Assembly: GCA_961205875.1 (NCBI GenBank)
Contig: OY540816.1
Coordinates: 23,508,701-23,572,700 of the forward strand
DNA length: 64,000 nt
Direction of reading: 5' to 3'
Source: Sialis fuliginosa
Lineage: Eukaryota > Arthropoda > Insecta > Megaloptera > Sialidae
Numbering within the stretch: position 1 is the first letter of the stretch; every line of letters begins with the position of its first letter. This document shows, piece by piece, positions 1-64,000 of the stretch. Under the pieces are notes generated by a model, which was given only the letters and a program-made list of their open reading frames with translations, was not told the origin of the DNA and did not search any database. The translations under genes and the position numbers were made by a program.

Positions 1-269
1 AACGTAAAATGCTTTTTTGTAACCTGAAACGATCAAATTTTATAGAAATTATTTTTAAATTTTCAGTTTTTAGAAATGATCACATGACTTCCTCGTGTCC
101 TTTAGATACAGTGACAAAATAAAATCTAATCAAAATAATAATGTCCATAGGCGCCTACAGTAAAGGGTTACATTTAAAAATTTCTATTTATCAATTCATT
201 TGTTTAATTTAACCATTTTTATAACTTTTTCGTTTTTTTTTTTTTTTAGTTTCAATATAATTTACCCCC

Positions 270-620
270 TCCTTCCCCTCTTCTAGATAATTTAACCATG
301 TATAATTATTTTTTTTTAATTTCATATCATTTATAAAATTTACTTAACCTCAAAATCGACGACCAGGAAGATTGGTATCGAAAACCCTCCCCAGATATAT
401 CAAAATTTCTTTAAATTTTATATCACGTATAAAATTTACAAAACCTCAAAATCGACTCGATTTACAACGACCGCGGAAGCCTGATATCAAAAAAAAAAAC
501 TCCTCTAGACAGTTTAACCATATTTCAAATTCTTTTAAAATTTTGCAGATCGTACAAATTTAAAACATCTCAAAATCGACTAGAGTAAAATGACCGCGAA
601 AGCCTGGGATCGAAAATAAT
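270..620. repeat. degenerate tandem repeat, about three copies
   Basis: A block carrying CTCAAAATCGAC recurs near 349, 445 and 569, each time after an AT-rich stretch ending in TATAAAATTTAC or a variant. The second and third copies continue into a GACCGCGRAAGCCTG motif. Spacing is 96 and 124 bp, so one copy has lost part of the unit. The motif resembles the 3' end of the hairpin family at 27.2, 36.1 and 50.1 kb (ACCGCGGAAGCCTCAAG), so the array may derive from that element. No convincing coding potential is seen. Confidence 0.6.
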
Positions 621-1195
621 ACATACATAAATCAATATACACCCAAGCAGCTTTCAACATTCATATTCAGAATACCGGAAATCTAGCTTAAGACATCTTA
701 TAATAATAATATTTAAACATAGGTGTTCAGAATACAGACCCGAGCACAATACACGTTATGTTAATATTATATTAACATGAAAACAATAGATTTAAACCAC
801 CTACGTTACAAATACACTTCGCGGCTTAGTGATATCGGTGAATGAACTGCGGAAATTGGCATCAGATTACGTAAATTACGTCGGTACGAGTGGGATTGAA
901 CAAAGTGCTATTCAGTAAATAGATTTATTTTTAGATCGATTTTTAAAAGATGTTTATAATATCTTTTATAATATGTATTGTTAGTTCTTTTGGTTACCGA
1001 AGAGGATGGCTGTTTATGTGTTTTGGCAGCTGGAGAGTTTGTTTAAGATAATTGTAGTTAAATATTGGTTAATGATTTATAATAAAGATATAACAGTTAT
1101 AATGTTTCTAGTTTTTATAAACAAGCATAGGTGGTCTTAGAATAGGGTTGCCAGATATCTAAAAGAGGGGGAGGGGTTAAAAAATAATAATTAAA
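621..1195. other. AT-rich unique stretch
   Basis: No gene, splice signal or repeat boundary is supported here. The block at 780-900 is slightly less AT-rich but has no long reading frame. Confidence 0.5.
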
Positions 1196-1201
1196 GCCTT
1201 G

Positions 1202-1370
1202 GCACTTTACAGAAACGGTTCGTCACAGCTTTGATCTTGCAAATCTATTACATGTTAGCTGCGTCAAAACGCAGCGCCGTTTCGACGCAGCTAACATGCC
1301 ACTTGTATTGAATCAGATATAATAGAATTGCAAGGTCCAAGCGGTGACTGAAACCGTTTCTGTAAAGTGC
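1202..1370. mobile_element. hairpin MITE with 19-bp terminal inverted repeats
   Basis: The ends GCACTTTACAGAAACGGTT (1,202) and its complement (ending 1,370) are perfect inverted repeats. Pairing continues imperfectly inward to a second perfect 15-bp stem, CATGTTAGCTGCGTC, around 1,252-1,300. The whole element can fold into one hairpin. No clear target duplication is visible, so the superfamily is not assigned. Confidence 0.75.
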
Positions 1371-2403
1371 TTAATTTTTAGATGGAGCTCCAATAGATTT
1401 TTACTTTCAAAAATTTTATAAAAATTAAACTGACATTGGAAAATCTGCTAGTAAAAATCAATATTGAATTTAGAGTTTACTCAGAGAAGGGGGGGGGGGG
1501 GGGGGGGGGGTAAGGTCAAATCCTCATAAATTCTATTTTCGTAATACGTACTTGATCAAATAATTAATTAAAAATAAATTATTTTTAAATATTATTTCAC
1601 TATAAAATATAAATTTTCCTTAATACAGGCCTACCGCAAATAAAAGCATTAACCTAAACTTGTGGACAAAGTTTGAAGACCACTGACCTTAACTAACTAT
1701 AGGGCCTAAGACTATCGAACAGTACAAATTCCATCAAAATCTGTCCAGAAGTTTTTGTTTCAAATCAAAATAAAAAAATCAGTTGTAATTTTTTTCTTGG
1801 TGCTAATTTAAGCGTCTTGGGCTTTTTAGCAGTACAAATATCTGTTTATGGGCCCCAAAAACCGCAGAACCCTTGTCCTTAAAGTATTTACCTTCATCAG
1901 ATATAATGAATACTTAATTTCAAGTACACTAATAGAATTTATAAATTCTTAAAAAAAAACACATTTTTATCTTTAACAATATATTTACTTATACAAGGTC
2001 TAAAAATAATAATGTATATATGAATGCATATATACACTTCCTTCTCGAGATGTGCCCTATCTAAAGCCCCATTCTAATACAGATATTTACCAAATACCTC
2101 ACGTAGATCGTGATTTTCTAGTTATTTTCTGTATACTGGGATATTTAAACGACGCAGATAATGGGCTTTTATTTTATAAATACTCCACATAATATATACG
2201 ATGTTTAAAATTTAAATAACACTTGTTAACATATTGGTTAGACGTGCATTAGCGTTAGATTGCTCTTAAGTTAAAACTAATGGCTGTTTAACAATTTTCA
2301 ATATTGCAGTATGTATGTATACTTATTTTTACATCGTAGGGAAAATATTTTATAGCATCACTGTGTATTTAGAACAGGGTAATTGAAAATATAGGGTGTC
2401 CTA
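1371..2403. other. AT-rich stretch with a 22-base G run
   Basis: It contains an uninterrupted run of 22 G at 1,489-1,510 followed by AT-rich sequence. A transposon-end-like motif, TAGGGTGTCCTATTA, occurs near 2,393. No coding region is supported. Confidence 0.5.
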
Positions 2404-2515
2404 TTAAACATTGACGGATCAAGGAGACTCCAGTTTTTTTTTTAAATATAGCTTACACTATTATCTTTAAGACTATCTAACACCCGAAGACCTTCGTAAC
2501 CTCCTTCGGCTATTA
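2404..2515. repeat. isolated left unit of the 184-bp satellite
   Basis: This segment matches the satellite unit (GGAGACTCCAG, TAGCTTACACTATTATC, GACCTTCG) but is more diverged than the main array. It is separated from the array by the LINE fragment, so it looks like the outermost repeat unit cut off by that insertion. Confidence 0.7.
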
Positions 2516-3028
2516 TTAAGAAATTTAAATTGAAAATTTAACAAATAAGTTAAATATAATAATAATAATAATAATAATAAATTTTATTCAGTTTAACTTT
2601 TACAAACAAGTATTGAATAAGTCAAAAAAAAAAAAAAGAAGAAAATACAAAGGATGATACTTGATATATGAATAACATAAGGAAAATTCGAATGACATAT
2701 AAGAAACAACAAGAAAGTAAATATTAATTTTAGTAATGAAAATAATCAATAATGTTTTATTTTGTTTTTTTAATTATTTTATTTTTATGTTTAATTTGAA
2801 CTGTATTTCAGATATTCACTGACCGTGAAAAAACAGCGATCCAACAAGAATTTCTTAAGCTTATTATTGAATTTTTCTATAGGTAGGTTTTTGATATTTG
2901 TCGGTAAATTGTTATAAATTTGTATGGTTGAATTTAGTGGACCTTTATATATAGTTGTTAGGTTTGTGAGTATTAATGTGTAGTTGTTTTTATTTCGTGT
3001 GCTATATGTATGTTGTAGAGTGTTGTTA
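2516..3028 (-). mobile_element. 3' end of a non-LTR retrotransposon (LINE)
   Basis: On the minus strand an open frame runs from about 3,028 to a TAA stop at 2,793-2,791. It reads ...HTYSTRNKNNYTL, then IYNNLPTNIKNL, then FNNKLKKFLL and a terminal SEYLKYSSN. The TRxK - YNxLPxxIK - FKxxLKxxLL pattern is the C-terminal tail seen after the reverse transcriptase in many arthropod LINEs (known family pattern, recalled, not searched). The rest, down to 2,516, would be 3' UTR and includes a (TAA)n tract at 2,558-2,582. The upstream part is missing, so it is a dead 5'-truncated copy. No start codon lies in the retained frame. Confidence 0.7.
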
Positions 3029-5160
3029 AAAACAAGTTAAAACTAAAAAAACAAATTAAAACTCATACGCTAACAAAGAAGTAAATTGAATAGTTAATAT
3101 CTCAGCTTTGCGCGATCGAAGAGACTCCAGTTTTTTTTTAAATGTAGCTTACACTATTATCTTTAAGAGCATCACGCACTTAAAGACCTTCGCGTGCTCC
3201 ATCCCTTTTTAAAAACAAGTTAAAACTAAAAAAACAAATTAAAACTCATACGCTAACAAAGAAGTAAATTGAATAGTTAATATCTCAGCTTTGCGCGATC
3301 GAAGAGACTCCAGTTTTTTTTTTAAATGTAGCTTACACTATTATCTTTAAGAGCATCACGCACTTAAAGACCTTCGCGTGCGCCTTCCCTTTTTAAAAAC
3401 AAGTTAAAACTAAAAAAACAAATTAAAACTCATACGCTAACAAAGAAGTAAATTGAATAGTTAATATCTCAGCTTTGCGCGATCGAAGAGACTCCAGTTT
3501 TTTTTTAAAATGTAGCTTACACTATTATCTTTAAGAGCATCACGCACTTAAAGACCTTCGCGTGCGCCTTCCCTTTTTAAAAACAAGTTAAAACTAAAAA
3601 AACAAATTAAAACTCATACGCTAACAAAGAAGTAAATTGAATAGTTAATATCTCAGCTTTGCGCGATCGAAGAGACTCCAGTTTTTTTTTAAAATGTAGC
3701 TTACACTATTATCTTTAAGAGCATCACGCACTTAAAGACCTTCGCGTGCGCCTTCCCTTTTTAAAAACAAGTTAAAACTAAAAAAAAACAAATTAAAACT
3801 CATACGCTAACAAAGAAGTAAATTGAATAGTTAATATCTCAGCTTTGCGCGATCGAAGAGACTCCAGTTTTTTTTTAAAATGTAGCTTACACTATTATCT
3901 TTAAGAGCATCACGCACTTAAAGACCTTCGCGTGCGCCTTCCCTTTTTAAAAACAAGTTAAAACTAAAAAAACAAATTAAAACTCATACGCTAACAAAGA
4001 AGTAAATTGAATAGTTAATATCTCAGCTTTGCGCGATCGAAGAGACTCCAGTTTTTTTTTAAAATGTAGCTTACACTATTATCTTTAAGAGCATCACGCA
4101 CTTAAAGACCTTCGCGTGCGCCTTCCCTTTTTAAAAACAAGTTAAAACTAAAAAAACAAATTAAAACTCATACGCTAACAAAGAAGTAAATTGAATAGTT
4201 AATATCTCAGCTTTGCGCGATCGAAGAGACTCCAGTTTTTTTTTAAAATGTAGCTTACACTATTATCTTTAAGAGCATCACGCACTTAAAGACCTTCGCG
4301 TGCGCCTTCCCTTTTTAAAAACAAGTTAAAACTAAAAAAAAACAAATTAAAACTCATACGCTAACAAAGAAGTAAATTGAATAGTTAATATCTCAGCTTT
4401 GCGCGATCGAAGAGACTCCAGTTTTTTTTTTAAATGTAGCTTACACTATTATCTTTAAGAGCATCACGCACTTAAAGACCTTCGCGTGCGCCTTCCCTTT
4501 TTAAAAACAAGTTAAAACTAAAAAAACAAATTAAAACTCATACGCTAACAAAGAAGTAAATTGAATAGTTAATATCTCAGCTTTGCGCGATCGAAGAGAC
4601 TCCAGTTTTTTTTTAAAATGTAGCTTACACTATTATCTTTAAGAGCATCACGCACTTAAAGACCTTCGCGTGCGCCTTCCCTTTTTAAAAACAAGTTAAA
4701 ACTAAAAAAACAAATTAAAACTCATACGCTAACAAAGAAGTAAATTGAATAGTTAATATCTCAGCTTTGCGCGATCGAAGAGACTCCAGTTTTTTTTTAA
4801 AATGTAGCTTACACTATTATCTTTAAGAGCATCACGCACTTAAAGACCTTCGCGTGCGCCTTCCCTTTTTAAAAACAAGTTAAAACTAAAAAAAACAAAT
4901 TAAAACTCATACGCTAACAAAGAAGTAAATTGAATAGTTAATATCTCAGCTTTGCGCGATCGAAGAGACTCCAGTTTTTTTTTAAAATGTAGCTTACACT
5001 ATTATCTTTAAGAGCATCACGCACTTAAAGACCTTCGCGTGCTCCTTCCCTTTTTAAAAACAAGTTAAAACTAAAAAAACAAATTAAAACTCATACGCTA
5101 ACAAAGAAGTAAATTGAATAGTTAATATCTCAGCTTGGAGCGATCGAGGAGACTCCAGTT
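3027..5160. repeat. 184-bp satellite array, about 11-12 copies
   Basis: The marker GCGCGATCGAAGAGACTCCAG recurs near 3,111, 3,294, 3,478, 3,662, 3,848, 4,032, 4,216, 4,402, 4,586, 4,770 and 4,955, with a variant near 5,140. Spacing is 183-186 bp and differences are mostly length changes in A/T runs, so the array is very homogeneous. Each unit also carries CTCATACGCTAACAAAG and a CACGCACTTAAAGACC block. A diverged single antisense copy lies at 58,150-58,235, so the unit also exists as a dispersed repeat. Confidence 0.95.
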
Positions 5161-5400
5161 TTTACTTTCTTGTACCATGTATATGAAATATACCTAGTAT
5201 AAGTAAGTATAGTGAAGCCGATTTTTTTCGAACTCCGGATTTTGACGGAATTATCTATTTTGACCTTCCCTGAATCCATTCTGATTATTTTCGCCATGAT
5301 GTCTGTGTGTCCGTCCGTCTGTCTGTCTGTCTGTCTGTAAGCGCTGTAACTCAAATACGACATATCGTAGAAGGGTGATATTTTATATTTAAGATTCATT
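5161..5400. repeat. dispersed repeat with GTCT tract
   Basis: It directly follows the satellite. It includes GACCTTCCCTGAATCCATTC, TCGCCATGATGTCTGTGTG and a GTCT tract (5,312-5,338), then a CTGTAACTC motif. Related pieces lie near 53,040-53,270 and 60,060-60,150. A long minus-strand frame overlaps it but is the translation of the microsatellite, not a gene. Confidence 0.5.
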
Positions 5401-7159
5401 TTTGGCTGGGAAGAAAACGTCCTATTTTTGAAAACGATCCTTCAACCGGATACGGATGTTTACCTACGTCGATTTTTGAATTTTTCGAATTACTCTGAAA
5501 CAGTGCGAAATAGAGAAAAATGGTCTAGTTAAAAAATGTAGGTAATATCTATATCTATAATTTATGTTCTATTCATTTTTTTGTAAAAACGAAGTTTTGA
5601 AAAAAAAAATTTATTATAATTCAAATGGTTCATAACAGAGAAAAAAATGTATGGGGAATAAATTATAGATAATAACATACTCGACATTTTTTATCTAAAA
5701 CATTTTTTTCTTATTTCAAAAATAATTCAAAAATCCAAAAATAAACATCCGTTTTCAGTTATTACGTTAAAAAAAATCACTTGTTATATAAATATAAACG
5801 TATTCATTTTGTTCTTTCTTGTTAGTTTGTTAGAAATGTTTTAATAAACAAAGAATCACGTATACAATTGTAAAATATAAAAAAAACTGTTAGGATAGGT
5901 TAGGTTAGGTATAAGAAAGTCCCGTGGTTCCCAAGGCAGATATTTTTTCAATCGAGATGCAGTGGAAAACAATCTTTACATAACGACGCACATTGGAAAA
6001 AGTCAAATAAATACAGAATTAACAAATAGTAACAAAATAAAACACATATGGGAAAGATCTAAACATAGCTAGAGAGAGAGAGAGAAGTGATGGTTGTGAC
6101 AGATGTTCAATTAAGTTGTCGGCATAGAACAAGAGAGATATGGTTCAAGTGATTCCAATGGTCGGCTATGTTTTCTTTCTTTTGGAAGACACGTGTGAAA
6201 ATCAACACAAGATGGGTTAACGTTGGTTATATTTAAATATCCTGATAAATATCTGTAAGGGGTTCATTCACACATCATATTAATGGATATGGGAAAGGGA
6301 AAAGGGTAAAGAAGATATGTAAAACAAAAATTAAATAAAACCTATATGCAGTACTCATAGAGATTTATATTATTACTTCCTCGCAATATCGAAGATACGA
6401 GAAGCTTTGTGATCGTTTTAAAATGAGAAGAAAAAAAATGTTCTCCGATTTTTAAATTTTAACTTCTTTCCGTTTCACGTCAAGACAAACAATTTCCGTG
6501 TCTGTCTGTCTGTCTGTATGTCTGTCTGTCTGTCCCCTGAATAGAAAAAAATTCAATACAATAAAAAAACGACTTAAAAAAAACTGAAATTTATATGAAA
6601 ACTAAATATAAACAGTTTTTGAAGTCTGTTTTATTTCTTTCTTTCTTAAACTGTTAAATATAATTATTATATATCTTTCAGTATTTTTATGTTTTTTTTT
6701 TTGAGTTTTTCATTTTTCCCTTTCGAGTGGCATATCTTTGAAGTCCATGGTCAGATTCTCATAAAATTTATAAGGGCCCATCTCTGGAGTATACACTTTC
6801 AAACAAACAAAAAAATCAGTGAATATTTGTCGGAATTATACATCAAAAAAAATATATTGTTGAATTGAAAACCTCCTGCTTTCTTGAACTCGGTTAAAAA
6901 AAAATACTGAAACTTTGAAAATAAAATTTAACAAGTTAACGAACGCCACTGCTGACCGAGATCGTGAAGACGGTAGCGCTGTCTATCGAGAGACAAACAA
7001 ACTAAGCGCAGACACACTACCGCCATCTGGTTTTTATATTTCGTAACGCGCACGATTATTCACTTTTATTTTATAAATACATCTATAAACGTAATCTTTG
7101 ATCGAAATCGAAACCTATTTACGTAAAAATATCAACACGATCTTGGATTTTAAATATAT
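5401..7159. other. mixed dispersed repeats and AT-rich DNA
   Basis: 5,820-5,960 contains GGTTAGGTTAGGT and the motif AGAAAGTCCCGTGGTTCCCA. The same block in antisense lies at 38,285-38,410. 6,375-6,535 is a copy of the CTTCCTCGCAATATCGAAG family with a GTCT tract. 6,610-6,870 carries the AGTCCATGGTCAGATTC family, also at 20.4, 36.9 and 46.1 kb. 6,050-6,350 is unique DNA with an AG microsatellite. No gene is supported. Confidence 0.5.
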
Positions 7160-7162
7160 TAA

Positions 7163-7471
7163 TGTCCGGTATCATAAAGGAGCTAGCAAATTTGTTAGCT
7201 AGCAAGCACTCTCAAATGAGGTATCTAACTTATATGACAGTTCTTTTGGAGTTTGTTGATGACTTTGACAAGTTTGTAGGTAAACACCAACGGTATTAAA
7301 ACAGTGGTGATATTATGAAAATTATTTTGTACGGTGAAAGATGCCAACTGTGTTACAATTAGTTGAAGTGTCACTGCTCTAAATTCCATAGATACTAGTA
7401 CAGAATTAATACCCCATTTGAAACTAATTGCTAGCTAGCAAATTTTGCTAGCTCCTTTATAATACCGGACA
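7163..7471. mobile_element. miniature element, TGTCCGGTATYATAAAGGAG termini
   Basis: The 309-bp element begins TGTCCGGTATCATAAAGGAG and ends with its inverted complement. It is flanked by TAA on both sides (7,160-7,162 and 7,472-7,474). Three-base TWA duplications are typical of PIF/Harbinger elements; this assignment is inferred from the duplication. A palindromic GCTAGCTAGC block lies inside each end. Related copies lie at about 8,027-8,311 and 57,799-58,133, and a diverged one at 39,255-39,508. No coding capacity. Confidence 0.8.
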
Positions 7472-7474
7472 TAA

Positions 7475-8020
7475 TACTATCATAGATATGGATTCATGGA
7501 CTTTTTAACATACAGAAAAAAGGAAGTTCACAATTCTAATATTTATAGGGGGCATGTTTGAAAGGGTGTGTGTATGCTGGGAGGTAAAGGGGGGAGATGG
7601 GAAGATGGGGGAGTATAAAAGACATACATTTCCGATGCTGCTAATGAGATAAGTTGAATTATTGCTAGAGATATTTCACAGTTTCGCGTCGCATTCCTCT
7701 CAACGCATTTATAACAATTAACAGAAACCGTACCAGCTGCGGCTCTCCTCCGGTCTTATTCATAGCCGTTGTGACTTAAAGAAACGCCTAACGATATAAA
7801 ACACTAACATATAACATATGTCCGGAAGGCAAACGCAACTAACGCCATATAAATAGTTAATTTACGTATTGTTTATATACATTAAGGTGGTCCTTAGATT
7901 GGACTGAGACGAATTTTGTCTGCCCCCTCCCCTCCCCCTCCCTCAACATAAGAATTTCGCTAATCGAATTTTGACGAAACTTTAAAAAAGATTTCACATC
8001 GTTTAAAGACAACTAAACAA
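7475..8020. other. unique stretch with a TATA-like motif and mid-GC block
   Basis: TATAAAAG occurs at 7,614-7,621 on the plus strand, and 7,690-7,790 is richer in G+C than its surroundings. On the minus strand a short frame opens with MNKTGGEPQLVRF and stays open about 32 codons. Neither a promoter nor an exon can be established. No other gene evidence is seen. Confidence 0.3.
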
Positions 8021-8026
8021 GACGAA

Positions 8027-8311
8027 CTAACAAAATTTGCTAGCTTGCAGACACTCTCAAATGAGATACCAAACTTATATGAAAGTTCTTTTAGAGTTTG
8101 TTGAAGACTTTGACAAGTTTCGCGCACGCGTTGTAGTAAGTAAATACCAACGGTATTAAAACAGTGGTGATATTATGAAAATTATTTTGTACGGTCAAAG
8201 ATACCAATTAGTTGAAGTGTCACTGCTCTAAATTCCATAGATACTAGTACAGAATTAATACCCCATTTGAAAGTAATTGCTAGCTAGCAAATTTTGCTAT
8301 AATACCGGACA
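8027..8311. mobile_element. second copy of the TGTCCGG miniature element, left end eroded
   Basis: The interior matches the 7.16-kb copy closely, including ACGGTATTAAAACAGTGGTG and TTGAAGTGTCACTGCTC. The right end ATAATACCGGACA followed by TAA is intact. The left terminus has lost the TGTCCGGTAT block, and part of the right-arm stem is deleted. Confidence 0.75.
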
Positions 8312-10431
8312 TAAGACGTATTTTCAATGTGGCCCGTCTTAATGAACCCTATATAAGTAAAACATTGCAGAGTTAGTTCAACACTGGCCGTCAGAAAGGA
8401 GCCAACAATATAGTTAGTGTAACATTGTATTCGTCGAGTGATTTTTTTCAATAACTCCCGACATTTACGATTCAATAAACATATTTTACAGTCGTGAACA
8501 ATGAACGTTGCACGTGACCCACGGGTGACCCCATCCCGTATCCATAGCCACCTATAATCGCCCGTACACAATATAATATAATATACTACAATACTACATA
8601 ATATCTACTTCATAAATCATACAAATCAATTTGTATAATATTTAAAAATAGTAGATATACAATACAGTGTGCCCCAGAAGAGATGTGAAAAACTAATTGT
8701 TAGCACCTTTTGTGGGCTGTAAAAAAGTATGCTCGCAAAGGATTGTTGGGGACTTTTGGTACCTTATTTATAAAGACAAAATGAAGGTGTATACAAAAAT
8801 TCAGCTTATTGCGAAATTTTTCCCAGTGAAAACCTAACGATTTAAAAACATAACATATTTTTTTATTATTAAATATATTCATCCAATACACGTAGATATG
8901 GAAATTTCGTTTTATTGTAAACTGAAATTAAAAGAAAACATTTTATATTGGAGATAAAACAAAGAGATAGCTGAATTTCAGGTTATACAATAAAAATACA
9001 CAAATACGTATAGAAAATTCATAAAAAGAATAAAAAAAGGAAAACCGATTGGACGGAATCATAAAAAAGATATATACATACGAGTCTGTGACTAAACTCT
9101 CGTGATATTTTAGAATTCTTCTGACAGAAGGTGTTACAAATGTTTCTACATTTATACGAATATATTATAAGATACTAGCACCAATCTTGGCCGCTTTAAA
9201 GGAAAGGTATACTACTTTTGAGATTGATATAATTATTTTTGTAATTCACATGAATTCATGTTACTAATAAAATAAGTAACTCTTTATTAAATCAATCGAT
9301 CAGTCCTGACTTTATAATCAACTTTATAATATGAAAAAAATAATTTCTATCAGTGCCAGCTTATTGTTAATACAATTTGCAATATCAGCTCTGTTATTGT
9401 AATTATTTATTGTTATTATTATTGTTTTTTCATCGATGAGTGAAGTATTTTGCTAATTCGATAAACGGATTTGCTAAAGCTTGCGTGAGGGGGTGGGGGG
9501 GGGAGTGTTGTAAATTGATATCGCTGAAATAATTCATGCGATAAATTAAATCCGTGTAATACGAAGACAAGATGTTTTAACAAAAACCAGTGCTTCTGAA
9601 AATTTTAACTAGATATAATATAATATTTAATTACATTTTTAAAATTACCTCTCATTATTATTATTATTATTAATCAATATTTTTCCGAGAACGGGCGGAT
9701 AGTTTTACATATTTCAATCAAATTTTAGCTGAATCGGTCCAATAGTTTTTGAGTTATACTACGGACAGAAAAACTAAAAAATGTCGTTTTTATTCAGTAG
9801 TAAAAATAATTTCAAACAAAAAAAATCACCTCATTATAAAATAACATAAATTATTTTGTACAGAAAAAAACATTTATTAAAACCTCTGATTAATATTAAT
9901 TGCAATAAATGTCACTTAGATATTTATATATGAGTATAATCAAGAAAAATCTCTACCTCTTTTGATTAAAGACGGAAGTATATTAAAAAATTAGAGCACT
10001 CTGACATAAAACATTAATGTGCATCAATCAAGAACACATTTCTGAGGTATTTTAAATATTTTGTCTCCATATTAACTATTAATTCACTTCTTTAATAATA
10101 TATTATATTTAATTTATATTAATCGGTAAAAAATTACTATAAATTATTATTACTAAGATAATCAGAATTCCCCCCTCCCTCAAAGAAAATCGTGCCGATT
10201 TCGTTAGAGGAGAGGGGGACTTCAGGATATTTAAAAATTTAAATGAATCATATTTATTGTTAGTTTAATAATATGCGTTAGAAAATTTTTAAATATCTTA
10301 AATTAAATGTATTATGCTTCATTCCATTAATAATATTAAAGTACGAAATTTAAGTGTAATTAGATTTAAGCTAAATGAAAGTTACTTAATAACACCGGGC
10401 GTAAATGTAAAAATATAACATCTGAAGATGT
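8312..10431. other. AT-rich DNA with fragmentary repeats
   Basis: The block at 8,330-8,560 is less AT-rich and unique in the window. It is open on the minus strand for about 95 codons but has no recognisable protein. 9,170-9,400 matches parts of the ACTGGCACCAGTCTTGG element family (see 39.85 kb). The rest is AT-rich with no gene evidence. Confidence 0.4.
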
Positions 10432-10520
10432 CCACTGCAATGTGTGACGAAACGTTGGCCTATAACGTGACCAAATCGACACGGTTTACACCCAGAAACC
10501 AAGATCATTAATAAATAGGT
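10432..10520 (+). mobile_element. Penelope-like tail with hammerhead-like core, 5' truncated
   Basis: It starts CTGAAGATGTCCACTGCAAT, then has GACGAAACGTTGG, then a TTTACACCCAGAAACCAAGA tail. The same order occurs at 27.2, 50.2, 55.1 and 60.9 kb. It resembles the hammerhead-like cores known in Penelope-like retroelements: CUGANGA, then a hairpin, then GAAAC. Ribozyme function is inference only. Confidence 0.5.
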
Positions 10521-10611
10521 ACCATACAACATAAAACTGTTATTTAAATCTATTTAAAATTAACAAAATTTTCTTTAAAAAAAAAAATCAAAATCTTACA
10601 AAACGGCTTAC

Positions 10612-10896
10612 CTTTTCCCTATTAACTTTAGGTGATTGCAACTCCGGGGACCTCCCATAACAATCATTCTTCTCGTAATTCTCCGGGCACTTCTGCTGTT
10701 GTTGGTTCAGATTCACCTCCCAGTTCTCCTGTATCTCCGGCGAACACTGGGGGGTGTTTTCCCCCGAGCGGGGTTTCCAAAACGACACGGTTATCTTTTC
10801 CCCGAGCCTGCTTTTGGCCAGCATCAATTTCCTTGCGCTTCCCGGGGAGTTCATTATGTATAAGCTCTTTCTTTGAGTTTTTGGACTGTCGTTAAC
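10612..10896 (-). CDS. internal coding exon (exon 2) of a Ser/Pro-rich protein
   Basis: This 285-bp exon (95 codons, phase 0 at both ends) follows a TTAG acceptor at 10,900-10,897 and ends GAAAAG before a GTAAGC donor (10,611). It reads from VNDSPKTQRKSLYIMNSPG, through KITVSFWKPRSGENTP, to a polyglutamine-containing stretch (NLNQQQQK) and ends SPELQSPKVNREK. It is much richer in G+C than the flanking DNA and open throughout. An in-frame TAG lies immediately before the acceptor. SP/TP sites and basic patches suggest a disordered, phosphorylatable protein (inference). A second acceptor at GACAG (10,886) would give a different frame with an early stop. I do not recognise the family. Downstream exons were not found. 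Confidence 0.65.
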
Positions 10897-11586
10897 CTAA
10901 CGTTTGATATATCATTTTTTTATGATTTGATTTTTCTCGATTATTTGTCTATTTTTTTTTTTTAATCTGATGAGGGTAACATTGATTTTGAAACTTTACA
11001 CCCCAGAAGGGGTGATTTAAAATAATTGTGTTTTTTTTTACTGCGTATACGTTGAAAGTACTAAGAAAAAAATACAAAAACGTAAAAAAATTAGATTATT
11101 AAAGAATTTTCTAGTACATAAAAAAATTTACAATTTATAAAAAATGTATCCCTAATTAATCCAATATTAATATTGACTAATTAGGTCAGGCACGTATTAA
11201 GAAAAAAAATTTAATAAAAGAAGTGCATAAAAATGAAGAGGTCCTTGCAAATTGTTGTAACTAAACCAAAAATAATTAGATCAGGCACGTATTACGAAAA
11301 AAACACACATTTCAAAAAAAAAAACACGGGAGAAGACAAAAACTCAAAAAACTATCGAGATTATCAAATCTTAAAAAAAAAAACGTAAGTCGGTTTTAAT
11401 TCTGATCAGACTTAAGCAGTGGCGTAATAAGAAAAAATTTCGGGGTAGATAATACATATGAGTAAAATTTTTTGAAGGTGTTTTGAACTGATATTTTCTC
11501 GAAACATACGTTTTTTTTAAAAGGGGGGGGGGATCGTCCCAAAACCCCCAATTACTACACCACTGAACTTAAGGCTGCCTCCTTAC
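10897..11586 (-). other. intron between the two Ser/Pro-rich exons
   Basis: The 690-bp intron starts GTAAGG and ends CGTTAG on the minus strand. It is AT-rich, lacks a clear polypyrimidine tract, and contains a hAT-like miniature element near its 5' end. Both flanking exons are in phase 0, which supports the pairing. Confidence 0.55.
11417..11565. mobile_element. small hAT-like MITE, CAGTGGCGTA termini
   Basis: The 149-bp element has imperfect terminal inverted repeats, CAGTGGCGTAATAA and CAGTGGTGTAGTAATT. It is flanked by GACTTAAG (11,409-11,416) and AACTTAAG (11,566-11,573), an 8-bp duplication with one mismatch. Eight-base duplications are typical of hAT transposons. It holds a 10-base G run and sits 12 bp inside the intron from the exon 1 donor. 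Confidence 0.75.
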
Positions 11587-11862
11587 TTTCTCCGCATATC
11601 CAGGCGTAGTCACGATAAACGCCTTATTGGTGAAAGCCTGCGGCGCATTGTTACTTCCTACAGGACTCTTATCTATCGCGCAATTATTCCCGTTTGACGA
11701 GGACGAGCTGAAACTCCGGGTCTCGCTGGCTACCGGAGACAGAGGCGACGCGATACCGGAGTCGGCGTCCGACAGCTGGAACGATACCGGACGACGTTTC
11801 ACAGTTCCGGTCTGGGCGCTCGGCGAGTCCCAGTCCGCGCCCGCGGCAGATGGCGACGGCAT
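11587..11862 (-). CDS. first coding exon (exon 1) of a Ser/Pro-rich protein
   Basis: The exon carries 92 codons starting at ATG 11,862-11,860 in the context ACCATGC, with an in-frame TAA two codons upstream. It ends GCGGAGAAA before a GTAAGG donor (11,586). The protein starts MPSPSAAGADWDSPSAQTG, continues KRRPVSFQLSDADSG, then has SPLSPV and a run of five serines encoded by mixed codons (AGC, TCG, TCC, TCG, TCA), and ends TTPGYAEK. RPVSF fits the R-x-V-x-F docking motif for protein phosphatase 1, but such motifs occur by chance. G+C is far above background. The family is not recognised. It joins 10,612-10,896 in frame. Confidence 0.7.
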
Positions 11863-12279
11863 GGTTAGTTAACCGTCGATTAGTTAGTCACAGGTCACTT
11901 GATACTAGCGCACTTTGTTTAAATTTTCTCTTGTTATAATGTATTTGTTGTTTGGATAGGTAGTGTTTTGTTTTTTAACGTTTAATGTGGACATCTAGAT
12001 TCATTTTATTTTTTCTATTTTTATGCTGGATATAATCATTCTAATGGGCCGATTAAAATCATAATTATTTTTGTCAAACCCATATCATAGGATAGATAAC
12101 ACATTACCTAGTGTTGTTACCATATCGCTCCACGAGTCATCAGATTTTAAAATAAACATCAATTGTTTTGAATTATATATAAAATTAATTAATAAAATAA
12201 ATGTTTCATACTGCTTTTAAAAGCATTTCGGTGATAATTGATTGACATAAAAACGTCTATTTGGAACTATTATCTCTCT
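11863..12279 (-). other. upstream region of the Ser/Pro-rich gene
   Basis: On the minus strand a TATAAC motif lies about 75 bp before the ATG, but no clear initiator is seen. There is no good splice acceptor just before the ATG, so the leader is probably continuous here. The remainder is AT-rich without other features. Confidence 0.35.
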
Positions 12280-13377
12280 CAGTGACGAGGCGTAAAATTT
12301 TTAATAAGGGAAGCATATTTTGTCAATCCTCTCCCTCCTATTTACAAAAAAACTAGCTTTATTCAAGCTTTTACTTGTTTAAATATATTCTTATATATTT
12401 ATATAGTAACTAAATGATTCTACGTCTTATTTTCTTGTATTTTAGTCGATATTTGTATGACGAGTTGAAGTTAACTGTAGGAAATTTCACTAAAAAATTT
12501 AGAATTTTTGATTTCGTTAAAAGTATGTTTATTGTATAGAAAATGACGTGAAAAGTTGTTTGTTTCAAACCGCAGGTCTGTATCTCAAACCGTTCACGAG
12601 ATATAGCCTCTCAAAGTTTTAGTTTTTTCAAATTTTTGGAGAAAAAAGGCCGTAACTTTTGAACGTGTGGTCGGAATTGATTTTAGTTGACGGATTTGGA
12701 ATCAGCGTGTCAAAATCTATATGATGACATGTATAATACTTTAAAATCCGACAAAAAAAATTTGGTCAAAAATTGACATTTTTTTAAGGTATACCCCTTT
12801 GAATTTTTTCGATTTTTCGCGAAAATTTTTTTTTCGAGTTTTAAGATATTATACATGTCATTATATAGATTTTGACACGCTGATTTCAAATCCGTCAACT
12901 AAAATCAATTCCGATCACACGTTCAAAAGTTATGGCCTTTTTTCTCCAAAAATTTGAAAAAACTAAAACTTTGAGAGGCTATATCCCGAGAACGGTTTGA
13001 GATACAGACCTGCGGTTTGAAACAAACAACTTTTCACGTCATTTTCTATACAATAAACATACTTTTAACGAAATCAAAAATTCTAAATTTTTTAGTGAAA
13101 TTTCCTGCAGTGAACTTCAACTCGTCATACAAATATCGACTAAAATGCAAGAAAATAAGACGTAGAGATATTATAGTTATATAATTAAACGTGTAAATTA
13201 ATATTAAATGTTATTTTTGACTTTTGGTTAAAATGTTTGAGTTTAAATGTTTGCGCATACAAATATTCTAATAATATTTTTAAATTATTTACTAACTGAA
13301 AACACAGATTTGTATTAATTTACCCATAAAGAAAGGGAAGCACTGCTTCTCCTGCTTCCATGGACGCTTCGCCACTG
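12280..13377. mobile_element. hAT-like element with very long internal inverted arms
   Basis: The terminal motifs CAGTGACGAGGCGT and ACGCTTCGCCACTG are inverted repeats flanked by exact 8-bp duplications, ATCTCTCT (12,272-12,279 and 13,378-13,385). Inside, 12,418-13,165 forms a near-perfect foldback of about 330-bp arms around a short centre. The arms carry TCGATATTTGTATGACGAGT and ACCGCAGGTCTGTATCTCAA. Two other large copies lie at 31.67 and 47.34 kb. No transposase is encoded; open frames over the foldback are symmetric artefacts. Confidence 0.85.
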
Positions 13378-13385
13378 ATCTCTCT

Positions 13386-14044
13386 CACAGACCAAATTAA
13401 TTTTGTAATTTAAATCATATTTGCATATTATAATATTTCACATTTTTTGACATTTGAGAAAATTGCCATTTGTTATAGAGTTATAAACTTCCCTAATCTA
13501 ACTTAGCAAAAGTTGCTACAGAATAATCAGGTATATTTATGACACCCCCCCCTCCCAAAAAAAGATAAACGTCATCGAAAAGTAGTTAAAAATTATTTTT
13601 TTAACTGTATTTATTTCAACTTTATTTAAATTTATTTTTAGCTCCTTAAACCTCAAATTGTATTATTTTATATTTTTTACATCCCTGGTCCATTCAACAA
13701 CTTACACACGAATGATAGGGAGAGGGGGCGTGGGGGGGGGGGGGTGTAGATAGAATAATAAAACATGTAAATTTAATGTACTCCGGCCAATTAATTAATT
13801 AATGGGCACTTAACATTAAATATTTGTTTGGTGGGCAATACAATGACATACACAAACACAGAGGCTGGAACGCAAGCACATCTCGTGACAAGTAGCGTAA
13901 CTATAGAAACTAGACTAGTAGGGGAAAGCGTCACAATTGGGCAGTTCAGTTGTCATATCGTTTAACTCCAAAACTTTATGTCGATTTTGCATTTAAATTA
14001 ATTTTATTCGGATAATTTTATGAGGAACTGTTTTCGTTGACAGT
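13386..14044. other. AT-rich DNA with a G run
   Basis: It contains a C run near 13,546, a G run at 13,733-13,744 and a small mid-GC block at 13,860-13,965. No gene or repeat boundary is supported. Confidence 0.4.
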
Positions 14045-14059
14045 AATCTAATATCATTT

Positions 14060-14530
14060 TGCTTTCTTAAAATATCGAAGATACGAGAAGCTTTGTGATC
14101 GTTTTAAAATGAAACAAAAAAAATTGTTCTCCGATTTCAAAATTTTAAATTGATCAAGTCAAGACAAACACATTTCGTTTCGTGTCTGTCTGTCTGTCGA
14201 GTGAATCCTTGTCACACGCATAACTCATGAACCACTAAACCGATATTAATGAAATTTGGTTGGATGGTCTGGCTTGTGTAAGAGAGAGGAGTGACATCCC
14301 AAAATATTTATTTTTTCAATATATCTCAAGAACGAAACATGTTATCTGAAAATTGTATAGAATCTTTTTTGTAGAGGATTCAATTTCCTATAATTTAAGT
14401 CTACAACGTTTGTTGTAAAATATTCCCTTACAAAGATTTATCTCAAGTTGCTTTAAAAAATCGTCATTTACGACATATTAAATGTCATTGTGACGTTTGC
14501 ATAAAAATGACGACACTGTCATATTTCTTA
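14060..14530 (+). repeat. dispersed repeat of the CTTCCTCG/CGAGGAAG family
   Basis: It contains ATATCGAAGATACGAGAAGC, a GTCT tract, ACACGCATAACTCATGAACC, and then ATGTGACATCCCAAAATATT-like sequence. Antisense copies at 26.2, 34.1 and 62.9 kb show the other end. In those copies GCTTCCTCG and CGAGGAAGC form short inverted termini. This copy lacks the first of them. Confidence 0.7.
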
Positions 14531-15121
14531 CTCGAGGATCTCTATAATAATAAGTTACTTATTAATTAAGTATGTAAGAAAATTTAAATTTAAAATTAAA
14601 CGCCCTTAAATAATAAGACAGAAAAGTATATATTATTAATATTATGTAGGTACCTAATTTTACCTTGAATACTTTTATAATTATTATTATTTATATATAA
14701 CTTATACAATAGATCACAATATTATTTATTTAATAATACCGATATTTTAAAAACATTCACAATTTTAATTCACAAACACCACATTTATATTTATTATTCT
14801 AGTCAACGTTTAAATATCCTAAATTCCACAACACTAAACATAATTCTTTTTCCTCAAGACATTAATTTGACAAATTGGTTTTTATTTTTATATAATTTAG
14901 TTTATTAACACGGAAAAGTCGACGATGTAATATTCACTGTAAAAACACTTTAAAAAAATAAATAGAGCCTTTTGTAAATAAATAATTAAAAGTAAATAAT
15001 ACACATAAGTTAAAATCAAATAAATATATGAAATTTTAAAATAGGTATGCTTTTTAATATTATGATTAAAGTAAATATATTAATTAATTATAGAAGAATG
15101 ACGTAATTTCATATACATATG
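14531..15121. other. very AT-rich unique stretch
   Basis: Nothing beyond AT-rich sequence is seen. Confidence 0.5.
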
Positions 15122-15123
15122 TA

Positions 15124-15509
15124 CAGTCGCCTGCAGAACTCATCTGACACCCTAAAGGCTAGAATCGCTTACAACAGATTCCAAATTTAAAGACAAGCAT
15201 CATCGGTTATCTTTTTCTATCAAGTTTAATATATTTAAATACTAAAATTCGGAATATCAAATATTTATTGCCACAAAATTTACGTATATAATTTTTAATA
15301 GATTACATAATAATTTAATTGCACAAATATATATGAGTACCTATGTATTATAAACGAAGAGTAGTTCTTTATCTAGCAAATGAATTTCAAAATATCTGTC
15401 TTTGTTTGATACATGGAGAAATGATTTAAATATTATAATTGCACAAATTACTAAGTTTGTGATAAACGAAAATGAATACAAACTGCAAGACCATTAATGC
15501 AGGTGACTG
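15124..15509. mobile_element. mariner-like miniature element
   Basis: CAGTCGCCTGCA at the left pairs with TGCAGGTGACTG at the right, and a TA dinucleotide flanks each end (15,122-15,123 and 15,510-15,511). TA target duplication and these short inverted ends fit a non-autonomous Tc1/mariner element (inference from family knowledge). The interior is AT-rich and non-coding. Confidence 0.75.
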
Positions 15510-15511
15510 TA

Positions 15512-16430
15512 CATATTTATAAACATAGATATATGTACTTATTTAAAAGGTGGGTTGAACTATATTTGTTTGCATAATTGTTTTATTAAATTACTATGAA
15601 ATTTATTGTTAGTTATGTCATTGTATATATATTTTCTATATAATTGGTTTTTGCAATATATCATGTATATTTTATTTTCAATATTGTTCTTGGATAAAAT
15701 TGTTTTTTTTTGTAAATGTTAGAAAATTGTTAAAAAGTAGAAATATATATACCCATAATATATACAGGTGTTCCATAAGTCATGACCTATAGGGATTTTT
15801 ATTATGTTGCATATATTATGGGCTTCAGAATCGCTTACAACAGATTGGAATATTCGAAAAATGTTGCCAAAAAAGATTAAAAACCCAAAAAAAAAATTTT
15901 CATACAAAAATTATTTGCTTAATTTCGAAATCTTACATGACGTCATACTTCAGAGATATTACGTCATCGAAATTCCTATTAAAACTTTGATAATTATTTT
16001 TAAAAGCTTCAGTAAAGGCAAATAATATAAAATTCAAACTATTAAACAGAATTTTATTTTTATATGTACGAATCCAAGAAAACTCAGGAAAACATATGCC
16101 CTAAAAACAAAACACTACATCCAAATTTGATAAATCGATCTATTTATTTGTATAAAAAAATTTTAACTCGAAAAAAAAACACTATTCACAATTTAAAAAA
16201 AATCACACTATGGCACATAAAAACAATATTTAAATTTAATCCAAGTAGGTTTAGAAAAAAAAATCACAATTTATTTTTTTTTAAATCAGCGGTCTAAAAA
16301 CAAACAAAAAAATCACAAAAACAAAACACTGTGGCACAGAGAGTTAATAACAACACTAACACATTATTTAATATCTACAATCGCATAGATAAGTAACACA
16401 TGATAACAAATAACAAACCAAAATAATACA
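15512..16430. other. AT-rich DNA with a short transposon-end-like piece
   Basis: ACAGGTGTTCCATAAGTCAT near 15,765 resembles a transposon terminus. The phrase AATCGCTTACAACAGATT is shared with the mariner-like element at 15.16 kb, so 15,765-15,860 is probably a related fragment. The rest is AT-rich and non-coding. Confidence 0.4.
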
Positions 16431-16579
16431 ATTGCGTCGCGAAGCGTCGTGGCGCCTGCATAGCGCACGTGTGTCATTCCAGAACTACCCCGTGTGTACG
16501 TACGACCGACCGGCCACCCCCTGTGCAATCCTATGCATGAGTGTCCTCCATTTAACAACCCCCTCCCGCCGTGTCACTT
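16431..16579. other. GC-richer unique block before the 83-bp array
   Basis: This block contains several CpG-rich words such as GCGTCGCGAAGCGTCG and is open in several frames on both strands. It may be an exon, a promoter or a diverged array edge. No splice signal settles it. Confidence 0.25.
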
Positions 16580-17080
16580 CGGTAACAAAGAGGGAAACAC
16601 CCAAATACACGCATTCTGCATCTTCCCTCCTTATTCACGAAAAGTCTTCACGCATATCATACCAATGACGAAGAAAGAAATACTCAAATACACGTATTCT
16701 GCATCTTCCCTTCTTATTCACAAAAAGTCTTCACGTGTGTCATACCAATGACGAAGACGGGGATACCCAAATAAACGCATTTTGCATCTTCCGTCTTTAT
16801 CTATAAACAATCTTTACGCATGTTACATCGAAGATGAAGAGAGGGATACCCAAATACACGCATTTTGTATCTTTCTTCTTTTTTCACGAACGATCTTTAC
16901 CAATGTCACATCGATGACGAAGAGGGAGATATCGAAATACACGTGTTTTGCATCTTCTGTCTTTGTTTACTTGTTAAATCGATGTTTAAGAAAATCAAGT
17001 CGCATGTTTAACGAAGACAGAAATAGGGAAATGCATGTAATTTGTATGTTCTCTCTTTTTTTATGGGTGGTGATTTGGTT
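16580..17080. repeat. 83-bp minisatellite, about six copies
   Basis: Unit starts fall near 16,579, 16,662, 16,745, 16,828 and 16,911, exactly 83 bp apart, with a decayed sixth copy near 17,000. Each unit carries AYGACGAAGA, then AAATACACGCATTYTGCATC, then a pyrimidine-rich run and a CTTCACGCAT-like word. As 83 is not a multiple of three, the three overlapping open frames are a by-product. Confidence 0.9.
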
Positions 17081-17568
17081 GGATAATTTCAACCCCTATT
17101 AGAAAAGGACAGGGTGTGATAGAATGCGCTATATGTATTAAACTATAGGGTGGTGTAGTAATAAGGTGAGTAAACGAATGATTATGGGCCCGTTTGAAAT
17201 TGATGTGCTTTTCAGGTGCTGATTGTATCTTCATGTTATTTTGGAGTTAGTTTTTTTTTTCTAAGAAAATATATTTGGTATTATCGTTATCTGGAATTGG
17301 TAATAGATTTTTATGCGAAAGGGTTCGGTGAAATATGCCCCCTTTGCGTGGTTGAGAATTTGGAAGTAATATTTTTGATATATTTATTACCTAGATTTAT
17401 TTTTGAATGATATTTATGTATTGTAATAAATAATACGTTTATATAATACATTTCTCCCCTATGTAGAAATTCATTTTTCTATATTTTTTTAAGAGAAATT
17501 TTTCTTAATTTTTGTCAAAAAAGTATTTAACAAAAAAAAATCACATACCTTTGTAATAAGAAAGATCT
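17081..17568. other. AT-rich unique stretch
   Basis: AATAAG followed by GTGAGT near 17,166 resembles a plus-strand donor but no exon can be defined before it. An AATAAA word on the minus strand lies near 17,400. Confidence 0.3.
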
Positions 17569-17615
17569 TCATTTAAAAAACATCTCTATGCTACATATAG
17601 TTGTACTCAACTCAC
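17569..17615 (-). CDS. possible short terminal exon
   Basis: On the minus strand a strong pyrimidine tract ends TTTTGTTTTGTTTCAG at 17,616. If used as an acceptor, the exon completes a codon with two bases and then reads ELSTTICSIEMFFK before a TGA. Its phase matches the end of the 51,507-51,582 exon, but that link is speculative. The GTGAGT right after the AG is also donor-like, so the site may be unused. Confidence 0.2.
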
Positions 17616-18229
17616 CTGAAACAAAACAAAAACAATAATTAGAAAAAAAAACGAAAGATCAATTTATAATTTTTAAATAGGAAAACAATTTTTTTGTCTC
17701 ATTTTAAAACGATCACAAAGCTTTTCGTATCTTCGATATTGCGAGGAATAATATACAATAATTAAAATAAATACAAAAATATACTAGTGAGGGGGGGGCG
17801 GGGGGGCAGGATCATATAAATTATCAGATAAGGTAGACTTCGATTAATAAAAATAAAGTTTATCTCAAGAATTTGAGATCAAATATCTCTAATTTGAAAA
17901 CAACACGAAAAAAACACCTTTAACCCATTAACGCCCAAGTAAATTTGGCAGATATGAAGCTTATTTTGTGCGAGACTGCTTTTCTGATATAATTTTTTTT
18001 TTAAATACATTACATTTTAAAAATCAAGTTATATATTGTATATTTAAGTTATTCCATATGATTTAAACAAAATTGCTTCAGTTGGATCAAATATATTAGC
18101 ATATCATATGTCTCTATTCATACATATATACAGCAATTAAAACACTCATGAAACTAATAACGTTAATAGATTTTGTTTGTTGCACTACTAGCATCTGATT
18201 TTTAAGGAAATATTGTGAATTAATATCCA
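17616..18229. other. AT-rich DNA with a repeat end
   Basis: 17,700-17,748 is an antisense end of the CGAGGAAGC family (AACGATCACAAAGCTTTTCG). A G run interrupted by one C lies at 17,791-17,806. No gene is supported. Confidence 0.5.
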
Positions 18230-18865
18230 TAGAAAGCAACACGAATTATAATATCCGTATGGAGAACCATATATGACTTCCATGTTGTTTCTATCTTTTT
18301 AAATAATTTTAATATTTTATTTATATAACCTACTATTATGAATATACATATCGTAATACATTTAAAAAAACATAAATACTTACAACGGTTACAGCTCTTT
18401 TTGCCATTTGTATATAAATATTAGTTTTCTAATGTCAAAAACATAATTCACATTCGTAGAAAAAGTGTTTTTCACCCCTTTAATGGCTGTTTAGGCACGT
18501 ACAAATAATAAATGTCCCTTAGATTCAATTGAACTGCAAATGTACCAAATCTTATCAAAATTAGTGAGATAATACTTGCAGTATTCACTTTTTAGACGAA
18601 AAAAGTTACAAAATTGCGAATATTTCCAAAACCCCTAATCCAATTAGCACCAAAATCAATAGGTCTGGAGTACTCACTGAGACAAACATTTTCCCCAAAA
18701 ATAATTCAGATCGGTGCATTTTTACAGTAGTTATCGTGAACGAAAGAAAATTCTACTACTATCAGAATTTTTCATTTTCTCGGACACGATTTTTCGATGG
18801 TATTACAATACTTCCATTTCTTTCAGAACATGGAAGTAAAAATGAGTTGGGCGTTAATGGGTTAA
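18230..18865 (-). mobile_element. dispersed element with ACTTCCATG inverted ends, antisense copy
   Basis: It runs from TATGGAGAACCATATATGAC and TTCCATGTTGTTTCTATC to TTCCATTTCTTTCAGAACAT and GGAAGTA. It is the reverse of the copy at 24,578-25,375, sharing for example GGTACATTTGCAGTTCAATT and AAATGCACCGATCTGAATTA. No protein is encoded. Confidence 0.75.
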
Positions 18866-20280
18866 TACCATAAAATATAGCTCCACTTTTACAATTTATA
18901 GCAATGTACTTACAACATCATCTGAACATTGCAATACCAGCCCACAACTATCTCCTACCCCCTATAGATAAGGGGATGACATTTGAAAATATTGAATAGC
19001 ACGACAAAGAGCTCCTTACCATTAACAATCACCCCTCTCTCTTGCACTTTATTCGTCATACGAATATTCCCGTTTAAAATCAAATTGCTTCAGATAGAGG
19101 AAAATATCGCCCGGGGGCATATGTGTCTTGATTATTCAAACACGAGTATTAGATAAAGAGAGAGATATAATGGGGGCTGTGTGTTGATCCATATAGCTGT
19201 CTTTGTCGTAAAGGGGTGATGCACATAGGCGCCAATCTAGTGGTATGTGGGGTGGATGGTATGATTTTTAATTAAAATCGTTTGTAGTATATGCATCTAT
19301 GTAGTTTTTAGTGAGAGAAATTAATCGGGTGAATCATTTTGCTCAATATAGAAGTGTAAACTTTATTTTTTTTTGTGGGTAATACAGTGGGATTTTTTTA
19401 ACCGATATATTCTACACGGCCCATTAAAATTAATTTTAAATATCATTTTCTCATAAAAAAAATTCGGTTGGGTTTTTAATTTTTTTTGTAGTTTTTATTT
19501 TTTATGTATTACAATTGTTAAGTTAATATAAATAAATAATGTATATTGATAAATTGGGGGGAAGAGGGGTTAACCACCACTGAAAACAACACATTTTTTT
19601 AGAATTTCCAAACTTAACAATGACTTCAAAGAATATTCATAGCAGTCCATGTTAAATACCACTGGTTTAGTCGGAATTCACGTCTAACGTAACTACTATT
19701 ATATTTTAAATATAAATACATAGAATATTATCTTAAATTAATACAACATTATTATTATATAAGGTATTTCTTTAAGAAAATATATTAATTTATAAAAATT
19801 GTGTTTTCTACATATTCTGCAATTTTTACAGCTTCTTAAAAACTATTTGCTATAATTTCGTAAAATTATTTGTATAGCATACATTCTTTTCGATCGAATG
19901 TAATTACATTTATACTGACAATAATAATAATATAATAATAGTGACGTTAAAATATTCACTTTAAATCTACATCGTGACTTCCGGCCGGAATTCCGGTACA
20001 TCTCTATATATGCGACCTATATAAACTCATTTTACTACATATTAAATATCACTGGTTTAGTGAGTATGTAACACCATTATGTGCGGTCTATAAAGTAGAT
20101 AAAGTTTGACCGAATTACCTGGGCCTTAACTGCCAAACCTCATTTCAGTTATACTAAAAGCTAGAACCTTAAGTGAATAAACTTTACATAACTTGGAATT
20201 GACAGATTAAAACTATAAAGCTCCCTAGCTCGTGTTTTCATAGAATGAGATGTAGATACATAGCTAACGTACAAGAGTTA
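18866..20280. other. AT-rich stretch; nothing gene-like seen
   Basis: 19,470-19,565 is shared with 56,195-56,285 (ending in a G run). GCGCCAATCTAGTGG at 19,226 resembles a CTCF-type core with one extra base. ATACCACTGGTTTAG-like words recur at 19,658 and 20,047. No exon is supported. Confidence 0.4.
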
Positions 20281-20690
20281 AAATCAAAACTGGCCCGCGG
20301 GCCACATCTAAAAGCCCAGAACGATATTTTGATAAAAACTTTTAAGGAAAAATAAAAAAAAATAAAACTTACTTCAAAAAACAATACTAAAAAGTACATT
20401 ATAATTAAATTTAACAGTTTTTAAAGTCGGTTTTATTTTTCTTTCTTATAAAGTTTTTATTGGTTTGGTATCGACTTAAAAAAAACTGTTTATTTTTATT
20501 TTTTTATATATTTTTTCCATTTTGAGTGGCGTATCTTTAAAATCCATGGTCAGATTCTGATAAAATTTATATGGGACCATCTCTGGAGTATACTCTTTCA
20601 AACAAACAAAAAATCATCCAAATCGGTTCATTTTTATCGGAGTTATGCCCGAACATACTTTAAAAAATATATGCTATCGAATTAAGAACC
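20281..20690. repeat. fragments of dispersed repeats
   Basis: CTGGCCCGCGGGCCACATCT near 20,291 matches the end of the GGCTGGCCAACCTGCGGCCC element type at 38.43 kb. 20,420-20,680 belongs to the AATCCATGGTCAGATTC family, also at 6.7, 36.9 and 46.1 kb. Confidence 0.55.
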
Positions 20691-21744
20691 AAAATCAATT
20701 TAAAATTATGTTATACATATAGCAAAATCTTTTCGCACCGAGGGAGGGGAGAGGGGTGTCTTATCTGATATAATATTTTAATAATTCATACTTCATATCT
20801 AAAGTTGTATAAGAGATTACATAACACTTCTATTGGGAAAGGAAGAAGAAAGAAAAAACAATAAATAAAGCTCAAAGAAAAACTTCAAACAACACCAAAT
20901 ATAAAAACTTTCCCAAAACCGATTCATCTCGAGATAGAAAACCCCTTTTCACACAAGTGTCGACACTTCTTCTTCAGGTCAAGTGAGAAGGGCCAACATC
21001 TCCCCCCCCCTCCTCACCCCTCCTACTCTGATAGTGATAAATCATCAGAGTTATCCTTTATATATATCTAATATTAACTGTTCACAAGCCAAAGCGAATG
21101 AAATAGTTTAAAAAACATGATAGGGTTCAGTAGTCATTCTCATTACGATTTATAAAAAAAGAGTTATTTCAAAATTTTTCATAAACAATTTTTGATAGTG
21201 TTCGTTATAATTTTCATTGAAAGTACTAATTAAAAGCTATATTCTTGATTTTTTTAAGATTTTTAAAATTAATAGAGGGGGGGGAGCTCTGAGACGACTT
21301 TGAACGTAAATATAACGTGACTGAAAGGTTAAAATCAAAAGGTCGTATAACATTTTTTTGTATTTTAGGAGACCTATCTGAAATAAGTTTTATTAACCAA
21401 GTTCGATGTTGATTGGGAATGAAATAAAGGAAAGGGGGGGAGGGGGGTGAAGGTGGACGGAGAAAACGATAAATCATGAGAATTTTCCTTTATTCCCAAT
21501 GTGTGTGACTCATATCAAAGACGTGTCGAATTTTCCCTGAAATCCGTGCGAATGTTTGTTTACCCGTAGAATATATTGACACTAGACTGTGAGGGGGTGT
21601 ATGGGGGGGAGGGGGGGGGGTATTAGCCGGCCAATATCAAACAATACATATACAAAGGGAAGGTATGTTGATACTGTTGATATAAAGATTAGACCCGAAA
21701 GAAGTTTTCATAAGAATAAATTTAAAAACATGATATATTAAAGC
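20691..21744. other. AT-rich DNA with G runs
   Basis: G or C runs occur near 21,001, 21,276, 21,434 and 21,605. A long minus-strand frame at 21,226-21,477 translates G-run flanks and is not convincing. Confidence 0.4.
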
Positions 21745-21900
21745 AGCGGTTCTTAAACTAATGTGGTCTAGGGTCCCCCTTTTGAACAATTATTTTTCAG
21801 GACCCCCCCTGACAGAAAAACTTTGTATCCGAAAAAATCGATTAGAATAAAAAAATCAGTTAGTATTATATGTTTCTATTGTACTAAGAAAATAGTAACT
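21745..21900. mobile_element. truncated hAT-like end, CAGCGGTTCTTAAACT
   Basis: CAGCGGTTCTTAAACTAATG at the left matches the terminus of the complete element at 30,153-30,588 and a similar fragment at 49,843. The opposite terminus is not seen, so this copy is incomplete. Confidence 0.6.
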
Positions 21901-22845
21901 AGTTATTAGTCGGGGCACATTTGTTCCTGTGCCCCTAGTCATTTTTTTTGTATAAAATCAAAGTATTACATTTTTCTTAAAAATGCTCATGTGATAATAA
22001 TTCAAAAATCATTTTGAAGCTTTTAATATGTATACTTTTTCATGTTTTTCACCCCGATTTAAATACAATGGATTTTTCGAAACCCGGATAAATAACTTTT
22101 TTTAAAACAAGCTCTCAGTCGATGAAAAAAAATCAGTTTCACTGCATTTAAAAGCTTGAAATTTCAGATTGGAAATTCTGTTTGATTTTCCTTTTCAAAA
22201 TTCTAGCTTTTAAAACAAAATGCACTGTAGTAACGTACGATATTTTTGAATACAAAAAATGGAATTAGCGTCTACCAAAGAGAATTTTTATTTAACAACC
22301 TTTTTAGGGTATTTGCCGAGATTTAAAAAAAAAAACTACGTAAAAAAATATTACAGGCTTGCAAATTTTGTCGGCTCGTTTATAATACCGTATATTAAAC
22401 CATTTTATTATTACTGAATTAATGATTGAATTCATACACAGGTATGTATACTAAGATTTTTTTTTATTTTCTTTAGTTTTTTTTTTCGGTTCCATTGTTT
22501 TAGCTTTGGATCTCATAGACTCATAGACCAAACCTTTTCCCATTTAATTAACATAAATACTCGATCTATGAATTGAGCACTTGGGATCTATTTTATAAGA
22601 AATTTAATTCTCTATGATATGCTGCTGTAAGAAATTAAAACAAATACATTTTTCAACGATATATTCACGCATAAGTAAAAAAGGAATTTTTCCCATGTTA
22701 ATCAAATGGGAAAAAGACTCGGTTTGCGCCGTCCACATGAGTCTGAAATTTTGGGACAATTAACTTTTGATCCAAAGCTAAAACATAGGCGTGTGGGACC
22801 GAAAAAATAAAAATTAAAAAAACACCCTATATATATTACTAGCTG

Positions 22846-23666
22846 GGCCCACGCGGCTTCGCTCGCGTAGACTACGGAATTATTGTTTAGGATTTTTGAA
22901 AAATATAGTTTAATTAATTAAGTACAAACACGATTAGTTATTATTGTAATAATAATTTATCAATACCTAAATTACCTAACAAAAACGAATCAGAAGAAAA
23001 AAGTACAAATAATTTGTGTTCTGTTTAAATTTAAATGTTAATTATTGAAAACAAAATAAACACAAACGATCAGCCGAGGGACTCCGAATATCTACCGAGC
23101 GTACGCGAATCCAGTCTGATGTACTCGCTTCGATGCGGCACGACACCATACATTTAAGATATTACCTTTATAAATATATTTTAAGATATTTTCTAAACTA
23201 TACGACCAAACTGGATGCTGTAAATGGCAAACTATATCTACATTAAGTACTTATGACGATGAAATGATTTATTTCGATAAGGATTAATGTTTTGCAGGTC
23301 ATAAGTCCATGTAAACAAAACCCAAATATTTTATGTTTTCTTTGTAACATAAAAGCAGTCATTGTGGCTTAAATATAAAAGTTAGACATATCGTGTCGCT
23401 GACTTAATTGTAGAACTTTTGATTCTACACAATTCTTTAATACATTATTTTGTTCTATATTGAACGGTTTAGGCAGCGTATTACAAAACAGCGCGCCGAC
23501 GGCAAAATTTTTTCCGACTTGATTTACTATTATCGTCACTGCTTTGTTGTTATGTTACCGAACGTAAAAAAATATAGCCTATAACCTGGCCAGAGAACGT
23601 ACCTATGAATTAAAAAAAAAACTCGTAAATCGGATAAGTGGTTCTCCAGTGATAAGGTAACTAACG

Positions 23667-23708
<42 letters not shown>

Positions 23709-23732
23709 GAGACGTTGAGCTTTATATATATT
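22846..23732 (+). mobile_element. dispersed retro-like element, ACTAGCTG...CGCGGCTTCG start
   Basis: It begins ACTAGCTGGGCCCACGCGGC and ends with a long GACA tract (23,667-23,707) and a GTTGAGCTTTATATATATTA tail. TATATATTA flanks both ends, which could be a duplication or shared low complexity. A partial antisense copy lies at 43,316-43,806. The family type is common in insects, but I cannot name it. Confidence 0.6.
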
Positions 23733-23978
23733 AAGGATAAGAATATAGAATAATGGTTCTGAATTTGATGAATAATATGAGTCCCTCTCTGTCCCACACA
23801 TACCCACACACGCTTTGTCACACGTAAGTTGTATTACACACTTTTGTTCATATGAATGAATGGACTCACTCAGAAAAACAATACGTCTAAAGGCAAGGCG
23901 AGGCGAGGCGAGGCGGTTATATTATACAAACATTATGACGTATTTATAAATACATATATAGGTATACATACTCATAAT

Positions 23979-24419
23979 CAGGGCCGGATTAAGAAAGCGC
24001 GGGGCCCGTAGCAAATGTTATAAAGAGGCCCTTGGCATTGGCGTCGGGTGGGGGGGGGGGGGGGTGAAACTCTGGGTATCAATGATTGAAAAAATTTCTA
24101 TATAGACTGGATAATGAGAATTTTTATAAATAATGGAAAATATTATATACATTAAAAGCTGATGACCTTTTTTTTTTTTTGGTCCTACCGATTGAAAGTT
24201 TAGATCTTATGAATTAAAAAGTTTGGACTGTATAAAAATAAAAACTTGAAGTTTTTTTTTTTTTTTTTAGTCGCGTTACTCATGTTTTGTTTCCTTTTTT
24301 TTTTTAATATACTATACTAAATTAAAAAAATTTGTTATTTTTCCGAAAAGTCGCGGGCCCCCCAAAGACGCGGGGCCCGTAGCATTTACTACTCCTGCTA
24401 CGTTGTTAATCCGGCCCTG
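23979..24419. mobile_element. hAT-like MITE, CAGGGCCGGATTAA termini
   Basis: The 441-bp element has perfect 14-bp inverted ends and exact 8-bp target duplications CTCATAAT (23,971-23,978 and 24,420-24,427). Short GCGGGGCCCGTAGCA blocks occur near each end, and a 15-base G run lies at 24,050-24,064. No coding potential. Confidence 0.92.
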
Positions 24420-24577
24420 CTCATAATATTATATAGGTAGAGTACATACATACATACATCATGAAACCGTCACATCTGAGTCAATTTTGTAATAAAGAAA
24501 CGTGTTCACTTTTGTTCTATATTTGTCTCGCAGTTACGTCATCAAAGTTATTCTTGTAGGTATATTATATGAATGAT

Positions 24578-25375
24578 TTTACTTCCATGTTCCGAAGGAA
24601 ATGGAAGTATTGTAATACCATCGAAAAATCGAGTCCGAGAAAATGACAAATTCTGATTGTACTAACTTCAAAACGTAAAGAAAAGTTAATTTCCGCATGG
24701 CGGCTGTGCGTGTGTCTGTGTGTCTGTCTGTCAGGATGTAGATTTTTTTTCGTTCACGATAACTACTGTAAAAATGCACCGATCTGAATTATTTTTGGGG
24801 AAAATATTTGTCTCAGTGAGTACTCCAGACCTATTGATTTTGGTGCTAATCGGATAAGGAATTTTGGAAATATTTGAAATTTTGTAACTTTTTTCGTCAA
24901 AAAAATGAATATTGCGAGTATTATCTCACTAATTTTGATAAGATTTGGTACATTTGCAGTTCAATTGAATCTAAGGGACATTTATTATTTGTACGTGCCT
25001 AAACAGTCATTAAAGGGATGAAAAACACACTTAAAATGTGAATTTTAAATACTAATATGTCATTAATTCATGTTGCCTTGGAAACAAATGCAACTAAATT
25101 CAAATTGTCAAATTAGTTTTTCTACGAATGTGAATTATGTTTTTGACATTAGAAAACTAATATTTATATACAAATGGCAAAAAGAGCTGTAACCGTTGTA
25201 AGTATATATGTTTTTAAAATGTATTACGATATGTATATTCATAGTAGTAGGTTATATAAATAAAATATTTAAAATTAAAAAATGTATATTTAAAAATTAT
25301 TTAAAAAGATAGATAGAACATGGAAGTCATGTATGGTTCTCCATACCGATATTTTATAAATGAGGTAGTAGGGTA
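24578..25375 (+). mobile_element. dispersed element with ACTTCCATG inverted ends
   Basis: The left end ACTTCCATGTTC pairs with GAACATGGAAGT near 25,316. It holds a GTCT tract (24,715-24,732) and GCATGGCGGCTGTGCG. It is the sense counterpart of 18,230-18,865; a third, partial copy lies at 49,255-49,405. Confidence 0.75.
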
Positions 25376-25416
25376 GTATAAAATACTATAAATGAAATGT
25401 ACTGTATAATAAAAAA

Positions 25417-25869
25417 AGGTACTGGAACCAGTCTTGTATCATACCCCAGTATTGGACTCTTGTTTAATTTATGCCCGGGATTATAAAAAAAATGCTTGAG
25501 TGCAAATGCAAATTAGCTTCCGGCTAACGCTGTCTGCTAGGTGTTAAATATAAATGACAACACACTCACAGATGAAGCGAATGAAATCGTACATATGATA
25601 ACCTTGACGCATGCGCATTAAGTACAATCAGCGACTTAAAATAAGTAATGCCAAGTGTACCTCATAGCAAGTGTCAATTTCTGGGTGTTTGCCCATTACT
25701 GGAGAAAAAAAAAACATAGACAAAATAAAAGGCTATAATTTAAATTACAAACGTGATAATTAAATTGATTAATTAGTTGAGTTGATGACAATTACAAAAA
25801 AGAAGTCCATCAATCTCAAAAAACAGTATACCTTGCTCTTGTAGCGTCCAAAACTGGTGCCAGTACCTT
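25417..25869. mobile_element. MITE, AAGGTACTGGCACCAGT termini
   Basis: AAGGTACTGGAACCAGTCTT at the left pairs with ACTGGTGCCAGTACCTT at the right. The interior shares AACATAGACAAAATAAAAGG with copies at 39,854-40,326 and 45,128-45,623. Confidence 0.75.
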
Positions 25870-26248
25870 ACTGTGCGGTTCTAAAACCTTAATGTATTGT
25901 TCAGCACCTAAAGAAACAAAATACGATTGTCAAACTGAACCCACTGCATCTACGATGATATCTATTATATGGAATCACATTATTAGAATCAAGGATGAAA
26001 TTGGTATAGGTACGAATTTCTTTTGTAGTGTGTTGCAAACCCAAGACATTAACGCAGGGCGACTAAATCAGATCTGTGCGTGAGAGAGAGGAACTGCGTG
26101 TGTGAGAGAGACGAGAACACACAGGGCTGTCACACCGCTGTCGGCATGATTTAGGGAACAAGTGCAACATTGAGTAGAAAAGGCCAGTATCCATAACTTG
26201 GTCAAAAAAAATGATATTAAAAAAAAAACATTTGCCAAGTATATGCAC

Positions 26249-26705
26249 AGTGCTTCCTCGTGCTAAATTCACTAAAGGTAGTTCATTATTCAACAATTTA
26301 AATAAAAACCGATAAAGTTTTCAGATAAATTGGTTAACCACCTGATTATTTTTTCGTGTATTTTTAATTTTTAAAAATTTCAATGTAAATCTAATTTTTA
26401 AAGCAAATTGAGATAAATCTTTGTAAGGGAATATTCAAAATATATTTTTTGGAACGTCATCCCTCCCCCATTTTGATGATTTTAAAATGGGACCGTCTTC
26501 AAGCCAGACCCAACCAAGTTTCATTTATATCGGTTCAGTGGTTCATGAGTTATGCGTGTGACAAGGATTCACTCGACAGACAGACAGACACGAAACGCAA
26601 AATGTTTATCTCGACCTGAATCAATTTTAAAATTTTGAAAAATTTTTTGGTCTAATTTTTTTACGATCACAAAGCTTCTCGTATCTTTGATATTGCGAGG
26701 AAGCA
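26249..26705 (-). mobile_element. GCTTCCTCG...CGAGGAAGC element, antisense
   Basis: The inverted ends GCTTCCTCG and CGAGGAAGC bracket 457 bp containing a GACA tract and ATCGGTTCAGTGGTTCATGA. Longer or partial copies lie at 34,147-34,798 and 62,950-63,332. An open minus frame at 26,063-26,296 overlaps it only by chance. Confidence 0.7.
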
Positions 26706-26739
26706 AAATACACGATTAAATAATACTACAGTTGGCAAT

Positions 26740-26874
26740 CCTGTCCCGCTGGCGCCGATGAGTCACCGGGCTGCCGGGGGAATCCACACAGTGCGCCGCG
26801 TGTGAGGGGGCGAAAGGGGGAGAACGACAACGGTAATGCACGGCGAAAGGGGACCAGGGGGGGGGAAGGACCGG
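26740..26874 (+). promoter_or_regulatory. GC-rich block ending in a GTGAGT donor-like site
   Basis: This is one of the few GC-rich islands in the window. It ends GGACCG before GTGAGT at 26,874, which could be the donor of a non-coding first exon on the plus strand. No long frame is present, and the G run at 26,857-26,865 argues for caution. Confidence 0.25.
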
Positions 26875-27206
26875 TGAGTTCAAAAATAAATTGTATCCAC
26901 CGACCGCTTCAGGCGCGCACCCGCTTTGATTAGCTCAAGTGGTATGGGGGGGGGGGGGGGTAAATGTTAATTAAATTTGAGTAGCTTTTGATCCGATATT
27001 TTTGATTTTTTTTATGTTTTGTATTAAATTTCGATTTATTTTAAGAATTAATTTTGTTAAATGGAACATGGAACCAGAATTAAAGTCAAATCTTTCTAAA
27101 ATGACAAACGTAAACAAATTTTGTTTTTTTTTTTAGAAAAAAAAATTATTTTGAATAAAAGTTTTAGATAACATATGTACAAATATTATTATGCACGTCT
27201 GTATCT

Positions 27207-27353
27207 ATTGCAGTGGACATCTTCTTAGAAGAGCCCTGAAGATGTCCACTGCAATGTGTGACGAAACGTTGGCCGATAACACGATCAAACCGACGCGGCT
27301 TACACCCAGAAGCCAAGATCCATATCAAGATCACCGCGGAAGCCTCAAGACTT
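27207..27353 (+). mobile_element. Penelope-like hairpin with hammerhead-like core
   Basis: A short inverted arm (TTGCAGTGGACATCTTC) precedes GCC-CTGAAGA, then the hairpin GTCCAC...GTGTGAC, then GAAACGTTGGC. The GCC and GGC would form helix I, and the GTCCAC/GTG-GAC pairing helix II. The tail is GCGGCTTACACCCAGAAGCC and ACCGCGGAAGCCTCAAGACT. Among the copies this core is the most canonical. Confidence 0.6.
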
Positions 27354-27413
27354 AAATGTAATTAATCAGTTTTCCTTCTGAAATATTACCTATCAAATTA
27401 TAAAACTACCTAA

Positions 27414-27919
27414 GGCGGTTATTACACTATCAAAGAAATATGATAAAATTTCTTTGATCAAAGAAATATGACAGTGTAATAAGTCAACTTTTATAATATT
27501 TACCTACATAATATTTCTATGATCATAGTTAATGACAGTATCTTATATTTGATCAAAGTTTTTTGACGTCAAAAACAAAATGGCGACTACCAAGTTATCG
27601 CTGACAGTTACAGTTACATAATTATTAATATATGAATATCAACAAAATCCAGTATTATATGATAATCTTCTTATTGATTATAAAAACCACAATACACGGT
27701 TGTAAATTCAAACCTCGATCGCGTCAATTGACGAACATCCACGCACTGATATTCAAAATGCACCAAAAAAGAAGAAAATATCCCTAGATAATATTGAGAA
27801 AATATTATCAAATATTTTATGTAGTGTAATAAAACAAAATCTCGTATTTTATCAAAGAAATATGATCAAATCTTTGTCAAAGATCTTTGACATATTTATT
27901 TGATAGTGTAATAGCCGCC
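27414..27919. mobile_element. PIF/Harbinger-type non-autonomous element with MADF relic
   Basis: Ends GGCGGTTATTACACTATCAA and TTGATAGTGTAATAGCCGCC are inverted, and TAA flanks each side. At 27,628-27,702 the plus strand reads IYEYQQNPVLYDNLLIDYKN, which fits the start of a MADF (Myb/SANT-like) domain. A stop follows, then EHPRTDIQ and a PKKKK basic patch. PIF/Harbinger elements carry a MADF or Myb-like second protein, so this is probably a deletion derivative of one. Confidence 0.8.
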
Positions 27920-28409
27920 TAAACAAGTATATATCATTTCAAATCAAATAATGCACTCAAAAACAAATTTAATTAATTAATTAAATCAAAATCATACAGC
28001 GAACATTTCAATTATAAATTACAACATCTATATAAAAATGGGCAAAATAGCAACCAGCAACATACAAACAAGGGAGAAACGAGACAAAATAATATTATTA
28101 ACATTGCGGTATTTTATAATATCTGATCATCATCAATAGATAAAACTATATACCAATCATTACTTCAATTCAATACAATATTAAAACCACGTATGTGTAC
28201 ATTGAGAGGGGTGGGGGGAGGGAGGGGAGGGGGTACACTAATATTATTCAATACAGAGCAACGTTATGTTATGTTATTATAACAAACATATGTAGACGAG
28301 TGGTGGGAGAGGGTTAATATTGAAATGCGATGTTCAAGGTAAATTGTACCTCCTGAATCTGTTTTACAATTTTTTTCGTATTCAGCGCATCAAATTACGT
28401 AAGAAAACA

Positions 28410-28862
28410 CATTGCAACCTCGATATAACAAAACTGAAGGGAAGTAGAAAATATTCGTTATACCAAGTAATTTGTTACAGTGAGGTTTGTTATATAAAGG
28501 TTTACAATTCGTTATAACAAGGTAAGAATGTAGCGATGTCTATTTTTTTTCGTTGTAGGATTCTCGTATACATACTTAATAATTTCTCGTTTCTTTGCGA
28601 TGGTTAAGAAACACCTTTTTTGTTTTTCTACCATTGCAACTTTAAAACTAGCAACAGTGACAAACAGTAAAAAAAAAACAATAATGATTGTCTTACGAAA
28701 AATTTAACGTATCTGAACCTGTCGAAATATTCGTTATAAAGAGGTTGACAAATGTATTCGTAATATAAAGGTATATTTTGCATTAGCTCTTAGGTGATTT
28801 CAAAAAATTTGTTAAATCGAGGAAATCGTTATATTGAGGCTCGTTATATTAAGGTTACACTG
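28410..28862. mobile_element. pogo/Tc1-like MITE, CAGTGTAACCT termini
   Basis: CATTGCAACCTCGATATAAC at the left and its complement ending ...AAGGTTACACTG at the right are inverted. TA follows the right end; the left flank reads CA, one change from TA. TCGTTATA-type words recur several times inside as sub-terminal repeats. Non-coding. Confidence 0.7.
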
Positions 28863-29216
28863 TATCTACATATATTTCATTCTACCCTAATACACCAAAA
28901 ATATAAAAATAGAATTAAAATATATAGCGATTTATTAAATGCAATATGGGCCATGTCTCAATTCTGTAGTAACATTAATATTTAATGTGTATAATAAGTC
29001 AGAGAGTGTCAGATATAGCCATCAGCGTGGTTATCGATGGCTGCGACGCGGCCCCCCCATGGATTGTTCAATTCTGTAGCCATAATAAATGTATAAACTA
29101 TTGTTTGATATACAACTTGGTTTTTATCCGCTACGAATAAACTTCTGTTAAAATTCAAACTATATTTGCGGACTTTGGTAATTAAATTGATTAAATAAAG
29201 AGTTAGTTGTTTTATT

Positions 29217-29586
29217 CAGGGCTTCGAACCGGAACTGAACCGAAAACCGGAAAAACCGTTATTTTTTGCCGGAACGAAAACCGGAACCGAACCGAAATAA
29301 AAATATCGGTTTTTTCGGTTCAGTACATGTTAAAATAAGCGCGTTAACATGATCTTAATTGTCGTTCGGGCTATCATACAAGTACCATAAAATGATCTAA
29401 ATTATGATAGAAAATAAATTTTTAATACAAATATTTTTTTTTTTAATTAATCACACGGAGCTGAACCGAAAACAGAAAAAACCGTTTTTTTTTTTCGGAA
29501 CGAAAACCGGAACCAAACCGAAATATATAATTTTACTCGAACCGGAACGAAAACCGAAACGAAAAAAACAACGGTTCGAAGCCCTG
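29217..29586. mobile_element. hAT-like element built of ACCGGAACCGAA words
   Basis: Inverted ends CAGGGCTTCGAACCG/CGGTTCGAAGCCCTG are flanked by exact 8-bp duplications GTTTTATT (29,209-29,216 and 29,587-29,594). The interior repeats ACCGGAAC/AACCGAAA words. It is inserted inside an older ACTGGCACCAGT-type element whose halves lie at about 29,120-29,208 and 29,595-29,690. Confidence 0.9.
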
Positions 29587-30152
29587 GTTTTATTAGTAAC
29601 ATGAATTCATGATAATTACAAAAAACAAGCCCATTAATCCCAAAAAACCGAAAACTTGCTCTTATAGCGGCCATAACTGGTGCCTTTACCTTACTTTAGA
29701 ATAAAACAAAACTCGATAAAATCGAACAAACAGTTTTTGAGATAATAATTCCCGAAATTCACCTCTTCTTCCCACCTTCACTCACACGTTCCCCCGTAAG
29801 ACAGACAGACATCGTAGTGAAAAATTTTTCATCCACATCAGACGAACTACAATTTATTTCTTTATAACCTCACATAAATTAACAACAAACAAAAAAAAAT
29901 GAATTATTATAAATAAATATGCTCACAAATCAAAAAATGACTTAATAACTTCAAGAGAGTTGTCCAATTTCAACCCTTTATCGGTCACGCATATCAAATT
30001 CGACCAGTATGCAAAACCCGTATTTAAATAAAACTGCTAAACGCATAACTCACCCCCTCCCTCCCCCCACTCTCACTACCCCATTTAAATCATATTCGCC
30101 ACCGTTCAATGAGCAAAAATAACAATAAGGTTTGCTATTAAACCATATAATG

Positions 30153-30588
30153 CAGCAGTTCTTAAACTAGGGTCCGCGAAACTTTTGCCGGGGGTTCGTG
30201 AAACATATTTGGCATAAATTGAAGTACTTTTACATTTCTATTTACCAATGATTAATTACTATCTAACTACCTTCTTTGTTTTTCTGTCAGGGAGGCAGGG
30301 GTTATTTTAGTGTGTAGTTGTAGTTTATTTCTGCAGTTGTAAAAAATAATTTGTGTAGTGCAAAAAATTGAAAAAATGTATAAAAAGGTAATTGCAGTTG
30401 TAAAAGCAAAAAATATAAGAAATGTAATGCAAAAAACAAAGATCATTGCAGTTGGAAAACTATATGTATGGAGCAACAAAATAAGGTTGTCAAATTTTCT
30501 TAAAATAACCCGTGCAGCGAGGGGGACCCTGAAAAATAATTTTTTAAAGGGGGTCCCTAGACTTCCTACATAAGTTTAAGAACCGCTG
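30153..30588. mobile_element. hAT-like element, CAGCRGTTCTTAAACT termini
   Basis: CAGCAGTTCTTAAACTAGGG pairs with AAGTTTAAGAACCGCTG at the right. The flanks ATATAATG (30,145-30,152) and ATATAAAG (30,589-30,596) are an 8-bp duplication with one mismatch. The interior has TGCAGTTGTAAAA repeats, also found in antisense at 59,020-59,300. Confidence 0.85.
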
Positions 30589-30849
30589 ATATAAAGTATT
30601 CAACGAAAATCCAGTCGTCCAAAAAACAAAACATTATTGAGTTAGAGAAAGAGGGGTTAATAGTGAGGGGGGGGGGGGGGTAACCAGAGGGAAGGAGACG
30701 GTGAAATAAATTAAAACTTATTCAACAGTTGTATATATGTGCAATATGGTGTGTTAGACAAAGATCGTGAGATGTTTATCTTAGACCAGGAGTTCACAAA
30801 ATGTTTATTAAAACATAACCCAACTTTTAGGTATCTAAAAATTCATTTG

Positions 30850-31080
30850 TTAATAAATAAAATATTTCAATCAAAACAAATCCGTCAAGTAGTAATTTAC
30901 TTACATACATACAAACATACAAATTATGTATATACCTGCCAAATCCATAACCCTCATTTTAATTTTGAACTCACTAAAAATTATTAGTTAATAAATAAAA
31001 TATTTCAATCAAAAGGAATCCGTCAAGTAGTTATATTACATACAAACATACAAATATACCTACCAAATCCATAACCCTCT
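30850..31080. repeat. two-copy tandem repeat, 138-bp period
   Basis: TTAATAAATAAAATATTTCA starts at 30,850 and again at 30,988. Both copies continue with ATCCGTCAAGTAGT, ACATACAAACATACAAAT and CCAAATCCATAACCCTC. Confidence 0.8.
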
Positions 31081-31669
31081 TACTCAAAATTCATAAGTTG
31101 ATAAGTTAATTTAAAAAAATCATTTCAGCTTCTGGACATTTTAAATACCACTGTTTTTATCTTATTGCAAGTTGCACCTCCCCATTTAAAAAGAAAGAAG
31201 ATAGATATACAAAAAGAGGGCAAATAATGTAGTAGCATAGCATTTATGAAATATTGTAACCAATTTGATGTGGGCGATTTAATCCCCCGTCTACCCCTCC
31301 CACTGTACTTTAAGTTATTATAGCAATGATGTTTTTACATATGTAGATATGTGTGGAATAATTCAAAGGGGTGTTCTGTTATTATTATTATGATTATTAC
31401 AATGGGTAACAGGTCCCTTTATATTCTTGTAACTTGTGGCTAACAGAACGTTATAAGTAATTCTTGAACGACTTCAAATTACATTTGTCATTGTTCGGTG
31501 ATTATTTTTCTAAAATAATATTTAAATTATAAATGTCGAACGTTTCAAGAGCAAGGCATACTTTCTTCGGTTTCTTTTTTATAATTCTTATCAACCAGTA
31601 ATAGACACTTGTTAATGATTACAAAATGATAAGTACAAAGACGCAAATGTTATTAACAAAAAAAACTAG
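31081..31669. other. AT-rich DNA; partial repeat at right
   Basis: 31,590-31,660 matches the interior of the ACTGGCACCAGT element family (AATGATTACAAAATGATAAG). Nothing gene-like is seen. Confidence 0.4.
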
Positions 31670-31673
31670 TTAT

Positions 31674-32472
31674 GAAACACCTTAAGTTCAAGCTTTTACT
31701 ATTTTAAATAAATTCTTATATATTAATATAGTAACTAAATGATTCTACGTATTATTTTCTTTATTTTAGTCGATATTTGTATGACGAATTGAAGTTCACT
31801 GCAGGAAATTTCACTAAAAAATTTTGAATTTTTGATTTCGTTAAAAGTATGTTTATTGTATAGAAAATGATGTGAAAAGTTGTTTGTTTCAAACCGCAGG
31901 TCTGTATCTCAAATCGTTCTCGAGATATAGCCTCTCAAAGTTTTAGTTTTTTCAAATTTTTGGAGAAAAAAGGCCATAACTTTTGAACGCGTGGTCGGAA
32001 TTGATTTTAGTTGGCGGATTTGGAATCAGCGTGTCAAAATCTATATAATGACATGTATAATACCTTAAAACTTGAAAAAAAAAATTTCGCGAAAAATCGA
32101 AAAAATTCAAAGGGGTATACCTTAAAAAAATGTCGATTTTTGACCAAAATTTTTTTATCGGATTTTAAAGTATTATACATGTCATTATATAGATTTTGAC
32201 ACGCTGATTCCAAATCCGTCAACTAAAATCAATTCCGACCTTACGTTCAAAAGCTATAGCCTTTTTTCTCCAAAAATTTGAAAAAACTAAAACTTTGAGA
32301 GGCTATATTTTGAGAACGATTTGAGATACAGACCTGCGGTTTGAAACAAACAACTTTTCACGTCATTTTCTATACAATAAACATACTTTTAACGAAATCA
32401 AAAATTCTAAATTTTTTAGTGAAATTTCCTGCAGTGAACTTCAACTCGTCATACAAATATCGACTAAAATAC
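31674..32472. mobile_element. foldback copy of the 12.3-kb hAT-like element, ends missing
   Basis: Arms identical in layout to 12,418-13,165 flank a centre in the opposite orientation to the 12.7-kb copy. The CAGTGGCGAAGCGT termini are absent on both sides. Symmetric open frames on both strands near 32,011-32,222 are palindrome artefacts. Confidence 0.8.
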
Positions 32473-34146
32473 ATAAAGAATATTTAAAATAAACAATTTT
32501 AGTCCCTAAATCAGATTTTTTTAAAATCTCTTCAAACAAATAAATTAACAATGTTCAGTTGAGATATATGTATATTGGATTTAGTATAAAAGAACGATTA
32601 AATTTAATTAAGGGGTGATATAGTGTGAAAAAGGATACGGGCCTTACACGTGCTAGATACAATCGTGCCCAATTATAGATATAAATGGCCTCCTTGCGTT
32701 AAAAGTAGATTTATTACCGAATAACTGGACTAGAATTGTATCTACTCATATCAATTACAGTTTAACATCGAGTCTATTATAGATTTATCATTTCCCTGGT
32801 CATTCTTGGGTACAAGTTTTATTTTTTATTTATGGGGGGGGTATGAGTTATACCCCCCCCCACCTAACATACTGCATACATTTTTATTGATATTTTTTGA
32901 ACGTAAATAATATAATTATAACTAATAAATATTAATCAAAAAATTTCACATTTATTAACTTTTTTTTTGAAAATGAATTTTATAGCGAATAACTTTTGAA
33001 ACTTATTTGGTGAAAAAATCAAATTTTTTTACATTTACAAAAAATGTTTTGTTATATGCAACCCAAGGTTAATATTTTACTCAACCTACCAAAAAACAAT
33101 GAAAAATTTAGTGATTTAAAAAAAATTAATATTCATATTGAAATTGATTTTTCATACACAAATAAATAATCCAGTTACCCATCATAAACAACCATTTAAT
33201 GGCATTCCCTATGCATGTTTTAAAACCATAAATACCCCATTTAACACGCTGTCACTCCAACTGAAACTATTCACTGTTTCGTGCAAAACTCATATAAAAT
33301 TTACACTTTTCAATAAAAAATTATAATTTATTTCTTTCCATACTTTTTAACCTTTTGATTATTACTAAAAACAATAGATTGTATTTTGGAGTTATTTAAA
33401 AGAAAAGACGTGTTATAAATACATATAAAGGAGAGGATTAAAACAAATTTGGGAGGGGGGCAGATTCTGGGAGAATACAACTTTTTTAGTTTAATACATA
33501 ACACTATCTAAAAAAAGGGAATACAAAAAATTACTCCGATTTTTCTACATCTTGTAAAAATTAGTCAAAAATAGATTATATTTTCCCTTGTTTTTTTTTG
33601 CCCAGGACAGCACTTAACGTAAATCCGCCGCTGGCTAGAATACGTTAAAAAACGTTATTAAATATCTTCTACCTTCTTCATATTTCAAACCAACCATCTT
33701 TAATAAACCCTGTTAAAAACACATCTAGCAACCCCAAAAACACCTTCCTAAGTTCCCTTCTATACATCTAGCACGCTAATAGACGTGAATTATTTTCTCT
33801 TCAGATCGGAGAGGGGTATCTTCCCCCAGGTACATGTCTAATCTCTTCCACGGCAGTAATCAACCTTGATCAGCCCCGCTGCACCACCCCCAATCAGCGG
33901 TATCACACATATATACGCACAGGCACACGACATCTAGCGGTGATTGTTGCAAACAAACATGCACTGTGTGACACTACTGGCGACATCTGTGAACGCGACC
34001 GTGAATCACTGCACAGAGCGGGTGAATGTGATTACCGTACGTATGGAAAATCAACGTTGTTTATGATGCATGCAAATATTTTTATCTACTGTTGATATTA
34101 TTTCAAAATTTGTTTAAAAAAATATATGACAAATAAATGCACAGTG
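32473..34146. other. AT-rich DNA with a G/C hairpin and a mid-GC block
   Basis: 32,834-32,859 is an 11-bp perfect hairpin made of 8 G, TAT, a 5-base loop, ATA and 8 C. 33,780-34,040 is less AT-rich, with CATCTAGCGGTG and CGACATCTGTGAACGC words, but no exon can be defined. Confidence 0.4.
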
Positions 34147-34798
34147 CTTCCTCGTAGGTAGTTAATTATTGTAAACATTTTAAATAATAACCGATAAAGT
34201 GTTTAGATAAATTGCTTAGCATTTAATTTTTATACAATTTTACTAAAAAATATTAGTTTGAACTTTTTCTTAAGTCGCACCTGATTATTTTTTCGTATGT
34301 GTTTAATTTTTTGACAATTTCAATCTAAATTTATGCAAACGTCAAAATGACATTTAAGTAAATATCAATTTAAAAAACAAAACACGACTTTTTAAAGCAA
34401 ACTGAGAGAAATCTTTGTAAGGGAATATTTTACAACAAACGTTGTAGACCCATATTATAGGAAATTTAATGCTCTACGGAAAATTCTATATAATTTTCAC
34501 GTAACATGTGTCGTTCTTGAGATATCTTAAAAAAATGAATATTCTGGGATGTCACCCTTCCCCCTTACACACGATTTTGAAATGGGATCGTCCTCAAGCC
34601 AGACCCAACCATCCGACCAAGTTTCATTAATATCGGTTCAGTGATTCATGAATTATGCGTGTGACAAGAATTCACTCGACAGACAGACAGACACGAAACG
34701 AAAAATATTTAACCTAAAACGGAAAATCAATACAAATTTTTTTGTCTCATTTTAAAACGATCACAAAGCTTCTCGTATCTTCGATATTGCGAGGAAGC
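34147..34798 (-). mobile_element. GCTTCCTCG...CGAGGAAGC element, longest copy
   Basis: It starts GCTTCCTCGTAGGTAG and ends ATATTGCGAGGAAGC. It includes AACCGATAAAGTG, TTTGACGTTTGC antisense sequence, ATATCGGTTCAGTGATTCAT and a GACA tract. It is the fullest copy of the family and is non-coding. Confidence 0.75.
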
Positions 34799-34846
34799 AA
34801 AAAATCCCGCAATCATCCGAATTATAGCACAGATAAGATCATAGTT

Positions 34847-34945
34847 GGCCATTACACGTGTGTTCTCTCTCCACAGCCAACTAATGCACCTTTCTATCTA
34901 GATAGTGTTGCATTGTTGTCGCCAAGGCACCCTAGATCTGACTGA
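34847..34945 (+). CDS. possible short terminal exon after a strong acceptor
   Basis: GTGTTCTCTCTCCACAG is a strong plus-strand acceptor, ending near 34,876. The frame after it reads PTNAPFYLDSVALLSPRHPR and stops. No upstream exon in phase was found and no nearby AATAAA exists, so it may be a decoy. Confidence 0.2.
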   Translation, partial: GHYTCVLSPQPTNAPFYLDSVALLSPRHPRSD

Positions 34946-35329
34946 TCATTCAGTGCTATAACTTTGTTACGCACAGACGTTGATGGAGCTACTTTGAAAC
35001 GCTGCAAGACGCGCGACTCTAACAACCATTTATCTCACCTTATAGCAACGGGGAAAAAGTGTGGGGGGGGGGGGTGTCTTCATAACCTTTAGATTGCACA
35101 TCATCTTTATATTATTATTTTTTTCGTTCGTTTTCGTCTAGGGTACGTAGGAATTATCGTTTTAATATTATTATATATATATACAGGATGGTCAGGTTTG
35201 GGATACAGATATTTTAAGAGCTGATTCTTTGGTTCATTGTGAGTAAAAAATTGTACGGGAAGGTAGGGTCTATCTTCAACACTCTCTAAGCTACAGGGTG
35301 TTTAAAAACTTCCTTCAGAGTAGTACTTA

Positions 35330-35806
35330 GGCGGCTATTACACTATCAAAGAAATATGACAGTGTAATAAGTCAACTTTTATAATATTTACCTTCATAAT
35401 ATTTCTATGATCATAGTTAATGACAGTCTCTTATATTTGATCAAAGTTTTTTGACGTCAAAAACAAAATGGCGACTACCAAGTTATCACTGACAGTTACA
35501 GTTACATAATTATTAATATATGAATATCAACAAAATCCAGTATTATATGATAATCTTCTTATTGATTATAAAAACCACAATACACGGTTGTAAATTCAAA
35601 CCTCGATCGCGTCAATTGACGAACATCCACGCACTGATATTCAAAAGGCACCAAAAAGAAGAAAATATCCCTAGATAATATTGAGAAAATATTATCAAAT
35701 ATTTTATGTAGTGTAATAAAACAAAATCTCGTATTTTATCAAAGAAATATGATCAAATCTTTGTCAAAGATCTTTGACATATTTATTTGATAGTGTAATA
35801 GCCGCC
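35330..35806. mobile_element. second PIF/Harbinger-type element with the same MADF relic
   Basis: Ends GGCGGCTATTACACTATCAA and its complement are flanked by TTA on each side (35,327-35,329 and 35,807-35,809). It matches the 27.4-kb copy almost base for base but lacks a short AAATTTCTTTGATC segment near its left end. The IYEYQQNPVLYDN relic and its following stop are retained, so the frame was dead before both copies spread. Confidence 0.85.
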
Positions 35807-36071
35807 TTAGACATAGGATTATCTTATAACTTCCAAAGTAACGTAATTAGAGCAACCAGAATGAGTCAGTTTCATAGGTACATAATTAACTAACGTATTT
35901 TTCAGTATTAACGTGTTTCCAGTTCCGAGTTATCACAATGAGCCAAGGAATCAGCTCTTAAAATATCTGTATCACAAACCGGACAACCCTGTACATAAAG
36001 TTTCTGATGCGCGCTTAGCGAATCTTTTTTTTTGTGATGATTACTTTTATATGGTTTATATAGTATTTTTA

Positions 36072-36250
36072 AATGGATCTTGGATTATGGGTATAAACCG
36101 CGTCGGTTTGGTCGTTCTATCGGGGCCAACGTTTCGTCGCACATTGCAGTGGACATCTTAAAAATAGTGCACTTTAAAAAAAATTGACGCGACTTACACC
36201 CAGAAGCCAAGATCCATAACAAAATCACCACGAAAGCCTCAAGACTTGTA
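36072..36250 (-). mobile_element. Penelope-like inverted copy
   Basis: The left half is antisense (CCGCGTCGGTTTGGTCG, CCAACGTTTCGTCGC, ATTGCAGTGGACATCTT). The right half is the sense tail (GACTTACACCCAGAAGCC, AAAGCCTCAAGACTTG). The two halves together form a hairpin with a 25-bp spacer. Confidence 0.6.
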
Positions 36251-37453
36251 TCATCTGATAGAAGTCCGACAGTATCTTAAAGTTTCCATTTAAAGTTAAA
36301 CACGAACACAAAATGTGTTTTTTGCTGCAGCAACTACAGTAAACACAATATTCAAGTAAAAAGTTCTCAGTTCATATCTCAGCATTAATTTAAACGTTAC
36401 GTAAAGCGCGTTGTATTATTATTAAAGTTTCTAAAGTGACAACGCAACGAAATAAAGCACCAAGGGGTGGCCAAAATCACTTTCACAAGAAGCCCTGAGA
36501 TTGGTTGATAGAACGACTAAATCGACGTGACTTTTTATCTAAAGTTTGCCTCTCGACTGTACAATAGCGTAAACAACCCTGTATATATGATTATAAACCC
36601 CACACAAATCTGAGTAGGTTGTTTAAAATTCGCACGTCAAATTTCACACATGACATATTCAAAATACCATAAGCCGACAAATGTCAACCCTTTGCGGTGG
36701 AAAAAAACTGTCTCTGCAGCCCCTATTACACACGGGAACACGTTTGGGGGTGATATTGGATTAAAAATATAAAACTTTAAAAAAAAAGAAAAATCACTCC
36801 GAAAAAATCTAATATATAATAGGTAATAATTAAATTTAACAGTTTTTGAAGTCGGTTTTATTTTTTTATTTCTTAAAAAGTTCATTACTGGTTTGGTACT
36901 GTCTTCAAAAAATATATACTTTTCGGTATTTTTAGGGTTTTTTTAAGTCAGTTTTATTTTTTTCTTAAAAATGTTTTTTTACGTTTCCCTTTATTTTTCC
37001 CCATAAAATTTATATGGGACCACCAAATCGGTGCATACAAAATATACACAGTCGAATTGATCACATAGATTCCTCTATTTTTCAGAAATGGCGACCAAGC
37101 AAAATATCAGAATTTTTTTTAAGAAACACAAGAAAATCACAATTCTCATATTTCTCGTACAGTGTGTAACGGGATTTATTTTATAGAAAAGGGTGTATTA
37201 AGGAGGGGGTAGAGGGGGGGAGCGGAGATGTCACATGTGTGTAAACGTATGTGACAGGCACGTGTCTCGTAGAGGATAGCGCCTAAAACAGATGAGTTAT
37301 TGTATAAATTATCCGGCCGGGCGGACGCCCTAGATTGGTGAAACAAAATGTTCCATGGGAAGGAAGGAAAGAGGGGGGGGGGGGTGTCTTGCGGAAAGTT
37401 TAGATACAGTGGAATTTGAAAATAGTTCGTGTGCGTAAGAATTTAATTTAATA
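36251..37453. other. AT-rich DNA with family fragments and G runs
   Basis: 36,830-37,060 holds the GAAGTCGGTTTTATTTTT family. 37,203-37,222 and 37,373-37,383 hold G runs. The 37,240-37,330 block is slightly GC-rich with no defined gene. Confidence 0.4.
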
Positions 37454-37461
37454 ACAGTACA

Positions 37462-37663
37462 CAGGGCCGTAACTAGAAGCTCGGGGGCCCGGGGCAAGAG
37501 GTGACCGAGGGGCCTCCAGAATATGCAAAAAGAAAAATTGAAGACAAAATTAGTACTAGTTGAAAACCTTTTTTTTTTTTGCTCCTAACTTACACAATTT
37601 TTCCTATTTACTTATTTACTCAAATTTTTACGCTGCAGTGCCCCGGTGGTAGTTACGGCCCTG
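37462..37663. mobile_element. hAT-like MITE, CAGGGCCGTAACTA termini
   Basis: The 202-bp element has 14-bp perfect inverted ends and exact 8-bp duplications ACAGTACA (37,454-37,461 and 37,664-37,671). A one-sided relative starts at 56,404. Confidence 0.92.
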
Positions 37664-37671
37664 ACAGTACA

Positions 37672-38423
37672 TAAGGAAATAAATGTTATTTTAGTTGCCA
37701 CCATCAAATTTAAAACTCCCCTCTGCGCAAAACATAAACTTTAATCAATAAAAAATAAAAATAATACATAAGTTTATTTGTTTCAAGTTTTATTGCCCAC
37801 TTCCTGAAAGTCCCCCCCCCCCCCCATTAGATCCACGCCTGTGTACTCTATAATTTATGTACAATATACTGTCTATTATTAAACTCGCAGCTCTTTGCGA
37901 TATTAACTGCTATATGCTATGTGTAGGTATTGGGTAGGTATATGAATGACCGTTGTTGCACATTTTCATGAGTTGATATTTTGACGGGACGTTGACTAAT
38001 GACCGCAAGGGTTCGCTAATAATGACTATCTATTTCACCCAAAACACTGCATCTGTGTCCTGCATGCAGGGCCGCATTTCTAACACCTAAACGGACCTCA
38101 AAATTATACTTACACTAACAAATATTTTTTACGATCTCAAATGCACTGAAAGACAAAATAATATTATTTTATACTGTGTCAGTCATCACAACGCTTTCAG
38201 ATTGAAAGTATGGGGTACTTTATCCCCCCCCCCCCACCCCCTTCAGATCAAAAAAATCTATATAATTATTTATTTTAATTAAAAATATCTGCAATGGGAA
38301 CCACGGGACTTTCTAATACGTAATCTTGACAGAGAACAGTGTATACGTGATTCTTATTTTATTAAAAAATTATTTCTAACAAACTAATAAAAGATAAAAT
38401 AAAATGAATGGGACAATATACAT
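37672..38423. other. AT-rich DNA with C runs
   Basis: C runs lie at 37,812-37,825 and 38,224-38,235. 38,285-38,410 is the antisense copy of the GTCCCGTGGTTCCCA block at 5.9 kb. No gene is supported. Confidence 0.4.
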
Positions 38424-38710
38424 CAGGGCTGGCCAACCTGCGGCCCGCGACCAAATTTGAACAAATTATATTTAATAACACTTCAAAATCCAACAAAAAA
38501 ATTTTGCCCATACCCCTTTGAATTTTTTCGATTTTTCACGATTTTTTTTAAGTATTTTACATGTCATTATAAAGATTTTGACACGATAATTTCAGATTCG
38601 TCAACAAAAATCAATTCCAACCACGCGTTCAAAAGTTACAGCTATTTTTCTCCAAAATTTCATCTGTTCAGCGGTTTAGCCGTGAAAAGGTAACAGACAG
38701 ACAGACACAC
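38424..38710. repeat. nested fragments: GGCTGGCCAACC end and foldback piece
   Basis: CAGGGCTGGCCAACCTGCGG begins at 38,425. Next, 38,475-38,665 matches one arm and the centre of the 12.3-kb foldback (ACCCCTTTGAATTTTTTCG). A GACA tract ends it. Confidence 0.6.
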
Positions 38711-39254
38711 TCTCGCATTTATTATAATGAGTATCGACCTTCTATATTAATAATCATGTGTATAGAAATATATTTCATAACTAATATTCAAATCTGTTTC
38801 ATTTTATTTGACAAACTATGATTAATATTAACATAAATGTTCTCATAAAGTTTAAAACGAAATGTTTCATTATACTTTACATGATATAAATACGAATTTG
38901 TAGTGGTTTAAATTAACCCTTAATAAATATCTATGTATGATAAAATATTGCAACTGTTGTATATGTTTTAGAGAAGCAAATATCTGGGGGCATATTAGCC
39001 CCAGAAGTTCACAAAACGAGAAATTACGCTCGCGGACATTCTGCAAACTACAAACAAGGGGTCGTTTTGTGATGTACTATTTTATATTACAGATACATAT
39101 AATAACTTGCATTAATACAATTGTTATAATTATGCATAGTTGAGATCAAAATTCTTAGATTTAAATTGTTTTTTATTATCATACTTAAACCATACCAAAA
39201 AAATATTAATATATATCCTTAAAAAAAATATTCAAAATATATTAGTCTACTAAA

Positions 39255-39508
39255 TATTTGCAAGCTTGCAAACACTTTCAAACGGGTTATGAAACTTATA
39301 TATCACAGTTCTCTTTGAGTTTTTAACAGATAGTTCCATGTATAGTAAGTAAAAACAAAGACATGTTAAATATATTTACTAACTTTGAGTAAAAACGGTA
39401 AAAACCAATGCAACTATTTGTCAAAAACTCAAACAGAACTGTCATATAAATATGATACCCCGTTTGAAAGTGTTTGCAAATTAGCAAGGCTGTAATAACG
39501 GACTTTTA
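39255..39508. mobile_element. diverged relative of the TGTCCGG miniature element
   Basis: GCAAGCTTGCAAACACTTTC at the left mirrors GAAAGTGTTTGCAAATTAGC at the right. The AACTGTCATATAAATATGAT arm is shared with the 7.16-kb family. The termini are too decayed for a duplication to be recognised. Confidence 0.6.
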
Positions 39509-39853
39509 TTTACGGATTTATTTTAGAACCTAACGAACTATAATATCTTAAACGCCACAATTTTCAGAACTGTCTGTAATAAAGTGAATGAACAAATACA
39601 TTTAATTGGGATTATATAACATATAAATGTAGTTAATAATCGTAAATACGAGCTGTCGATACATTTATAGTTTCCTGCAATAAATTACTACTGCACTTGT
39701 AAAATGTGAAAATGTTTAATTAAAAACCTATTATGAAAGATTTATTATATAGATTGTTAAACAATGTTTGTAATATACATATATATACATTATATTATAA
39801 TGTGGGGTATTTTAATCAATTAAATTATTGTTGTTGTTGTTCAGAAACAAAAT

Positions 39854-40326
39854 AAGATACTGGCACCAGTCTTGGACAGAACCCCAATTGTTTAATTAAA
39901 TTTTGCAATTACTGAAACATAATCTATAGACACTTAACTGTAAAACAGCTTAATTTGATGATAATCGGCCAATAGGTGTCAAAATGGTGGACATTTAAAC
40001 TAATTATTAGTGTAATATATTTATTAATTATTATATTATCATAGCATCTGCAAAACATTGCTTCTAATTTTATGATTCTTTATTTTATATCTTTTTGAGT
40101 CCATCACTGGGTGCCCATTACTGGTTTCACTTTGTCCATTATTAGAGAAAAAAACATAAACAAAATAAAAGGTTATAATTTAAAAAAAAAACTATATTTG
40201 CAGTATTTAGGTAGTAATTAAATTGATTTAATAAATTAGTAACATGAGTTCATGAGAATACAAAAAAGAACCCCATCTATCCCAATACCTTGCTCTTCAA
40301 GCGTCCAAGACTGGTGCCAGTATCTT
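39854..40326. mobile_element. MITE, AAGATACTGGCACCAGTCTTGG termini
   Basis: The ends are perfect inverted repeats of about 20 bp: AAGATACTGGCACCAGTCTT and complement. The same family occurs at 25.4 and 45.1 kb, and as interrupted copies at 29.1-29.7 and 47.2-48.4 kb. Confidence 0.85.
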
Positions 40327-41436
40327 ATTTAACTAAAACTTGATTCAAAATCGAAAAATAGCATTTTCAGTTATCATAAAACAATACTAATGAATAAACC
40401 AATTTCACCCTCAAAAAGGCGTAATGAAAAAATCAAACATTTTCTTTCAAGAGGTGTAAACATTGTGGCGTACGCACGCACACACTCACTTCCGGTGGCG
40501 TGGGCGGGTGTGTGTCTGCTACTTCCGGCAGGTTGATGCGCACATTTTCATCCCCCCGTTGCACCACATGCGTTTCATATGTATGGATTTACCATTACAA
40601 CGGCTGGCGCACGACAAGAGCCCAAAAATAACCCATACAAAGACAGACAGACACCCTACACCACACGATAAAAAAAGATCACAATATTCCTCTTGAGCTA
40701 TTCTCGTGTCCTTACGAGAATAGTCCTACAAATGCATAGTAGATAAAGAGAGATATACCGTTTAGCAATAGTTAAAAAGAGATGGATGTATATCATAAAT
40801 TATATTCTCGTTTTGCGAATTTTCATTCGAATCGATAAAATCTCTGCGTGGATAGTAAACAAAGATGGATGGTTGCATAATTGTATTGTATAGAAAGAGA
40901 TGGTGATGGTCCGGAGGGATGTTCTAGTATTGTTTATGACTTTTCCGAGAGAGAGTTAGTTTTCCACGGGGTTTTCTCGATGATTTTACGACATCTGTAC
41001 AGAATTCTGCAGAAAAGCAGATTTTCTTCCGAAATTTCCATTCTTTTTCTCGGAGAAAGGATCTTATCTCAAGAATGTATAAAATTTATAATATCGCTTT
41101 TTTTACCCTTAAGTAATATACTCGAGTGCTTTTTTTGGAATATAAGATAAAACATGTTGTTTAAAGTTTATCTTCATAATAAATAACTCTTTGAAAAATA
41201 CGCTTTCGGATTATATTATTGAAAATACGAGAAATAAAAAATATAACGAAATTTTCAAAACAATACAAATATAAGTTATAGAAATATAATAAAAAACTTA
41301 AAAAAAACGACTTAAAAGCCCTAAGAATACTGAAAAGTATGTAATAATTAAATTAAACAGTTTTTGAAGTCGATTTTATTTTTTTCATTCCCATACATTT
41401 TTGTCCAAAAAAATTTCGTTACATCGAAGTTTCACT
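40327..41436. other. mid-GC block and AT-rich DNA
   Basis: 40,460-40,640 is GC-richer with two CTTCCGG words, as found in ETS-type sites. 40,881-41,150 is open for 89 codons on the plus strand, but the protein is not recognisable and has no splice or start support. 41,340-41,390 is a fragment of the GAAGTCGGTTTT family. Confidence 0.3.
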
Positions 41437-41622
41437 GTACAGCCATACCCCACAATTACGTCTTTATATACATTGGAAGCTAATCGTGTCTAAAGAATTA
41501 AAGAGACGTAACTTCGAGGTAATCGCCGTACCATCGGGGATTAGTGGTAATTGAAAGACTATATATACGTAAAAACGAAGCTGTGTCAAAGTAAAAGAGC
41601 CGTAACTCGGGGTATTACTTCT
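41437..41622. mobile_element. possible MITE with ATACCCC...TTACG inverted ends
   Basis: CATACCCCACAATTACGTC at the left and AGCCGTAACTCGGGGTATTA at the right are imperfect inverted repeats. GAGACGTAACTTCGAGGTAA lies inside. No duplication is clear. Confidence 0.4.
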
Positions 41623-43073
41623 GAACGACTTATATAAATCTATTTATAGTTAAAATAATTAATCAAAAAATTAAAATTACGTAAAAATTAATAAAAAATT
41701 CATCACACTTCAAAGATCAAAGAAATCACATTAAAAATAAGTAAATATAACTTTCTCTGAACCAAAAATAATACATTCCAAAATGCAAAGCACCCCCCCC
41801 CCCCCCCCTCAATCTAAAATACACACAAACGTAAAAAAGTTACCACGACTGAAAAAAGAAAAAAAAAAAAAAAAACACGAAATAAATATATTTTTAAAAC
41901 ATGGGCAGAAAAAAAACATACAAAATATAATCATCATTTGTTTTGACGCTTCCATCGGAAAATTTCATAAAAATCACCTCAGAGAGAGACGGACATATAC
42001 AATACACGTAATAAAGTGTCGTGTTCTCTTTGTCGGACATTTATTTCAATGCTGTCGTCGGAAAATTTAGGAAATGTCCCCTTAGAGAGAGATGAGTACA
42101 CATAATGTATGTACTGAAGAGTTATATTGTCTTTATCTAACAGCGCAATGTGGCTTTAAATTTTCGGTTCAGTGGATAAACAGGGGTGGACATTGGAAAA
42201 CTGATTTTGTGTGGTGGAAAATCATAGGAAAGTAAACACTGGCCTAGAAGGAGTGGGTAGTTTTATATTTTATGAAGATAAACGTTCGTAAAAAAATTTT
42301 CTGTTCTTCGAATTTTATTATTATACTAGCGCATTGGCCCGGTGGATATTAATTTAATTAAACATAAAGTAATCATGCCCACCCGACATGCCCTCCCAAT
42401 ATGCTAACAACACACGGTTTACCACGAATTGTTTTTTCCGGCTTCATGAAATTTACACAAAATATCCACAAATTATACACCTAAACTTAACCTATCCATT
42501 AGTGAAAACCGGAATAAAATCCATTCAGTAGTTATTGAAAAAATCGTGTAAAATTATATTTTCTCCCAGGAAACACCAGGTCTTATCTTAGAATTTGTAT
42601 GAAAATCAAAAATAAATAAATAGGTTACCTTTCTTGGAAGTTCTTTATTGTAATTTATAAAAATCCGTTTATTTATATTGTACAATGCATATTTTTTCAT
42701 TCAAACTCATGGTGGAAAGATATATATTTATAGGTATCATGATTCAAAGTGACATTCACATATAGTAATTGTTTTCAGCGTCTTATATTCCATGGCTTCT
42801 GTGTTTTTCTATAAATTACAGTTCTAAGCTCTGACATCATAGAAACAAAAGACGCTGTGCAAAAGAATCTCTTTAATCTTTTGATGTTAAATCTTAGATT
42901 TTCATAAAATATTATTAGCCACGATACTGCTCGTAAAAATTTTCTAACTATTGCTGAAAACCGCATTGAAATCGGTTCAGTAATTTCGGAGTCTATAAGT
43001 CACACACAAACGAACATTCATTTTTAATATTTTTTTTCAATTTAAAATCAATATATAATTTATCCTTAATATA
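41623..43073. other. AT-rich DNA with a retro-like fragment
   Basis: A 16-base C run lies at 41,793-41,808. 42,335-43,070 starts ACTAGCGCATTGGCCCGG, as do copies at 48.92 and 56.05 kb, and contains AAAACCGGAATAAAATCC and GAAATCGGTTCAGTAATTTC. No gene is supported. Confidence 0.4.
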
Positions 43074-43315
43074 CAGGATGATTTACAACTAGTGTAAAAA
43101 AAATTAACAGTAGATCGAGGATGTAATTCTAAGCAAAAAACCTTATGTGAACATGTGTCCGGAAATTTTTCGTGAGGGAGCTACAGTCTTTTGCCTAAAA
43201 TTAATGTTTATTTAATATCTAGAGAACCCATTGTGGTACAGTTATGAAATTTGATACAGGGTTTGGTATTAATAAGTGTTATCGATTACCAGTATCAAAG
43301 TTGTAAATCATCCTG
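43074..43315. mobile_element. MITE, CAGGATGATTTACAACT termini
   Basis: The 17-bp ends CAGGATGATTTACAACT and AGTTGTAAATCATCCTG are perfect inverted repeats 242 bp apart. ATTGTGGTACAGTTATGAAA lies inside. TA precedes the left end; the right flank is TGTA. Confidence 0.75.
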
Positions 43316-43806
43316 TGTATAAAACTCAACGTCTGTCTGTCTGACTCCGTTAGTACGCTTATAACTCGAGAACCACTTATCCGATTTATGTGTTTTTTTT
43401 TTTATTCACAGATATGTTCTCTAGCCAGGTTATAGGATATATTTTATTACGTAAGGTAACATAAGGAATATAGTAAGCAGTGACGATAATAGTAAATCAA
43501 GTCGGAAAAGTTTACCGCCAGCATTACGCTATACCTAAACCGTTAATTATTGAACAAAATAATAAAGTAAAGAACTGTGTAGAATAAAAAGAACTAAAAT
43601 AAACTCCGCGATACCATTTAGCTAAGAGGGCACAGTTAGTTAATTTTATAAAAATATTTACCGCCAGCATTACGCTATACCTAAACCGTTAATTATTGAA
43701 CAAAATAATAAAGTAAATAACTGTGTAGAATCAAAAGATCTCAAATAAACTCCGCGATACCATATAGCTAAGCGGACACAGTTAGTTAATTTTATAAAAT
43801 ATTTCC
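43316..43806 (-). repeat. antisense ACTAGCTG-type tail with a 146-bp tandem duplication
   Basis: It carries AACGTCTGTCTGTCTGAC and AACTCGAGAACCACTTATCC in the reverse sense of 23.6 kb. ACCGCCAGCATTACGCTATA occurs at 43,514 and again at 43,660, so the last 146 bp are duplicated side by side. A minus frame at 43,670-43,885 overlaps it by chance. Confidence 0.75.
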
Positions 43807-43814
43807 AGTACCTC

Positions 43815-44060
43815 TTCGGGCCTGTTTTAAAACCGCCAGTGCGCACGCGCGTAAACAAACGCACGTGCACATCCCTCGGGAACATCCGTACGGCGTCACT
43901 GCCCCCCTGCCCCCTTCACCCCCCCCCCCTAGAAAGCACGCCCCCGCAGTAGCGGAGAGAGACCGCCTGGCGCCGCGCTGTATATACAGTTAATATACAA
44001 CTATGTTACATACCTACTGTATATATACAGAAGCCGTGTTGAGGGTACAGAACACAATTA
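43815..44060 (-). promoter_or_regulatory. GC-rich island with a TATATA word
   Basis: CpG-rich words such as GTGCGCACGCGCG and GGCGCCGCGCTG sit in AT-rich surroundings. TATATACAG lies next to it on the minus strand. It could be a promoter or first exon, but no coding start is convincing. Confidence 0.25.
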
Positions 44061-44539
44061 AGGGATGTGGGTCTATAGGGAGGGGGTAGTACACTGACCC
44101 AATAAATATAATATATAAGAGATTTGGTTCGGTATAGTTAAAATATTTATTAATAATAATTTTACTGTCCAAACGTCAAAAATGTATTGAAGAATTATTT
44201 ACAAGCAAACTTTCGATTTACATAGGCTTTTAAAAATCTCATCATTTCTGTTTTTGGGTCATCAATCTACGTCCATATACCAAATTTCATCTAAATAGGT
44301 ACCTATAGATATAAGACTTGGGAGGAATGTCACATACAGACAGACAGACGGACATTAGAGTGTGTCAAAAAAGCGATTTTTTTTCTTCACTTTCATTACG
44401 AAATACGTTAGTTTATGACCTAAAATAAATCCCCTGAATTACCCTGTAGTTCAATTTTAAGAGGTGTCGCAAAGGCATTATTATAAAACAATTATTATTA
44501 TAATTTTTGAAGATATATAATTTATTTTTTTCGAAAAGA

Positions 44540-44748
44540 CTATACCTTTTCAACTTCAAATTGAGACTAATCAATTTCAAATTGGGAATAATCAATTTCA
44601 AATTGAGACTAAACAATTTCATATTGGGAATAATCAATTTCAAATTGAGACTAAACATTTTCAAATTGGGAATAATCAACTTCACTTTGAAATTGATTAT
44701 TCCCAATTTGAAATTGATTAGTCTCAATTTGAAGTTGAAAAGGTATAG
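44540..44748. mobile_element. hairpin built of alternating 21-bp palindromic units
   Basis: The left arm from CTATACCTTTTCAACTTCAA matches the complement of the right arm over about 64 bp. The arms and centre are made of 21-bp units around CAATTTCAAATTG, ending alternately GAGACT or GGGAAT, so a 42-bp higher-order period exists. Because each unit is itself palindromic, both strands are open; those frames are artefacts. No target duplication was recognised. Confidence 0.85.
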
Positions 44749-44984
44749 TTTTTAGTAAATGAAATCCTAGAACTTACGCACACGTTTGTACGTACCCCTT
44801 CCCCTCCCCCTCCCACCAACACACTAATGCACTACGTCATACATATTCATGTTTCTAGAGCTCCTTTGCAAGCTCCACATCTTTGTAACACCTGTAAATG
44901 AAGTGCATCATCTTTAATTAACTTTGCAGAACCAGAACAAACATTTTAAGATGAATAAAACAGAATTAAGAACTATGCTTTCAT

Positions 44985-45020
44985 TCTTGGCTTTTGGGTG
45001 TAAGCCGTGTCGTTTTCTAA
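44985..45020 (-). mobile_element. fragment of the Penelope-like tail
   Basis: TTGGCTTTTGGGTGTAAGCC followed by GTGTCGTTT is the antisense of the CGGCTTACACCCAGAAGCC tail. Confidence 0.5.
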
Positions 45021-45127
45021 TAGGTACAAACGGCAACACTGTCTTCATGAAAAATGGTCGTAGAACGCAATTTAAAAAGGGGTTGTAATACTTTTTCTAT
45101 CGACATGAATACGACTTCATATTATAT

Positions 45128-45623
45128 GATACTGGCACCAGTTATGGCCGCTATAAGTAATTCTCATGAACTCATGTTACTAATAAAACAAGTAACTCTT
45201 TATTTAATCAATTTAATTACCAAAGTCACCAAATATAGTTTGTTTTTTTAATTATAGCCTTTTTTGTTTATGTTTTTTCTCCAGTAATGGATAAAGTCAA
45301 ACCAGTAATGAGCACGCAGTGATGGACACTTGCTAATGATAAGTACTACGACACAAAAGTTATAAAAGAAAAAATCGTCAAATTTGAAACAATATAAAGC
45401 AGTTGCTATGATAATATAATAATTAATAAATAAATTAGTTTAAATATCCACCATTTTGACACCTATTGGCCTCATGTGATGAAATCACGCTGTAAGACAG
45501 TTAAATGTATATAGATTAATATTCAGAAATGGTAGTAATCAAATATCAACAAATATTTCTAATTCAGTACATTTAATTAAAAAATAGCCATTACTGGGGT
45601 CCTTGCCAAGACTGGTGCACGCA
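45128..45623. mobile_element. copy of the ACTGGCACCAGT element
   Basis: It runs from GATACTGGCACCAGTTATGG to CCAAGACTGGTGCAC. The interior shares CACCATTTTGACACCTATTG with other copies at 40.0, 47.3 and 58.4 kb. Confidence 0.75.
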
Positions 45624-47180
45624 CGAGAACAGAGGCCATTGTGACTGTGTGTATGGAGAGGGGGGGGTGAGGGGGGTAGATTAGAGATTAAGTCCGTTAC
45701 TGTTTCTTTGAGACCTTCATCACGGTTGGTCTGATTACGTAATTGTTAATTTAACGCATTGTGATTTTAATCTACGCGAAATTACTAAACGTTTTGCTGC
45801 CCACTGAAAAAAAAACAACACAACATTGCCATTTTGTTTGTTTGTATAATAATGTTCATAAAGAAAATGCTCTTTTTAAACCAGTGGCGTGCAGATATGT
45901 TTTTTTTAATCGAATTCAAAAAAGGAGGAAGTTTTTAATTCGACAGTATATATTTTTTATGAATGTTCCGGCATAACTCCGACAAATATGCACAGATTTT
46001 GACGTTGAATTTAATTTTATTATTTGTCGGGTGCCCCTTTACCCAAACTACATTAATTTTTAACTAACTTCAAAATTCAATTCGGCTGTATATATTTTTT
46101 ATGAATGTTCGGGTATAACTCCGACAAAGATGAACCGATTTGGATGAATTTTTGTTTGTTTGAAAAACTATACTCCAAAGGTGGTCCCATATAAATTTTA
46201 TCAAAATCTGACAATGGAATTCGAAGATATGCCTCTAAAAAGGGAAAAATAAAAAAAAGACATACCGCATGTTCTCTCTCTCACTTCAAACAACCCCCTT
46301 GATTAAAAACAAAGACAGACAGATCCTAAAACGTTTTAATTACATGCCCCATCCTTTTCTTCGGAAGTAATTTAAAGGGCTTTTTTGCATCCCTTCCTGG
46401 TCGACAAAGATAATCATACGATTGAATATGTAAAACATATTTCCCGTCTTTGTCATCAGGAAGCCGCGGAAGTCGGATGTTTAATAAACACACAAGCTTG
46501 ACTGGATGTTGGCATATGTTTTATTAACCCAGAAGTAGACGGGCTCCTTTAAAAAACGAATGCCTTTTTTATTATTTTTTTACGTTATACGAAAATTACT
46601 GAACTGTTTTTGATGGGACTTTCATTATTAGAAAGCCTAAGACCCTAGAATTGATTTAGGCAAGATATTAACACGCTATCTTATCAAGGAACTGAGCAGT
46701 AACATTACACACGTATCTATGGTTTTTTTAAGAATAGATTGTATTCAAGTCTACCACGGGGTTAATAAAGACGCAAACACAAAGAGTAAGTGCATATGCT
46801 ATAGAGAGAAGCACTACCGTGTTAAGAGTAACTAGTCGCGTTTGTATTCACCATTTTCAAGTGCAACAAAAAATTTTAAGTAAAGAAAAAAATTGATCTG
46901 AGTTTTTGTGTATATTTTTTTAAGATTAGAATTTATTCAAGTCCACTGCTGGGTTAATAAAGATACAAGCGCACGGTGTAAGTGCATATGCTTTATTGTG
47001 CGTCAAAAATGTCGAGGTAACTCAGATAAGTAACTTCCTAAATAGTTTAGAGCTGTACAAAAGGTGCTTTATACTTACATTAAGAGTTTGAATATTGCAG
47101 TTTCTGTTCTAATTTAATGGCACGAAAGGGTTAAATTTGTTAGTCTGTAGTTTAATACAAACATGTAAAATATATTTCTA
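45624..47180. other. AT-rich DNA with two repeat families
   Basis: 46,050-46,255 is antisense to the CCATGGTCAGATTC family. ATTCAAGTCYACYRCKGGGTTAATAAAG-like blocks recur at 46,742 and 46,930, each followed by AAGTGCATATGCT. No gene is supported. Confidence 0.4.
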
Positions 47181-48440
47181 ATGATTACAAAATGATAAGT
47201 ACTATGACACAAAAGAATCGTCAAATTTGAAACAATGTAAAGCAGTTACTATGATAATATAATAATTAATAAATAAATTATACTAATAATTAGTTTAAAT
47301 GTCCACCATTTTGACACCTATTAGCCGATTGTCATCAAATCACACCTGAAATTCAAATTTTTACTTTATTAAATAAATTCTTATATATTTATATAATACT
47401 ACGTCTTATTTTCTTGTATTTTAGTCGATATTTGTATGACGAGTTGAAGTTTACTGCAGAAAATTTCACTAAAAAATTTCGAATTTTTGATTTCGTTAAA
47501 AGTATGTTTATTGTATAGAAAATGACGTGAAAAGTTGTTTGTTTCAAACCGCAGGTCTGTATCTCAAATCGTTCTCGAGATATGGCCTCTCAAAGTTTTA
47601 GTTTTTTCAAATTTTTGGAGAAAAAAGGCCATAACTTTTGAACGTGTGGTCGGAATTGATTTTAGTTGACGGATTTGAAATCAGCGTGTCAAATTCTATA
47701 TAATGACATGTATAATACCTTAAAACTTGAAAAAAAAAATTTCGCGAAAAATCGAAAAAATTCAAAGGGGTATACCTTAAAAAAATGTCGATTTTTGACG
47801 AAATTTTTTTTTTCGGATTTTAAAGTATTATATATGTCATTATATAGATTTTGATATGCTGATTCCAAATCCGTCAACTAAAATCAATTCCGACCACGCG
47901 TTCAAAAGTTATGGCCATTTTTCTCCAAAATTTTGAAAAAACTGAAACTTTGAGAGGCTATATCTCGAGAACGGTTTGAGATACAGACCTGCGGTTTGAA
48001 ACAAACAACTTTTCACGTCATTTTCTATACAATAAACATACTTTTAACGAAATCAAAAATTCTAAATTTTTAAGTGAAATTTCCTGCAGTGAACTTCAAC
48101 TCGTCATACAAATATCGACTAAAATACAAGAAAATAAGACGTAGTACTATATAAATATATAAGAATTTATTTAATAAAGTAAAAGCTTGAATTTCAGGTG
48201 TTTCATAAGTAGTTAGAGGGGGAGGATTGACAAAATATACTTCCCTTATTAAAAATTTCACGCTTCGCCACTGGTATTAAACTATTCTTCCAGAATCTGT
48301 CGCCCCCCAAAACTTTGCCGCCCTGGGCAGTAGCCCATGTTGCCCATACCTAAATACGCCGTTTGTTAAATGTATATAGATTAATATTCAGAAATGATAG
48401 TAATAAAAAATCAACACGTGTTTCTAAATCAGTACATTTA
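47181..48440. mobile_element. element interrupted by a foldback and a second fragment
   Basis: 47,181-47,340 and 48,365-48,440 are parts of one ACTGGCACCAGT-type element (CACCATTTTGACACCTATTA; AATGTATATAGATTAATATT). Between them lie the foldback (47,341-48,274), whose right terminus ACGCTTCGCCACTG is intact, and a CGCCCTGGGCAGTAGCCC fragment of the GTGGCGTACC type. The left terminus of the foldback is lost. Confidence 0.7.
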
Positions 48441-49842
48441 ATTAATTAAAATTTTGCCAAGACTAATATTTTTTTACTGGAAAAACGGAGAAACTGTGGT
48501 TTCTAGTCACTTAAACTAAAAATATACACCTTAACCACAATAAATTATTTATTGTATTTATATTTTTAGTTTAAGTAATATTTTTTTGTAATTTAACAAT
48601 TTTTCCTTTGGCTTGATTTGCATAAATGCATTTTAAAAATCACCTGTTCCGTTCCTGAAATCGTATACTACTAAATTAAAGCCTGAAGCGTGGCGGGCGG
48701 GAGGAGTGCAATGAATGGGTAAAAGCCCCCCCCCCTCCCCCCAACTGCAAACGGTGAATTATGTGCCGGGGGGTCTGTCCTTATCTCTTTGGTAAAACGT
48801 CTACATGTGGCAGAAGATACGCTAATTATGGACATAAATTAGCCAAAGATCCGATTTGCAAACCTCAACTGATCGCCTAATAATTACTTCTCTGTTATTT
48901 TGTTCCATTGGATTTTTACTAGCGCAATATTACCCGGGAATATAAATTTAATCGGTAATAAACCTATGGCAGGTATCTAATTTCAACGAGAAATAGTTAC
49001 TCCTTTATAAATCTTTAATACCCACACAAAATTTCAAAAGGTTTTACAACATAGTTTCAAAGTTATTTTTTTTTTTAATTAACATGGGCTCTTATGGCAG
49101 AATGGTGTATTTAATTTACGGTTAAACTCCAATAAAACACTTGGTTCAAGCATCGAGAAAAATCTGAAATTTTCACACGTCATAAAAAAAATTATACACA
49201 TACAGAACTAAATTGTGAGAAAAATAATAATTATTGCTGAAAAATATTGAAAAAAAGGCAATAACTGCTGTAACCGTCGTTAGTATATATATTTTTTTAT
49301 GTATTAATTAATAGTAGTAGGTTATATAAATAAAATAAATGTTAAATGTATATTTAAAAATTATTTATAAAGAAGTCATGTATGGTTCTCCATACCGATA
49401 TTTTATTTATTTTTTTAATAACTTTTCACTCATTTACCAAATCTCTATCTCTTTTAGTTTCCACGTCCCTGGTATTTACTCCCCCTTTATAGCATTCTTG
49501 AAAAAAAAAACACATATTTAGCTACCTATACAAAAAAACATACCGTTCCTATTTTTAACTGTATTTAGGGTTAAACTGTACATTGTACACACAATATGGG
49601 TAATTTTCCCCCCTATTTGTGATTATTTTCGGTCGATTTGTTTAGACAAGCTACACACAGACACACAGACACACACACTCGCTCTATTACATAAACATTC
49701 CCGACGTGTTGCATCTCTTTGGTGGTGCCCCTCCACCCCCCTCCCCTCCCCCACACACACACGCCGTTCCTGTCCTGAGTAGATGATTTATAACAGGAAG
49801 GTATCAGGAACACATGTATTACAACACACGGATATAATATAG
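48441..49842. other. AT-rich DNA with repeat ends
   Basis: 48,475-48,535 matches 58,570-58,650 (GAAACTGTGGTTTCTAGTCA). 48,917-48,950 is an ACTAGCGCAATATTACCCGG fragment. 49,255-49,405 is a partial ACTTCCATG element. 49,640-49,765 is rich in CA and C runs. Confidence 0.4.
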
Positions 49843-50119
49843 AACAGCGGTTCTTAAACTTATGTAGTCTAGGGACCCTTTTTTAAACAATTATTTCTCA
49901 AGGACTCTCTTCCTGCAGGGGTTATTTTCAGAAAATTAAAAAAAACTGCAAGACCTTATTGCAAAGAGCATTTGCCCCGGGCGCCAGTATGTTAGGGTGG
50001 CAAATTTGACGTAACAACTAAAAAAAAGGTCATCAAAATTACTAGAAAGACGCAAATGGCACGAGAGGGGGGGGGGGGGTAAATTTACCATCTGCCCCGG
50101 GCGGTACACCACTATATAC
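49843..50119. mobile_element. truncated CAGCGGTTCTTAAACT end and CCCCGGGCG fragment
   Basis: CAGCGGTTCTTAAACTTATG starts at 49,844, and AAGGACTCTC and GCAGGGGTTATTTT follow as in the 30.15-kb element. GCCCCGGGCGCCAG and GCCCCGGGCGGTACACCACT lie at 49,974 and 50,094, in the style of the GTGGCGTACC family. A 13-base G run is at 50,068-50,080. Confidence 0.5.
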
Positions 50120-50131
50120 ATAAAACGAATT

Positions 50132-50332
50132 GGATCTTCGCCGCGTCGGTTTGGTCGTGTTATCGGCCAACGTTTCGTCACACATTGCAGTGGACATCTC
50201 TTCTTAAAGTGCCTGAAGATGTCCACTGCAATGTGTGGGGAAACGTTGGCCGATAACACGACCAAACCGACGCGGCTTACACCCAGAAGCCAAGATCCAT
50301 ATCAAGACCACCGCGGAAGCCTCAAGACTTGT
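50132..50332. mobile_element. Penelope-like hairpin insertion with 12-bp target duplication
   Basis: The 201-bp insertion is flanked by ATAAAACGAATT at 50,120-50,131 and 50,333-50,344. Its first half is the antisense of its second half over about 60 bp, from CCGCGTCGGTTTGGTCG to CTTC, with a 10-bp spacer. The sense half holds CTGAAGA...GGGGAAACGTTGGC and then the ACACCCAGAAGCC tail. Inverted pseudo-LTR forms with irregular duplications are reported for Penelope-like elements, which this resembles. Confidence 0.8.
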
Positions 50333-50344
50333 ATAAAACGAATT

Positions 50345-50785
50345 AATCTCGCCTCTGACGGTTAAAAAATGTCAAAAATCTAACGCGAGCGCTACTTATC
50401 ATATTTAAAAAATCTGTTCAAAATATGACTTTATTTGTTCCCAATACTTAACATTTCGAATATTGAACACAAAATTTATTATCTCACAATAATATATCAT
50501 TTAGAAAAAATGTTTTTTTTTTATTGACATATTTTATTTAGATATTTCCAACCATGATTATTACAATATCTTTAATGGTTTTGAGTTAATATTTATTATA
50601 GTTTATTATACACTGCAGATAAACACATTATGCAGATCTTATTCACCTCAACACACACCCATCTTACATTTGTGGGTTGTAAAATAATACGCATATCAAT
50701 GAACCTAACCTAACCTGGTAACTGGTAACCATGCGGATATAATCGATATTCATCATTTAATATTATTATTCAATTGTTACCAACA
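50345..50785. other. AT-rich unique stretch
   Basis: ACCTAACCTAACCTGG at 50,703 is a short TTAGG-type tract. Nothing else is recognisable. Confidence 0.4.
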
Positions 50786-51490
50786 CCCGCCAACAACTAT
50801 CGACATTTAAAAAATGTAATCTTCCGCCGAAAATTAACTGGTTACAAAAAATAAATTTAAATCAACAATCAGTACAAATAAATTTAAATTTCCCGCCAAA
50901 AATTAACTGTTACTACAAATATATTTAAATCTTCCGCTAAAAAATCAAGTCTCACAACAAGGTTAGTAAATATACACAGGTTGCCTCAGTAACTTTTGAC
51001 CAAACAGCTTGGGATTTAAATCTTCCGCCAAAAATTAACTGTTACTACAAATATATTTAAATCTTCCCCTAAAAAATCAAGTCTCACAACAAGGTTAGTA
51101 AATATACACAGGTTGCCTCAGTAACTTTTGACCAATCAGCTTGGGCATTTAAATCTCCCGCCAAAAATTAACTGTTACTAAAAAAAATTTTTAATCTCCC
51201 GCTAAAAAATTAGCTGTCACTACAAATAAACTTAAATATTCCGCTAAAAATTAACTGTTACTACAAATCTCTAAAAAAAATAGCTGCTACAATAAATAAA
51301 GTTAAATCTATTACTAAGTACTAAGTACAAATAAATTTAGATCGCCCGTTAAAAAATCAGCTGTTACAACAAATAAATTTAAATCTCCCGCCAAAAATTA
51401 ACTGTTACAACAAATAAATTTAAATCACCCGCAAAAATTAAACTGTTACAACAAATAAATTCAAATCTCCCGCTTAAAGTTAATTATAAT
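50786..51490. repeat. minisatellite with repeated E2F-like words
   Basis: The core TTTAAATCTCCCGCCAAAAA plus TTAACTGTTACTACAAAT recurs about 12 times with 30-70 bp spacing. A larger block of about 125 bp (with ACACAGGTTGCCTCAGTAAC) is duplicated at 50,895-51,020 and 51,021-51,145. CCCGCCAAA matches the E2F/DP binding core, a family fact; whether it binds is unknown. It lies in the intron just after the 51,507-51,582 exon. Confidence 0.8.
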
Positions 51491-51506
51491 TATTTTTAAA
51501 ACTAAC

Positions 51507-51582
51507 CTGTATGGTTTCCTGTGGGGTATACTTCCGTTGCTCCGTCATCCCGCGCCATCACCGCTGTTCCCGTCCAAGCAAT
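51507..51582 (-). CDS. 76-bp internal exon with a possible start codon
   Basis: On the minus strand the acceptor TTGTGATTGTTCCAG (T-rich tract before it) is followed by 76 bp and then a CATACAG/GTTAGT donor. Only one frame is open. It reads IAWTGTAVMARDDGATEVYP, then TGNHT plus one base, entering in phase 0 and leaving in phase 1. The inner ATG has a good context (GTGATGG), so this could also be the first coding exon after an untranslated leader. G+C is well above background. I do not recognise the protein. The E2F-like minisatellite lies 17 bp past the donor. Confidence 0.6.
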
Positions 51583-51832
51583 CTGGAACAATCACAACAA
51601 TACATTGTGTGTATAGAACAAACAAATACATTAAATATACGGAAGCCACATATAACATATTATATACACTTACATCTATTATGGAACACATATTGTTGAT
51701 ATTTGACACCTGAATTAAGTAGAGCGTGTAGAGTCTATAGGTAAGTTGATGCCATATGTTAGGTGTCTCGTGTTTACACGAATAGTATTAGCTAACCCTT
51801 CAAGCGAAGTTCGCCGTCTATATTTGGATTAG
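51583..51832 (-). other. upstream intron edge of the 76-bp exon
   Basis: The pyrimidine-rich minus-strand tract (TTTGTTTGTTCTAT and TGTATTGTTGTGATTG) fits a branch/acceptor region. Nothing else is seen. Confidence 0.4.
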
Positions 51833-52435
51833 AGCTGGGCGCGTGAGTAATTTTTGCTCACGATCACGCACGCTCACGAGAGAAAAATTTTTAGTCACGC
51901 CCACTCACTCACGGTTACAAAAAAAGTATTCACGATCACGCACGCTCACGAATACTATTTTTTTACTCGCACGTGACCCGATTTAATGTAATTGTTGTAA
52001 ATTAAATTTTGAAATGATGAAAATTAATGTTTTTACGTGCAATATATTATGTGTATTTTATATTCATATTATTTCTTCTAAACTGCATTCTAGTAAAAGA
52101 AATTACAAGCAAAACAATAAGAAAATAAAGCTACAATGCATTTTTAAATCTTTTTTTGGTGTTCTGATATAGTTGGCAATACTGACCATGTGAAAGTGCT
52201 TCCTAAAATAACATTTATTTTTCATACTATATGTTTTAATGTCAAAATTCGTTTTAAAATATTATTATATTTATGCATTATTAGTTCAGATATTAAAAAA
52301 AAGATCAAATAAGTTTATAAAAAAATTATCTTCAAAATATACTCACGAACTCACGCACGAGAAAAATGTACTCACGCACGGTCACGCCCGATTGTTTTAA
52401 TTTGACTCACGATCACGCCCGCTCACATTTATTTA
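51833..52435. mobile_element. element with CACGATCACGCACGCTCACG sub-terminal repeats
   Basis: AGAGCTGGGCGCGTGAGTAA at the left is followed by repeated CTCACG/CACGCACG words at 51,857-51,975 and again at 52,340-52,430 near the right. The matching inverted terminus at the right is not visible. The interior is AT-rich. It is probably a decayed non-autonomous DNA element. Confidence 0.55.
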
Positions 52436-52470
52436 TTTTCAAAATATAAAATAACTCTGTTAGCTTCACA

Positions 52471-52740
52471 TTGTTTTCACTTCGTAAACAACAAAAAAAA
52501 GTATTCACAAGAATTGACCAGATGAACAATTATCGTAAAAACTTTATCAATGAAGATAGCTCTATGTATGTAGCCGGTCTCGTACGAGCTGAATATCGGC
52601 AATTACCGTGTGAAATGGGTTTTATGGGCAGTGAGCACGGCACACTACAGACCAACAAGTCGGCCGCAACAACACTGTCGTGTTTAGTTTTTTTATTGGA
52701 CAACGATAAACTGCGACCCTTATCATATAACCTGTGCTAG
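52471..52740 (+). CDS. hypothetical open frame, unrecognised
   Basis: An 89-codon frame begins MFSLRKQQKKVFTRIDQ and includes YVAGLVRAEYRQLPCEMGF and TNKSAATTLSCLV before a TAG. G+C is above the surroundings. No family is recognised, and no promoter, donor or acceptor supports it. It may equally be the remnant of an unclassified transposon. Confidence 0.2.
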   Translation: MFSLRKQQKKVFTRIDQMNNYRKNFINEDSSMYVAGLVRAEYRQLPCEMGFMGSEHGTLQTNKSAATTLSCLVFLLDNDKLRPLSYNLC

Positions 52741-52754
52741 TTATTACGCTACAC

Positions 52755-53060
52755 GCGTTATTTCATTCAGTTAATAAATAAATACTTAATTAACGTTCCC
52801 GAGAATATATCTATGAGTCTCTTAACCCTTTATTGTCATAGGTTTTTGAAAAAAAATGTTTTTTACGTAGTATTTTTTTTAAGTAGATAATATTTTTAGT
52901 ACACTCGTAATTTAATTCAGTTAATAAATAAATACTTAATTAACGTTCCCGAGAAAACCTCTACGAGTATCTTAATTTACTCTTTATTGTCATAAATTTT
53001 TGAAAATAATGCTTTTTCACGAAATATTTTAAGTATTGTGGATAATATTTTTAGTTAAGT
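52755..53060. repeat. two-copy tandem repeat, 150-bp period
   Basis: CAGTTAATAAATAAATACTT starts near 52,767 and again near 52,917. Both copies continue with AATTAACGTTCCCGAGA and CTTTATTGTCATA. The block runs on into GACA tracts at 53,101 and 53,255. Confidence 0.8.
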
Positions 53061-54385
53061 CGAGAATTTTCGAATTTTGACTAGTTTTTTTTATTACAAC
53101 GTTTACGGACAGACAGACACACACACAGACATCATGTAGTAAATATATTTTCGCCATGATTAAAAATATATAATTTTTTATAAGTAGATAATATTTTTGT
53201 AAAACCGATAATTTTTATGATTCTATTTTTTTAGTTACAGCATCTACGGACAGACAGACACCATGTCTAGTAGACGCTTTTTAAATTTTTCAACTTACTT
53301 TTCAAACTGCAAATGAGAAAAAAATTATTATTTCTTTTTTGGAAAAAAAATTAATTTTCTTAATTATATTAAAAACGGTCTCCAATAGAAAAAAAAATTT
53401 AGAATAAAAGTTGTAGAGGACATTATTTTCTATAATTTATTTTCTATTCACTTTTTCATATCTCGTATCATCTAGCCAGAAAGATATCTTTTAAATAACT
53501 ATATACACGTACACATGGCAGATATAAAAAAAAACTCCCTCAGGATTCAAAATACCCGGTGAAGGGTTAAAAAAAAACCACTGCAGAGAACTTTCTTCAC
53601 TATATTCTGATTACATTTTCTATCAAAACCACAAAAGAACGTCTGAAAGAGAACAAAAAAATCAGTACCAACATTACAGGTAAGTTTCCATAATCCATAT
53701 CCCATTCGATTCAAATTCCCATTCTATTCCACCCCTGTGGAAGAAATATTACAATCTAGGATCATCTCCAGCTATTAAACACATCTTATCGTCCTTGTCG
53801 CCCTAATCAACACACCGCATTATCGATCTTTATCTTTACATCAACCGGACAAGTCGACAATCCTTATTCCCAAAGCCTACTATGTATTCGGATCACAAAG
53901 TACTTTTCCCTTTTTCCTATTGAAACCCCATCTACAGACAAAAAGAGATAGAAGATGATTGATGTACCTGAGAAAGAAAAGGATAGCTTGATTTTTATAT
54001 TCTTGTCACAGCACACTTTTCGTTTTTCCGATCAGAAGAAAGAGAAGGTATTATTTATGGGCTTTGGAAAGAAAAGGACATAAAGATGTCCATGTCATGG
54101 CACACTTACTTCTTCTAAAAGGAAATTGAGTTAACTTTGGATAAGGAAAGAGATGCCGTTATTTAAGTAGATTTAAAAGAAAAGGATGGTTACATAGATT
54201 GTTTTGCGTCATTTTTCCTAAAGATCCTAATTCGCTTTTTCTGAGAAACAAAAATGTCTTTAGCAATAAAATTTTATTAAACATCAATTCGGTGTTAAAT
54301 GCTTCTGAAGATATTGGATAATTCAAAAGTACACCTATATAATCATTATTACAATATGCTTTTTGTAAAATGTCGAATTTTATTA
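53061..54385. other. AT-rich unique region with a consensus donor-like site
   Basis: ACATTACAG before GTAAGT at 53,690 is a perfect plus-strand donor. The frame before it reads ENFLHYILITFS and then TTKERLKENKKISTNIT, open from about 53,587. Without an upstream match this remains unproven. 53,690-54,300 has no repeats or genes I can define. Confidence 0.3.
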
Positions 54386-55090
54386 AAGTCAGGGCTGACT
54401 AGCTTGCGGCCCGCAAGCACATATAAACAAATTATGTTTTTATAATGTTTATTTCATGTATCGGTGATTCAGAATGACTGAGGTTGGTTTTAATTTCCCG
54501 TTGTTTTCTTTATGTGTTTTACTCATTTCAATGGATATATCTTTTTTTATAATATTTAAATTTTATATTTTTGTGAATAAATAATTAGTATTTTAAATAC
54601 TTGAAACCATACAGATATATTTTGTTGTTGGTTAAATATTTTTTTTAGTTTACTATGGTTGAACACTTGTTTGTTTTTTCCCCTTGGATCAAATGAGACA
54701 AATTACAACCCTTTATCTGTAACTGGGAGAAAAATTGAGAGTTTTTCTTTTTCGCTATTTATTGATAATACAAAATCATAAATACCTCGGTTCCTATGCG
54801 AGGTAGTGGGTAATTTTTTCCCTAAGTTAGGGTTTGTAACTCGGAAACTAAAAGTATCTTACCGTTTAGGAAATCCCCATGCATTTCACTCTTATCTTGG
54901 ACACATAAGAAAATGTAAGGGCTTTGACATACATACATACATACAGACAGACAGACAGACGGACGAACAAAGCGAAACTATTTCTACGGAACCCTAAAAA
55001 TGAATGGAACATAAACTACACAAAATAACAATCTCTACAACTTTTTTTTTCTCCTATGAACCATTACAAATATAATTTTTGAGGTTTTTA
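54386..55090. other. AT-rich DNA with family fragments
   Basis: CAGGGCTGACTAGCTTGCGG at 54,392 is a GGCTGGCC-type end. A GACA tract (54,943-54,960) is followed by ATTTCTACGGAACCCTAAAA, matched in reverse at 59,430 (TAGGGTTCCGTAG). Confidence 0.4.
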
Positions 55091-55093
55091 AAA

Positions 55094-55190
55094 GAGCCCT
55101 GAATATGTCCACTGTAACGTGTGACGAAACGTTGGCCGATAATACGATCAGATTGGCACGGCTTACACCAAGAAGCCAAGATTATTCCTA
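55094..55190 (+). mobile_element. Penelope-like tail, mutated core
   Basis: GAGCCCTGAATATGTCCACT and GACGAAACGTTGGCC are present, but the conserved CTGAAGA is CTGAATA. The tail CGGCTTACACCAAGAAGCC follows. Confidence 0.6.
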
Positions 55191-55512
55191 AAAAAAATGT
55201 ATTCAAAAAAATCTAGTAAAGTTAGTTGTATTGGCTTCAGAACTTTCCAACCCACCCAAAACTTGAACATTTTCTACAAAAGGCAACATATTTCCACCAT
55301 TCTAGCTCAAAAGAAGGCCATGATCAAAGCCAACTTTTCACTTGCATCTAGAACAAACACAAAATACAACATAGTGTGCGGTAGAGAGGGTGGATACGTT
55401 TCACACGGGTTAAAACAAGACGACAAGTGTACTATATATAATGCTGTATAGGGGGTACCTATACACAGTGGTTCGACTCCCGACTGCACAAGACGTGACT
55501 GCAATGTTTAAC
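55191..55512. other. unique stretch
   Basis: Open on the plus strand at 55,197-55,451 without gene support. GGTTCGACTCC at 55,470 matches a tRNA B-box but no tRNA fold exists around it. Confidence 0.35.
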
Positions 55513-56084
55513 ACGTACGCAAAGACTAGTTGAGGGTGCGTTGGGCTCCATTCACACGGTCCGAATTTATATTTTAGATTTTTTGTGGAAAATTAAAATT
55601 ATTTATAAAAAATTATTTATTAAATTTATAAAATTATTTATTAGAGCATTGGACCTGATGTTACCCGGGTTAAAATCACTGACGTACGCAAAGTGGGTGT
55701 GTTAGGTCACATTCACACGGTCCGAATTTAGATTTTAGATTTTTTGTGGAAAATTAAAATTATTTATAAAATTAGAGCATCGGACCCGGTGTTACCCGGG
55801 TTAAAATCACTGACGTACGCAAAGACGGCTTGTGGATGTGTTAGGTCACATTCACAAGATCCGAGTTCTTATTTTTTGTGTTTTTTAGGTAAAATTAGAA
55901 TTATTTATAAAATTTGAGCATTAGACCTGATGTTACCCGGGTTAAAATCACTGACGTACGCAAAGACTGCATGTGGGTGTGTTAGGTCACATTCACACGA
56001 TCCGAATTCTTATTTTGTGTGCTTTTTTAGGTAAAATTAGAATTATTTATAAAACTAGCGCATAGAACCCGGTGATACCGGGTT
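55513..56084. repeat. tandem array, four copies of 131-169 bp
   Basis: ACGTACGCAAAG starts near 55,513, 55,682, 55,813 and 55,953. Each unit has GGTCACATTCACACG-like and TTACCCGGGTTAAAATCACT words. The first unit has an extra AT-rich insertion. The last unit runs into an ACTAGCGCATAGAACCCGG retro-like fragment. Confidence 0.9.
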
Positions 56085-57798
56085 AATATCCATAAATTAT
56101 ACACTTAAACCTTGTTCGTGAAATACTCTATTCATTAGTGAAAACCGGAATAAAATCCGTTCAGTAGTTACTGAGAAAATCATGCACAATTTTTTTTTGT
56201 AATTATATATTAATTATTTGTAATTTTTTATGTATCACAGTTGCTAAATTAAATTATATACATTGACAAATTCGGGGGGGGGAGTCTACTTTAGAGGATA
56301 AAAATAAACTTTGTATTTTTTAATATATATATTTTTTAAATAAAAACATTTTAGGAAAGGAGAAATAGTTAGGCATCTTATAAACTGATATTACCCCCTT
56401 GCAGGGCCGTAACTACCACCGGGGCATAAGGGGCTCCAGAGTTACATGTTAATAATAAATTCGTTCGTGTGTAACGCCCCTTAGAACCAATATAGAAGCA
56501 CAGCTGGCTATGTAGATGCTGCTATACTTACTTTATTGTAGGGGATACCAAAAAATTATTGAAATTAAATTTTAGTACGTTGAACCCTGAACCCCATATA
56601 TTGATATTGTACTAGCTCTAATTGGTACGTTAAAAACTATGAGGAACGCGGAATGAATTATAAAACAGTTTTCTAATCAACTCAATAATTACTGGACTGA
56701 TTTTTAATTGAAATTGTACACAGGCTAGATAATTATCGGGTATCGGGGTTGGTAAATGTTACCCTATATTTAAAAAAATGTGTTTAAAGTTATTTTTATA
56801 TTTCCTCTAATTTCACATATAATTAGTGTTTGCACGGGGTAAATAATTTTTTAAGGTATAGAGTGAATTACGAAATCATTATTTTTAATAAAAGAAATTT
56901 AAGTTTGTAAAATTTCATAAAAAAAAGTGTTTCTCACTCGATTCATTTCATAAAATATCCAAGATATAATATTAACATTCTTTGACGAAGATTTAGCGGG
57001 TTTCTATTTCATTTTTTCATTTTTGAATTATCAATTTTTTAAATGATTGTTCATTTTCAAAAACATTATTAGAAATAAAGAAAAAATATTAAGTGAATCT
57101 TTCAAAATTTCAAAATTTCCATTAAAAAAATTAATAATTTCAGAACGCCTCCATAATATTTTTGAAATCAGCACTACAAGACGCATATTTTGATACCCCA
57201 CTTATGCAAATAGAAAAAAAATACTTTTTTTTTTAATCTATGATTTTTTAAAATTAATACGAAGAGCAAAAAAAAGGCATTTACATTGAGGCCCCTTTGT
57301 CATCTAGGGGCCCCATGCAAGCACCCTATTTACCCACAAGATAACACGCAACTGAAGCTTCCATAAGAATATATATAACCTAGAAGATACAACCTATGCA
57401 CAGAAACCAAGACTAATTTCATGTAAGTTCTAATAATTAAAAAAAAAAAACACCAGCCTCAAAACACTTCAGACAAATTAAACATCAAACACAGTATGGA
57501 CTGGTATATTTTCTCTTAACAGCCCCCCACCCCCCACGACTTTTCCATTTCAATTGTGATTTCAACCACTTCTTGAATAAAAAAGAACAATACCTTTACA
57601 ACTAGCAGTAACACCACCACAAGAAAAATATGAATGCTTAAATAACTTATTCGCACTCCGTACTTGTTAATTGGAAACGCTACAGAGACAGTGGCGTCTA
57701 TGTCGTAATATCAAGAGGGATATTGAAATATTATATTACAAGTCTTAGGCCACTATTACAGTATCAAAGAAATTTGACAGATTAATTAGGTATATAAA
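56085..57798. other. AT-rich DNA with repeat fragments
   Basis: 56,195-56,285 is shared with 19.47 kb. CAGGGCCGTAACTACCACCG at 56,404 is one terminus of the 37.46-kb type; the other end is not found. 57,752-57,780 is one end of the PIF/Harbinger-type element (CCACTATTACAGTATCAAAG). A C run lies near 57,523. Confidence 0.4.
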
Positions 57799-58133
57799 TG
57801 TCCGGTATTATAAAGGAGCTAGCAAAATTTTCTAGCTAGCAAGCACTTTCAAATGGGATATTAATTCTGTACTAGTATCTATGGATTAGTTATGGAATTT
57901 AGAGCAGTGACACTTCAACTAATTGTAACACAGTTGGAATCTTTCACCGTACAAAATAATTTTCATAATATCACCACTGTTTTAATACCGTTGGTGTTTA
58001 CTTACTACAACGCGTGCGCGAAACTTGTCAAAGTCATCAACAAACTCCAAAAGAACTGTCATATAAGTTTGATATCTCATTTGAAAGTGCTTGCTAGCTA
58101 GCAAATTTGCTAACACCTTTATAATACCGGAAA
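57799..58133. mobile_element. third copy of the TGTCCGG miniature element
   Basis: TGTCCGGTATTATAAAGGAG at the left and ATAATACCGGAAA at the right are inverted. This copy keeps the GCGTGCGCGAAACTTG stretch missing from the 7.16-kb copy. The plus frame at 57,892-58,101 is inside the element and not a gene. Confidence 0.8.
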
Positions 58134-58560
58134 TTAAAGTTAATGATGTAAGCTATATTTAAAAAAAAAGTTGGAGTCTGTAGGATCGCGCCAAGCTGAG
58201 ATATTAACTATTCAACTTATTTGTTAATTTATCAATTTTAATTAATTGACATTTTCGGTGATTTTCGAACATTTTTTAGGTGGAGAGAGACTTTTTAAAA
58301 ATAATAAAATAAAGAATCGTAAAATTGTTAACAATGTAAAGCAGTTGCTATGATAATATAATAATTAATAAATAGATTACACTAATAATTAGTTTAAATG
58401 TCCACCATTTTGACACCCATTGGCCAATTGTCTATAAATTAAGCTATTATAGAGTTAAGTATCCATAGATTATGATTCAGTATTTGCAGTATACATATGT
58501 AATCAATTATCAACAAATATTTCTAATTTAGTATATTTAATTAAACAACCGAATTTTTCA
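58134..58560. other. satellite relic and element fragment
   Basis: 58,150-58,235 is an antisense single unit of the 184-bp satellite. 58,322-58,540 matches the ACTGGCACCAGT element interior. Confidence 0.55.
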
Positions 58561-58735
58561 TTAAAATTAATAAATAAATTAATTACTGGAAAAACAGAGA
58601 AACTGTGGTTTCTAGTCACTTAAACTAAAATTATACACCTTAACCACAATAAAACAATGTCACTCGACACGTGTTTCGACTGATGAGGACTTCTTGTGAA
58701 GTCGAAACACGTGTTTTATTGTGGTTATAAATAAA
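58561..58735 (+). mobile_element. element with a 15-bp hairpin and hammerhead-like core
   Basis: ACACGTGTTTCGACT (58,667-58,681) and AGTCGAAACACGTGT (58,700-58,714) are perfect inverted repeats around an 18-base loop. The same segment reads CTGATGA, G, GACTTC-TTGT-GAAGTC, GAAAC, a hammerhead-like order with one extra base after CTGATGA. The flank GAAACTGTGGTTTCTAGTCA also occurs at 48.49 kb without the hairpin. Confidence 0.55.
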
Positions 58736-58827
58736 TTAATAATTAATAAAAGGATCTAATTAAGCCCCGCCACTGGCTGGTCATGGCGGGGGTGTATGTG
58801 TGAAGGTGTATTGTCGACACCCGCCCC

Positions 58828-58927
58828 TATAAAAGGGGTGAAACACAGTCAGGGGGGTTGGAAACAACCACTCAAAGTACGCACGTAATTTTATTAAGTT
58901 GTACTTCCGATCGGCGAGAGAAAATTT
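58828..58927 (+). promoter_or_regulatory. TATA-box promoter and leader of a secreted-protein gene
   Basis: TATAAAAG at 58,828-58,835 lies within CCTATAAAAGGGG. A CAGTCAGG word about 20-25 bp further resembles an initiator, somewhat closer than usual. The leader then runs about 75 bp to the ATG. The GC-richer block at 58,765-58,860 supports a promoter. An LTR promoter is an alternative. Confidence 0.5.
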
Positions 58928-58995
58928 ATGGCGCGAAATTTAATATTTTTCACTTGTGTTTTTTTATTCCTGTTATTGAATTGTTACATGCATAG
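58928..58995 (+). CDS. signal-peptide first exon of an unidentified secreted protein
   Basis: ATG opens a frame beginning MARNLIFFTCVFLFLLL: a basic residue near the start, then a long hydrophobic core, then NCYMH, where cleavage could occur. The exon ends ATGCATAG before a GTATGT donor at 58,996, leaving the frame in phase 2. A short first exon that carries the signal peptide is usual for insect cuticle, peptide and venom-type secreted proteins. Unspliced, the frame stops after six more codons, so a 28-residue product is the alternative. No following exon in phase was found before the window ends. Confidence 0.5.
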
Positions 58996-58999
58996 GTAT

Positions 59000-59350
59000 G
59001 TACTTCTACTCTAGAGGGTGTCACATTACAGGTGTTTTTATGTCACACTGTCAAATCGAGTTATTTATTGTTTTATTTATATATTTATGAAAAGATGCGG
59101 TAAATTCTATATCAAGAAAAAACTTTTATTTCATAAAATTTTTCAACTGCAAATACCTTTTCTTGCTCTGCACTTTGTATATTTCTCTCTTACAAATTAT
59201 GTTGACTTTTTTTGGCTCTACACTTTTTTATATTTTTTCTGTTTGCAATTTTTCAACTGCACAAATTACTGCAGAAATAAGTTACAACTACACATTTAAA
59301 TAACCCCTGTTATATTTAACATAATTCATAATTTAAATTTTCCCTTATTA
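59000..59350 (-). mobile_element. partial antisense copy of the 30.15-kb hAT-like interior
   Basis: TTTTTCAACTGCA words repeat as the complement of the TGCAGTTGTAAAA repeats, and AATAACCCCTGTTAT resembles the reversed left part. The plus frame at 59,018-59,299 comes from these repeats. Confidence 0.6.
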
Positions 59351-60480
59351 AATTACTTCTTCGCAATATCCGAAGGACAGGAGGAAGCTATGTGATCATT
59401 TCTAAACAAATGTAACCTCCGATTTTTAGGGTTCCGTAGAAAACTAGGATATATAGGAAATATAGTTTCGCTCTGTCCGATTAAGATGAAATTTGGTATA
59501 CGGACGTAGATTGATACCCCAAAAACAAAAATGAGTTTTTTGAAAAAAAAATTTTGGACCCCTTCCCATCGACTAGTTCGTGTTTCGACTTCATAAGAAT
59601 TCCTCATCAGGAAGTTAATACGAAATTGAACTAATATACCCTATACCTTTTAGTTTTGTCAGTTAAGTATTAGTACAAATAGGGGTAAAAAATATCAACC
59701 ACAAAATCAATTTAAAAACTACACACACGCGGTTGTATATTAAACATCTATTTATATTAATAACCGCTTTAGCAAGAAGAAGAAGAAGCAAAACACATCA
59801 CGCAAATAATCAACAAGGAAAAATAAAAATGACGCCATTAATGCCTTTATAATTATACAGAGTGTAATATCGAATCTGTAATTTCCTATAAGCTTGTAAT
59901 TATTTTATTTCTCATAACAGTTAAATGTACATGAAGTTTAAACGTTTGGACTTAAAAAAAAACAAACATTAATGTATACAGGGACGTAGATAAATATAAT
60001 AATAATAAACTTATGAAAAATTTAATAAACCCTAAAAAAAAATTTCTATTGTTAATCCGATTTTTGTAAAATTCTCTGAATTCATTCTGACTATTTTTAC
60101 CATGATATCTGTGTGTGTGGCGATCTGTTTCTACAATGCATAGAAGGGTTAAGAGTATTATACCCCCCCCCTCTCCCAGTTTTATTAATTAATTAATTTC
60201 TCTCGTAATCTTTCGTTGTATAAAAAACATTCAACTAACCAACAAGAAAATAATTTAATCGCTTTGGGTTTTGAAGGTTTTAAACGACACAAAATTTAAT
60301 ATTGATGCACAGCAAAAATGTCATCTTCAAAATAGGATATGACCTAAACAAGCGGCCTTGGGAATAGTCAAAATTACCATACATACAAACATACTGAATT
60401 AATAATTATATTTCAAAGAAATCAAGACTGAAAGGTGTGCATAAGCGATTAAAATTATACAATACCTTATATTAACGACA
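59351..60480. other. AT-rich DNA with family fragments
   Basis: 59,358-59,440 starts CTTCTTCGCAATATCCGAAG, a diverged CGAGGAAGC-family end. TAGGGTTCCGTAG and GATGAAATTTGGTATACGG follow. A C run lies near 60,163. Nothing gene-like is seen. Confidence 0.4.
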
Positions 60481-60675
60481 CTCCAGTGGCGTACCGTGGT
60501 TTCTGCCACCCGGGGCAAATGGCAAATGTCAAATATACCCCCCTCCCCCTTTTCAATACTAACTAAATATGAAAATTAAAGATCTTTTTTTCGAATTTAC
60601 TGCTAGGAATCCACAATTTTGCCGCCCTTAACAAAATGCCCCCTTTGCCCCACCCCCCTCGGTACGCTACTGGAG
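60481..60675. mobile_element. MITE, CTCCAGTGGCGTACCG termini
   Basis: CTCCAGTGGCGTACCG and CGGTACGCTACTGGAG are inverted with one mismatch. The interior has GCCACCCGGGGCAAATGGCA near the left and a GCCCCTTTG block at the right. GACACTC occurs just outside both ends, slightly out of register. Confidence 0.8.
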
Positions 60676-60888
60676 ACACTCACTGTTAGAAATATGACAA
60701 CGATGCCATTTTTAACCAACTGATTTTTAAAAAAATTCATCTTTACCAAGTTTAAAAAAAATTGAAAATAATGTACTTAATAATAAAAAGTATATTTAAT
60801 GAAATTAATTGATAAAATGAAAAAAATACAGCTATGATAAATCGATTCAAGCTGTCAGAACTCTATGAGTATCTCTGCTGATGTTAAC

Positions 60889-61025
60889 CAACGTTTCGTA
60901 AACTTTTCAAAAGCCCTGAAGATACTATTTGCAATGTGCGACAAAAAGTCCGATATAACGAAGTAATTGACGCGGCTTACACCCAGAAGCCAAGAGTCAT
61001 TATAAGATCACCACGAAAGCCTTAA
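60889..61025 (+). mobile_element. Penelope-like copy, core decayed
   Basis: CCAACGTTTCGTAA (antisense) is followed by AAGCCCTGAAGATACTAT, a decayed GACAAAAAG where GACGAAACG is expected, and then the ACGCGGCTTACACCCAGAAG tail. CGAATGTCCTCTGTAATTTG and GACGTAACGTTGG at 61,228-61,275 are a further relic. Confidence 0.6.
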
Positions 61026-61614
61026 AAAATGGTTAAAAATTTAACTTGTCTCAGTTTTAAAGAATTGTCAATAATAATAATGATTTTAGTTTTGTTATTA
61101 AATTAAAAATAAAATTAAAATATTTATTATTTTAATAAAAATTTAAAAAATCGAATTCAGATGAGACAAGTTCAAACTTTCGACAAAATGAAACCGAGAC
61201 TTATGTACCTATAGTCTTTTCTCATCTCCATTACGTCACGAATGTCCTCTGTAATTTGTGACGTAACGTTGGTTAAATTACCATTCCACAGTTTCAACTT
61301 ATTAAATTAAATTAACAGTAAATATTTTTTTCTTTCAGTTTAATTAATTCCTATCAAAACAAAAAACTTTAGGTGTTTAAAGATGACAATAATTTATACC
61401 CCATATTAATCAAATTACGACCAAATTTATCATAAAATCATAAAAAGTAACATAAAATTCATTTAAACGTTAAATTTGCAACAATCAGAATAATTCAAAT
61501 TAGTAAATAAAGTAACTGAAAATATTTTTCAACGATAAGATTCATGCAACAATTAAAAATATATCGAAAATCTTCAAAAGTCAATAAAAAAAAATTGAAT
61601 ACACATGAGTTCTA

Positions 61615-61804
61615 AAAGTAGTTCGTTCAATTTAAAAAAAAATCGAGATATCGGTGGATTTTGAAAGAAATTTTGGCATTATTTAATATTGTAATGACTA
61701 AGCGAATTTTACTCAAAATTGACATTATAAAATGAAATAATGCCAAAAATTCTGACTGACATCTCGATTTTTTTTAAATGTAACGAACGAGTTTTAGAAC
61801 TCAT
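61615..61804. mobile_element. full-length hairpin MITE
   Basis: ATGAGTTCTAAAA at the left and TTTTAGAACTCAT at the right are perfect inverted ends. Arms of about 85 bp pair with few mismatches (GTTCGTT, AAAAATCGAGAT, TTTTGGCATTATTT). No duplication is obvious in the AT-rich flanks. Confidence 0.8.
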
Positions 61805-61809
61805 ATATT

Positions 61810-62260
61810 TCAAATATATTTACAACAATGATATAATAAAATTGCAACAATTAATTTTAAAATTCAAATTTTTTTTTTTTAAATCTATCTCGTAATGTCA
61901 CCAATATAATCTTACCAATTAACAATCAATACAAACACAAACACACTTAAAAAAATATATATTTATAACAATGTTATAATAAAATTGCAACAATTAATTT
62001 TAAAATTCAAATACTTTTTTTTTAAATCTATCTCGTAATGTCACCAATAAAATACTACTAATTAACAACAAATACAAACACAAACACACTTAAAAAAATA
62101 TATTACAAATATATTTATAACAATGTTATAATAAAATTGCAACAATCAATTTTAAAATTCAAATATTTAAAAAAAATCTATCTCATAATGTCACCAATAA
62201 AATACTACCAATTAACAATCAATACAAACAAAAACACACTTTAAAAAAATTACAACAATC
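61810..62260. repeat. tandem repeat, three copies of 142-154 bp
   Basis: AACAATGTTATAATAAAATT-like words start at 61,823, 61,977 and 62,119. Each unit continues with AAATCTATCTCGTAATGTCA and CAATACAAACACAAACACAC. A decayed fourth copy may extend to 62,400. Confidence 0.85.
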
Positions 62261-62399
62261 AAATAATAAAATTTCAACAATCAAATAATTTTTTTTAAAT
62301 AAATCTATCTCGTGACTCCTAAAAAATAATAACACCAATCAAATAAAATAAAATAATAACAACACAAACCTTAATAACACCAATTAACAATCAAATTAA

Positions 62400-62672
62400 C
62401 TGTCAAAACACCACATACACACACACCCACGCACGCACACTCGCACGACTAGAGAAACAAACGTACGCACAGTGTTACCAACCAACCAACAACAATACGA
62501 ATCGACACAGCCCGCTCGAAACGCAAACGGAAACTGATCGCAGCAGCGCCGCACACGACTTCCGCATTTGGCGCGTGTCCGACAAGGAGCGCACCCACCA
62601 GCCGTCTTTATCCACCCCTATCTGTATTAGAATAGAATCATATGAATACACCTGCGGGGTATTATTGGCCAT
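62400..62672 (-). promoter_or_regulatory. GC-rich promoter-like region with initiator, minus strand
   Basis: On the minus strand GATCAGTTTCC holds a TCAGTT initiator with the start base near 62,535. The leader downstream is GT- and CpG-rich (GAGTGTGCGTGCGTG), a style common in insect 5' UTRs. Upstream lies GC-rich sequence with an E2F-type TTTGGCGCG word at 62,568 (plus) and a GACTTCCGC word. An ATG at 62,672 starts MANNTPQ before a GTGTAT site, and both strands are open for more than 60 codons, so an exon is also possible. Confidence 0.4.
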
Positions 62673-62949
62673 GGCCTTCTACGGAATCAAAATAAACAGT
62701 TGAAATTTACAAAGCCGCCTACGATTCTATGGAATGTACATTATTATTGTTACTTGATGTATTAATTTTGTTTCTTTTTATGAGGCGGATGTAACTGGTA
62801 ACTTTTTGCATACCTTTTATGATTGTTTAACGGTTAATTCTTGATGCTTGTAACGATAAATTTACATTATACTTATTTTAATATTTGGCTAAGAATAAAT
62901 ATAAAAATTTTAAAAAAATGAATTTTAATTGTTGGGTAAATGCACAGTG

Positions 62950-63332
62950 CTTCCTCGTGCTGAATTCACCAAAGGTAGTTAATTATTGAATAATTTAAAT
63001 AAAAAGCGATACGGTTAATGTCGTTCTTGACATATCTTGAAAAAATTATTTTAAGATGTTACCCCTCCCCCTTACACACGATTTTAATGAATTTGAAATG
63101 GGATCGCCCTTAAGCTAGATCCAATCAAGTTTCATTAATATCGGTTCAGTGGTTCATGAGTTATGCGTGTGACAAGGATTCAAGGGACAGACAGACAGAC
63201 ACGGAACGAAAATCGTTTGTCTTGACTTGAAACGGGAAGATTATTTTAAAATTTTGAAAACGAAGAACAATTTTTTTTCTCATTTTAAAACGATCACAAA
63301 GTTTCTCGTACCTTCGATATTGCGAGTAAACA
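62950..63332 (-). mobile_element. GCTTCCTCG...CGAG element with a central deletion
   Basis: It starts GCTTCCTCGTGCTGAATTCA and ends CGATATTGCGAGTAAAC, with the terminal CGAGGAAGC decayed. The segment between AAGCGATAC and GTCGTTCTTGACATATCTTG is missing relative to the 34.1-kb copy. A GACA tract is at 63,187. Confidence 0.7.
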
Positions 63333-63896
63333 AAAAAAAATTTTTTTTCGGAAATAATATATTTTTCTCATACTGTTATAAGTGACCCACTTCTAAAAAC
63401 GTTTGAGTACTGCTGGAATATAGATATGATTTAGAATTCGTGTACCGAATTTTAATTCTTATATTAAGTAAAAAAGTTTATATATGTCCGGAAATTCTTC
63501 GTGTTGGTATTATAGCAATAACCCCCCCTTCCCTCTTTAATTTAGCCCCATGATTAAAAAACCTCCTAAAACGCATTAATTGAATTCAACATACAAGCGG
63601 TCGAAGCCGCGGGAGATAGTAAATGGTACAGTTAAAGTTAAAAAAAATAGGCAAATATTCAAATTATTATTTTATTTATCATAGATTTTTGCTACATCAT
63701 TTTTAATTTAATATGTAATTATGTGATCAACACATTTACCTATCCTATATCAATAATAATAAAAATTAAAAACAATTTATAAAATGACAACAATCAACTT
63801 AAAATTTAATTAAATAAGAAACCACGACGTCACAACTAAAAAAAATATATATTTTTTAATTGTTGCATTTCAAACCACATTCAAAAATGTCCTAAC
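63333..63896. other. AT-rich DNA
   Basis: TGTCCGGAAATTCTTCGTG at 63,486 is shared with the interior of the 43.07-kb MITE. 63,650-63,896 is AT-rich and would be intron of the exon at the right edge. Confidence 0.4.
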
Positions 63897-64000
63897 CTTT
63901 AAAATCGGAGACTTTACTGAAGAACAATCATTTTCACATTTTTCCGGTACATCGTCACCTAAACACGATGTTTCACCCATATTTTCTTCTTCAGGATTCA
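63897..64000 (-). CDS. acidic coding exon, cut by the window edge
   Basis: On the minus strand 34 codons run from the edge to a TTAAAG/GTTAGG donor at 63,896. The sequence is NPEEENMGETSCLGDDVPEK, then CENDCSSVKSPILK, ending in phase 0. Past the donor the frame continues only eight codons to a stop. The plus strand is also open, but its FSSS-rich reading is what antisense of an acidic exon gives. Composition suggests a disordered acidic region with a KSP site. The family is not recognised. In phase it could be followed by the 51,507-51,582 exon. Confidence 0.55.

Follow-up and report, generated by a model that had tools for sequence, protein, structure and literature searches.

The genome of Sialis fuliginosa contains a previously undescribed repeat family of a known kind, namely leader footprints of Penelope-like elements (PLEs) with a minimal hammerhead-like core. 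The family probably consists of short PLE insertions carrying an RNA leader, which is composed of a hammerhead-like core, an AC-rich stem-loop and a region where reverse transcription starts. Its origin from PLEs is hardly in doubt, and the core is very likely a variant of the PLE hammerhead, while cutting by an intact tandem RNA, as predicted from the sequence, appears evenly balanced between yes and no. This genome bears on the role of the hammerhead in PLEs, with several PLE families that have long open frames and covarying cores sharing one extra base, and with many short insertions. The ends of these insertions show where reverse transcription started and stopped, so that sequence and RNA mapping can test the start sites, the 5' ends and whether the ribozyme is needed.

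The hammerhead-like core at 27.2 kb

The window, a stretch of 64,000 nt on contig OY540816.1, was examined with unit positions counted from an ATG at 27242. The sequence-only reading had proposed a hammerhead-like core at 27.2 kb, and all parts named there (GCC/GGC, CTGAAGA, an extra T, GTCCAC with GTG/GAC and GAAACGTT) were located in the sequence (Table 1). The canonical core letters C3-U4-G5-A6-N7-G8-A9, G12-A13-A14, A15.1-U16.1 and H17 were present at 27236-27270. The possible helix III would comprise two pairs without a loop (ACGU), as described for PLE variants. Two features of a canonical type I hammerhead were absent at 27.2 kb: helix II (G10.1-C11.1) does not directly follow A9, as one base intervenes, and helix III is not closed by a loop. 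The search with Rfam hammerhead models gave no match at this locus.

The minimum-energy fold of the isolated RNA 27229-27281 contained helix I and helix II (-10.6 kcal/mol), with an ordinary fold energy (z -1.16; 21 of 200 shuffles were equally good). When the inverted arm was included, the 27.2 kb RNA folded into a hairpin of -34 kcal/mol in which CTGAAGA was buried. The frame that opens with the ATG spans 37 codons. Mismatches at codon positions 1/2/3 amounted to 7/10/5 in the five frame-intact window arms and to 50/58/42 in 39 genome copies; since neither set showed a bias, coding is not demonstrated for this frame, and about 17% of random 37-codon frames stay open by arithmetic, (61/64)^37. 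Pfam returned nothing above its cut-off for ten frames of the window.

The exact motif pair of CTGAAGA and GAAACGTT occurred in none of 100 shuffles, and its three matches in the window represent one family. A descriptor demanding both helices, the two-pair helix III and H17 had its sole match in the window at 27236 and a single match in 3 of 100 simulated windows. A looser core pattern matched 118 times in viral contigs, only one of these matches also having at least three pairs in helix I and at least four in helix II. Following the descriptor simulations and this pattern scan, chance resemblance was set aside. Core scans of other DNA yielded phage-like chance matches or none in viral contigs and none in prokaryote contigs, and a text search of a paper collection with the core letters found no relevant paper.

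Table 1. Features of the repeat family within the window (unit numbering from the ATG at 27242)
Feature	Position	Strand	Evidence or remark
Helix I strands GCC / GGC	27233-27235 / 27271-27273	+	sequence
CTGAAGA	27236-27242	+	sequence
Single extra T between CTGAAGA and helix II	27243	+	sequence
Helix II GTCCAC / GTG(T)GAC, bulge at 27259	27244-27249 / 27256-27258 and 27260-27262	+	sequence
GAAACGTT motif	27263-27270	+	sequence
GAA; possible helix III ACGU; H17	27263-27265; 27266-27269; 27270	+	sequence
Hammerhead-like core overall	27233-27273	+	sequence, fold of 27229-27281, descriptor; cut after 27270 predicted
AC-rich stem-loop GGCTT-ACACCCAG-AAGCC	27297-27314	+	predicted fold of -6.2 kcal/mol with 5 pairs
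27.2 kb insertion, main arm (unit -17 to +112)	27225-27353	+	comparison with other copies by BLAST and nhmmer
27.2 kb insertion, short left arm (inverted)	27207-27224	-	inverted match to unit; makes the hairpin
Optional tail between short end (~+81) and long end (+112)	27323-27353	+	3' ends of arms, 39 genome copies
Two arms head to head; the minus arm, to ~50203, ends near +81 and the plus arm at +112/+114	50132-50332	.	
Left copy of 12-bp target duplication ATAAAACGAATT	50120-50131	.	
Right copy of 12-bp target duplication ATAAAACGAATT	50333-50344	.	
Two arms head to head; the minus arm (36065-36162) has the short end and the plus arm (~36181 to 36247) the long end	36065-36247	.	
Insertion with very short inverted left arm (60888-60899) and diverged plus arm	60888-61025		
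Single arm, short 3' end	55085-55183	+	
Single arm from CTGAAGA, short 3' end	10422-10508	+	
Unit fragment (stem-loop part)	44983-45016	-	E 8e-6
Unit fragment (core part, diverged)	61242-61272	+	E 9e-5

Copies in the window and in the genome

At least six copies, six of them named, had been said to share the order of the motifs. Three of the six (10.4, 27.2 and 50.2 kb) keep both motifs exactly, but the others keep one each: CTGAAGA in the 60.9 kb copy, and GAAACGTT in the copies at 55.1 kb (CTGAATA) and 36.1 kb (TTTAAGA, minus strand). The GCC/GGC pair was intact in two of seven aligned window arms, those at 27.2 and 55.1 kb. A lack of covariation in helices I and II among copies had been named beforehand as a refuting outcome; a change on both sides of a helix was found in none of the seven window arms, but these are near-identical dead copies and the test has low power.

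The hairpin that had given the family its name does not belong to the ribozyme. At 27.2 kb (27207-27254) the repeat is accompanied by another arm of itself in inverted orientation, and the hairpin stems from this head-to-head insertion. Longer arms are seen in the pairs at 50.2 and 36.1 kb, where one arm stops at about +80 and its partner reaches +112. At 50.2 kb both arms belong to a single insertion, which has ATAAAACGAATT on either side. Random places gave duplications of at most 9 bp in 300 draws at the same slack of 4, and 12-16 bp in 6 of 300 draws at a slack of 8. No target duplication longer than 5 bp was detected at the other five window loci tested, 36.1 kb included.

The genome (392 Mb, 20 contigs) was searched with 27207-27353 as query. 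At least 65 matches were obtained from 40 scored of 352 candidates and, with only these 40 scored, genome copy counts are lower bounds. For the copy set, 39 of the 40 main loci were fetched with their flanks, the window's own locus being left out; as they were picked by their match to a query with complete tail, these best 39 copies favour young, full-tailed ones. Among these best 39 copies of the 352 candidates, the unit was about 138 nt long and had sharp ends, reaching from -24 to about +114. The main arm ended at +112 in 32 of the 39, and in 21 of these 32 arms the next two letters were GT. BLAST placed an inverted arm head to head with the unit in 31 of the 39 copies. The inverted arms were truncated at many points, with 3' ends between +79 and +84 in 19 of 35 segments. 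The unit had two favoured 3' ends, separated by about 31-33 nt.

Target duplications of 12-15 bp flanked nine of the best 39 copies and duplications of 8-9 bp three more, while 19 had none of 5 bp or more; 780 random draws gave one duplication of 8 bp and none longer. The flanks abutting the unit were shared by no two of the 39 copies. CTGAAGA was kept in 29, GAAACGTT in 32 and both in 24 of these best copies, 15 of which had both motifs and GCC/GGC intact. Divergence was 2-5% along the unit, and the GCC of helix I was its most diverged segment with 8.1% (9/111). None of the 39 extended past the unit into RT or endonuclease. Each of them held one plus-strand unit (BLAST), and no direct tandem repeats were seen in the 560-1000 stretch examined. 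The copies are most likely dead DNA.

Penelope-like elements of the same genome

A search of the genome for GIY-YIG (150 of 160 candidates scored) returned two matches. One of them, L169/L170, is a PLE in which two frames hold RVT_1 (42.1 bits) and GIY-YIG (28.5 bits). The RT of L170 had at least 129 matches (129 scored of 483 candidates), many with open frames of 896-934 aa. Pfam found neither an RT nor a GIY-YIG domain in the long PLE frames of L201, L202 and L203, only L170 being Pfam-positive, and the PDB sequence search of the long L201 frame had no RT or GIY-YIG match either. By BLASTP, the L201 frame was 51% identical to the L170 RT (317 bits) and 41% to the L170 endonuclease part (102 bits), to which the L202 frame was 45% identical (112 bits).

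The 30 best PLE loci, 117 kb in all, were searched for CTGANGA followed by a stem of at least three pairs and GAAA. A hammerhead-like core was present on the sense strand in 29 of these 30 best loci and absent from L172. It was located 136-154 nt upstream of the first Met in the 11 loci where the longest frame reaches the ORF start. The composition-matched control contained 856 cores in 230.8 Mb, which corresponds to 0.43 expected per 117 kb. Together with the anatomy of the insertions, these cores support the Penelope link that had been drawn from the 27.2 kb letters. The unit gave no BLAST match at E 0.01 to the 30 PLE loci. As, in addition, none of the 39 copies extends, no full-length PLE partner was identified for the unit, and the link between the family and its own PLE is one of layout, not of a shared full-length element.

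Further observations were made on these PLEs. The matches often lie about 3.56 kb apart, in arrays with long open frames on contigs C3, C7, C10, C11 and others (L201, L205, L206, L208, L210), often as two opposed halves and in several cases near contig ends. Contig C7 starts with CCTAA repeats; by eye, the start of C10 and the end of C3 lie inside PLE-like sequence. The ORF start near the L170 core is situated outside the PLE, within the repeat hosting it. Copies of the repeat into which the L170 PLE inserted were found at 45157-45618, 40019-40322, 47174-47343 and 58304-58491; the one at 45.4 kb is an empty site of this insertion, and the PLE copy seemed by eye to be flanked by ATATAATAATTAA. 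By eye, the PLE leaders of L180, L201, L176, L195, L175 and L178 have TTTTGACCT... in common in the interval that separates the core from the ORF, and also ATGGTCAT where the ORF begins, and hence TGACC could pair with GGTCA across the start codon.

The extra base and covariation of helix II

The base between CTGAAGA and helix II had been noted as not canonical. It does break the canonical placement of helix II, but it recurs throughout: the best stem started after exactly one extra base in 13 of 13 distinct PLE core sequences, which are related and hence not independent. The 856 control cores had no preference (293, 289 and 274 with 0, 1 and 2 extra bases, respectively). Covariation was studied in ten cores, namely those of eight PLE loci, the 27.2 kb family core and the 58.7 kb locus. 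When read with one extra base, the first three pairs of helix II were standard in 30 of 30 cells, a score that is partly built in because the cores were chosen by stem length; without the extra base, standard pairs numbered 2, 8 and 7 of 10. Pair 10.2-11.2 was A-U, G-C or U-A across the ten cores. Two of 20000 shuffles reached 30/30 and, after four close relatives had been collapsed to one, 34 of 20000 reached 21/21. Given its occurrence in 13 of 13 PLE cores, the lack of preference in chance cores and the covariation of helix II, the extra base is a trait in this genome and not a flaw. This covariation between PLE families also supports the hammerhead reading.

Helix I was less uniform. By eye, it was AUUU/AAAU in L201, UUA/UAA in L170 and GCC/GGC in the 27.2 kb family; L180 had a broken helix I, and none could be seen in L176, L173, L195, L175 and L178.

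The extra core base of CChMVd sits after A9. The plus-strand hammerhead of this viroid occurs naturally with such an additional base in its core (PMC3705267); there the base is A, whereas it is U in the 27.2 kb locus of Sialis. In the 27.2 kb family this U belongs to an ATG, and the PLE ORFs of the genome start 136-154 nt further down. It is conceivable, if unlikely, that a base separating A9 from helix II is obligatory in the PLE hammerheads of this genome, which would then make up a variant class, and that the 138-nt units come from internal reverse transcription on an RNA with defined 5' end or from a passenger RNA needing its ribozyme. In the 27.2 kb family the obligatory base would be the U of a start codon (A9-U-G10.1), and translation start and ribozyme folding would for that reason be mutually exclusive there.

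A second hammerhead-like core was observed at 58668-58713. It reads CTGATGA-G-helix-GAAA, is followed by the palindromic ACACGTGT and lies inside a larger inverted repeat. Rfam scored it with Hammerhead_3 at 22.9 bits (E 0.0037 in a 101-nt search), under the cut-off of 48.5, and its RNA folded into a hairpin of -42 kcal/mol. At 59579-59610 on the minus strand, 32 nt are 93.75% identical to 58680-58711 and span the core from C3 to helix III; the flanks of the two places had no BLAST match to each other.

Proposed formation of the units and possible function of the core

Small hammerhead variants of PLEs are reportedly the subject of work by Cervera and De la Pena from 2014 and by Lunse et al. 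from 2017. As described in sections of PMC7761336 and PMC6155905, these variants occur in PLE repeats, have a type I core reduced to the minimum, lack a real helix III and are thought to cut as dimers. The Sialis cores share this minimal design and add a base before helix II.

The insertions have the same anatomy as published Penelope insertions. Passages of PMC3846280 describe pLTRs in inverted head-to-head orientation, one with an optional 31-bp tail, target duplications of 9-10 bp for Penelope and of 8-10 bp in the Adineta vaga families, and palindromes at the junctions. The Adineta vaga families treated there have the head-to-head inverted arms, the optional tail of about 31 bp and the target duplications in common with the Sialis unit, but occur as full elements with pLTRs of 193-218 bp, whereas Sialis has units of about 138 nt only and duplications of 12-15 bp. 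The word 'hammerhead' is absent from the text of PMC3846280 on the Adineta vaga Penelope.

The layout of the RNA resembles that of the lizard PLE, Poseidon of Anolis carolinensis (PAc). PMC11167929 explains the insertion anatomy for PAc: an AC-rich stem-loop downstream of the hammerhead contains two neighbouring internal sites from which reverse transcription sets out, and cutting and extension take place on both DNA strands. The leader hammerhead and the AC-rich stem-loop downstream of it are found likewise in the Sialis unit, and the two internal start sites, which give rise to the optional tail of PAc, match the two 3' ends of the unit. In PAc the ATG comes after C3 and G8 and precedes the cut by 26 nt; in Sialis the ATG starts at A9 and the cut is predicted 29 nt after it. 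PAc has a known ORF, unlike the Sialis unit with no more than 37 open codons.

We infer that either of two positions beyond the stem-loop serves as the start of reverse transcription, which takes place on each of the cut DNA strands and continues as far as a fixed 5' end of the RNA near -24, and that the two cDNAs are joined head to head. A PLE RNA used from its 5'-proximal start site would yield just the unit, from which it would follow that none of the 39 copies is longer than the unit.

The core is predicted to cut after U27270. A helix III of two pairs cannot close within one molecule, as a loop does not fit, and ACGU can pair with itself. The predicted cutting would hence need two copies, in a tandem RNA or a dimer, and two units could share a four-pair helix III via ACGU. 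Cofolding preferred another dimer (-27.9 vs -20.1 kcal/mol for the double hammerhead). The PLE protein may aid the cutting.

The units could well be PLE insertion footprints whose core no longer cuts RNA and is kept for another job, such as binding of the PLE protein or template folding, although we rate this somewhat short of an even chance. The core goes unrecognised by Rfam, no helix I can be seen by eye in families C, D, F, G and H, and cleavage mutants of the lizard PLE still insert in vitro (excerpts of PMC11167929), all of which favour a non-cutting core. Against this, C3-A9 and G12-A14 are kept in many families with a covarying helix II, and the lizard ribozyme cuts when protein is present, according to the same excerpts. 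As that ribozyme requires the protein for cutting and is dispensable for insertion in vitro, a role in transposition is not to be assumed.

A different origin of the units, as a separate non-autonomous family in which PLE proteins move a small passenger RNA with fixed ends, is less likely than not. The sharp ends near -24 and +112/+114, the failure of all 39 best copies to extend, the 352 candidates of the first search and the missing full-length partner in the 30 PLE loci would suit such a passenger; however, an ordinary PLE RNA would give the same product if reverse transcription set out internally from its 5'-proximal site. Moreover, the known passengers, the animal retrozymes, are direct tandem repeats with canonical hammerheads in the portions of PMC7229834 that deal with them, whereas the Sialis copies are single units with a minimal core. 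A palindromic DNA transposon (MITE) with a hairpin that is hammerhead-like by chance could account for the inverted arms and the many copies but is most improbable, as the two arms differ in the unit position at which they end, inverted arms break off at many points and are missing in some copies, duplications vary from 12 to 15 bp and the cores recur in PLE leaders.

Other observations in the window

Two open frames of about 100 aa on the minus strand, at 10591-10896 and 11572-11868, resemble exons of a host gene; Pfam had no match for them. A minisatellite with a period of 184 bp occupies 3026-5163 and comprises 11.6 copies with 98% matches.
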